Source of the DNA: DHVE2 group archaeon
Lineage (GTDB): Archaea > Thermoplasmatota > Thermoplasmata > Thermoplasmatales > Aciduliprofundaceae
Assembly: GCA_027023265.1 (NCBI GenBank)
Contig: JALVVV010000030.1
Coordinates: forward strand, 1 to 37,736
Length of the DNA: 37,736 nucleotides
Reading direction: 5' to 3'
The notes beneath the pieces are model-generated. The model was not told the origin of the DNA. It was given only the letters and a program-made list of their open reading frames with translations, and did not search any database. This document shows positions 1 through 37,736 of the stretch, piece after piece; within the stretch, counting starts at the first letter, position 1, and every line of letters starts with the position of its first letter. The position numbers and the translations under genes are program-made.

Positions 1-654
1 CATAACTGTCCTGTACCAGCTGTAATAACCGGTATCGCTCCACACCACAATAAACTGGTCTGTATAAGAATTGTACGCAAGCCCGAAAGAATGCGGGTCA
101 ACCTTCACGGTTGAGTTTATGACAAAATAAATTACCACCTCGTTGCCATCTGCATCTAAAATTGCACCGTCAAGAGATTTGTTTTTGCTGTACCAAATCA
201 CCAAAAATACGTCATCCTTAGAGTCCCATGCAATTTTGGGAGTTACTCCCGTTGGCTTTCCATAGCTTACATTTATATCATTTGATATCGTAACTGTTTT
301 GTAAACGGAACCATCCTGCGCATAGACATAAGTTACATTCAAATTCCAGATTTGATTGTGGTTATCGTAACCGTACCATAGCACTCCAAATTCACCATCA
401 GTGGAGTCTATTGACACATCTGGGGTGTAATTTCCCCGTCCAAGTACCCCACTTGACTCACGGTATATACCGGAATTTGCCACCTGAACGCCTCCTTCTT
501 TAATAAGAGAAAAACCAGCAATTGAACCGATAATTAGCGCGGATACCAGCATTATTCCTATGTACAGTGTTATTCTGCTCCGCCCACTTCTTGCATCTTT
601 TACCACTATTCCTTTCCCCACATAGCTACCGTCAATTCTTAGACCTTTTCTCAT
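1..654 (-). CDS. Secreted or membrane-anchored beta-propeller-like protein, C-terminus cut off by window edge
   Basis: The frame is open from the start codon at 654 down to base 1, giving 218 N-terminal residues of a longer protein. The start is supported by a GAGGTG ribosome site just upstream. Residues of about 30-53 form one hydrophobic segment (ITLYIGIMLVSALIIG onward) after a basic N-terminus, so it is a signal anchor or uncleaved signal. The rest is extracellular in style and rich in Asn, Ser, Thr and Tyr. It contains units of about 50 residues with a similar pattern: a Pro-Asp/Lys start, an Asp-Ser pair, then a hydrophobic strand ending in W (GVLWYGY, FLVIWYS, FIVVWSD). That periodicity suggests propeller blades. 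Function is unknown; a cell-surface or S-layer-associated role is inferred. Confidence 0.7.
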   Translation of the reverse strand, partial: MRKGLRIDGSYVGKGIVVKDARSGRSRITLYIGIMLVSALIIGSIAGFSLIKEGGVQVANSGIYRESSGVLGRGNYTPDVSIDSTDGEFGVLWYGYDNHNQIWNLNVTYVYAQDGSVYKTVTISNDINVSYGKPTGVTPKIAWDSKDDVFLVIWYSKNKSLDGAILDADGNEVVIYFVINSTVKVDPHSFGLAYNSYTDQFIVVWSDTGYYSWYRTVM

Positions 655-833
655 ATATACACCTCTTTAAAACCTAAATAATATTAGTATTTAATAATTT
701 CTTAAATTCTTAAAAATTGAGATTGAAATTGAGAAAACGTGTACCCCGTGCCCATTTTTGTCCACAAACATTTAAATATAAATTTCGGATTGTGGCAGTA
801 GTTTCAAAAAAAATTGAAATTGAAGGTGATAAA

Positions 834-1307
834 ATGTTCCGAAAGATATTGTTTCCGACGGACTTTAGTGAAGGCTCAATGCGAGCGATACAGAAGTTCA
901 ACAGAGACAACAGCACAGAGGTAGGTGAATGCGTGATTCTCCACGTGATAGACGAAGGAAAGTTAGAGGACATGCTAACGGGATTCTCTTACTTTTACAA
1001 GAAAGAAGAGCGTGAGATTGATGACATAGAAGAGAAACTCAAAGATAACGCCATGAAAGAGATGAAAGAAAGAGCAGAAAAGTGCAGGGACATGATGAAA
1101 ACAAAGAACATAAAAATGCTCGTCCGTGTGGGTATCCCTTACGAGGAAATTGTGAAAGTAGCAGAGGAGGAGAACGTGTCCCTGATTCTGCTTCCCTCTC
1201 ACGGAAAACTTGGTTACTCACACGAGCTAATGGGCTCCACCACCATAAGAGTGCTTAGAAAAACGAAGAAACCCGTGCTGATAATAAAAACTCATAAGGA
1301 GGAATGA
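834..1307 (+). CDS. Universal stress protein (UspA family)
   Basis: This is a 157-residue cytoplasmic UspA-fold protein. It opens with the typical MFRKILFPTDFSEGS strand and DFS loop, and ends with the nucleotide-binding signature LLPSHGKLGYSHELMGSTT followed by VLRKTKKPVLIIK. This is the ATP-binding G-x2-G-x9-G(S/T) type. The frame is open further upstream to 717, but I chose 834: a TATA-like TTTAAATATA lies at 769-778, inside the longer frame, and AGGTGAT sits just before this ATG. The stop is two bases before the start of the permease gene, so the two are probably one transcript. Its physiological trigger is unknown. Confidence 0.88.
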   Translation: MFRKILFPTDFSEGSMRAIQKFNRDNSTEVGECVILHVIDEGKLEDMLTGFSYFYKKEEREIDDIEEKLKDNAMKEMKERAEKCRDMMKTKNIKMLVRVGIPYEEIVKVAEEENVSLILLPSHGKLGYSHELMGSTTIRVLRKTKKPVLIIKTHKEE

Positions 1308-1309
1308 GT

Positions 1310-2398
1310 ATGGACTATCTGCGCTTGAAAAATCATCTGGATAAGTTCCTTCCAGTGTATGTTACGCTTTCAATGATTTTAGGGTTTGTCATTGGACTTC
1401 ACGTAAATGTCAAGCAGTACAAAGAAGTGTTCCACTGGTTAAATCTGGCAGTGGTCATTTCAATGATTTACCCCATGATGATTAATCTTCGCCTGGGCGA
1501 ATTGAAAAATTCAATGAAGCAGGGAAAGCAGCTGGCCATAGGGCTAACCATGGGTCTTATCGTCGCGCCAATTTTGATGTGGTTCCTTATATGGCTCATA
1601 GGCTTGTTTTATCCCCTCAGCCCTCAACTTGCGCTCGGTTTGATGCTCTCCATGGTTGTGCCCTGTTCTTCAATGAGCATCGCGTACACTGGATTCTCTC
1701 GCGGAAACCTGGAGCTGGCAACCATACTCGTAGCGTTCAGCTTCATTCTTGCTATCATAACTGTACCCGGATGGCTCGCAATTTACGCCGCCTCATCCAA
1801 TGTTTCAGTGCCAACCATGCTTCTCATAATAACTATCATAGAAGTAGTCTTCGTGCCAATGTTCTTTGGAATCTTAACCAGGGAAGCCCTGATAAGAAAG
1901 AAGGGCACTGAAGGATTTCTCCGACTAAAGCCGTTATTCCCAGCTATCTCCCTGATGGGTATGTATGCAATCGTGTTTCTGATTTTCATGGAGAAGGCGA
2001 AGCTAATAGCAAAGAAGCCAGAGATGGTCTTAATTGCACTTGTCCCACTAATTCTCTACTATCTGATTTCCCTGGGTCTCCTCACGTACATTAACAAGGC
2101 ATTGAAAATAAAGTACAAAGACCACATGGCCATAACATTTCCTGCAGTAGGAAAGAACGAAGGCACCGCAATGGCGATAGCAATGAGCGCTGGCATGGGG
2201 CTCATGGCAATTCCTCCCGCCGTAACACCCCTTATGCAGATACCGTTTCTTGTGGGGTACGTAAAAGCGTGGAAGAAAATCGCAGGGATGTGGAACTGCA
2301 CCTCTGTAAATGATAATGAAAATACAAAGAAGAACAATAACACTGAGAATGAGCAAGAGAAAATCAAGGATGGTGAGAGCGAAGAAAACAAGCAGTGA
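1310..2398 (+). CDS. ACR3/BASS-superfamily permease
   Basis: This is a 362-residue integral membrane protein with about ten hydrophobic segments. ACR3 arsenite carriers and bile-acid:sodium symporters share this fold. Two features lean toward ACR3: a conserved-type cysteine in MVVPCSSMSIAYTGF followed by GNLELATILVAF, and a membrane glutamate in KNEGTAMAIAMSAG followed by PPAVTPLMQIPFLV. The last 35 residues are a charged, low-complexity Asn/Glu/Lys tail. An in-frame ATG also exists at 1304 overlapping the upstream stop, but the AAGGAGG ribosome site at about 1296-1302 is spaced correctly for 1310. It is coupled to the universal stress protein. The substrate is not provable from sequence; arsenite export is the leading guess, an organic anion the alternative. 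Confidence 0.75.
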   Translation: MDYLRLKNHLDKFLPVYVTLSMILGFVIGLHVNVKQYKEVFHWLNLAVVISMIYPMMINLRLGELKNSMKQGKQLAIGLTMGLIVAPILMWFLIWLIGLFYPLSPQLALGLMLSMVVPCSSMSIAYTGFSRGNLELATILVAFSFILAIITVPGWLAIYAASSNVSVPTMLLIITIIEVVFVPMFFGILTREALIRKKGTEGFLRLKPLFPAISLMGMYAIVFLIFMEKAKLIAKKPEMVLIALVPLILYYLISLGLLTYINKALKIKYKDHMAITFPAVGKNEGTAMAIAMSAGMGLMAIPPAVTPLMQIPFLVGYVKAWKKIAGMWNCTSVNDNENTKKNNNTENEQEKIKDGESEENKQ

Positions 2399-2415
2399 TT
2401 TTCTCTCTTTTTTAT
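2399..2415 (+). terminator. T-rich transcription terminator
   Basis: A pyrimidine run of T with a few C follows directly after the permease stop codon, the usual form of an intrinsic archaeal terminator. It lies just before the urocanase promoter. Confidence 0.5.
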
Positions 2416-2466
2416 TAATTTAGCCACTACGCAAATTTTTTAATCCATCTCGCCATGCTTTTACTC

Positions 2467-4116
2467 ATGAGGGAGATAAGAGCCCCCAGAGGCACAAAAC
2501 TTAATGCAAAGTCATGGCAAACAGAAGCACCTCTTAGATTGCTTATGAATAACTTGGACCCAGAGGTTGCAAAGGACCCGGCAAATCTGATTGTTTATGG
2601 AGGAACTGGTAGAGCTGCAAGAAGCTGGGAAGCGTTTGATGCGATAGTTAAAACACTAAAAGAGATGGAAACTGACGAAACTCTCCTTGTTCAAAGCGGA
2701 AAGCCTGTTGCTGTTTTTAAAACTCACGAGTGGGCACCCCGCGTGCTCATAGCAAACTCCAATTTGGTGCCAAAATGGGCAAACTGGGAATATTTCAGGG
2801 AACTTGAAGAAAGGGGCCTGATAATGTACGGACAGATGACCGCTGGCTCCTGGATTTATATAGGAACTCAGGGAATTCTTCAGGGCACGTATGAAACCCT
2901 TTATGCAGTTGCCAAAAAAGAATTTGGACAGCATGACCTGACAGGAAAGTGGGTTCTATCAAGTGGACTTGGCGAGATGGGAGGTGCGCAGCCCCTTGCA
3001 ATTACAATGAATAACGGCGTTGGCATAATCGTGGAAGTTAACAAATGGGCAATAGAGCGCAGGTTAAACGGCGGCTATCTTGACACGTGGACAGATAGTT
3101 TAGATGAAGCTCTGAAAATGAAAGATGAAGCGCTTAAAGAAGGTAAACCTCTTAGCATAGGGCTACTGGGCAATGCCGCGGAAATATTTCCAGAACTGGT
3201 ACGCAGGGGTATTGTACCTGACGTGGTAACCGACCAGACAGCCGCACATGATCCTCTTAACGGGTACATACCTGCAGGATACACATTTGAAGAAGCTGCC
3301 GAGTTGCGAGAAAATGACCCGGAAAAATATCTGGAAGAGGTGCGCAAATCACTGCGCAAGCACGTGCCAGCCATGATATGGTTCAAAGAGCACGGAGCCA
3401 AGGTATTTGATTACGGAAATAATATAAGAGCACAGGCGAAGGAGGCGGGAGTAGAGGACGCATTTAAAATACCTGGCTACGTACCTGAGTATATTCGCCC
3501 ACTTTTCTCTGAGGGTTCTGGGCCATTCCGCTGGGTAGCTTTAAGTGGCAATCCCGAGGACATATTCGAGACAGATAACGCCATAAGAAAACTGTTCCCC
3601 GATAACAAGCACGTAATTCAATGGCTTGATAAGGCCGAAGAGCACGTGAAATGGCAGGGATTGCCTGCGAGAATCCTCTGGCTCAATTTCGGCGAGAGAG
3701 AAAAAGCAGGGCTTGCATTCAACGAGTTAGTAAGAGAGGGTGTGGTGGATGCACCGATAGCAATAGGACGAGACCATCACGATACCGGAAGCGTCGCTTC
3801 CCCGTACAGAGAAACGGAAAAAATGAAGGATGGCAGTGAGGCAATTGCAGATTGGCCCATTCTAAACGCTATGCTGAACGTGGCTTCTGGTGCCACATGG
3901 GTTTCATTCCATCACGGCGGTGGCGTGGGAATTGGCTATTCCCTACATGCAGGCATGGTCATAGTCGCCGATGGAACGAAATTAGCGGAGCAGAAGCTCT
4001 CAAGGGTACTGCACAACGACCCGGGTAGCGGAGTCGTAAGGCACGCTGATGCAGGATATGACATCGCCATAAGGACCGCAAAGGAGAAAGGGATATGGAT
4101 GCCCATGCTTGACTAA
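2467..4116 (+). CDS. hutU: Urocanate hydratase (urocanase)
   Basis: The protein is full length (549 residues; bacterial enzymes about 555). It converts urocanate to imidazolonepropionate in histidine breakdown, using tightly bound NAD+. The N-terminus [15 protein letters not shown] and [16 protein letters not shown] is very close to bacterial HutU, followed by the NAD-binding loop [13 protein letters not shown]. The C-terminal block [18 protein letters not shown], then [18 protein letters not shown], is also intact. I chose 2467 because a T/A-rich TATA-like stretch near 2436-2443 would place transcription start at this ATG (leaderless); 2455 is an alternative. No other hut gene is nearby. The region where the Pseudomonas enzyme has its active-site cysteine reads [11 protein letters not shown] here, with no Cys. 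Strong similarity to bacterial proteins would fit transfer, but that is inference. Confidence 0.95.
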
Positions 4117-4132
4117 TCCATCTTTTATTTTT

Positions 4133-4552
4133 ATGATAGATAGGTACAAAAATTCTGGCATATACGCTCTTTTAATAGAAAATTCCACGGATAGATTCAT
4201 CACCGTGGGCGCGCTTGGTACTCTCCGATTTCCAGAAGGATACTACGTATACGTAGGTTCTGCTCAGAGAAACCTAAATAAAAGGATTAAAAGGCACTAT
4301 TCCAATGATAAAAAGATAAGGTGGCATATTGACTACTTTTTACAGTTTGCAAAAATAATAGAGCATTACTCTTTACCATTACCAAAACAATGCGAGGAAT
4401 GGATTGCCGTGAAAATGCAAGACAGGGCACAATACATACCACATTTTGGATCATCAGACTCTCACGCAATCTCGCATTTGTTTTACGGGGAAATAGATAT
4501 TTGGGAAAGCACCAAGTTTTTTATGAAAAAATGTCTCGAAAAGATAATGTAA
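4133..4552 (+). CDS. DUF123 GIY-YIG-like nuclease-fold protein
   Basis: The 139-residue product fits archaeal DUF123 (Uri/GIY-YIG superfamily). Visible are the GIY strand (NSGIYALLIEN), the second strand YYVYVGSA with a following arginine-rich helix (LNKRIKRHY), a WHIDYFL segment, an acidic CEEWIA helix, and a C-terminal FGSSDSHAISHLFYG that matches the family's usual FGSSDC...HLFY ending. The Cys of that ending is Ser here. A longer frame opens at 4109 inside the end of hutU, but the ATG at 4133 follows the T-rich hutU terminator and gives the family's usual N-terminus. The cellular role is not established; structure-specific DNA cleavage is a family-level inference. Confidence 0.75.
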   Translation: MIDRYKNSGIYALLIENSTDRFITVGALGTLRFPEGYYVYVGSAQRNLNKRIKRHYSNDKKIRWHIDYFLQFAKIIEHYSLPLPKQCEEWIAVKMQDRAQYIPHFGSSDSHAISHLFYGEIDIWESTKFFMKKCLEKIM

Positions 4553-4589
4553 ATGATAAGTAAGCACGGATGGTAATTTTTCACGAAAC

Positions 4590-4636
4590 CCTTATATATC
4601 ATTTTGTCATATTTCTGTCTGACAAAAATATGACAA
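4590..4636 (+). promoter_or_regulatory. Promoter with 33-bp near-perfect palindromic operator
   Basis: A TATA-like box (CTTATATATC, about 4591-4600) is followed by a palindrome at 4604-4636 centred on 4620. The outer arms are TTGTCATATTT and AAATATGACAA, the inner arms TGTC/GACA around a single central T; only one base pair (4615/4625) fails to match. The centre falls about 26 bases after the TATA box, at the predicted transcription start, so a bound dimer or tetramer would block initiation. The AAGGAGGTG ribosome site for the 4649 gene follows at once. Confidence 0.75.
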
Positions 4637-4648
4637 GGAGGTGTCAAG

Positions 4649-4855
4649 ATGAGTGATAAGTTTCCCCGTATGCCAAGAATGCCAAAAAAGGTCAAAGAAT
4701 GGATGAGAACCCACAGCATCGCAGATTTAGAAGCAGCCATGTGGGAGCTGGAAGATAAAAGGGCCGAAGTGGTAGCCGAGATACTCAGCATGATGTATGA
4801 ATTAACAGACGACCTTGTGGGCATAGAAACTCCCAAAGTGGAAGTATTTGCATAA
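4649..4855 (+). CDS. Small protein of unknown function under a palindromic operator
   Basis: This is 68 residues, with an excellent AAGGAGGTG ribosome site five bases before the ATG. The N-terminus is basic and proline/methionine-rich (FPRMPRMPKKVKEWMR). Next comes an acidic amphipathic helix (IADLEAAMWELEDKRAEVVAEIL), with a short acidic C-terminus. There is no Cys or His pair for metal and no membrane segment. I do not recognise the family. The strong promoter, strong ribosome site and large operator suggest tight, high-output, conditional expression. A T-rich stretch at 4875-4887 after the stop can serve as terminator. Confidence 0.7.
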   Translation: MSDKFPRMPRMPKKVKEWMRTHSIADLEAAMWELEDKRAEVVAEILSMMYELTDDLVGIETPKVEVFA

Positions 4856-4923
4856 AGATAAATGCTTTCCACATTTTTATTTTTATTTGGTAAAATTTAA
4901 ATATCTTGCAAAGATACCTGTTT

Positions 4924-5556
4924 ATGAAATGCAAAAAGGCAGAGCTTATAGAAAAGTGGCTTAAGGAAGGGGACGATAATGCTGAAAGCATCATAGATTT
5001 GCCTTGGAAAGTTGAAAAAGATGTCTCCGAAGACGAAAGCTACATAACATTGGTTGCAACGCATTTGAGGTTTCCGCTTCCAATAATTTTCAGAATTGAC
5101 GATTACAACACCACGGTTATCATAGACTTGGGGTATGTTACAGATAGCCTGGACGTTAGGGACAGAATGGAGATTTACAGAAATCTGCTTAAAATCAATA
5201 CCGAAATACCCTATGCCAAGGCTGGAATTATTGGCGATGATTTGGACGTGATAATATTCACAGAGCTGGAAACACCCATAGTTGACCACGACAAGCTCAA
5301 CGAGTACATGGAAATCCTGCTGAACGCCCTGTTCCGCGTTGCCCGCGCAATAGGGCTTGAGGAAGAACTTGTAAAACTAACACTTGACAACATAGCATAT
5401 TTTGTAAGAAATAAGAGAAACAGCGGGATGAAAAGGGAGGAAATAGAAAAGTATCTTGCCAAAAAATTGGCACTGCCCAGAGAGAATGTAAAAGAGTTGA
5501 TAGACAAAGTTTACAAAGATAGCAAGAAAGACGACGCTTACGGGTTATACGCGTAA
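4924..5556 (+). CDS. Conserved hypothetical protein with YbjN/chaperone-like alpha-beta domain
   Basis: The protein has 210 residues. A TATA-like AATTTAAATAT at about 4894-4904 lies 26 bases before the ATG at 4924, so it is probably leaderless. Residues of about 35-150 alternate strands and helices (YITLVATHLRFP, TTVIIDLGYV, a helix RMEIYRNLLKINTEI, then DLDVIIFTEL and a long helix). This resembles the YbjN/type III secretion chaperone-like fold. The C-terminal 60 residues are charged helices. No catalytic motif is visible. Its stop is directly next to the convergent stop of the GNAT gene. The fold call is my inference from the strand/helix pattern. Confidence 0.6.
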   Translation: MKCKKAELIEKWLKEGDDNAESIIDLPWKVEKDVSEDESYITLVATHLRFPLPIIFRIDDYNTTVIIDLGYVTDSLDVRDRMEIYRNLLKINTEIPYAKAGIIGDDLDVIIFTELETPIVDHDKLNEYMEILLNALFRVARAIGLEEELVKLTLDNIAYFVRNKRNSGMKREEIEKYLAKKLALPRENVKELIDKVYKDSKKDDAYGLYA

Positions 5557-6309
5557 TCACGGAACAACATCCACACCGACATTTATCCATACATTCTCCC
5601 ACACTTTTTTAAACCCATATTTTTCATAGATGTGAATTGCCGGTTGATTATCACTTCGCACCCAGAGAACAAGGTTTTTAGTTCTACCATATGAATAACC
5701 AACTATATGCGAAAGAACCTTGCTTGCAAAACCCATGTTTCTTAATTCATTCCGCGTGAAAACTGCACCGATTACCCAAACCTCAGGGAGATGCACAAGA
5801 GCCGAGGCAACGCTAATCACCCTACCATCTTTTACAACCCCGAAAGTTATCGCTTTTTCGACAAGATATGTGGGATCTTCAAATATATCCTCCAAAAGAG
5901 ACCTCTCTTTAATTCTTTGTACACCATCTTGGTGTGGAAAAGGGGCGGGTTTTGCGGACATGAGGTCAACCCTGTATAATCTCCCCCCAAAATTTCTATG
6001 AGGGGCCTCTTCCCATGGCATCTGTATAACACACTTTTTTAATTTTACCTCATCAAGCAACTCTGCAATAGCATTTTTATTACCATTCAATATAACACTT
6101 GGAACTGAGCCTCCGGAATAAATTAGCATATAGCCCTCTATTTTACCATTCCAATAAACGTAAAAATCTGTATTTTCCAAATCCACCCTTAAATCCCATA
6201 GCGCAAAATGATGCTTTACAGGGTCATGAACACAAAATTCTTCAAGTTCCTTCAATTTATCGTTTTTGAGTATCACCGAATCAATAATAGTTTTTTCACA
6301 ATAAAACAT
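5557..6309 (-). CDS. GNAT-family N-acetyltransferase
   Basis: This is a 250-residue protein with the GNAT domain in its C-terminal half. The core strand WVIGAVFTRNELRNMGFASK contains the acetyl-CoA-binding turn (a degenerate R/Q-x-x-G-x-G/A, here RNMGFAS). It is followed by NLVLWVRSDNQPAIHIYEKYGF, the usual N-x-A-x-x-x-Y-x-x-x-GF ending. The N-terminal half is a second, divergent alpha-beta region as in FR47/two-domain GNATs. A TATA-like TTATTAAAAAG on the minus strand near 6340 is shared as a divergent promoter region with the KaiC-like gene. The acceptor substrate is unknown. Confidence 0.8.
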   Translation of the reverse strand: MFYCEKTIIDSVILKNDKLKELEEFCVHDPVKHHFALWDLRVDLENTDFYVYWNGKIEGYMLIYSGGSVPSVILNGNKNAIAELLDEVKLKKCVIQMPWEEAPHRNFGGRLYRVDLMSAKPAPFPHQDGVQRIKERSLLEDIFEDPTYLVEKAITFGVVKDGRVISVASALVHLPEVWVIGAVFTRNELRNMGFASKVLSHIVGYSYGRTKNLVLWVRSDNQPAIHIYEKYGFKKVWENVWINVGVDVVP

Positions 6310-6372
6310 TTGTTTTCACACGTGATAATCATAAAGTAACTTTTTAATAATCATATTTCCCATCACCTAACT

Positions 6373-7067
6373 ATGACAATAAGTTTTGAGCCTTCCGGTA
6401 TAAAGAAATTGGATGAAGCGCTTGGCGGAGGATTTCCAAAAGGTGGCGTGTCTCTGATAGTGGGACCAACGGGAATTGGCAAAACCCTTTTAGCATTACA
6501 ATGGCTTGCAGAAGGAGTTAAAAACGGACAAAATGTGGTTTACATATCTACAACTGTTCCCGTGGAAAGAATCAAGGAGTACTACGGCTCGGCACCGTTC
6601 CTAAAGGATGCAGTCTCAAAAATAAGATGGTACAACATGGATGTAGAGCCAAAGGAACTAATCCCATTCACGGAGAACAAGCAGAAGAGGCTGTTCCATA
6701 ATGTTATGCCAGATATCATTGATGAGGACATGATGCAAAAATAAAGATTCACCGGGGAGTTATTGACAGCATAACCTCATTTGACCGGATAATCGGAGAT
6801 AAAGCACTATTCAGATACGTTTCTTCGCAGTTCATAAAATACTTCAACAAAGTGGGCATATCCGCCATGCTCATTGAAGAATCAAACTTGGGAGAAGTCA
6901 CATCTGGAGGTGAAATGCGGAATTTCGCAGAGGCTACAATTGTAATGGACTACATAGAATCAAAGAACATGTACATGAGGGCAATGAAAATAATGAAAAG
7001 ATACGGTGTGAATCACCCAACATACTGGATGCCATTCCACATAACGGATGAGGGATTAGTGCTATGA
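6373..7067 (+). pseudogene. KaiC-like RecA-family ATPase interrupted by a -1 frameshift
   Basis: The first frame (6373-6744) gives SGIKKLDEALGGGFPKGG followed by a perfect Walker A (GPTGIGKT, residues 31-38). It stops at TAA 6742-6744, just after an A5 run at 6737-6741. Re-reading one A moves into a frame that is open to 7067. That frame supplies the missing half: the Walker B-type strand GVIDSITSF, a helix, ISAMLIEE, and the KaiC-like ending MRAMKIMKRYGVNHP. Joined, the product is about 231 residues, the usual size of a single-domain KaiC-like protein. It could be a recent pseudogene, a base-call error in a homopolymer, or programmed frameshifting on AAA followed by a stop. It overlaps the next gene by ATGA. 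Confidence 0.75.
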
Positions 7068-7636
7068 AGGTAGATGAAATACTAACGGAGATTATCGACG
7101 AAGGAAAAGTGGTCATGATTATCGCAAAGCCCCACATAAGAACGAAGCTGGGATACTACATAGTTAGCAACTTGCTCAAAAGGCAGGATACAGAAGGTGT
7201 TTACATAGCACTTAACATCCCACACTCAACAGTGGAAAAGAACCTGAAAAAATTAGGCGCTGATCCCTCAAAAGTGTTCTTTATAGACTGCATAACCTCT
7301 TCAATAAAACCGGTAGAAACAACGGACAGGGTGATTTACTTAGACGCACCTAATTTAGTGCTGTTAGAGGGAACATTGAACCATGCAATTAACGCACTTT
7401 CAGGAGAGGAGAATTTTGTATATATTGAATCCATAAGTACACTGTTGGCATATAACTCGTACCAGAGCTTCATACGATTTCTAAGAAAGGTTACAAATGA
7501 AATCAGATTATACGGCATGGTTGGCATAATATTCATGCTGGACAAGGAACTTGAAGATGTGGAGTTCAGTCAGGCAACAACCTTCGTAGATGATGTTATA
7601 GATTTGGGAAGTATCACTCTGGATGACCTTCGTTAA
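7064..7636 (+). CDS. KaiC-like partner protein without Walker A
   Basis: The 190-residue product starts in an ATGA overlap with the frameshifted KaiC-like gene, so the two form an operon. It has the RecA-like alternation (VVMIIAKPHIRTKLGYYIV, VYIALNIPHSTVE, VFFIDCITSS, NFVYIESISTLLAYN, MVGIIFMLDKE). There is no GxxxxGKT loop at the position of the first strand. The IDCITSS and IESIST segments resemble KaiC Walker B-type strands. Such P-loop-lacking partners commonly sit beside KaiC-like ATPases in archaea. A structural or regulatory role next to the ATPase is inferred. The 3' end overlaps the convergent MazG gene by 23 bases. Confidence 0.65.
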   Translation: MKVDEILTEIIDEGKVVMIIAKPHIRTKLGYYIVSNLLKRQDTEGVYIALNIPHSTVEKNLKKLGADPSKVFFIDCITSSIKPVETTDRVIYLDAPNLVLLEGTLNHAINALSGEENFVYIESISTLLAYNSYQSFIRFLRKVTNEIRLYGMVGIIFMLDKELEDVEFSQATTFVDDVIDLGSITLDDLR

Positions 7637-7868
7637 TGTACTTTTTTCTGAACGCAGACTCCACATCTATTCCAAGAACATTGGCTACTGATAGCAACCA
7701 TGCAAAAACATCTGCAATTTCCTCCTCTATGCCCTCCTGCTCTCTAACGGCCTTGAACAGTTCGCCTACCTCTTCACCCAGCCACACCAAGTCACCATAT
7801 ATCCCTCTTTTCCTATCTTTATCCCCGTAAAACTCATCTATCTTCATTTGTGCCTCTTTTATCTCCAT
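7614..7868 (-). CDS. Short MazG-like nucleotide pyrophosphohydrolase
   Basis: The 84-residue protein fits compact all-alpha NTP pyrophosphatases (MazG/dUTPase-like). The metal-binding EExxE helix is present as WLGEEVGELFKAV, followed by the second acidic helix EEIADVFAWLLSVAN, the E-x-x-D partner. It probably removes pyrophosphate from aberrant or excess nucleoside triphosphates in the cytoplasm. The gene is convergent with, and overlaps by 23 bases, the KaiC-like partner. Just behind its start codon lies the promoter of the disrupted tRNA-Leu copy. Residue pattern and length are typical for the short archaeal forms. Confidence 0.8.
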   Translation of the reverse strand: MEIKEAQMKIDEFYGDKDRKRGIYGDLVWLGEEVGELFKAVREQEGIEEEIADVFAWLLSVANVLGIDVESAFRKKYINEGHPE

Positions 7869-7910
7869 AGGGAAGCATGGACTTCTAAAATAAATTTGTT
7901 TTCAGAAATC

Positions 7911-7917
7911 CTTAAAT
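7911..7917 (+). promoter_or_regulatory. Orphaned native promoter of tRNA-Leu
   Basis: CTTAAAT is centred 27 bases before the first base of the truncated tRNA-Leu copy at 7941, the normal TATA distance. It lies outside the 56-bp repeat, so it is host sequence. It is now separated from the intact tRNA by the whole 6-kb element. Confidence 0.55.
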
Positions 7918-7926
7918 CCATTGCAC

Positions 7927-7982
7927 CAATCCACCTGCAAGCAGGGGTAACCGAGCCAGGTCAAAGGTGCGGGATTTAGGGT
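7927..7982 (+). repeat. Left attachment site (attL) with truncated tRNA-Leu 5' half
   Basis: This is identical over all 56 bases to 13951-14006. It contains 14 bases of tRNA 5' flank, then tRNA bases 1-42 (7941-7982): acceptor strand GCAGGGG, the D arm, and the anticodon stem and loop up to the first base after the loop. The 3' half of the tRNA is missing here, so this copy cannot fold into a tRNA. The repeat also encodes protein in the integrase frame (NPPASRGNRARSKVRDLG). Confidence 0.93.
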
Positions 7983-8890
7983 TATTTAGCCACCCTGTCG
8001 GGAGGCAAAGCGCTCCCACTGGTCGCGCTCCCGCCCCGTATGGGTTCGAGGATAAGGTTTTCACTTTTGAAAGAGTTAAAGATGATTTCTCCAAGTGGCT
8101 CTATGGGCGGGTTAACCCAGATTATGCAAAAAGCCAGATAAGATATTTATCTAAATACGCTAAAGATAAATCCATAGCCACGCCAAGGGACGTGTACGAG
8201 ATTAGAGGGAGTGCCACGAGCAAAAAGAAGATAACCGTGGTTTTGCGTAATCTTTTAAACTACGCCGAAGAGTTTGATTTAATAGATGACTATAAAATTA
8301 ACAAGATGAGAAAGGTATTAAAAACCGTTAAAAGTGGAGCGGATAACTACGTGCCGCCAACCTCTAAACTAAGAGAGATATACCTTGCTATTGATAACCC
8401 GCAGTATGATTTACTGTTCCGTATTCTCGCCTATTCTGGCCTTAGGGTTATTGAAGGCATTAATTTTCTCTCTAACTATAACCCTAAACGACTTGAGGAA
8501 GGCGATAATTTTGTAAGGTATCCTCTTTTTGCGGTGCGCCACTCTAAAAAGGTTTACTATGTTTATTTACCCGCAAGTATGAAAGAGGAGCTTAAACAGA
8601 TGTCCGTATCGCTCCCGGGCTTTAAAAATTACTTATCACGGCGCGGGTTATCACCTAAGTACCTCCGAAAGTGGAATTATAACTTTCTAATCATGCACAA
8701 CGTACCGGAGAGTGTGGCCGATTTTCTCCAAGGAAGAGCGGCCATCTCCATTGGCTCCATGCACTATTTAGCAAAAGTTAAACAAGCGGATTTCTGGTAT
8801 AGTAAAATCACCGATGAGCTGGAGAGCGCGTTAGAGCAAAAAGAAGAATCACCGAAAACAGTACTCCACGAAGCCACAGCATCCCCCTAA
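7967..8890 (+). CDS. Tyrosine integrase, catalytic C-terminal part (IntC) of a split SSV-type integrase
   Basis: The frame is open through the att site; the first possible start is a GTG at 7967 inside the tRNA anticodon stem. Catalytic elements of archaeal phage-type integrases are visible: SGLRVIEG (first Arg), KYLRKWNYNFL (second Arg region), FLQGR, and HYLAKVKQADFWY with the likely nucleophile tyrosine. In the rejoined 386-residue protein these are R239, R313 and Y346. The true N-terminus is at 13754-14006 at the other end of the element, and the joined frame has no stop. In this integrated form the left piece is probably inactive for integration. Excision would need full-length enzyme from a circular copy or from another element. 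Confidence 0.9.
   Translation: MRDLGLFSHPVGRQSAPTGRAPAPYGFEDKVFTFERVKDDFSKWLYGRVNPDYAKSQIRYLSKYAKDKSIATPRDVYEIRGSATSKKKITVVLRNLLNYAEEFDLIDDYKINKMRKVLKTVKSGADNYVPPTSKLREIYLAIDNPQYDLLFRILAYSGLRVIEGINFLSNYNPKRLEEGDNFVRYPLFAVRHSKKVYYVYLPASMKEELKQMSVSLPGFKNYLSRRGLSPKYLRKWNYNFLIMHNVPESVADFLQGRAAISIGSMHYLAKVKQADFWYSKITDELESALEQKEESPKTVLHEATASP
8029..8051 (+). other. Relic of tRNA-Leu 3' half inside intC
   Basis: These 23 bases match tRNA-Leu bases 14006-14028 at 21 positions (anticodon-stem 3' strand, variable arm, start of the T arm). A 46-base insertion (7983-8028) separates them from the att core. One mismatch turns TAG into TAT in the integrase frame, keeping it open. The T arm beyond is degenerate, so this is no working tRNA. 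It shows that the element once carried more of the tRNA. Confidence 0.6.
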
Positions 8891-9187
8891 GAGAGGAGTT
8901 TATACTTTCCCATTTTTTAGCGTAAACCCTCGGATTTTCGTGTTATTTTTGACGGTTTGTGGCATACATTTTATTTATAATATTCTCTTTGAAGGCAGAT
9001 AAGCAAAGAAAACATACAATTTTATTTTTACTATTTTTTTAAAAAATAAGAAATAGTGTAAAAATAGTAGGAAAGTTTAAATACAGGTTCTTGTTGCCCG
9101 TCTCCGAAGGTTTTATATATGATAACTTATTACGATATATTGGAGAGCCTTAATTAAAAGGCTTAAAAAAAATGAAGGTGTAAAAAA
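8891..9187 (+). promoter_or_regulatory. AT-rich non-coding region: rep-operon promoter and candidate replication origin
   Basis: This is the only long gene-free stretch of the element. It holds a 10-bp inverted repeat (TACTATTTTT at 9029-9038, AAAAATAGTA at 9060-9069) that encloses most of a second palindrome, TATTTTTT/AAAAAATA around base 9040. There are also TATA-like boxes at about 9075-9083 and 9111-9120. A hairpin at 9146-9163 (AGCCTT/AAGGCT, 6-base loop) lies at the predicted transcript start, a natural operator for the CopG-like protein encoded next. A ribosome site GGTG precedes 9188. Origin function is inferred from AT richness, palindromes and position before rep. Confidence 0.5.
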
Positions 9188-9334
9188 ATGAATGGGGATT
9201 ACGTGCACATATATTTAGACCCGACCACAGCACGGCTTTTTGAAAAAGCCATAGAGATAACAAAGAAAAGCAGGAGTGGTTTGGTAAGAGAAGCACTAAA
9301 GGAGAAATTTGAGAAGATGGGGATAAAAGAATAA
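9188..9334 (+). CDS. CopG-like ribbon-helix-helix regulator
   Basis: The 48-residue protein has the ribbon-helix-helix plan: one strand (YVHIYLDPTTARLF), helix 1 (EKAIEITKKS), a turn RSGLVREALK typical of the second helix, and a basic tail. It occupies the place of the CopG-type copy-number repressor in pRN1-family plasmids, which binds inverted repeats in its own promoter. A matching hairpin lies at 9146-9163. A GGTG ribosome site precedes the ATG. It probably represses its own operon and so limits replication-protein synthesis; this role is inferred from family and position. Confidence 0.8.
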   Translation: MNGDYVHIYLDPTTARLFEKAIEITKKSRSGLVREALKEKFEKMGIKE

Positions 9335-9352
9335 AAAAAGGAGCGTGAAAAA

Positions 9353-9655
9353 ATGGAAATAGAAGAATTAGCAAATAGGTATAGTTTTGCAGGTATAAAA
9401 GACTTTTGGATAGAGACTTTAGGGAACGGCGAAATAACCATAGTTGTGGACTTAACCCGCCAAGACGAGGAGCTCTTAAATTGTGTAACATCCATGCAAG
9501 TGGGCGCTAATTGGGTGGATAACATTAGAGGTACCCAATGTTTAGAGCTCTACATAGACCCAACGGCACAAGAGCCAATACCTTTTAGTGGTTTGTACAC
9601 TGATGGCTATAACTGTGTAAAGCTCCATATCAAAGTGGGTGGTGCAAAGCAATGA
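9353..9655 (+). CDS. Element-encoded protein of unknown function, coupled to rep
   Basis: This is 100 residues with an AGGAG ribosome site before the ATG. Its stop overlaps the start of rep (ATGA), so the two are translationally coupled. The sequence looks like a small alpha-beta domain: a helix (IEELANRYSFAG), strands WIETLGNGEITIVVDLT and CLELYIDP, and VKLHIKV near the end. It has three cysteines without a CxxC pair. I do not recognise it. Its position between copG and rep suggests a replication accessory factor. Confidence 0.7.
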   Translation: MEIEELANRYSFAGIKDFWIETLGNGEITIVVDLTRQDEELLNCVTSMQVGANWVDNIRGTQCLELYIDPTAQEPIPFSGLYTDGYNCVKLHIKVGGAKQ

Positions 9656-12486
9656 CCGCTAAAGCGCTGGTGGATAAATATCTCCAGTGGGGCTTTAATG
9701 TTATGCCAGCGAGAGACGGGGAGAAAATACCAGTGGGCAAATGGAAGCCCTACCAGAGGGAGAAATACCCGCAGGAAGAAATAGAAGAATGGCTTAGCCA
9801 CGAAAAAGAGAATTGGGTTGTTGTGTGCGGTGCAATAAGCGGGAATTTGGTTGTTGTGGACTTTGATAAACCCGAACTTTATGACCAATTTAAGAAGCAA
9901 ATACCCGAGGAGCTACTTAATACCTTTATCGTAAAAACGGGCAAAAAGGGATACCATGTTTATTACCGCACGCCGGAACCCGTGGAGGGCACTAAAATTG
10001 GTAAGATAGACATACAGGGAGAAGGTAAATTAGCGGTACTCCCGCCGTCCATACATCCGGAAACGAGGAGAAGGTACGAGATAATCAACGATAAAGAGCC
10101 GCTAAACATCGACACAGACGCATGGAACCATATTTTTACCACGATAAAAGAAATTGCAGAGATGGAAAAAGAGAAAGAGGTTGTTAAAGATAAACTCATG
10201 AAGATTGTTGAAACCATTATCCCGTATTGGAGAGAAGGCCAACGGGACATCATGGAAAACGCATTAGTGGGATATATGCGGAAAAAGGGTATGCCTAAAG
10301 AATACGCTAAATTTGTAATATCGGCCATTGTTGAGGGCACAAATGATAAAGAAAAAAGCATGAGGATGGCGGTACTGGAGAGAAATTACCGGATTCCGGA
10401 ATCAGATTTAAAGGGATATACCCAACTGAGAGAGTTACTCCCCGAAAAGGAGTTGTGGAAGCTGGAAAAACAGGTAAAAGCGGTTACAGGTGATAACTAC
10501 AACCAGCACACGGAGAACACTAAAGAAGAAGTGAAAAAAACAAAAATAGTTCCATACATAGCACTCCCCGAAAAGCTTTATTTGGCGGTTGAAGAGAGCG
10601 AAGATAAATATTATTTTGCACATCTAAACAATGGTAAAATTGAGCTTTTGGAAAGTATAGAGATTAACGGCGTGGAGCATGTCCCCAGAGGAGCGGAGGG
10701 TTTGCCCATCGGTTACCCTACAATAGATATTGTTAACACTCCAGCTTTACAAACTAAAGAGCTTGTGGAGCGGTTAAAATCGCACATTTGGCAATATGTG
10801 GATTTAGATGAGGATAACCTTGACATGGCCGTTTATTACATCCTATCATCGTGGTTTTACCGCAAAGCGAACACCACGGCCTATCTCCGAATACTCGGCG
10901 ATACTGGAAAAGGAAAAAGCCGTATGTTAAAAGTAATTGGCGACCTTTGTTTTTATCCGCTAAAGCTGGGGGGGAACGCATCCCGTGCCGCAATAATGAG
11001 GGTACAGGAAAAATATCATGGTACGCTGGTTTTAGACGAGAGCGACATAAAAGGCGACAAAGAAGATGATTTAGTAAAATATATAAATACTGGATTTGAA
11101 AAAGGTAATAAGGTTATTCTCGTGAATAAAAACACTTACAATGTTGAGACTTTTGACCCGTTCGGCCCCAAGCTCTTTGCCATGCGGCATCCGTTCGGGG
11201 ACGCTGCCACCGAAGGAAGGTTACTATCTATTGAACCCTACGAGACACTGAGAACAGATATACCGGCAGTTTTACCACTAAGTTATGAGAATGAGGTAAA
11301 GCATCTTAGAAACACCATAGCCGTGTGGACGCTGGTAAACTGGGATAAAGTGAAAATGGAAAACAGAGACTTTATTCAGAGGCTCCCGATAGAACCGAGA
11401 TTAAAACAACTGGCAACGCCGTTAAGCATTATACTCCCACTATTTGGCGAGGGTATGGATAATAAATTTGTGGAGTGGTTGTTAAGGAGGCAAGAGGCAA
11501 TATCCCGAACCCGCGCCAATACCGATGAGGGACTGGTATTTACTGCCATCGTGGATTTGGCCATGAAACTAAAAGATGACGAGGGAGAAAACAAAGCTAT
11601 TACTACAACCATGATTAAAGATGAAACCGGCTTACATCCACGGCGAATAAAAAAGATTCTCGAAGAGCTGGGTTTTGAAGTGAAAACAACCACTAAGAAG
11701 GTTGACGGCGTGAGAACAACCATGCGAGTGATAACCGCAATTGATACCCAGCGGTGGGTTGAGAGCTGGAGGAGATACCACTGGGGAGAAGAAATAATAG
11801 ATGTGCCCGATTTTCTCCGAGACCCCAGACGGGAATATGTAAAAGTGGAGGATATAATGATGCATCGCTTGCATCGCAATCATCGCCACCATGGGGTACA
11901 GGAGAAAACTAACATAAAAGATGATAAAAACACTAAAGATAATGTAACCTCATTTTCCGGTGTACGTCATGGTAGTGATGCATCCGATGTATCCGATGCA
12001 CATTTAGCGGATAACGACGACCCATTTAGACACAATGGGGCAAAGCTGGAAATAAACAACATACGCGGCTATAAGCTGGCTCCCGATATACCCCCTGCAA
12101 TACACACGGACGCACCGGCGGGGTTTACGCTAACATTTATCCCCTCTTTAGCGGCCATATTCCCCGAGCCACCGCAATATGAACACATGGAGCTTTTGAA
12201 AGACATAAACGGCATAGCATTGCCCGACCACAACATACCCCCGGTAAAGCGTGGGGAGGTAATACCGACTTCAAAAAAAGTTTTAAAAATAATGGAGAAG
12301 CGGGGCATAGCGAAGCGCACCACGGCCGAAATAAGTTTTAGTGTGCTATTCCGCAATTTGCCCGAAGAGCAAATAGACATACCAAAAGGGATGGCGCTGA
12401 AGCGCTGGAAGAATGACGAGCTGGGAATCGAGGGAGATATAGGGAGTATGTGGGTATCCTCTGGTTGTGCAAAGGTTGAAGCATGA
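9652..12486 (+). CDS. Replication protein: prim-pol primase/polymerase fused to AAA+/SF3-like helicase
   Basis: This 944-residue protein is close in size and plan to ORF904 of plasmid pRN1. The N-terminal prim-pol (about 1-170) opens with WGFNVMPARDGEKIPV. It has the metal-binding pair VVVDFDKPE (D70, D72) and a catalytic-type histidine in KKGYHVYYR (H102). The helicase has Walker A GDTGKGKS (416-423) and Walker B GTLVLDESD (457-465), followed by a sensor-like VILVNKN. Near residues 640-690 lies a winged-helix-like segment (TTTMIKDETGLHPRRIKKILEELGF). Then comes a low-complexity linker rich in His (about 736-748) and Asp/Ser (about 774-784), and a C-terminal domain I cannot assign. It should prime and unwind the element's origin. 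Confidence 0.92.
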   Translation: MTAKALVDKYLQWGFNVMPARDGEKIPVGKWKPYQREKYPQEEIEEWLSHEKENWVVVCGAISGNLVVVDFDKPELYDQFKKQIPEELLNTFIVKTGKKGYHVYYRTPEPVEGTKIGKIDIQGEGKLAVLPPSIHPETRRRYEIINDKEPLNIDTDAWNHIFTTIKEIAEMEKEKEVVKDKLMKIVETIIPYWREGQRDIMENALVGYMRKKGMPKEYAKFVISAIVEGTNDKEKSMRMAVLERNYRIPESDLKGYTQLRELLPEKELWKLEKQVKAVTGDNYNQHTENTKEEVKKTKIVPYIALPEKLYLAVEESEDKYYFAHLNNGKIELLESIEINGVEHVPRGAEGLPIGYPTIDIVNTPALQTKELVERLKSHIWQYVDLDEDNLDMAVYYILSSWFYRKANTTAYLRILGDTGKGKSRMLKVIGDLCFYPLKLGGNASRAAIMRVQEKYHGTLVLDESDIKGDKEDDLVKYINTGFEKGNKVILVNKNTYNVETFDPFGPKLFAMRHPFGDAATEGRLLSIEPYETLRTDIPAVLPLSYENEVKHLRNTIAVWTLVNWDKVKMENRDFIQRLPIEPRLKQLATPLSIILPLFGEGMDNKFVEWLLRRQEAISRTRANTDEGLVFTAIVDLAMKLKDDEGENKAITTTMIKDETGLHPRRIKKILEELGFEVKTTTKKVDGVRTTMRVITAIDTQRWVESWRRYHWGEEIIDVPDFLRDPRREYVKVEDIMMHRLHRNHRHHGVQEKTNIKDDKNTKDNVTSFSGVRHGSDASDVSDAHLADNDDPFRHNGAKLEINNIRGYKLAPDIPPAIHTDAPAGFTLTFIPSLAAIFPEPPQYEHMELLKDINGIALPDHNIPPVKRGEVIPTSKKVLKIMEKRGIAKRTTAEISFSVLFRNLPEEQIDIPKGMALKRWKNDELGIEGDIGSMWVSSGCAKVEA

Positions 12487-12499
12487 AGGAGTGGTAAAA

Positions 12500-12748
12500 A
12501 TGGAAAATGCCAAAAGTTGGGTAGGAAAAAAGATAATATATCGGTTTAGCGGTGGATACGTGCCAGACACGACGCTTTACGAGGGCACAGTAACGGGAGT
12601 GTCCACGGATGGGCAATATGTGCGTATTGCTTGCACATCTCCAGCATCTGCAAGAGAAGAAGAATGGCACCGAGCCGCAGATATTGACTTTGTGGCCGTG
12701 CCTGCGGACGCTCCGGACGAACCGCTGGAGGAGGAAGAGAGGCTATAA
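12500..12748 (+). CDS. Small SH3-like-fold protein of the element, function unknown
   Basis: The product has 82 residues. I chose the ATG at 12500 because AGGAGTGG lies 6-12 bases before it; an earlier ATG at 12467 is inside the end of rep and lacks such a site. The core KKIIYRFSGGYVPDTTLYEG, then TVTGVSTDGQYVRIA, alternates short strands in the way of small beta barrels that bind nucleic acid. The C-terminus is strongly acidic (DAPDEPLEEEERL). No family is recognised. It follows rep by only 13 bases, so it is probably in the same transcript. Confidence 0.65.
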   Translation: MENAKSWVGKKIIYRFSGGYVPDTTLYEGTVTGVSTDGQYVRIACTSPASAREEEWHRAADIDFVAVPADAPDEPLEEEERL

Positions 12749-12774
12749 GAGCAAGCAAAAAAGGAGGAATATGT

Positions 12775-13200
12775 ATGAATGAGATAGAAAAACAAATAAA
12801 AAGGATGGAATATATAAAGAAGAGGAACGAACAGGTAAGAAAGGAGAACGAGAAGAAACTAAACAAAGTTTTGAAGCAAATAAGAGATGATAAACAGTGC
12901 AAATACTGGGAAAAACTAAACAGAAGTGCCAACAAAAGGTTTTGGGTATGGCGGTTCAAAATGAAGGCAGACATAGAAAAGCAGGGGATTTATAACGCCC
13001 CCCTATTTAGTGGCCTATGGATTGGTTACAATAGGGATACCGGCGAAGTGACCATGCTCCTCGGATGGGAGAAGAGCCAAATAGAAGCGAAAAAAGAGAG
13101 AAAAACATGGATGCCAGAGGGTGAGGTTAAAACTTTTAAAGTTGATGACTTAGAAATACTGAGTAGGCAATATATAACCACCTTAAGAATAGGGGTATAG
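12775..13200 (+). CDS. Element-encoded coiled-coil protein of unknown function
   Basis: This is 141 residues with an AAGGAGGAA ribosome site before the ATG. The first 55 residues are a basic, Lys/Glu/Asn-rich helix with coiled-coil spacing (IEKQIKRMEYIKKRNEQVRK onward). A more globular part with several Trp residues follows (RFWVWRFKMKAD, SGLWIGYNRDTGEVTMLLGW). I see no known domain. It lies two bases before the next gene, within the rep transcript. A structural, DNA-binding or host-interaction role is possible but unproven. Confidence 0.65.
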   Translation: MNEIEKQIKRMEYIKKRNEQVRKENEKKLNKVLKQIRDDKQCKYWEKLNRSANKRFWVWRFKMKADIEKQGIYNAPLFSGLWIGYNRDTGEVTMLLGWEKSQIEAKKERKTWMPEGEVKTFKVDDLEILSRQYITTLRIGV

Positions 13201-13202
13201 CC

Positions 13203-13556
13203 ATGCCATTTACGAAAGAGAACGCTAAAGAGGAAGGGAGAAAAGGCGGAAGCAAGTCCACAACTGCCAAGAGGTTAGTTAAGCGGAAATACTGCACACC
13301 TTCATGCCCGATATGGGATAAATGTCCACTGATGCCGATGGCACAACAAAAGTGGGTAACAAAGCCACACGGAGAGAGGGCACACCCATGCCTTCTCAAC
13401 CAGCTCCCCATGGACGCACAAAGGCGGATAAGAAGGCTTTTTCTCTCCGATAGAGATGGCCTAATTGAAGAGCTCAAAGACGTGCTCTTTAATCTCTCCT
13501 CTTTAGCGGAAGAGCATCCGGATAAAAATCTAATCAAATACGGGGTTTACTACTGA
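13203..13556 (+). CDS. Cys-cluster protein of the element with KGG-like N-terminus
   Basis: The 117-residue product begins with a Lys/Gly motif (KEEGRKGGSKST), like the KGG/stress-protein motif also found at the start of some phage proteins. It then has a cysteine cluster (YCTPSCPIWDKCP) and a further Cys in HPCLLNQLP. The pattern C-x3-C-x5-C-x~25-C could bind zinc or an iron-sulfur cluster. The C-terminal half is helical and acidic (IEELKDVLFNLSSLAEE). A resemblance in style to small terminase-type phage proteins is weak, and I do not assign it. It is the best candidate for element-specific biology beyond replication. Confidence 0.65.
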   Translation: MPFTKENAKEEGRKGGSKSTTAKRLVKRKYCTPSCPIWDKCPLMPMAQQKWVTKPHGERAHPCLLNQLPMDAQRRIRRLFLSDRDGLIEELKDVLFNLSSLAEEHPDKNLIKYGVYY

Positions 13557-13669
13557 AGGCAATAACCACGATATACGGGCAAAAAATCCAAGAAGAGGGC
13601 CAAAAGGAGATAACCATTAAACTCCACGTGGTAGGTGACGACGGAGAGGAAAATAAGCCCGCCTTTTAA
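13553..13669 (+). CDS. Possible 38-residue protein starting at CTG, coupled by CTGA overlap
   Basis: The frame runs from CTG at 13553, overlapping the upstream TGA, to TAA at 13667. The product KAITTIYGQKIQEEGQKEITIKLHVVGDDGEE looks coding: alternating strand residues and a charged tail. There is no ATG, GTG or TTG in this frame after the previous in-frame stop, so initiation would have to use CTG or be reinitiation. It could equally be a decayed remnant. Confidence 0.35.
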   Translation: MKAITTIYGQKIQEEGQKEITIKLHVVGDDGEENKPAF

Positions 13670-13702
13670 GCAGGTTACAGCCCTCTAAAGTGATTATACG
13701 CC

Positions 13703-13716
13703 TCTTTAATTTTTTT
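13703..13716 (+). terminator. T-rich terminator after the element's main operon
   Basis: A TCTTTAATTTTTTT run lies 34 bases after the last small frame and before the integrase N-terminal gene. It probably ends the rep operon transcript. Confidence 0.4.
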
Positions 13717-13753
13717 AGCAAAGGTTAAGTAGTTTGAATTAATTAACTAACTT

Positions 13754-14006
13754 ATGGGAAGACCAAGAAGAAAATATGGAAGGACATATAATTTTTACCT
13801 TAGTGATGAGGTAGATGCGCTAATAGAGCAATACCGAGGCGAAAAATCAAGAAGCGCGTTTATTGAAGAGGCCGTAAAATTCTATATTTCCCATTTAGCG
13901 GGAGACACTAAGGAAGGAGACGAAAAACAAAAAATAGATAACCATGAATGCAATCCACCTGCAAGCAGGGGTAACCGAGCCAGGTCAAAGGTGCGGGATT
14001 TAGGGT
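13754..14006 (+). CDS. N-terminal part of split integrase (IntN) with ribbon-helix-helix domain
   Basis: This starts at ATG 13754. Residues of about 1-50 (GRPRRKYGRTYNFYLSDEV, then a helix, then SRSAFIEEAVKFYISHLAG) read as a ribbon-helix-helix DNA-binding domain. The frame enters the att site (NPPASRGNRARSKVRDLG) and would continue into the catalytic part at 7983 in the circular form: 253 + 908 bases = 387 codons with no stop. In the integrated state it runs instead through the tRNA gene and ends at 14200 with a meaningless tail of about 64 residues. The resulting protein would keep the DNA-binding domain but no catalytic residues. Confidence 0.82.
13932..13940 (+). promoter_or_regulatory. 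Possible replacement promoter for tRNA-Leu supplied by the element
   Basis: AAATAGATA is centred about 29 bases before the intact tRNA-Leu, within intN and outside the repeat. It is the only TATA-like stretch at the right distance. It is weaker-looking than the host's CTTAAAT at 7911-7917. Confidence 0.35.
13951..14006 (+). repeat. Right attachment site (attR)
   Basis: This is the second copy of the 56-bp repeat, identical to 7927-7982. Here the tRNA 5' half is followed by the host 3' half, so an intact tRNA-Leu is rebuilt. Crossover must lie within these 56 bases, ending at the 3' side of the anticodon loop (14006). Confidence 0.93.
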
Positions 14007-14049
14007 CCCGTCCCGTAGGGGTTCGAGGGTTCGAATCCCTCCCCCTGCA
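13965..14049 (+). tRNA. tRNA-Leu (anticodon TAG)
   Basis: The gene is 85 bases. Acceptor GCAGGGG (13965-13971) pairs with CCCCTGC (14042-14048), with discriminator A at 14049. The anticodon stem CGGGA/TCCCG (13994-13998/14006-14010) closes the loop TTTAGGG with anticodon TAG at 14001-14003, reading CUA leucine codons. A long variable arm (class II) fits tRNA-Leu, and the T arm GAGGG-TTCGAAT-CCCTC is perfect. CCA is not encoded and there is no intron. The first 42 bases are supplied by the element's att site; the rest is host. Confidence 0.95.
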
Positions 14050-14218
14050 CTCACTCGCTTCTCTCGTTCGATTAGGAGAATTAGTCGCAAAGGCGTTACT
14101 TTGCTTCTCCCTCCCCTGCGTCCCTTCGGGTCATTTATTCTACGGGACAGTCCCTTCAGAATCAACAATATTTATGGCTTACCCAAACTTTAAAAAATGA
14201 GAATACATACCTGCCAAT

Positions 14219-16408
14219 ATGAAAATATTTATAGGTGTTGCTTGGCCTTACGCAAATGGAGTGGTACATTTAGGGCACATTATGGGGGCCTATCTCCCCG
14301 CAGACATATTTGCAAGATTTCAAAGGCTAAAAGGCAACGAAGTGTTAATGGTATCCGGAAGCGACGAACATGGCACACCAATAACGATAACCGCTGAAAG
14401 AGAGGGAAAATCACCTCAGGAAATTGTAGACAGATACCATAAAATAAACACAGAGGTTATGGAAAAGTTAGGTATATCTTTTGACCTGTACTACAGGACC
14501 TCAGACAAAAATCATGAGAAAGTAGTAAAAGATTTTTTCCTCCAATTATGGAACAACGGATATCTTTACGAGGATGAAATGCTTCTACCCTATTGCCCAT
14601 CTTGCAAAAGGTATCTCCCTGACAGATATGTAGTTGGTACCTGTCCTTACTGCGGCTACGAAAACGCCCATGGGGATCAGTGCGATAACTGCGGGCATAC
14701 CCTTGACCCAAAAGAGCTAATTAATCCCCGGTGCGCGATTTGCAACACACCCACAGAGTTCAGGAAGAGCAAACACATATTTTTTGCCCTGTCCAAGCTT
14801 GAAGATAGACTTCTTGAGTGGATTGAAAGCAAGGATTGGAGGGATAATGTACAGAAATTTACCACCCAATTCTTAAAAGGGGGACTTAAAGACAGAGCCA
14901 TAACCCGAGACATAAACTGGGGAGTTGAAGTGCCATTAGAAGGATACGAAAATAAAAGGATATATGTCTGGTTCGATGCAGTTATAGGCTATCTATCTGC
15001 AAGTATGGAGTGGGCGAGGAGAAACGGAGATTCTTGGGAAAAATTCTGGAAGGACCCAGAAGCAAAGCATTATTATTTTCTGGGCAAGGACAATATCCCA
15101 TTTCATACTATCATATGGCCAGCCATGTTAATGGCACATGGAGGCTTAAATCTTCCTTACAACGTTATTGCCAACGAGTACCTGCAATTCTCAGGCAGGA
15201 AATTTTCAAAGAGCAAGAAAATAGGTGTGTGGATGCCCGAACTGTTGGAGAATTTTCACCCAGACATGATAAGATTCTACGGTGCAGTAAATATGCCAGA
15301 GATGAGAGACTTCAATTTTACCTGGGAGAACTTTATTGAGACCATAAACGAGTTGCTGGTTGATAAATTCTCAAACTTGGTTTACAGAATACTGAGTTTT
15401 GCATACAGGAACTTTGGAGTAATCCCCCCTCGCGGAGATGTTGATGATTTGGACAGAGAGGCAATAAAGAATATAATGAAAACTCGTAAAAACATGGATG
15501 AGTACTTAGAGAATGCTGAATTTAAGAATGCAATTAAAGAGTGGCTTAATTTAGTGAGATTTGGCAATACATACTTTGTACGCAAAGCCCCATGGGAGCT
15601 ATGTAAAAAGGACAGAGATAAATGTGGTACAACCATAAACATTTGCCTCCAACTGGTGCAGGCTCTTGCAGTATTGGGTTCTCCATTTATACCTTATACA
15701 TCTAACCGAATATGGAAATACCTGGGTAATGAGGACACAGTGTTTGAACATGGGTGGAACGACTCAATAAAAAACCTCAAACCGGGAACTAAATTAAAAG
15801 AGCCGGAGCACCTATTTAATAGAATCGAAACAGACGAGGAAAGATTTGAAAAATGGGAGCAGGTCGACATACGAGTCGCCAAGGTTAAAGAAGTAAATAA
15901 TCACCCAGATGCTGAACGGCTGTACGTTCTTACACTGGACCTTGGTACAGAGGAAAGAACTGTGGTTGCAGGCCTAAAAAAATACTACTCTCCTGAAGAG
16001 CTATTAGGGAGAGAGGTCCTCGTAATTGCAAATCTGGAGCCTGCAACGTTTAGGGGTGTAAAATCACAGGGTATGCTTCTTGCAGGCGATGATGGAGAGA
16101 ATGTTGCACTACTAAAACCCGTCAAATATGTTGAGCCAGGTACCAGGGTGATGGCAAACGGCGTGGAGTGTTTTGGAGAAAAAACTCTAAAATTCAAGAA
16201 ATTCAAAAAAATGAAAATAGAAGTGGTGAATATAGATAATAATAAGGTAGTGGGTGAAAATGAGTACGACATAGAGTATCCTCTAAAAGAGGAGTGGAAA
16301 GGTCTTCAAGGAGTAATTTTCCATGATAAAAAACCACTAATAATGCACGTGGGAGACATACTCATAACCCCTGATAAGAAAATAAAGCCAGGAGGCAAGG
16401 TGAGATGA
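14219..16408 (+). CDS. metG: Methionyl-tRNA synthetase with fused C-terminal tRNA-binding domain
   Basis: The protein has 729 residues. Class I signature HLGH lies at residues 17-20 after FIGVAWPYANG, and the KMSKS equivalent is FSKSKKIGVW (near 330). Two zinc knuckles are visible between about 124 and 180 (CPSC, CPYC, CDNC, CAIC), as in archaeal/E. coli-type MetRS. From about 540 an EMAP/Trbp111-like OB-fold domain follows (QVDIRVAKVKEVNNHPDAE, EERTVVAGLKKYYSPEELLG, MLLAGDD). This is often a separate protein, here fused. A TATA-like CTTTAAAAAAT near 14188-14198 puts the transcript start at the ATG, so it is leaderless. It overlaps the PHP gene by ATGA. Confidence 0.97.
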   Translation: MKIFIGVAWPYANGVVHLGHIMGAYLPADIFARFQRLKGNEVLMVSGSDEHGTPITITAEREGKSPQEIVDRYHKINTEVMEKLGISFDLYYRTSDKNHEKVVKDFFLQLWNNGYLYEDEMLLPYCPSCKRYLPDRYVVGTCPYCGYENAHGDQCDNCGHTLDPKELINPRCAICNTPTEFRKSKHIFFALSKLEDRLLEWIESKDWRDNVQKFTTQFLKGGLKDRAITRDINWGVEVPLEGYENKRIYVWFDAVIGYLSASMEWARRNGDSWEKFWKDPEAKHYYFLGKDNIPFHTIIWPAMLMAHGGLNLPYNVIANEYLQFSGRKFSKSKKIGVWMPELLENFHPDMIRFYGAVNMPEMRDFNFTWENFIETINELLVDKFSNLVYRILSFAYRNFGVIPPRGDVDDLDREAIKNIMKTRKNMDEYLENAEFKNAIKEWLNLVRFGNTYFVRKAPWELCKKDRDKCGTTINICLQLVQALAVLGSPFIPYTSNRIWKYLGNEDTVFEHGWNDSIKNLKPGTKLKEPEHLFNRIETDEERFEKWEQVDIRVAKVKEVNNHPDAERLYVLTLDLGTEERTVVAGLKKYYSPEELLGREVLVIANLEPATFRGVKSQGMLLAGDDGENVALLKPVKYVEPGTRVMANGVECFGEKTLKFKKFKKMKIEVVNIDNNKVVGENEYDIEYPLKEEWKGLQGVIFHDKKPLIMHVGDILITPDKKIKPGGKVR

Positions 16409-17058
16409 AAGTGGATATGCACATCCACACCACCTACTCCCCCGATGGAACCGTAGATCCGATAGACGTGCTAAAAATTGCAAAAAAGAGAGGGTTCACC
16501 GCTGTTGCCATAACCGACCATAACGAAATAAAGGGGGCAATAAAAGCCAGAAAATCAGGGATTATTGAAGTAATAATAGGAGAGGAAGTTTCTACCAATT
16601 CGGGACATGTGCTTGCATACAACATAGACTGTCATATACCCAGAGGGCTGAGTGTGGAAGAAACCATAGACAATATCCACGATTGCGGGGGTATAGCGGT
16701 AATAGCACATCCATATAGATTCTGGTCAGGCGTGGGTGAGAAAGAGGTTATTCGCAATATTGAAAAGTTAGACGGTATTGAAATATTCAACTCAAGATGT
16801 AAAAAGAGTTCAAATGCAAAGGCAAAAAGATTGTGGGAAGAAAATAAGGAGAGAGGTGTATTATACACTGCGGGCAGCGATGCCCATTTTAATTATGAAA
16901 TAGGCAGAGCAGGACTTATTTACGAAGATGATGTTTTTGAATCAATAAGAAAAGGAAAAGCTAAAGTTTTTGGAAGCTTCAGAAGCAGAAAAGGCACATT
17001 GAAATACGTTAAAAAGGCAGTTAGCGAATGGATAGGACGAGGATTTAAAAGAATTTAA
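16405..17058 (+). CDS. PHP-domain phosphoesterase
   Basis: The 217-residue metal-dependent phosphoesterase has all the usual PHP motifs: DMHIHTTYSPDG (motif 1), AVAITDHNEIKG (motif 2), the metal-binding glutamate in VIIGEEVST, IAVIAHPYRFW (motif 3) and AGSDAHFNYEIG (motif 4). Related stand-alone PHP proteins act on nucleotide or small-molecule phosphates, or histidinol phosphate; the substrate here is unknown. It starts in an ATGA overlap with metG, so it is co-transcribed. Its stop overlaps the convergent Roadblock gene by four bases. Confidence 0.88.
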   Translation: MKVDMHIHTTYSPDGTVDPIDVLKIAKKRGFTAVAITDHNEIKGAIKARKSGIIEVIIGEEVSTNSGHVLAYNIDCHIPRGLSVEETIDNIHDCGGIAVIAHPYRFWSGVGEKEVIRNIEKLDGIEIFNSRCKKSSNAKAKRLWEENKERGVLYTAGSDAHFNYEIGRAGLIYEDDVFESIRKGKAKVFGSFRSRKGTLKYVKKAVSEWIGRGFKRI

Positions 17059-17387
17059 AGCAGGTCCTTTAGCTTTTCTTTTAACTGGGATATCTCCTTC
17101 CAGTGGTCTTTAGTTGATATAACTGCTAACACACCCCGCTTGCCTGCAGAAGTAATGGTCAGTTTATAACCTTCCTCCAAGTGAATAACTATCCTCTCAA
17201 CGCCGCCAAGCATAGACGTGGCAGTCTCGGAGGCACCAAGAACAATGGCACTCATTGCCGAGAAGGTATCCTGATTGTCAAGATAATCTCCCTCTATAAA
17301 CATACCAGTCCTACTAACCACGAGAACCTTATTCACCCCAGTACTCGATTTAAATTGAGCCAGAATACTCTGAATGCTTTCCACCAT
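17055..17387 (-). CDS. Roadblock/LC7-family protein
   Basis: The 110-residue product has the Roadblock/longin-like pattern: helix SIQSILAQFKSSTGV, strand VNKVLVVSRTGMFIEG, a helix with AMSAIVLGASETATSMLGG, strand IVIHLEEGYKLTITSAG, strand GVLAVISTKDH, and a final helix. In prokaryotes such proteins partner small GTPases or other NTPases at the membrane or in motility. No GTPase gene is adjacent, though KaiC-like ATPases are encoded elsewhere in the window. The 3' end overlaps the PHP gene by four bases. Confidence 0.82.
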   Translation of the reverse strand: MVESIQSILAQFKSSTGVNKVLVVSRTGMFIEGDYLDNQDTFSAMSAIVLGASETATSMLGGVERIVIHLEEGYKLTITSAGKRGVLAVISTKDHWKEISQLKEKLKDLL

Positions 17388-17487
17388 CTATTGTTTGTAA
17401 TAGAGTGATAATATATATATCTTTCCCCAAGTTCCATTATACAGTCACATGGCAAGTTCTTTATAACTTTGACTATTATTCGTAAAT

Positions 17488-17700
17488 ATGGACATCCACC
17501 TGGAAGACCTCGACGAAAAAACAAGATTTGACATAAAACTCCAGATTGAACTCTATAATTTAGCAACTAAAGTTATGAATAGGAGAAGAAAAGGTGAATT
17601 TGAAGAATATATGGAAGAAAGGATAGAGAAAATAAGAAAGATATTAAATAAGGAACATGGAAAAATATATGAGGGAAAAACCCTCATTTTCTCGTTTTAG
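17488..17700 (+). CDS. Small charged helical protein of unknown function
   Basis: This is 70 residues. A TATA-like CTTTATAAC near 17459-17467 is about 26 bases before the ATG, so leaderless expression is likely. The sequence is almost all helix: LDEKTRFDIKLQIELYNLAT, then a basic RRRKGEFEEYMEERIEKIRK stretch. It has no Cys and no membrane segment. I do not recognise it. Its stop codon directly abuts the stop of the large convergent surface-protein gene. Confidence 0.6.
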   Translation: MDIHLEDLDEKTRFDIKLQIELYNLATKVMNRRRKGEFEEYMEERIEKIRKILNKEHGKIYEGKTLIFSF

Positions 17701-20235
17701 TTATTCATCCCTCTCTATAGTTTCCTCGTTTAAGTAATCATCCTCGTAAGGTACCTCTGGCACCTCTTCGGATTCTTCTACAGGAGGTGGGATCGCTGCA
17801 GGTGGCGGAGTCTCTATTGCAGGAGGTGGTGCGTACTCTTCTTCCTCCTCTTCTTCCTCACTCTTTTTCTTCTTCTTTTTCTTTTCTTTCTTCTTTTTCT
17901 GCTTCGCAGGTCTTTTAACTGCCTTACCCATTCTCACTATGATACTTTCTGGTACCATATCCTCTCCAAGCTGCTCTCTGAGCTTTACCCGTCTGACATA
18001 GTCATACACAAGATAAAGTATAAACCCTATCACTATCGCCAACACTACCCAGAGCCACCACATCGCTTGCCACCATGGAATCACAGAGATAGTCTCCTCA
18101 TCTTTGAAAATGTTACCTGCCTGGTCCTGCACATATATAGTCACATCTGTACTTCCCGGAACAACCGCTCCACCAACAACCTGGAAAGTCCAGTAACCCC
18201 CAACGCGTGTGGCCTGCACCTGCACTCTGTCTCCGTGATAGTTATATACTGCCCACACTGCCTTCACTTTATAATTGTCTGTAGCATATATCTGAAAAGT
18301 CACATTTTGCCCTTCAACTGCAGTTGTTTGAAACTCGATATATGATATGGTTGGAGGGGATGTATCAACCACAAAATTTGTACTATATGTATACATAGAA
18401 TTCCCAGCAACATCAGTAGCATTGAAAACCATAAGGGTATAATTACCCGTTCTCCAAGATGCTTGGGTGGTAAAATGCACGTAGTATACAGTACTGTTGT
18501 ACGGGAACACCTGTGCATACACCAATATCCTCTTTCCTTCCTTAATCACGGCAGTCGGTGAGCTTACTGGTTCAGAGAAAGTTAAGGTTATATTCACAGG
18601 GAACCCTGCAGGATATGGGGGTACGGAGCTGTATTCTACATTTTCAACATAAGGACGCTGAGTATCCACGTAGAACTTACCATGATAAGGTACCATAACA
18701 TTCCAGGCAACATCCTTTGCATTTTTAACCAACAAAGTCAGTTCCCCATGCGGTCCAGAAGAGCGAATAAGAAAATCTCCTGACCACACTGTATTTGACT
18801 CCCATTTTCCATGTATGACATACTCATCACCTCTAATTCCATAGGTGACATTTGGCTGTATGCGAGTATCCATGGGCTCATCAAAGGTAATGGTTACACT
18901 GTGCATACCGGGTCCAAGGGGCATTTTCCTATCATAATGCACATCCACCACATAGGGAGGTACCTGGTCAATAGGAGATATATTCACGTATTTAGTTTGG
19001 ATTTTGTTTACGAAATAAACTTCATTAGTATGAATATTGTCAGGCCACATGCCCGTATCCATATCAACGAGCTCCAGAGAGTAATTGTGAAAAATGCTTG
19101 CATTCTTGGATAGCTTCACTGTTATAAACAATGTTATGGGTTTCATTGTACTGACATAGATATTTGGAGTAGAGAAAGTAGTATTGTGCCCACTGTATGT
19201 TGCATAACCGGTAGTAAGCATCTGATCCCCTGTATCCCACACACCATCTGGGTCATTTGGATTATCCAGATAAAGCCCTGAGGTTAATTCATTATCCTCA
19301 ATGGAGCCATTGACATGAACGAAGGTCTTGTATATTCCAACATTACCTCCTATTGCACTAAGAGTATACTTAATAACAGCTTTCTCAGTTCCCTGCGTTT
19401 GATTTGTTGGGCTTATATCATACGTGTGTATTACCAGTATATTTGCATTTCTCATGCCAGGAGTAATCGAATTATCATACCTTCCATTAGATACAATACG
19501 CCTTGTAATATACCATGAGGACGCGCTGTGGGTGTCGTCCCCGTTAGGAACTAAAGATATACTCTCATCTGGACCAGGTGTTGGAGCATAACCGTTATAT
19601 CCAGTACCATCCCTCTTAAAATATATATTGCTACCCATGGGTGGCTGGTCGATATCCGAGTTCGGACCTCCATTTGAATACACGACATAATCAAGGTACT
19701 CACAATTTTTTGTACCGTAAGTACCATTGTAAAGAAGAAGATCATCCCCATCATCGTTCAGAACATTTCTATTCCATCCCATGTGGATAGTTGCATTCCC
19801 AGTTTGGGCCCCTGTAATTGGATCAGTATATTTATTGTAATGAGTTTCGTTTGCACCCTTTCCAAAATAAATAACTATATAATTATTCGCAGGAAGGGGT
19901 AATATAGGATTCCCCTCATCGTCGTGTATTGCAGATAAGTTAACGGTATTACCGTCCTGGTCAGTTAATTTTAAATCTGTGTAATCAGCGGGGCTACTGC
20001 TTGGATTGTACAACTCTACCCATTCTTCGTTTCCAGAACCATAAGAGTGAATTTCGTTAATAACAATATTAGACTGAGTTGCCCGAACGACATTAGCGGT
20101 ATTCCCCGTATTCGCAACTGCAATTTTTTGCATTGGAGCACTGGCACTTGCAATGGGGAGCAATCCAGCCACAATCAGCATCAGAAGAACAATCACAGGG
20201 GCATTTTTCTTGAAACTTTGAGGGATTGGTTTCAT
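17701..20235 (-). CDS. Large surface protein: lamin-tail domain, Ig-like domains, membrane anchor, charged cytoplasmic tail
   Basis: The protein has 844 residues. A signal peptide (APVIVLLMLIVAGLLPIASAS) is followed by a lamin-tail domain (about 55-190; IVINEIHSYGSGNEEWVELY, then LPANNYIVIYFGKG). Next come at least three Ig-like modules (VPPYVVDVHY, RPYVENVEYSSVPPY and PPTISYIEFQ, each with VTITF/ITLTF/VTFQI strands) and a transmembrane helix (WWLWVVLAIVIGFILYLVYD, about 722-745). The cytoplasmic tail has long Lys then Glu runs near residues 780-800, then Pro-rich and acidic sequence. A minus-strand TATA-like AATATATAC near 20258-20266 makes the ATG leaderless. Adhesion or envelope organisation is inferred. 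Confidence 0.85.
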   Translation of the reverse strand: MKPIPQSFKKNAPVIVLLMLIVAGLLPIASASAPMQKIAVANTGNTANVVRATQSNIVINEIHSYGSGNEEWVELYNPSSSPADYTDLKLTDQDGNTVNLSAIHDDEGNPILPLPANNYIVIYFGKGANETHYNKYTDPITGAQTGNATIHMGWNRNVLNDDGDDLLLYNGTYGTKNCEYLDYVVYSNGGPNSDIDQPPMGSNIYFKRDGTGYNGYAPTPGPDESISLVPNGDDTHSASSWYITRRIVSNGRYDNSITPGMRNANILVIHTYDISPTNQTQGTEKAVIKYTLSAIGGNVGIYKTFVHVNGSIEDNELTSGLYLDNPNDPDGVWDTGDQMLTTGYATYSGHNTTFSTPNIYVSTMKPITLFITVKLSKNASIFHNYSLELVDMDTGMWPDNIHTNEVYFVNKIQTKYVNISPIDQVPPYVVDVHYDRKMPLGPGMHSVTITFDEPMDTRIQPNVTYGIRGDEYVIHGKWESNTVWSGDFLIRSSGPHGELTLLVKNAKDVAWNVMVPYHGKFYVDTQRPYVENVEYSSVPPYPAGFPVNITLTFSEPVSSPTAVIKEGKRILVYAQVFPYNSTVYYVHFTTQASWRTGNYTLMVFNATDVAGNSMYTYSTNFVVDTSPPTISYIEFQTTAVEGQNVTFQIYATDNYKVKAVWAVYNYHGDRVQVQATRVGGYWTFQVVGGAVVPGSTDVTIYVQDQAGNIFKDEETISVIPWWQAMWWLWVVLAIVIGFILYLVYDYVRRVKLREQLGEDMVPESIIVRMGKAVKRPAKQKKKKEKKKKKKKSEEEEEEEEYAPPPAIETPPPAAIPPPVEESEEVPEVPYEDDYLNEETIERDE

Positions 20236-20423
20236 GGGTCTAAATTAATCGTAATAATGTATATATTATTTTCGGTAGATTAAAAAAATTGGAAACAGAT
20301 AATAAAAATCGAAAACACGGTAACTAAAAACATTCATTTCCGACCTTTCGAGCCAAATTACTCATAATTATGGAAATGTTCACAAAGATTATATTCAAAG
20401 CAAAGATTACCCAAGCCACAAGA

Positions 20424-20981
20424 ATGAAAAAAGAAATCATACTTGGATATTTCGGGCCTCTAATCGCAATAATAGGCATAGTAATATCAGCCATAATCAA
20501 CAGAAGTTGGTGGAGCTTGACAAACAATGCAATTAGCGATATGGGGGCGGTAGGCGTGCCATATAATTATGTGCTAAATACTTCATTTATGATTTCCTCA
20601 GTTGTAACGATATCATCAATAGGAATGTGTATAAAAGAAGAAGATAAAAAAATAATAAAGTTAGCCCTTGGATTTTTTGCATTATCCATATTAAACCTTT
20701 TTCTAATCGGAACTTTTCCAGAAGGAACGAAGTTTCACGGGTTTGTAAGTAAAATGTTTTTTTACGTTGGAACTCTTTCGTTGCTCACTGCTGGACTAGG
20801 AATGGCTTACTTCAGAATAAAGGAAGGCTTTATCATAATCACTATAATACTCATAGAAATTTTATTGGGTGAAATGGCATTGCATTGGTTTAGAGGTATA
20901 GCAATTGCAGAAATTATAGCTGCAATCGGGATTACCGCATCTTACTACATATACCTACTATATAAAATGAAAAAACACTGA
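20424..20981 (+). CDS. DUF998 family membrane protein
   Basis: The 185-residue integral membrane protein has five to six hydrophobic segments. The DUF998 pattern is clear: YFGPLIAIIGIVISAIIN, SLTNNAISDMGAVGVPYN, YVLNTSFMISS, then helix pairs and a GTFPEG loop. I prefer the ATG at 20424, because TTATATTC at 20389-20396 would start the transcript within a few bases of it. A frame extending back to 20370 adds a hydrophilic leader not typical of the family. Function is unknown. Confidence 0.75.
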   Translation: MKKEIILGYFGPLIAIIGIVISAIINRSWWSLTNNAISDMGAVGVPYNYVLNTSFMISSVVTISSIGMCIKEEDKKIIKLALGFFALSILNLFLIGTFPEGTKFHGFVSKMFFYVGTLSLLTAGLGMAYFRIKEGFIIITIILIEILLGEMALHWFRGIAIAEIIAAIGITASYYIYLLYKMKKH

Positions 20982-21021
20982 AACATCAAATTTATATACT
21001 GCCGATTTATTCACGCTTTGA

Positions 21022-21094
21022 GCAGGCGTAGTGTAGTCTGGCAGCACAAGGGCCTTCCAAGCCCTTAGCCCGGGTTCAAATCCCGGCGCCTGCA
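21022..21094 (+). tRNA. tRNA-Gly (anticodon TCC)
   Basis: The gene is 73 bases. Acceptor GCAGGCG pairs with CGCCTGC (21087-21093), discriminator A at 21094. The anticodon stem AGGGC/GCCCT closes the loop CTTCCAA with anticodon TCC at 21056-21058. The T arm is CCGGG-TTCAAAT-CCCGG. A TATA-like AATTTATATAC at about 20988-20998 lies upstream at the expected distance. CCA is not encoded and no intron is seen. No repeat of its 3' end was seen elsewhere in the window. Confidence 0.95.
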
Positions 21095-21179
21095 CTTTTA
21101 GTTATTGGGGGATTGAAAATACATCATAAAAAAATGAATCCATTACAAATTTTTAAATATCGGCCACCAATGAAGGGAT

Positions 21180-21539
21180 ATGGACGAGAAGGATGATGAT
21201 ACTATAGAGCAATTAAAAATTGCTCGGAGGAACAAGATACTAAAAAAATTAGGAATTATCACCGCTTTGCTTCTTATTTTAGGTATCATCATACCTGTAT
21301 TTATCCTCATACTTTCAATCATACTTATGCTTGCAGGAGTTTCTGCCCTGTATGATGTGGGCACTGTCCTTAATATGTTATTTAAAAACATACCCAAAGA
21401 GCAGAAAAGCCTTGAAGAAAGAGCTGCTTTTGACAGACCTTTTTACGAGGGAATTATCTTAAGCCTCAGTGGCCTGGGAGTATTCTTCTTGTATCTGGCA
21501 ATAGTAAGTATGGGATGGAGAGGCATATTGGGCTGGTAA
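21180..21539 (+). CDS. Small membrane protein of unknown function
   Basis: This is 119 residues. A TATA-like TTTTTAAATATC near 21150-21161 places the start of transcription close to the ATG at 21180, so it is leaderless. An acidic-basic N-terminus (MDEKDDDTIEQLKIARRNK) precedes two adjoining hydrophobic segments (GIITALLLILGIIIPVFILI, then ILMLAGVSALYDVG). A polar loop and a third hydrophobic segment near the C-terminus (ILSLSGLGVFFLYLAIVSM) follow. There is no recognised domain. It is followed by the PDO-trxB pair, but on its own promoter. Confidence 0.65.
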   Translation: MDEKDDDTIEQLKIARRNKILKKLGIITALLLILGIIIPVFILILSIILMLAGVSALYDVGTVLNMLFKNIPKEQKSLEERAAFDRPFYEGIILSLSGLGVFFLYLAIVSMGWRGILGW

Positions 21540-21608
21540 TGAGATTACCCACAAATGTACCCCAAAGGTTTTAATATAGAACTATTATCTTCGCTCAAGG
21601 TGATATAA

Positions 21609-22259
21609 ATGGGATACATACAGGACAAGGATAAGGAATATCTGAAAGGTGAATTTGATAAAAATATGAAAGAAGAGGTTAAGCTGCTGGTATTCACCGG
21701 TCCAAACTGCCAGTACTGCAACGTGGCCAGTGCAATTGCGCAGGAAGTTGCAGAATTGCACGAGAAAATAAACTTTGAAGAATTCCCCATTGACAGCGAG
21801 GAAGCAAAAAAATATAATGTGGAGCACGTGCCCACGGTCATAATAACCGATGGAGATAAGTACGGTGGAAGAATAAGGTATGTAGGATTGCCATCGGGAT
21901 ACGAATTCTCATCAATGATTGAAGACATAATGGACGTTTCGAGGAGACATGCCGATGTTAGCGATGAAGTTAAGGCTCAACTTGACATGATAGACAAGCC
22001 CGTAAAGATTCAGGTATTTGTAACGCCTACCTGCCCCTATTGCCCCAGAGCCGTGAGGACTGCGCACCGCTTTGCCATACTCAACGAGAATATAATCGGA
22101 GAGATGGTGGAAGCCGTAGAATTCCCAGATTGGGCAAATAAATGGAATGTCATGAGCGTACCTCACATATTAATTAACGAGGATGTGCAATTCATAGGTG
22201 CATATCCAGACGAACAGTATATAAAGTACGTAGTGGAAGCATGGAAGAAGATGCAGTGA
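21609..22259 (+). CDS. Protein disulfide oxidoreductase (PDO, two thioredoxin folds)
   Basis: The 216-residue product has two fused thioredoxin/glutaredoxin-like units, each with a CxxC active site: CQYC at 34-37 and CPYC at 142-145. Each is followed by the cis-proline segment (EHVPTVIITD; MSVPHILINE). This is the PDO of thermophilic archaea, which forms and shuffles disulfides in the cytoplasm, where such organisms stabilise proteins with disulfide bonds. A GGTGAT ribosome site precedes the ATG. It is followed 10 bases later by thioredoxin reductase, its probable electron donor. Confidence 0.93.
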   Translation: MGYIQDKDKEYLKGEFDKNMKEEVKLLVFTGPNCQYCNVASAIAQEVAELHEKINFEEFPIDSEEAKKYNVEHVPTVIITDGDKYGGRIRYVGLPSGYEFSSMIEDIMDVSRRHADVSDEVKAQLDMIDKPVKIQVFVTPTCPYCPRAVRTAHRFAILNENIIGEMVEAVEFPDWANKWNVMSVPHILINEDVQFIGAYPDEQYIKYVVEAWKKMQ

Positions 22260-22269
22260 GGTGATCGCC

Positions 22270-23220
22270 ATGAATGTGGGATTTGTTCTACCCTCAACAT
22301 CGAGGGAGAGCAAGGATGTGGATGTAGCTATAATTGGGGGCGGCCCTGCGGGGCTAAGCGCAGGGATATACGCCACAAGAGCGGGGTTAAACGCAATAAT
22401 AATTGACAAAGGAAATGCAGGTGGCCTTGCAGAAGACGCACCCTTCGTGGAAAACTATCTTGGATTTGAGGGATTAAAAGGAGAGGAACTGGCCAAGAGA
22501 TTCAAAGAACACGCATTGAAATATGTGGAAATTTCCGAGAAAAATGAAGTAACAGAAATAAAAAAAGAAGAAGATAAATACATTATAAAAGCAGAAAGGG
22601 GAGATTACACAGCAAAGGCGATAATCTTTGCCACGGGAACTACACACAAGAATTTGGGTGTACCTGGTGAAAAAGAACTTTTTGGAAAAGGTGTGTCCTA
22701 CTGTGTCACCTGTGATGGATATTTCTTCCGAGGTAAAAAGGTCGCAGTGATAGGTGGCGGCAACTCCGGAGCCATAGCAGCGATATACCTTAAGGATTTG
22801 GGTGTGGAGCCAGTTATAATTGAGTACAAAAACCACATAATGTGCGAGAACGCATATAAAAGGATAATAGAAGATAAAGGAATAAAATACATAACCAACG
22901 CCATGGTTACAGAATTCAAGGGTAAAGAAAAAGTGGAAAAAGTTATATATAAAGACAGAGAAAGTGGAGAAACAAAAGAAATAACCGTGGAAGGGATATT
23001 CGTATATGTAGGTCTTGTGCCCATAAGCGACCTTGCAAAGAAGATAGGTGTTGACACGGACGGCAGAGGATATATAAGAGTCACACAAAAAATGAGAACA
23101 AACGTGGAGAGAATTTACGCCGCAGGGGACGTAACGGGCACTGCAGGGCAGATAATAATAGCTGCTGGGCAGGGAGCTGTAGCTGCCCTGAGCGCGTACG
23201 AAGATTTGATGTTAAAGTAA
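22270..23220 (+). CDS. trxB: Thioredoxin reductase
   Basis: This FAD/NAD(P)H enzyme reduces the PDO encoded just upstream. The FAD-binding motif VAIIGGGPAGLSAGIYATRAG, the redox-active CVTC (residues 145-148), the second nucleotide-binding motif VAVIGGGNSGAIAA and the C-terminal RIYAAGDVTG are all intact. I chose ATG 22270 rather than GTG 22261 because GAGGTGAT, overlapping the PDO stop codon, is spaced for it. The second nucleotide-binding domain reads IIEYKN after the beta strand, without an obvious arginine pair for NADPH phosphate. NADH or another cofactor preference is therefore possible. PDO and trxB form one transcript. Confidence 0.95.
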   Translation: MNVGFVLPSTSRESKDVDVAIIGGGPAGLSAGIYATRAGLNAIIIDKGNAGGLAEDAPFVENYLGFEGLKGEELAKRFKEHALKYVEISEKNEVTEIKKEEDKYIIKAERGDYTAKAIIFATGTTHKNLGVPGEKELFGKGVSYCVTCDGYFFRGKKVAVIGGGNSGAIAAIYLKDLGVEPVIIEYKNHIMCENAYKRIIEDKGIKYITNAMVTEFKGKEKVEKVIYKDRESGETKEITVEGIFVYVGLVPISDLAKKIGVDTDGRGYIRVTQKMRTNVERIYAAGDVTGTAGQIIIAAGQGAVAALSAYEDLMLK

Positions 23221-23262
23221 GTTATTCTCATTTCCTTAATTTTTATTTAATATTTATTTTAA
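23221..23262 (+). terminator. T-rich terminator after PDO-trxB
   Basis: Several T runs (TTCCTTAATTTTTATTTAAT, then TATTTTAAT) follow the trxB stop. The rest of this 194-base gap up to aspS holds a TATA-like ACATATAAAGG near 23299 and a 20-codon frame from 23328, too short to call. Confidence 0.45.
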
Positions 23263-23414
23263 TCCTACGGTTCATAGCACACGCTACTTTGAAGAGGACA
23301 TATAAAGGAAGGTAAATAATTGAGATTATGACCATACATCACATAGAAATAATAATAGCACCAACAACATGCATTATGCCAAAAAGATAAGGTAAGGGGT
23401 TTATTATTTTATAT

Positions 23415-24698
23415 TTATGGCACCAATCTTGTTCTATCTCTGGGGAAGAGCACACATTCTCTTATATTTTTCACCCCTGTTATAATCATAACCAAGCGCT
23501 CAAGTCCGAGACCCCATCCTGAATGAGGTGGCATGCCGTATCTGAAAGCACGAAGGTAGAATTCAAAGCTATCCGCATTTAGTCCTTTGCTTTTCATCAC
23601 TTCAATTAGAGACGCATAAACGTGATTTCTCTGTGCTCCAGAGCTAAGCTCTTTGTCCCTATACATAAGATCAAACGCCTTTGAGTACTTCTCTTCAAAT
23701 GGAAGCACATAGAAGGGTTTTATTTCAAGGGGCCACTTCGTTATAAAATAAAAATCGTCCATTTCCTCGCCTAAAATTTTAAGAGCCTCCGTGGAGAAAT
23801 CTTCTCCCCATTCTATATTAACCCCCCGAGAATTGATAATTTCCAGAGCTTCATCATATGTGAGCCTCTTGAATGGGATCTCAGGAACATTGATATCTTG
23901 ATTTAATAACTTGAAAGTCTCATCTTCAACTGCATATTTTATCGCATTTTGTATCCCTCTTTCCAGAACACTCATTGCATCTTCATCATCTGCAAAGCTC
24001 ATCTCAGCATCAATTGATATGAACTCGTTTAGATGCCTGGTGGTGTTATGCTCCTCTGCTCTGAAAGCAGGAGCAATTTCAAATACCCTGTCAAATCCAG
24101 AACCCATAAGAATCTGCTTGTAAAGCTGTGGGCTCTGATTAAGGAAAGCATCTTTCTCAAAATACTTCACAGGGAATAATTCCGTTCCTCCCTCGGTAGC
24201 TGTTGCCACGATTTTTGGGGTATGCACCTCTATAAAATTCTCCTTGAGAAGCACATCTCTTATTCCCCGTAGGATATTGCTCCGTGCAATGAACACAGCG
24301 AGAACTTCAGGTTTTCTCATGTCCAAGAACCTGTTCTCTATCCTCGTTTCCATATCTGCTGAAACTTTATCAGCAACACCCAAAGGCAGTGGGGTTTCTG
24401 CCAGATTTAGCACGTCTATTTCATCTGGAACTATCTCAAAACCAAGATTCGCCTGCTCGGTTTTCTGGACTTTGCCCCTGGCACATATCACGCTTTCCCT
24501 GGTTAATTTTGTGTACTTCTTAAAATTTTCCTTTCCTATAACGCTCTTTATTAAAGTGAGCTGAGCAAAGCCATAGCGGTCGCGGATAATTATAAAGGCT
24601 ATCCTTCCCAAAACCCGTATATCATGCACCCATCCGCAAACCTTTACTTCCTCGCCATCCAATACAGAAGCTTCTTTGGTCGTGTGAGTCCTAAACAT
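23415..24698 (-). CDS. aspS: Aspartyl-tRNA synthetase, archaeal type
   Basis: The protein has 427 residues, the normal archaeal/eukaryotic length without the bacterial insertion domain. An N-terminal OB-fold anticodon-binding domain ([20 protein letters not shown]) is followed by the class II core: motif 1 region, motif 2 ([18 protein letters not shown]) and motif 3 ([15 protein letters not shown], then [13 protein letters not shown]). It attaches aspartate to tRNA-Asp. Many archaeal AspRS are non-discriminating and also charge tRNA-Asn. Whether this one does depends on whether AsnRS or GatCAB exists outside this window. Confidence 0.96.
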
Positions 24699-24731
24699 AG
24701 AGGGGAAGAAGATAGAAAACTATTAAAATTT

Positions 24732-26138
24732 TCACTTGAAAAAGCTTTCTACCCTCTTTTTAATCTCCATTTGCCGTGTAGGCGTGCCGCTCATCACACC
24801 CTCCATACCTTCTATTTTACCCACAATCACAACGCCACTCTTGCCCAAACGGTACTCAACTAACCCACGCTCGTGGGTAGGCGAATGACTTTTTATTATA
24901 ACCAAAATTTTCTTTAGCTCACCGCCTATTTCCGCAAACAGGAGTTTTATTATATTGTCCGATAAATTCACTATCTTATCATCCCCCAGGGTATTTGTGG
25001 CAATCACCTGAGAGGTATTGTACGTCACCATGGTACTGATTCCACTTGCCCTCACGTATTTCAAAAACTCATGGACAAAATCCTCGTACTCATCGTTACC
25101 CGCGAGATTATTCATGCCATGTAAAACCAGCCTATTGGCATCTGTCGCTAAAGACTTTAACTGCCACATCAACTTGTAAATATCAATATTCCCAGAGTCT
25201 ATGTAAACAACCCTGCACATAGACTTGCCATCACCTGCATCTTCTAACCGCCTCTTTATCTTCCCCACACTGTCTTCAAAAGAGATGAACAATCCCTTTT
25301 TACCCTGCTTGCAAGCGTTCTTTATGAAGGAAATACCAAAAAGGTACTTGCCAGTGCCAGGGGGCCCGGTAAGGAGTGTTATGTCCCCTGAAAACGTCTC
25401 CCCGAGCATGGTATCTAACTTCGGTATACCTATACTCACAGATTTCTGCTTTATCTTTGCACCAACAAACAAAATCTTTGGATAAACTCTGAGGCCATCA
25501 GATACTATCTCCAACCCGTGCTTCCCACCAACAAAATCTGTGCCACGTGATTTCAAAACCTGTATCCTGCGCTTCTCACCCGTGTAAATCAGGCGAATAA
25601 CGGAATCCGCAACAAACTCTTCCGTCCCGTATCTGCTTCGTCCCTCAATTTCCTCGCTTGTAAACACTGTGGTCGCCCCGTAGCTCTTTATACCCTGTGA
25701 TAAATTGAATATCACGCTCCTCAATTTATGTTCATCATCATAGTAAATGGACAGAGGTGCAATACCATCAAATCCAACAAGGGTTACATTATTCACCACT
25801 ATGCTACTTGCTATGGCTTCCATGAGCACATCAACATTCATTATCTCCTTGCCGAGAACTGGTCTCAAGCTGCCAAAATCCAGGTAATGAAAATTGTTCT
25901 TAACTGCATTAAGTCTCTTTCTCATACCCTCCGGTAACTTGCGAATAATATCCTCCCATGCTTCCTCCAATGTGACATAAAGAACACTGTTACCTGTTTC
26001 TGCACCATTAAGCAGAAAGTTAAAAGTAAACAGTGTTTTTCCAGTACCTCCGCCTCCGTACACCAGATTAAAACTTCTCTCTACAAAGCCGCCATCCATA
26101 ATCATGTCCAGATTTTTTATACCTGTACTTACCTTCAT
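24732..26138 (-). CDS. Two-domain KaiC-like ATPase, second P-loop altered
   Basis: The protein has 468 residues in two RecA/KaiC domains. Domain 1 begins STGIKNLDMIMDGGFVERS and has an intact Walker A (GGGGTGKT, 28-35) and a Walker B-type strand VTLVGFDGIAPL. Domain 2 begins SIGIPKLDTMLGETFSG; its Walker A reads GPPGTGKY (258-265), with tyrosine in place of the Thr/Ser that coordinates magnesium. The C-terminal KILVIIKSHSPTHERGLVEYRL is the usual KaiC-like end. It overlaps the upstream ribbon-helix-helix gene by ATGA. Archaeal KaiC-like ATPases act in signalling assemblies, not necessarily clocks. Confidence 0.85.
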   Translation of the reverse strand: MKVSTGIKNLDMIMDGGFVERSFNLVYGGGGTGKTLFTFNFLLNGAETGNSVLYVTLEEAWEDIIRKLPEGMRKRLNAVKNNFHYLDFGSLRPVLGKEIMNVDVLMEAIASSIVVNNVTLVGFDGIAPLSIYYDDEHKLRSVIFNLSQGIKSYGATTVFTSEEIEGRSRYGTEEFVADSVIRLIYTGEKRRIQVLKSRGTDFVGGKHGLEIVSDGLRVYPKILFVGAKIKQKSVSIGIPKLDTMLGETFSGDITLLTGPPGTGKYLFGISFIKNACKQGKKGLFISFEDSVGKIKRRLEDAGDGKSMCRVVYIDSGNIDIYKLMWQLKSLATDANRLVLHGMNNLAGNDEYEDFVHEFLKYVRASGISTMVTYNTSQVIATNTLGDDKIVNLSDNIIKLLFAEIGGELKKILVIIKSHSPTHERGLVEYRLGKSGVVIVGKIEGMEGVMSGTPTRQMEIKKRVESFFK

Positions 26139-26521
26139 AATCCCCTCTCCTCTACAATTCTCCGAGCAATCAACTCTGCAAGCTTCTCACCCACATGCTC
26201 CTTCAAGATAAGAACAACCTCATCTATGAACTTTTCCGGGTCAGATTCGTCTATTTTCATTATCTTTTCATAAACATCCCTTGCCTCGTCCTCACCCATA
26301 AACTTTGAAAGAATGACTCTCACACGGTCCGGCATGATTTTTTTAGCCTGCTCCAAAAGAATCTCACGCCTGTGGAGCTCTTCCACGTACCTTCGAATGG
26401 CATCCCTGACAAACTCAGAAGGACCTTTCCATCCATATTGTGGATACTTCTTTATAAGTTCACCAATGGCATCGTACATATCCCGCGGAACGCGGACCAT
26501 CCTATCATCGCCATTAACCAC
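26135..26521 (-). CDS. Ribbon-helix-helix protein in operon with KaiC-like ATPase
   Basis: This is 128 residues, translated from a GTG at 26521; a minus-strand TATA-like ATTAAATAC near 26541-26549 fits leaderless start there. An ATG seven codons later is the alternative. The N-terminal 45 residues form a CopG/Arc-type domain (MVRVPRDMYDAIGELIKKYP, then GPSEFVRDAIRRYVEEL). The rest is helical and charged (VILSKFMGEDEARDVYEKI, then EKLAELIARRIVEERG). It probably binds its own promoter and passes information to or from the ATPase encoded in the ATGA-overlapping gene. That partnership is inferred from coupling. Confidence 0.78.
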   Translation of the reverse strand: MVNGDDRMVRVPRDMYDAIGELIKKYPQYGWKGPSEFVRDAIRRYVEELHRREILLEQAKKIMPDRVRVILSKFMGEDEARDVYEKIMKIDESDPEKFIDEVVLILKEHVGEKLAELIARRIVEERGL

Positions 26522-26865
26522 AAATTAATAACGAAGCACTGGTATTTAATTTTTTCTTGAAATGTTTCAAAAAAAGATAATTAGCAGGGGAATGGTAGAG
26601 AAAAGAGCTTCTTTTAAGGCACTCATTATCAAAATTAATATTTAGAAAGCACTGTTTTTAAATTTCAACACAATTAAATGCATAGGCAAGCACAGGGGAA
26701 ATCAGTTAACAAGAGGTTAGAGAAGAAGCAAAAAACACAGCGAAGATCAGGTATATGGACGTGAATATGACAACAATAATGGAGAAAATGAAGCTGGCAG
26801 TAGCACATACCGGAAAAATTAGCTCGTTGAGCACCTGCTATCGTAATTTTGCTGTTGATTTGCCC
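26522..26865. other. 344-base intergenic stretch with a promoter-like site and a possible 28-residue basic peptide
   Basis: On the plus strand a TATA-like TTTTTAAAT at 26655-26663 precedes an ATG at 26678 by about 20 bases, suggesting a leaderless transcript. The frame encodes 28 very basic residues (MHRQAQGKSVNKRLEKKQ, then KTQRRSGIWT) and stops at 26764. A second frame from ATG 26755 runs 51 codons into the antisense of the HPS-RraA gene. Neither is convincing. A small RNA is equally possible. The left part carries the promoter of the RHH-KaiC operon. Confidence 0.3.
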
Positions 26866-28140
26866 TCAGCGGCGCACTTCCCATTCTTGAAGCTCCATAA
26901 CCGTGGATAGCGATGAGCCCCTTTTTATTTCCTCCCTTATTCTATTCTCGTGCTCCATAACATCAACAGCCCTGTTTGCAATTTCCACTGCCCTTTCTCT
27001 GGGCACAACTGCAATTCCGCTTTCATCACCAACTATCCAATCTCCCGGCTTTATTGTCACACCATTTATGTTCAGTATCACGCCGAGCTCACCAAAACCC
27101 TTTGGCTCGCCTGCATTTGGCACCACACGCCTTGCATAAACAGGAACACCAATTTTCTTTATATCATCTGCATCCCGCACCGCACCAAACACCACTACTC
27201 CCGCAATTCCCTTTATCTTACAGCTCCATGTGGCAAGCTCACCCCACACCGCAACATTACCATCCTGAGCATCAACCACAATCACATCACCCTTATTTGC
27301 CTGAGCAATCGCCTCCACGGGCTTCGCCCAATCTCCATCCATAGTACGCACCGTGAAAGCGCGACCGATCATCTTGGAACCGGATAACTTAATAAAGGAG
27401 CCTATGGCATTTTTACGGTGCATAGCGTCGCTCAGATTTGAAGAGGAGACCATTTCAAACGCGTTTAGCAAATCATTCACATCGTATTTTTTGTATAGCA
27501 TAGTTTTCACAGGCACCCCGCTCATAGATGCCTTGATTTCCTTTGTGGCCCTGACAATATCGGGTGCCTTTATTATGGCCCCACCCACTATCACTATTTC
27601 CGCACCACTTTCAACAACCTTCGGTGCAAGCTCCGCGTTTATGCCACCAGCGGCCGCAACGGGGATTTTAACCGACGAAGCAACCCTTTCAAGAAATGCA
27701 AGCGGGTCTTTGCCGTGCATCTGCTGGTCAACACCAACGTGTACGCAAACGTAATCTGCACCCATCTCTTCAACCTCTCTCGCCCTCTTCTCAGGATGTG
27801 GATGGTTTATCAAATCCACCATTATACTCGCACCATATTTTCTCGCTGCTTCTACAGAATCACGTATTGTCTCATCATCGGCAAGGGAAAGCACTGTGAC
27901 TACCTTAGCCCCGCTCTTCGCCGCCATTTCAACTTCAACACGACCAACATCCATTATCTTGAGATCCGCAACAACCGGCCTGCCAAGTTCAGCCAATTTT
28001 CTTATGGCGTTCATACCAGCGCTTTTCACCAAGGGAGTGCCTGCCTCTATCCAGTCCGCCCCCCCTTCCACCGCCTCTCTAGCAGCTTTCAAAGCGCGTT
28101 GAAGAACCACGAAATCCAGAGCTACTTGCAGCAGAGGCAT
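26866..28140 (-). CDS. Fusion of hexulose-6-phosphate synthase and RraA-like domain
   Basis: The protein has 424 residues. Residues 1-208 are a hexulose-phosphate synthase of the OMP-decarboxylase superfamily: LQVALDFVVLQRAL, VVADLKIMDVGRVEVEMA (the D-x-K-x-x-D motif), VCVHVGVDQQ, IPVAAAGGIN and IVIVGGAIIKA. In archaea lacking the oxidative pentose pathway this enzyme, run in reverse with an isomerase, yields ribulose 5-phosphate from hexose phosphate. Residues of about 230-424 are RraA/aldolase-like (SNLSDAMHRKN, VIVVDAQDGNVAVWGELAT, GVVVFGAVRDADDIK, PGDWIVGDESGIAVVP). This fusion is known in several archaea; the job of the RraA part is unsettled. Confidence 0.92.
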   Translation of the reverse strand: MPLLQVALDFVVLQRALKAAREAVEGGADWIEAGTPLVKSAGMNAIRKLAELGRPVVADLKIMDVGRVEVEMAAKSGAKVVTVLSLADDETIRDSVEAARKYGASIMVDLINHPHPEKRAREVEEMGADYVCVHVGVDQQMHGKDPLAFLERVASSVKIPVAAAGGINAELAPKVVESGAEIVIVGGAIIKAPDIVRATKEIKASMSGVPVKTMLYKKYDVNDLLNAFEMVSSSNLSDAMHRKNAIGSFIKLSGSKMIGRAFTVRTMDGDWAKPVEAIAQANKGDVIVVDAQDGNVAVWGELATWSCKIKGIAGVVVFGAVRDADDIKKIGVPVYARRVVPNAGEPKGFGELGVILNINGVTIKPGDWIVGDESGIAVVPRERAVEIANRAVDVMEHENRIREEIKRGSSLSTVMELQEWEVRR

Positions 28141-28231
28141 ACTTCTGTATTGACACCATTGTTTTTAAATGTTCGCAATCCTACGGATTCAATTAAAAGC
28201 ACCGCAATCAGATTTTTTGCATAATTAACTG

Positions 28232-28420
28232 TCAATCATTAACAGATTTTTTATTCTTGTTTTTTACGAAATCTTCGTACTCATCCTCATCTATTTCCAC
28301 GATGAACGAGCCTTCGTACCCACACTGCTTGCACCGGTATACCATTCCCATTACTCCCCCATCCACCACGTAAACATCTCTGCTACCGCACATCGGGCAA
28401 ACCTTTATCTTCTTGCTCAC
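28232..28420 (-). CDS. Small zinc-ribbon protein
   Basis: The product has 62 residues from a GTG at 28420. I chose this start because a TATA-like AGTATAAATTC on the minus strand near 28445-28455 puts transcription start about four bases before it, and the family usually begins just before the first CxxC. A longer frame reaches 28498. The ribbon is VCPMCGSRDVYVV, a Gly-rich turn, then YRCKQCGYEGSFIVEID. Four cysteines bind one zinc, as in TFIIS/RPB9-type ribbons. The C-terminus is charged. It may bind nucleic acid or a transcription/translation partner. Confidence 0.75.
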   Translation of the reverse strand: MSKKIKVCPMCGSRDVYVVDGGVMGMVYRCKQCGYEGSFIVEIDEDEYEDFVKNKNKKSVND

Positions 28421-28593
28421 GCTGACAAGATATTCTCCAAAGAATTTATACTTTCTCCAGAAAACACCCTCAAAAAGCATACATTCAAAAACGGGCAAAA
28501 ATAGGAAATCTGAGTTCTGCCCATATACACCTTGCTCCGTAAATGATGCAAAATCTATATAAATGGGAAGCGAATATGGGAAATCGGTGCTTT

Positions 28594-28983
28594 ATGTCAT
28601 GGAGAGATGTTGAAGTTAGGGAGCTGAAAGTCGGAGGATATATGGTAATAGATGATGAGCCTTGCAAAATCGTGGAGATGACCACGAGCAAGCCCGGGAA
28701 GCACGGAGAAGCAAAGGCAAGAATCGTGGCCATAGGCGTATTTGACGGACAGAAGAGAAGCGTTGTGTATCCCGTCAAGCACAAGGTAAAGGTGCCAATA
28801 ATTGAGAAGAGAGACGCACAGATTCTCGCAGTTATGGGCGATGAAGTTCAGCTCATGGACTCTGAAACGTTTGAAACATTTGAGCTGCGCATTCCAGACG
28901 AACTGAAAGACCAGGTAGAGCCAGGCAAAAACGCACAGTACTGGGAAGCGATGGGAAAGAGAAAAATAATGAAGATTTCCTGA
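28594..28983 (+). CDS. eif5A: Translation factor aIF5A (hypusine-containing)
   Basis: The 129-residue protein has the family's normal length. The N-terminal SH3-like domain has the hypusination loop [12 protein letters not shown], with K36 the residue converted to deoxyhypusine/hypusine. A C-terminal OB fold follows ([17 protein letters not shown]). It helps ribosomes through difficult peptide bonds. A longer frame opens at 28543, but the family starts at this ATG, and the TATA-like CTATATAAAT near 28555-28564 lies inside the longer frame. It is one base from agmatinase, whose product feeds the polyamines needed for hypusine. Confidence 0.95.
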
Positions 28984-28984
28984 A

Positions 28985-29833
28985 ATGCTGCTCAATTTCG
29001 CTGACGCAACGGAAGATTACGAATCCTCTCGTTTTGTCATATTTTCCGTGCCTTTTGATTCTACCTCTTCTTTCAGGCACGGCTCTAAGTTTGCCCCAGA
29101 CGAGATACGCAAAGCATCTTACAATCTGGAGAGTTACTTAGTAGAGCATGATTTTGATATAGGTACTGTGGCAATTCATGATTTTGGGCATATTATTTCT
29201 ATGGACGAAGATGCCGGAGTGGAGGATGTTATTTCTGCAGTCAAGTTCTACGCCGGCAAATTTTTCTCTGAAGGAAAATTTCCAATTATGCTGGGTGGCG
29301 AGCATTCATTAACCGCAGGTATAGCAAACGCGCTTCCTTCTGATGCAGGCATTATTTTCATCGATGCACACACAGATTTTAGAAGTGAGTATCTCGGTAC
29401 AAAGTGGAGCCACGCTGCGTGGGCGCGGCGCGCATTTGAAGCTCTTAACGGAAAAGTGTTTGCACTGGGCGTGCGCTCTGTTTCCAAGGAAGAAGTAGAA
29501 GCTGCCAAAGAGTTAGGTTATGGATATTTAACATCTTATCAAATAATGGAGCTGGGAGTAGAAAATGCCGTTAAACTTGCTTGTGAGAAAATTGGTACAG
29601 ATCGTATCTATTTGAGCATAGACATTGACGGTATAAGCGCGGAGTTCGCACCGGGCACTGGCACGCCGGAGTTTTTCGGGCTTAGTCCCCTGCAAGTTAA
29701 GAAAATTATCAACATTCTTGGCTCAAAGCTCATCGGTGCGGATATTGTAGAGGTCAATCCCGAATATGATAACGGCAATACCGCAATATTGGCTGCTAGA
29801 TTGGTTCAGGAGCTCATTGCTTCGAAGCTATGA
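28985..29833 (+). CDS. speB: Agmatinase/ureohydrolase family enzyme
   Basis: This is a 282-residue ureohydrolase with binuclear Mn ligands GGEHS (104-108), DAHTD (127-131) and DID (213-215), plus a glutamate in DIVEVNPEYD. The DAHTD motif is followed by FRSEYLG and SHAAWARR, as in agmatinases. After DID the family's usual xxDP is replaced by GISAEFAPGTGTP. It should release urea from agmatine to give putrescine. It is directly downstream of aIF5A, an arrangement that makes sense because spermidine is the donor of the hypusine side chain. Confidence 0.92.
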   Translation: MLLNFADATEDYESSRFVIFSVPFDSTSSFRHGSKFAPDEIRKASYNLESYLVEHDFDIGTVAIHDFGHIISMDEDAGVEDVISAVKFYAGKFFSEGKFPIMLGGEHSLTAGIANALPSDAGIIFIDAHTDFRSEYLGTKWSHAAWARRAFEALNGKVFALGVRSVSKEEVEAAKELGYGYLTSYQIMELGVENAVKLACEKIGTDRIYLSIDIDGISAEFAPGTGTPEFFGLSPLQVKKIINILGSKLIGADIVEVNPEYDNGNTAILAARLVQELIASKL

Positions 29834-29909
29834 TATTTTTAGCTCGATGAGCGGCTTAATTCCTTCCTTGTATTTTCTGACAATCAATATGCCCTTGCAA
29901 CCGGCGCCC

Positions 29910-30005
29910 ATGGCAGCGAGGGTTTATCGAGTTAAAATAGCGATGCTTGATGAGATAATAACAGAGCCTGAGGGAATCGTCTTCACCCCCAAGCAAAAGT
30001 ATTGA
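29910..30005 (+). CDS. Doubtful short frame coupled to the next gene
   Basis: A 31-codon frame (AARVYRVKIAMLDEIITEPEG onward) ends in a TTGA overlap with the next frame, so it may be the tail of a coupled small operon. On the other strand, 29828-29911 encodes 27 residues (GAGCKGILIVRKYKEGIKPL onward) that look at least as protein-like. The in-frame sequence further upstream on that strand is interrupted by a stop. At least one of these is probably a remnant. Confidence 0.3.
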   Translation: MAARVYRVKIAMLDEIITEPEGIVFTPKQKY

Positions 30006-30202
30006 GTTTTTTCAGACATGTACTGAAATATTCCATAGAATCGTATGTCGGATATAAGGTGATAAAATTTGCAAATTACAGAGTCGTAGGAGCATTAATA
30101 GATGCATTACAGCAAATAACATGCGCGGATTCGTTGGACAAAATCAAAAATCCCAAGTGGAGAAAATATTTTGAGGAAAAACTATATGGAGATAATAAAT
30201 GA
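30002..30202 (+). CDS. Small protein of unknown function (TTG start)
   Basis: This is a 66-residue frame starting at TTG 30002, overlapping the previous stop, with no ATG available in frame. The residues FFRHVLKYSIESYVGYKVIKF, an ALIDALQQI helix, then NPKWRKYFEEKLYG, suggest an amphipathic helical protein. It ends in an ATGA overlap with the next frame, a sign of real translational coupling. No family is recognised. Confidence 0.45.
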   Translation: MSFFRHVLKYSIESYVGYKVIKFANYRVVGALIDALQQITCADSLDKIKNPKWRKYFEEKLYGDNK

Positions 30203-30459
30203 GAAACTTGGTATATATTAGTTACACAGCCACGACATCAGGAAATGCAGGTATGCTATGCGATATACACGAAGCCATATCTTACTTTGGATTGCACAAC
30301 TCAGCGACGGGAGCAGAGCCAAAAGACTCCTTGGGCCGCATAATACAGTGGCTCCAGAGCAAACTGGTGAATACTGCCATAAAGGTGGCGAAGTTTATCT
30401 ACAACGGCATAGTGACCGCGGAAAACCTGATTGAAAAGGCCGGGAGAGGTCGTGGCTGA
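30199..30459 (+). CDS. Small protein of unknown function, possibly frameshifted at its end
   Basis: The 86-residue product starts in an ATGA overlap. The N-terminal part is strand-like (NLVYISYTATTSGNAG); the C-terminal half is an amphipathic helix (RIIQWLQSKLVNTAIKVAKF). The frame ends abruptly in a Gly/Arg-rich AGRGRG. A neighbouring frame continues with a plausible helix (EVVAESYKALLNTLCRRVG) until about 30520. This suggests the gene has lost or gained a base near 30440 and is decaying. No family is recognised. Confidence 0.45.
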   Translation: MRNLVYISYTATTSGNAGMLCDIHEAISYFGLHNSATGAEPKDSLGRIIQWLQSKLVNTAIKVAKFIYNGIVTAENLIEKAGRGRG

Positions 30460-30610
30460 GTCATACAAGGCATTGCTAAACACACTGTGCAGAAGGGTAG
30501 GGTATAACGGATTTTCTTGACCTTTCATGATGAAATATTCCAGGCGTTTAACGGCAAGTTTTATGATATGTATTGCATTATTCTACTGTATGCAGACTGG
30601 CTTTGAGATA

Positions 30611-31102
30611 ATGGATTACGATAAACATCTGAAAAGCCTATGGGTAAGGCGCACTCTTGCAGCAATTGTGGATTTTGGCATAACGTGGGGTATTGCCATT
30701 TTAATTCTTTATTTTATAAAGCCGATGGCACTTTTAGATTATCTTTTAACTCTTTTTCTTCAAGGTCCAGTATGGTATATTTATTCAGTGATTTTTGATG
30801 CGGTTTTTGGAAAAACGCCTGGAAAGTTCATATTTAAAATACGGGCCGTTGCATTTATCGGTAATATATCCGTTGTACAGGCATTGCTTAGAAACCTTAC
30901 AAAGCTAAATATTTTAATCGTTATTACTGACGCAATAGCGGGTCTTAGCACGGAAGGTGACCCTCGACAGAGGTACTCCGAGCGCTTCATAAACACGCTG
31001 GTAATTTCAGAAAAGAAGGGAAAAAGAATAAGGAGCTTTCAGAGCGCTATGGAATCCAAATTTATCAGAGACGACAAAGATGAGCTATTGCTTCCGAAAT
31101 GA
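30611..31102 (+). CDS. RDD-family membrane protein
   Basis: The 163-residue product has the RDD pattern: a WVRRTLAAIVDFGITWG first helix with the R and D residues, a second helix pair, and the family's cytoplasmic motif VFGKTPGKFIFKIRAV followed by QALLRN. I start at ATG 30611 (MDYDKHLKSLWVRR), which gives the normal family N-terminus. A longer frame from 30527 adds an odd Cys-rich segment and probably belongs to the decayed region upstream. RDD proteins may be transport or ion-exchange related; the function here is unknown. Confidence 0.75.
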   Translation: MDYDKHLKSLWVRRTLAAIVDFGITWGIAILILYFIKPMALLDYLLTLFLQGPVWYIYSVIFDAVFGKTPGKFIFKIRAVAFIGNISVVQALLRNLTKLNILIVITDAIAGLSTEGDPRQRYSERFINTLVISEKKGKRIRSFQSAMESKFIRDDKDELLLPK

Positions 31103-31149
31103 GTGGAAAAAAATATAACCTTTAATTCAATATAACCCGTGGTGAGCGT

Positions 31150-31668
31150 ATGGTCAAAGGTTATGTGTTGCTAAGGATGATGGATTATGTTGCAAAGAAG
31201 AGAGGGGTAGATGGGTTAAATAGACTGGTTGATAAAGCGAACGAGAATGGCATTTTGTTTACCAAACCTGCGGATATCGTTGAAGATAAGGATTACCATT
31301 CCAGCTATTACATGGGAGTTATGAATGGAGCCGTTCAAGTTCTAAAAGACGACTCCCTTTTAAAAGGATTGGGGATTTACCTTGCAGAAAAAGCCAATAT
31401 TAATTTCAGGGGTATCACGGGGCATTATCCCCCACGCAGGAGCGTTCAGAAAATGGTTTTATACGCCAGGGAGAATTTTCCCGTGTTTCACACAGGATAT
31501 CGGACAATGAGTGAGAAGACTTACTGGATTCGCGTGTCTAAAATAAATAATAAAGTGTACCCGATCATAGAGGGATTTTTTGTGAAAATGTTTGAAATTC
31601 ACGGCGGGATATCTAACGTTAAGAGGGAAACGATGGACACCGCGGTCAAGTATTATCTTAAATTCTAA
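31150..31668 (+). CDS. Conserved protein, possibly H-NOX/DUF2378-like fold
   Basis: The 172-residue product has a GGTGAG ribosome site upstream. Its overall pattern is a helical N-terminus KGYVLLRMMDYVAKKRG, ILFTKPADIV, then DDSLLKGLGIYLAEKANINF. It ends with a strand-rich part (TYWIRVSKINNKVYPIIEG) and a closing helix. This resembles heme-NO-binding-like and DUF2378 domains. I cannot confirm the heme-binding histidine. The 3' end overlaps the convergent gene by four bases. The fold suggestion is inference with low certainty. Confidence 0.5.
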   Translation: MVKGYVLLRMMDYVAKKRGVDGLNRLVDKANENGILFTKPADIVEDKDYHSSYYMGVMNGAVQVLKDDSLLKGLGIYLAEKANINFRGITGHYPPRRSVQKMVLYARENFPVFHTGYRTMSEKTYWIRVSKINNKVYPIIEGFFVKMFEIHGGISNVKRETMDTAVKYYLKF

Positions 31669-32015
31669 AATTTCTCTGACATTATTCTTATGACGCTGTT
31701 GTGTATTATCGTTGATGCCAGAGATTTGTCTATTTCGTCAAAGTCAACGCATTCAACGCATGTGAAGTTCACCAGTTTGTCATTCTCTCCGATTATCCAA
31801 TGTATGACAACATTCTTTTCATTGCCGCTAATTTCCAGGTATCCCTCAGGAGTGGATGGAGACCAGTGATTAAGAGTGTCACCACCTATTAATCCTTTAA
31901 AATACTCCTCTAACTTGGTGGGGCCCATGGTGGTGGTAATGTCAATCCAGAACCAAGGGCAATCTTCTTTTTTCAAAAAATTGGAGATGTCATTAACATC
32001 TTTTTCGGAGAACAT
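31665..32015 (-). CDS. Conserved hypothetical protein
   Basis: This is 116 residues of soluble alpha-beta composition: an acidic helix, WFWIDITTTMG, then a Pro/Ser-rich loop (LNHWSPSTPEGYLEIS) and strands KNVVIHWIIGEN and LVNFTCVECVDF. The last helix is IDKSLASTIIHNSVIRIM. It has no motif I can name. The start codon directly follows the stop of the upstream gene (TAA then ATG), so they are one operon. It overlaps the convergent 31150 gene by four bases. Confidence 0.6.
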   Translation of the reverse strand: MFSEKDVNDISNFLKKEDCPWFWIDITTTMGPTKLEEYFKGLIGGDTLNHWSPSTPEGYLEISGNEKNVVIHWIIGENDKLVNFTCVECVDFDEIDKSLASTIIHNSVIRIMSEKF

Positions 32016-32183
32016 TTACAAAACACCTTCAAATTCCTGCTGCAGCTCGATCATAACCTGATCAAGCACCTCATCGAAAGACGCGCTCCTGTACTCCCTA
32101 AGTCCGCCCAGTGGGCTCTGGAGCTTGGCCACGAACACGCCTTCTTCTTCAACGAATTCTACCGTGCATAGAAGCTCCTCCAT
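32016..32183 (-). CDS. Small conserved protein of HicB-like appearance
   Basis: This is 55 residues. I chose ATG 32183 because a minus-strand TATA-like TTTATACATA at 32211-32220 is about 26-30 bases upstream; a longer frame to 32225 has no such support. The beta-beta-beta-alpha pattern (LLCTVEFVEEEGVFVAKLQS, GLREYRSASFDEVLDQVMIE) resembles the small HicB/UPF0150 fold, and its helix spacing fits. No HicA-like toxin is adjacent. The next gene in the operon is unrelated to HicA, so toxin-antitoxin function is not supported. Confidence 0.6.
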   Translation of the reverse strand: MEELLCTVEFVEEEGVFVAKLQSPLGGLREYRSASFDEVLDQVMIELQQEFEGVL

Positions 32184-32224
32184 ACTAAACACCGAGATGC
32201 GAATTGAGATTATGTATAAAAACA

Positions 32225-33472
32225 TTATGCAAGGAAGTATATGATGAGAGTGGTCCCCAGAACAAATATCACCGCTGGAAGCACTCTTACTATTACCTTG
32301 TACAAATTAGCCTTGAAATGCTCTGAAGAAAGGACCAGACAGAGATGTACAGGAGATGTTAGATGTCCTGAATAGCCGGAAGCGTATGCAAGGGCCACCG
32401 CTGCGAAATTTACAGGATTACCCATGTATGGGAGCAATAATGGAAATGTGGCGGCTACGTAAGCCACGGTAACGCCAGTCATAAGTCCTGCAAGGTAAGG
32501 TAGAATCATTATCACAACGAAGGGGGGAATACCGTACATGTTGAAGAACGCGTAAGTGTAGTGCATGGAGTTCGTCTCCAGCACGGCAATCTTCATGAAC
32601 AGTGCGGCGAAGGTCACCCCCAGAAACGTGGGCTTTAGTGCAAATCCCAATGAATACTTAACATCATTTCCATTTTTGTGTGATAGTATTATTGCAATTA
32701 GCAGAATGTCAGTTATCAGAAGAGAATAGAATAGGTCTATTTTCATCAAAACCATTCTTCCTTTTTCCATCCACGGAATCCCTAAAAGGGTTAGCTCCAT
32801 CACCAGTATTATGGGCCACGATGCGAATAGCAGGTCTTTTAAAGCCCCCTCTTTTTCGTTGTTTTTCATTCTTACATTTTTTCGTTTCATTATTGGCAGG
32901 TATATGAATAGGAAACCTCCCGTGATTGCAATTAAAGGTAGAAAAGACATGTGCATGACAAAATCGGAAATAGACACCCCAAAAATTTCAGCGGCTACAA
33001 TCACACCTGTGTAGAGAGGCCATGCGTACTCCCACAGGTGCCTGAACCAGTAATTGAGAGATGTAGATTCCACAGGATTTAAATCCATCTCTTTCGTTAG
33101 GGGATCTACAAGCCTGGCAGAAACATAGGCGCCGCCGGGCATGGGAAGCAGACCTATGAATGCAGATATGGATACAAGGGAAGCGCCGAGGGATGGTGCA
33201 ATTTTTTTAACTGCATCAACCATCAAGTTCAAGTATCCTGTTTTTTCCATAAGTGCCACTATTAGAAGTGAGAGAAATACTATTACAATTATTCTCCAGA
33301 AGCTCCACTGAAGCAAATCCTCAAGCACCGATCCCCAGTTTGCGCCTAAAGTTATGAGGAGAAACATTGCACCGGTAATTATCGCTATTGCAATGTTTAC
33401 TTTGAGCCTTGGAAGCAAAATTATGATAATTATTGCCGTGATTATTAGCGTGAATGCCAAGTTAACGTCCAT
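32225..33472 (-). CDS. DUF401 family integral membrane protein (permease-like)
   Basis: The 415-residue protein has about eleven hydrophobic segments. The DUF401 signature is present: IGLLPMPGGAYVSARLVDP followed by a helix with LNYWFRHLWEYAWPLY. A C-terminal half-repeat contains LAGLMTGVTVAYVAATFPLL and YASGYSGHLTSPVHLC, typical of the ion-transporter-like superfamily of divided helices. It probably transports an organic anion or metabolite, but the substrate is unknown. It is transcribed away from the hsp20 promoter region. Confidence 0.82.
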   Translation of the reverse strand: MDVNLAFTLIITAIIIIILLPRLKVNIAIAIITGAMFLLITLGANWGSVLEDLLQWSFWRIIVIVFLSLLIVALMEKTGYLNLMVDAVKKIAPSLGASLVSISAFIGLLPMPGGAYVSARLVDPLTKEMDLNPVESTSLNYWFRHLWEYAWPLYTGVIVAAEIFGVSISDFVMHMSFLPLIAITGGFLFIYLPIMKRKNVRMKNNEKEGALKDLLFASWPIILVMELTLLGIPWMEKGRMVLMKIDLFYSLLITDILLIAIILSHKNGNDVKYSLGFALKPTFLGVTFAALFMKIAVLETNSMHYTYAFFNMYGIPPFVVIMILPYLAGLMTGVTVAYVAATFPLLLPYMGNPVNFAAVALAYASGYSGHLTSPVHLCLVLSSEHFKANLYKVIVRVLPAVIFVLGTTLIIYFLA

Positions 33473-33619
33473 ATTTAGGTTATTTATTCGTGTTATAAAT
33501 AACTTGCATCATCACGCAAAAGCAGATATTAAAAAAATAAAGAGATATGCCAGAAGGGATGGGATGCCTTTCTGCAATATTCATATTGTATTTATCATAT
33601 ATAAACCCTTTGGAAAAGA

Positions 33620-33664
33620 CTTAAATACTATAACAGTATCATAATAATGTCAACACATAGTTGA
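33620..33664 (+). promoter_or_regulatory. hsp20 promoter with two N5-spaced inverted repeats
   Basis: A TATA-like CTTAAATAC (33620-33628) is overlapped by ATACT-N5-AGTAT (33625-33639). It is followed by TCAAC-N5-GTTGA (33650-33664), 25 bases further on. The second has the same architecture as the CTAAC-N5-GTTAG site bound by the Archaeoglobus heat-shock regulator HSR1. The gene order hsp20 with an ArsR-type regulator fits such control. GGAGGTGAT at about 33670-33678 is the ribosome site. Confidence 0.6.
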
Positions 33665-33682
33665 TAACTGGAGGTGATAAAA

Positions 33683-34249
33683 ATGGTGATGAGGAGAAGG
33701 AGAGATAGGGAAGATAGAAACGACGAATGGAGGGACCCATTCTTCTACGATTGGGATGATTTCTTTGATATAGAGAAGGAGTTCAGGAGAATGGAAGAAT
33801 GGATGAACAGGATAATGAGCGAGTTTGGAAAGGGTGGAGAGATACGTGGTCCTTACGTTTACGGGTTCAGCATGAGAGTGGGCCCTGATGGAAAGCCACA
33901 CATAGAGGAGTTCGGCAACGTGCCCCGGAAATTCCCCGGATCATCGGAGAACATGGCGGAGTACAGAGAGCCGCTGGTAGATGTCATGGAAGGCGAAGAG
34001 ACGATAAGTGTAACTGCAGAGTTGCCCGGAGTTACCAAGAATGACATTGACCTCAGCCTGGACGAGGATAACCAGGTGCTAACTATAAAAGTAGATACTC
34101 CTGAGCGCAAGTACTACAAGGAAGTGGTACTGCCAGCCAAGGTAAAATCTGGAAAGGTTAAAGCAACGTATAAAAACGGAATATTGGACGTGGTGTTTGA
34201 GAGGGAGAAGCCAAAGGAGAAGAAGGGCAAGAAGATAAGCATTGAGTAA
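33683..34249 (+). CDS. Small heat-shock protein Hsp20
   Basis: The protein has 188 residues. An unusually charged N-terminal arm (MRRRRDREDRNDEWRDPF, then FDIEKEFRRMEEWMNRIM) precedes the alpha-crystallin domain from about residue 95: PLVDVMEGEETISVTAELPG, VLTIKV, and KATYKNGILDVVF ending with the conserved A-x-x-x-N-G-x-L. The C-terminal tail is KPKEKKGKKISIE, and its IS-I resembles the IxI motif used for oligomer assembly. It holds unfolded proteins during heat stress. I start at ATG 33683, correctly spaced from GGAGGTGAT; a GTG at 33674 lies within that site. Confidence 0.93.
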   Translation: MVMRRRRDREDRNDEWRDPFFYDWDDFFDIEKEFRRMEEWMNRIMSEFGKGGEIRGPYVYGFSMRVGPDGKPHIEEFGNVPRKFPGSSENMAEYREPLVDVMEGEETISVTAELPGVTKNDIDLSLDEDNQVLTIKVDTPERKYYKEVVLPAKVKSGKVKATYKNGILDVVFEREKPKEKKGKKISIE

Positions 34250-34254
34250 CGCTG

Positions 34255-34719
34255 ATGCCTATGTACGAAGATGACATAGATGCAATCCTGCGCGCAATCG
34301 AAAATCATACCCGGAGAGAGATACTGAGAATGTTAGTGGAGGGCAGACAGTACGCACTCCAGATAGCCAGGGAGTTGAGGACTTCGCAGCAGGCAGTGAT
34401 GAAACACCTGGATATGCTGGAAAACAGGAAAATAATCAAGAGAGCAGGAGAGGAGCGCAGCGAACGTGGCGCCCCAAGAAAAATGTACGAAGTTTCCAAA
34501 TCCTTCTCTCTTTTTGTGGATTTTGCTCCAGGTATATTTGATATCCGCGAATACAACATAGATAAGGTGAGCATCGATGATGTACTGGATGAATTCAGGG
34601 GCATGGATTACGGTGAGGCACTTCGGAGAATAGAGAGAGAAATAAGAGAACTTGAGGTGCGGCGACTTAAACTAATAAAATTGAAAAAGGAAATAATAAA
34701 AAATATGCTTGAGAGGTGA
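34255..34719 (+). CDS. ArsR-type winged-helix regulator, likely heat-shock repressor
   Basis: The 154-residue product has an N-terminal winged helix (IDAILRAIENHTRREILRML, ALQIARELRTSQQAVMKHL, then MLENRKIIKRAGE with the wing GAPRKMYEVS) and a C-terminal helical dimerisation part (ALRRIEREIRELEVRRLKLI). It lies five bases after hsp20, so they are co-transcribed. By position and type it matches Phr/HSR1-style archaeal heat-shock repressors and would bind the repeats at 33625-33664, controlling itself and hsp20. That link is inference. ATG 34261 is an alternative start. Confidence 0.82.
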   Translation: MPMYEDDIDAILRAIENHTRREILRMLVEGRQYALQIARELRTSQQAVMKHLDMLENRKIIKRAGEERSERGAPRKMYEVSKSFSLFVDFAPGIFDIREYNIDKVSIDDVLDEFRGMDYGEALRRIEREIRELEVRRLKLIKLKKEIIKNMLER

Positions 34720-34818
34720 GTTTTTAGCATAGGTGATATAAACAAACTCTCAGCATTACTTTAAATGATTTATGGTTTTCAATCGCATATTTTTTAACAT
34801 GGTCTTACATGGGTATTT

Positions 34819-35334
34819 ATGCGAGCGTTTATAGCAATAGAAGTACCTTACTTTAAGAGTATTGAGAAGTTGCAGAGCGCCATAGAGGGCAAATTCAAGG
34901 CTGTTGAACCCGAAAACATTCATTTGACCTTGAAGTTTTTGGGTGAAATCCGGGAAGGCGATGTTGATAAAATAGCAAGCTTTGTTGGAAGCTGCAAACC
35001 TGAAAAATTTACCATGAGACTGAAAGGAATTGGTTTTTTCCCAAACGAAAATTACATCAAGGTAGTGTGGATTGGCGTTGAAGACGGAAAAATAGTATCT
35101 GATGTTATGAAGTGCATAGATTCCAGGCTCACCACCATGGGATTTAAAAAAGAGCGAAGCTACGTGCCACACATTACCGTCGCGCGGGTCAAAGGCAGAA
35201 TTGATATGGATAAATTACAACCATTCAAAAATATGGTTTTTGGCGATGTTGACGTGGACAAAATAAAAATCAAAAAAAGCACATTGACTCAAGATGGGCC
35301 CATATACGAGGACGTGGCTGTTATTTCCCTTTAA
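34819..35334 (+). CDS. thpR: RNA 2',3'-cyclic phosphodiesterase (2'-5' RNA ligase family)
   Basis: This is a 171-residue 2H phosphoesterase with both catalytic H-x-T-x motifs (HLTLKFLGEI and HITVARVKG) and the RAFIAIEVP N-terminus. It opens 2',3'-cyclic phosphates on RNA ends, such as those from tRNA splicing, and can form 2'-5' links in vitro. A TATA-like GCATATTTTTT near 34786-34796 is about 27 bases before the ATG, so it is leaderless. Its stop overlaps the convergent gene by four bases. Confidence 0.93.
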   Translation: MRAFIAIEVPYFKSIEKLQSAIEGKFKAVEPENIHLTLKFLGEIREGDVDKIASFVGSCKPEKFTMRLKGIGFFPNENYIKVVWIGVEDGKIVSDVMKCIDSRLTTMGFKKERSYVPHITVARVKGRIDMDKLQPFKNMVFGDVDVDKIKIKKSTLTQDGPIYEDVAVISL

Positions 35335-35600
35335 CTGTAGTAGTGCGTATCCTCGTATTTTTTCTCTTCTTTTTCCTCTTTGGCAAGCTCTATTACATCT
35401 ATCGCAGCAATCATGTTGGTGGGTATGAGCCTGAGAGTACCTTCAAGCTCTCCGTGATTCCCGTCCAGCTCAAGGCAAATTGAACTATCTTCTCCAACAG
35501 GTACAAATCCCTGAAAAGTGCCACTGTTCTTTGACACCTCTTCGTTGGAGGTTGCCACGTACACCACACATTTTGATCCGGGCACAAGATTCTTAATCAT
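35331..35600 (-). CDS. Conserved hypothetical, small beta-barrel-like protein
   Basis: The 89-residue product starts in an ATGA overlap with the winged-helix gene upstream on this strand. Strand-rich sequence (SKCVVYVATSNEEVSKNSGT, FQGFVPVGEDSSICLELDG, ELEGTLRLIPTNMIAAIDVI) resembles Sm/SH3-like barrels, ending in a charged EEKEEKKYEDTHYYS tail. It has two cysteines and no metal motif. Coupling to a regulator suggests a joint role, perhaps RNA or ligand binding; I cannot assign it further. Confidence 0.6.
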   Translation of the reverse strand: MIKNLVPGSKCVVYVATSNEEVSKNSGTFQGFVPVGEDSSICLELDGNHGELEGTLRLIPTNMIAAIDVIELAKEEKEEKKYEDTHYYS

Positions 35601-36031
35601 ATTTCTCCCTCCGCTAACTTTGATATATGTTCTGCCATGGTACGGTAATTCTCCATTGCCATTTTAACGTTTGCCTCCACGAAGTTCCAGGCCCTGCTGA
35701 AATTTCCAAATCTAAGCCGGTACTTCTTGGCTATGCCATCGTGCTCCTCTTCTAAAATATCGTAGTTTTTCAGCTTGTTCAGGTGCCGGTATAGCGTGGG
35801 CCTTGAAGTTTTAAGGCAGTTGATGAGCTCGTCAACGCTCCACATTTTTTTGGGGTGTATAAGAAAGCAATCTTTAAAGAGCCTGTATCCCACGGAATTT
35901 TTTGCATCTTCAAAATCTCGGTCATCCTGATATTTTATGTATCCAATTGCAGATAGGAAATAAATAAGGGCCCTGTCCAAATCCGTCTCGGATGTTATCG
36001 GTGAAATCATTTTGACCTGAATTTCAAACAT
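35597..36031 (-). CDS. Winged-helix transcriptional regulator
   Basis: The 144-residue product has a helix-turn-helix at about residues 62-105: KMWSVDELINCLKTSRPTLY, RHLNKLKNYDILEEEHDG, and a wing ending AKKYRLRFG. The N-terminal 55 residues form a helical domain (DLDRALIYFLSAIGYIKYQD), and the C-terminal helices may mediate dimers. A minus-strand TATA-like ATTATATAAC near 36050-36059 lies about 26 bases before the ATG, so it is leaderless. It is coupled to the small barrel protein by ATGA. The target is unknown; self-regulation is a fair guess. Confidence 0.75.
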   Translation of the reverse strand: MFEIQVKMISPITSETDLDRALIYFLSAIGYIKYQDDRDFEDAKNSVGYRLFKDCFLIHPKKMWSVDELINCLKTSRPTLYRHLNKLKNYDILEEEHDGIAKKYRLRFGNFSRAWNFVEANVKMAMENYRTMAEHISKLAEGEI

Positions 36032-36079
36032 ATTTGGCGCATAACAGAATGGGTTATATAATTTTCTAAGTGCGTGTTT

Positions 36080-37736
36080 TTACTCTTTTTTCCATCTTGT
36101 TCTCCCTGCAATCATAAAAATACCTATGACTATGATTATTTCGCATTTTGAATTCAATTCAGGTATGCGCACAGGTTTGAATGTACCAATATTCCCTGCA
36201 TCTCCACTACTACTCACACCACTACTTCCTGCTTTTCCTCCAGATATATTATAATGAACTCCCGTGGAGTTGATGTAGTAATTATTTGTATATAGCAATT
36301 TTATTCTCCCGCCACTACCGCCGCCGCCACCACTTCCTAAAACCCCATAACCACCATCTCCTCCAGTGGCATTTAGATAACCGTTAATTGTTATGTTAGC
36401 TGCCTCTAACAGAATTCCTCCACCACTACCACCTCCGCCTCCTGCTCCTATCCCATTATAACCATTCTCCCCATTTGCGTATATTGCACCATCTACTTTT
36501 ATGTTTCCTCCAGCGTCTATTTTAATATAACCGCCGCCTGAGCCTCCTGCGCCTCCTTTTCCTGTAAAGGCACCAATGAAAGTATTAATTTTTGTATATG
36601 CTCCGCCACCGCCACCAGAGCCCATATCTATGTCATCGCCATCGGCTGTTCCGTAAGGTGTGCCACCGCTGCCTCCATAATTTCCACCGCCATTGCCGCC
36701 ACTACCTCCGTATGCTCCACCTCCCCCGCCACCGCCATTGTAATTTCCACCGCTTCCGGCTCCAGGACCCATACCAGGGGCACCATCTTTGTTAGATGAA
36801 GTTCCTCCCTGTCCACCTTCGTATCCTGTGCCATTAGCAGTTATAACACTATGGTTGTCCATATAGAAATCTCCGGATATTTCAAGGTCAAGTGTGCCAT
36901 TAACCACGATTGTACAGTTTATTAAGATTAAGCCTTCAAAAGATAATGTGTTGTTCCAATATAGCGTCTCATTTTCATACCTTGTGACAGTCCCCGTTGC
37001 TCTTGTCTCCATATCGTTATTTTGCCAAATTTTTATAATACTTATATTTCCATCTTTGTTCCATTCTTCCATGTCGTACTGCCCCAGCCAGTCCCGCGCC
37101 AGTACGAATATGGTTCCATTCACATACGCGTTTCCTTCCAGCTGGTTATTAACGAAAGCAATGGGCACCTTTCTTACCTTCACCCATTTTCCACCGGTGA
37201 ACTTTAAGAGATAAGAACTTGCGTGAAATCCCTTTCCGCTTATTTTCACCATGTAATTCGAGCTGAACGGAAGATACGGTGCGTGGAATGCACCATTTTT
37301 GGACTTTATGTACACGTAAAATGTGTCATTGCCCGTAACCGGCTTTTTTGGGAGTGGTCCTATGTACACGCTAACGTGCCTTCCTGCATATGGTTTTGGG
37401 AACCAAGAGGGTATGGTGGTATTGAGCCACATGTCCGGGCCGTAAGGGTAATCGGGAATTCCATCGCCGTCCACGTCTGGCAGTTTCTTCCCATCTACTA
37501 CAACATAACTTTCGTTGTCCGGTATGCCATCGTTGTTGAAATCGTGGGGATACGGGTCGAATTTATCTGGCACCGTGTCCCTATCTGAATCTATTATGGG
37601 TTTCATTACCACTTCAGGTATGTAGTCTCCGGCTAAAATTGGCGCTGCTGTTTTTATGTAAAAATAGCTTCCAAGACGCTTTATACCAAGCAGGTCTATA
37701 TTTTCGTGGCTGTAATTTCCTTTCTTGACCACATCT
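36080..37736 (-). CDS. Glycine-rich surface protein with calcium-type repeats and sorting-signal-like C-terminus, N-terminus beyond window
   Basis: About 550 C-terminal residues are visible and the frame is still open at the window edge. Early on are Asp-rich repeats of the thrombospondin-3/calcium type (DSDRDTVPDKFDPYPHDF, NNDGIPDN, DVDGDGIPDY). The middle has strand-rich sequence with many N-glycosylation-type sites. From about residue 300 come long Gly runs (GSGGNYNGGGGGGGAYGG and others) alternating with IKIDAGGNIKVDGAIYANG, ILLEAANITINGYLNATGG and similar strand units. This suggests a right-handed beta-helix with Gly-rich loops. The end is IPEL, a hydrophobic stretch, then GRTRWKKE, like archaeal PEF-CTERM sorting tails. 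Cell-surface location is likely. Confidence 0.75.
   Translation of the reverse strand, partial: DVVKKGNYSHENIDLLGIKRLGSYFYIKTAAPILAGDYIPEVVMKPIIDSDRDTVPDKFDPYPHDFNNDGIPDNESYVVVDGKKLPDVDGDGIPDYPYGPDMWLNTTIPSWFPKPYAGRHVSVYIGPLPKKPVTGNDTFYVYIKSKNGAFHAPYLPFSSNYMVKISGKGFHASSYLLKFTGGKWVKVRKVPIAFVNNQLEGNAYVNGTIFVLARDWLGQYDMEEWNKDGNISIIKIWQNNDMETRATGTVTRYENETLYWNNTLSFEGLILINCTIVVNGTLDLEISGDFYMDNHSVITANGTGYEGGQGGTSSNKDGAPGMGPGAGSGGNYNGGGGGGGAYGGSGGNGGGNYGGSGGTPYGTADGDDIDMGSGGGGGAYTKINTFIGAFTGKGGAGGSGGGYIKIDAGGNIKVDGAIYANGENGYNGIGAGGGGGSGGGILLEAANITINGYLNATGGDGGYGVLGSGGGGGSGGRIKLLYTNNYYINSTGVHYNISGGKAGSSGVSSSGDAGNIGTFKPVRIPELNSKCEIIIVIGIFMIAGRTRWKKE

Follow-up and report, generated by a model that had tools for sequence, protein, structure and literature searches.

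A probable integrative plasmid with a suicidal integrase at tRNA-Leu(UAG) in a DHVE2 archaeon, and the tRNA halves used by its relatives

Here, we describe what is very probably a small integrative prim-pol (pRN-like) plasmid carrying a suicidal tyrosine integrase, the gene for which, as judged from sequence, would be whole in the circle and split when the element enters tRNA-Leu(UAG). The host is a deep-sea-vent euryarchaeon of the DHVE2 / Aciduliprofundum group, which bears out the Thermoplasmata-type host proposed in an earlier reading of the sequence alone. Related elements in the same lineage use halves of other tRNAs, and we are inclined to think that the tRNA half is a variable property of these integrases.

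All coordinates refer to the window, i.e. the whole 37,736-nt stretch analysed (contig JALVVV010000030.1 of GCA_027023265.1, forward strand). The host genome that contains it, referred to as G000, is 1.64 Mb in size and 99% complete. Several of the elements used for comparison come from metagenome assemblies and are fragments cut off by the end of a contig.

Element borders and the tRNA target

The sequence-only reading had delimited a 6,024-bp element by perfect 56-bp terminal repeats, and a repeat search confirmed both the copies and their spacing (7927-7982 and 13951-14006, 6,024 bp from start to start); the remaining direct repeats near the element are short and imperfect. The empty site that it had predicted, running from 7926 through one repeat copy to 14007, is present in the same-genus genome G002 (G002:C100:21382-21537), with 98% identity and 156 of 156 bp aligned. 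Misassembly is unlikely given this empty site, and G015 carries a sister element with the same plan at the same tRNA-Leu(UAG). The right repeat had also been located correctly, but its overlap with the 5' half of tRNA-Leu(UAG), in sense, had been overlooked. This choice of target is the more unusual aspect of the element. The features at the two borders are as follows.

7927..7982, + strand: attL, the left 56-bp repeat, made up of 14 bp of host upstream sequence and nt 1-42 of tRNA-Leu(UAG), a truncated tRNA copy; it matches the G002 empty site
7983..8028, + strand: 46-47 nt stretch within the integrase gene that separates the att core from the tRNA remnant listed next
8029..8051, + strand: diverged tRNA remnant within the integrase gene, corresponding to tRNA-Leu nt 42-64 and 21/23 identical to 14006-14028
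13951..14006, + strand: attR, the right 56-bp repeat, made up of 14 bp of upstream sequence and nt 1-42 (5' half) of the intact tRNA-Leu(UAG)
13965..14050, + strand: intact tRNA-Leu(UAG), rebuilt from an element 5' half and a host 3' half; one copy in the genome

The right repeat stops just beyond the 7-nt anticodon loop of the tRNA. Five tRNA-Leu genes were found in G000, each with a different anticodon, so tRNA-Leu(UAG), which is presumably essential, is present there as a single copy. As is typical of suicidal integrases, att lies inside a tRNA gene and an intact tRNA is rebuilt at one end. The attB site corresponds to the 5' half of the tRNA in sense (tRNA nt 1-42 plus 14 bp upstream), which is the arrangement of pTN3-like integrases and not that of pT26-2-like integrases, where att lies in the 3' part.

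Within the window, and leaving the tRNA itself aside, the runner-up to the tRNA match at 8029-8051 reaches 14/23. The adjoining stretch at 7983-8028 has no similar sequence elsewhere in 61 genomes. A captured tRNA intron was considered as its origin but gained no support: besides this lack of a relative, ARAGORN, when run on a chimera of the remnant and the real 3' end, returned no intron-bearing Leu tRNA (only a forced tRNA-Gly).

The split integrase

The two parts of the integrase gene lie at opposite ends of the element.

7983..8890, + strand: int(C), core-binding and catalytic part; PF16795 (Phage_integr_3), E 5.5e-41
13754..14006, + strand: int(N), N-terminal integrase piece; weak ribbon-helix-helix match

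When 13754-14006 is joined to 7983-8890, the 1,161 nt form a single open frame. This had been given as 387 codons with no stop; the length and the open frame are right, but the count includes the stop, the frame consisting of 386 codons and a terminal TAA. Together with PF16795 in the C-terminal piece and the empty site, the restored frame upholds the proposal of an SSV-type integrase cut in two by integration. An in-frame GTG at 7967, within the left repeat, is a possible start for int(C). In an alignment to SSV1 integrase structures (3uxu/3vcf) the Arg, Lys, Arg and Tyr positions match, the putative catalytic Tyr being Y267 of the open reading frame that starts at 7967, or Y346 of the joined protein. 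The gene therefore combines the features of a suicidal integrase: a PF16795 domain with active-site residues, attP inside int, and the two halves at the element ends.

The N-terminal piece may resemble a ribbon-helix-helix domain, and its weak scores are supportive of this. Its profile match falls below the cut-off (19.7 bits vs 20.5), and its structure model is strand-helix-helix with a mean pLDDT of 79. A fold search with this model placed MazE6, CdbA and CopG, all of ribbon-helix-helix type, on top at E values of only about 3-8, and an IntN profile run against PDB sequences found no ribbon-helix-helix chain. By the family threshold used in PMC8371274, about 30% identity over 60%, the integrase falls with pT26-2 (32.6% identity over 83% of the query) and not with pTN3 (25.2% identity, E 5e-5).

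Replication and other plasmid genes

Between the integrase halves lie six predicted genes, all on the same strand.

9188..9334, + strand: copG, ribbon-helix-helix regulator, 48 aa; PF01402, 22.0 bits, over the cut-off
9353..9655, + strand: 100-aa ORF between copG and rep; no family
9652..12486, + strand: Rep, predicted replication protein, 944 aa; N-terminal prim-pol (PF09250, 4e-23), then a P-loop ATPase region
12500..12748, + strand: 82-aa ORF; 82% identity in the G005 plasmid
12775..13200, + strand: 141-aa ORF; 83% identity in the G005 plasmid
13203..13556, + strand: 117-aa ORF with a Cys-rich stretch; 92% identity in the G005 plasmid, 62% in G017

The gene set had been described as a pRN1-like prim-pol/helicase replicon (copG, small gene, rep). 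Its gene order and prim-pol agree with this, since Rep has an N-terminal prim-pol and a copG-type gene lies upstream of rep; a search with Rep also matched pRN1 ORF904 chains. The helicase part of the description is unproven. In pRN1-type plasmids, SF3 helicase and winged-helix domains follow prim-pol. A Walker A motif (GDTGKGKS) and a Walker B motif (LVLDE) were spotted by eye beyond the prim-pol domain, but the helicase half had no match in Pfam or PDB, and the structure model of Rep (mean pLDDT 45) is unusable. The closest plasmid Reps are those of pIT3, a Sulfolobus neozealandicus plasmid and Thermococcus indicus pTI1, with similarity over the prim-pol domain and slightly beyond only. Rep was not found in IMG/VR viral contigs, and searches of Pfam, PHROGs and NCBIfam assigned none of the small ORFs to a family.

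Related elements in other tRNA genes

A second suicidal element is present in the host genome (G000:C49:65855-90926), spanning 25,020 bp with a 52-bp repeat in tRNA-Leu(GAG). Its joined integrase frame is open and its int(C) is 49-50% identical to that of the window, but its IntN is different, and its att is the 3' half of tRNA-Leu(GAG) in antisense. Elements of this type also occur in G002 and G007. By eye, its IntN gave the impression of an AbrB-like domain, which we dropped after Pfam and PDB searches gave no match.

The G005 plasmid shares its backbone and int(N) with window positions 12006-13935 at 84% DNA identity, ending about 15 bp before att; past this point it carries the 3' half of tRNA-Phe(GAA) in antisense, where the window has tRNA-Leu. 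Pieces of int(N) adjoin tRNA-Phe in two genomes, G009 and G017; in G014 the adjoining gene is tRNA-Cys, in sense. At the other side of the split, int(C) starts with the 5' half of tRNA-Cys in G016 and with the 3' half of tRNA-Phe in G014. The tRNA-identical stretches cover nt 1-42 of Leu-UAG, 1-37 of Cys, 73-30 of Phe, 85-35 of Leu-GAG and 84-33 of Leu-UAA in Archaeoglobaceae. In all seven int(C) loci examined, and in both polarities, the att stretch extends to the anticodon loop. The edge of the loop is the constant; the tRNA half and the polarity are variable.

The repeats also contain bases from outside the tRNA. Both copies in G000 share 14 upstream bp, with 2 differences from the G002 empty site, and both copies in G015 share about 45 upstream bp, which are also found at tRNA-Leu of the same-genus G017 and are absent in G000. 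Because these non-tRNA bases are host-specific, they suggest that attP may be captured afresh from the current host, for example by integration and excision crossing over at different points.

Integrase phylogeny and change of target

A tree of int(C) places the integrases of the window and G015 beside DHVE2 integrases that use 3' halves (clade support 99/98), with Archaeoglobaceae next and pTN3 far off. A single clade of pTN3 and the two DHVE2 integrases that use 5' halves is rejected, with a borderline p-AU of 0.046, and the tRNA stretch is read in different frames in the window and pTN3 integrases. We also built an enlarged tree, to which the partial int(C) sequences of G016 and G014 were added (about 180 aligned columns, 18 sequences). 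Here, the G015 integrase (Leu, 5' sense) pairs with that of G014 (Phe, 3' antisense) as its sister with support of 100/99, and grouping both Leu-UAG integrases in one clade is rejected (p-AU 0.001). It follows from these two results that target and polarity have probably changed more than once and that the integrase tree does not follow them.

On balance, we slightly favor the reading that integrases of this branch are not bound as a family to one tRNA half. The integrase would act at the near-palindromic anticodon stem-loop in either polarity, and att would be re-captured from the current host together with host-specific flanks. Sister integrases and close plasmids would accordingly sit in 5' sense or 3' antisense halves, both of tRNAs that have a long variable arm and of tRNAs that lack one.

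It has been stated in the literature that only pTN3-like integrases use tRNA 5' halves, and that integrases switching target stay in one tRNA class. The 5'-half sense use by the window integrase, which by sequence is nearer to pT26-2, appears to go against the former, and the Leu/Phe pair of G000 and G005 appears to go against the latter; if the tRNA half is indeed variable, both statements would be contradicted. It is an open question how an integrase whose own gene contains its target can switch to another one and not be damaged by the switch (PMC8371274). The close elements described here, in which the att cassette differs while int(N) and the backbone are 84% identical at the DNA level, offer a ready pair for testing the determinants of specificity and polarity.

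How the element may work

The sequence itself shows the element's borders, the restored int frame, the G002 empty site, the rebuilt tRNA and the relatives with the same logic; for catalysis, the point of exchange, promoters and transcription, excision and circular replication, we infer the following course. The circle would have its junction between 14006 and 7983, so that int is whole (386 aa) and carries attP. The integrase would pair the tRNA-like stretch of its own gene with the only tRNA-Leu(UAG) of the host, with strand exchange probably taking place in the 7-nt anticodon loop. After integration, int(N) at the right end would terminate in the 5' half of the restored tRNA, and at the left end the former 5' half of the host would be fused to int(C).

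Since the element supplies the 5' half, the rebuilt tRNA comes to lie downstream of the int promoter, from which it is probably transcribed, and int(C) is probably transcribed from the former tRNA promoter. An equivalent outcome has been described for pTN3 (PMC8371274, PMC5495485). A plasmid promoter would in this way come to drive a single-copy, presumably essential tRNA, a possible reason for the persistence of int(N) remnants by tRNAs once the rest of an element is lost. For excision, a related integrase that is still whole would have to act in trans, as has been reported for pTN3/TKV4 and SSV2 (PMC8371274). Within the lineage, the att cassette in int would be swapped for new tRNA halves of either polarity.

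Alternative explanations

The element might instead be a dead, immobile remnant, with a split integrase, no possibility of excision and a rebuilt tRNA that holds it in place. The integrase is indeed split, and decayed int(N) pieces with no findable element lie by tRNA-Leu(UAG) or other tRNAs in relatives such as G011, G009 and G014. However, every gene of the element is open, all 56 bp of the repeat are still the same in both att copies, close relatives occupy other sites, and related integrases have been reported to excise pTN3 and SSV2 in trans (PMC8371274). We therefore consider a remnant rather unlikely. That the element is a small provirus instead of a plasmid seems highly improbable: related integrases do occur in a pleolipovirus-like Archaeoglobus provirus and in fuselloviruses, but searches of PHROGs and Pfam matched none of the small ORFs to a structural protein, and a 6-kb size with a prim-pol Rep is plasmid-like.

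Another alternative concerns the polarity, which might have been inherited from a pTN3-like integrase without having arisen separately. In pTN3, too, att is a tRNA-Leu 5' half that ends at this position (PMC5495485, PMC8371274), and the test against a single clade was borderline (p-AU 0.046). Against this, the integrase has 25% identity to that of pTN3 vs 33% to that of pT26-2, it is nested among 3'-half integrases of DHVE2 and Archaeoglobus, and the reading frame through the tRNA differs between the window and pTN3 genes. Inheritance of the polarity thus appears improbable to us.

Comparison with known systems

As an integrative plasmid with a suicidal integrase, this is a real element of a known kind. 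In the open-access literature we found no report of integrative plasmids of DHVE2 archaea, nor an earlier report of the target-switching pattern.

The pTN3-like elements (Thermococcus nautili pTN3, TKV4) resemble it in the target: their att is a tRNA-Leu 5' half that ends shortly after the anticodon loop, and the tRNA, once rebuilt, is severed from its own promoter (PMC5495485, PMC8371274). The pTN3 integrase differs in its sequence (25% identity), its reading frame through the tRNA and its greater length, and the part of pTN3 examined, around the integrase, has no prim-pol backbone like that of the window. The nearest named integrases are instead pT26-2-like (Thermococcus, Pyrococcus pGE2, Archaeoglobus provirus ApPV1), with 31-34% identity over >80% of int(C), and the IntN of pT26-2 has a weak antitoxin/RHH-like match, as does that of the window. 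These integrases use the 3' part of the tRNA in antisense, and they sit on elements of 15-24 kb, which were not found with a window-type Rep.

Among euryarchaeal plasmids, the 7.7-kb pTI1 of Thermococcus indicus (NZ_CP040847) likewise encodes a prim-pol Rep with an RHH gene immediately before it, but it has no annotated integrase and the similarity of Rep is confined to the prim-pol domain. The sequence-only reading had noted the combination of an SSV-type integrase and a prim-pol replicon. The two are indeed combined on one element, but the layout is not new. Sulfolobus islandicus pXZ1 (NC_010365), discussed in PMC8371274 together with the similar case of pSSVi, is also a small plasmid with a suicidal PF16795 integrase, and its genes follow the same order: a small DNA-binding protein, a small ORF and a large primase-type Rep. 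It differs in its Sulfolobales host, in its att (a tRNA 3' half in antisense, judged from the integrase translation) and in its IntN domain (PF07935), and its Rep and Int are only distant relatives. With pXZ1 already known, the window element represents a new member in a new host lineage.

Integrase genes and their remnants at tRNA genes

The host genome carries a second element with a suicidal integrase, and integrase genes or their remnants were found in other genomes, as follows.

Elements, remnants and neighboring genes at the compared loci
G000:C49:65855-90926 (L079, L080): second suicidal-integrase element of the host genome, 25,020 bp, in tRNA-Leu(GAG)
L104:9994-13734: Archaeoglobaceae element, 3.7 kb, with a 52-bp repeat in tRNA-Leu(UAA)
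L088:6491-6742 (genome G011): decayed int(N) piece directly adjoining a tRNA gene
L179:4803-5003 (G009): the same
L180:1585-1722 (G014): the same
L106, L107, L112-L114, L116, L119, L121-L123, L126: related integrases, from MAG S141 and Woesearchaeota or Nanoarchaeota MAGs
Window 6373-7067: KaiC/RadA-like ATPase gene near the window element

On the second host element lie genes for type I restriction-modification, HsdR and HsdM, together with a C-terminal Rep half related to that of the window plasmid; the element's IntN has no RHH match. The Archaeoglobaceae element holds a methylase-like gene and one further gene without an assigned family, no rep was seen within it, and its int(C) is interrupted by an internal stop codon.

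At the three remnant sites no int(C) was found, and their sequences look as if the element had gone and the tRNA had retained the promoter.

At 7983-8051, inside the window integrase gene, the att core is followed by a 46-47 nt stretch and then by a diverged copy of 23 nt of the tRNA variable region (21/23 identical). The frame of the nearby ATPase gene halts at 6744 and continues in a different frame to 7067, so that the gene appears broken.

The S141 and Woesearchaeota or Nanoarchaeota integrases each have a whole tRNA gene immediately upstream in the same orientation and, since they lie directly 3' of it, may not be suicidal.
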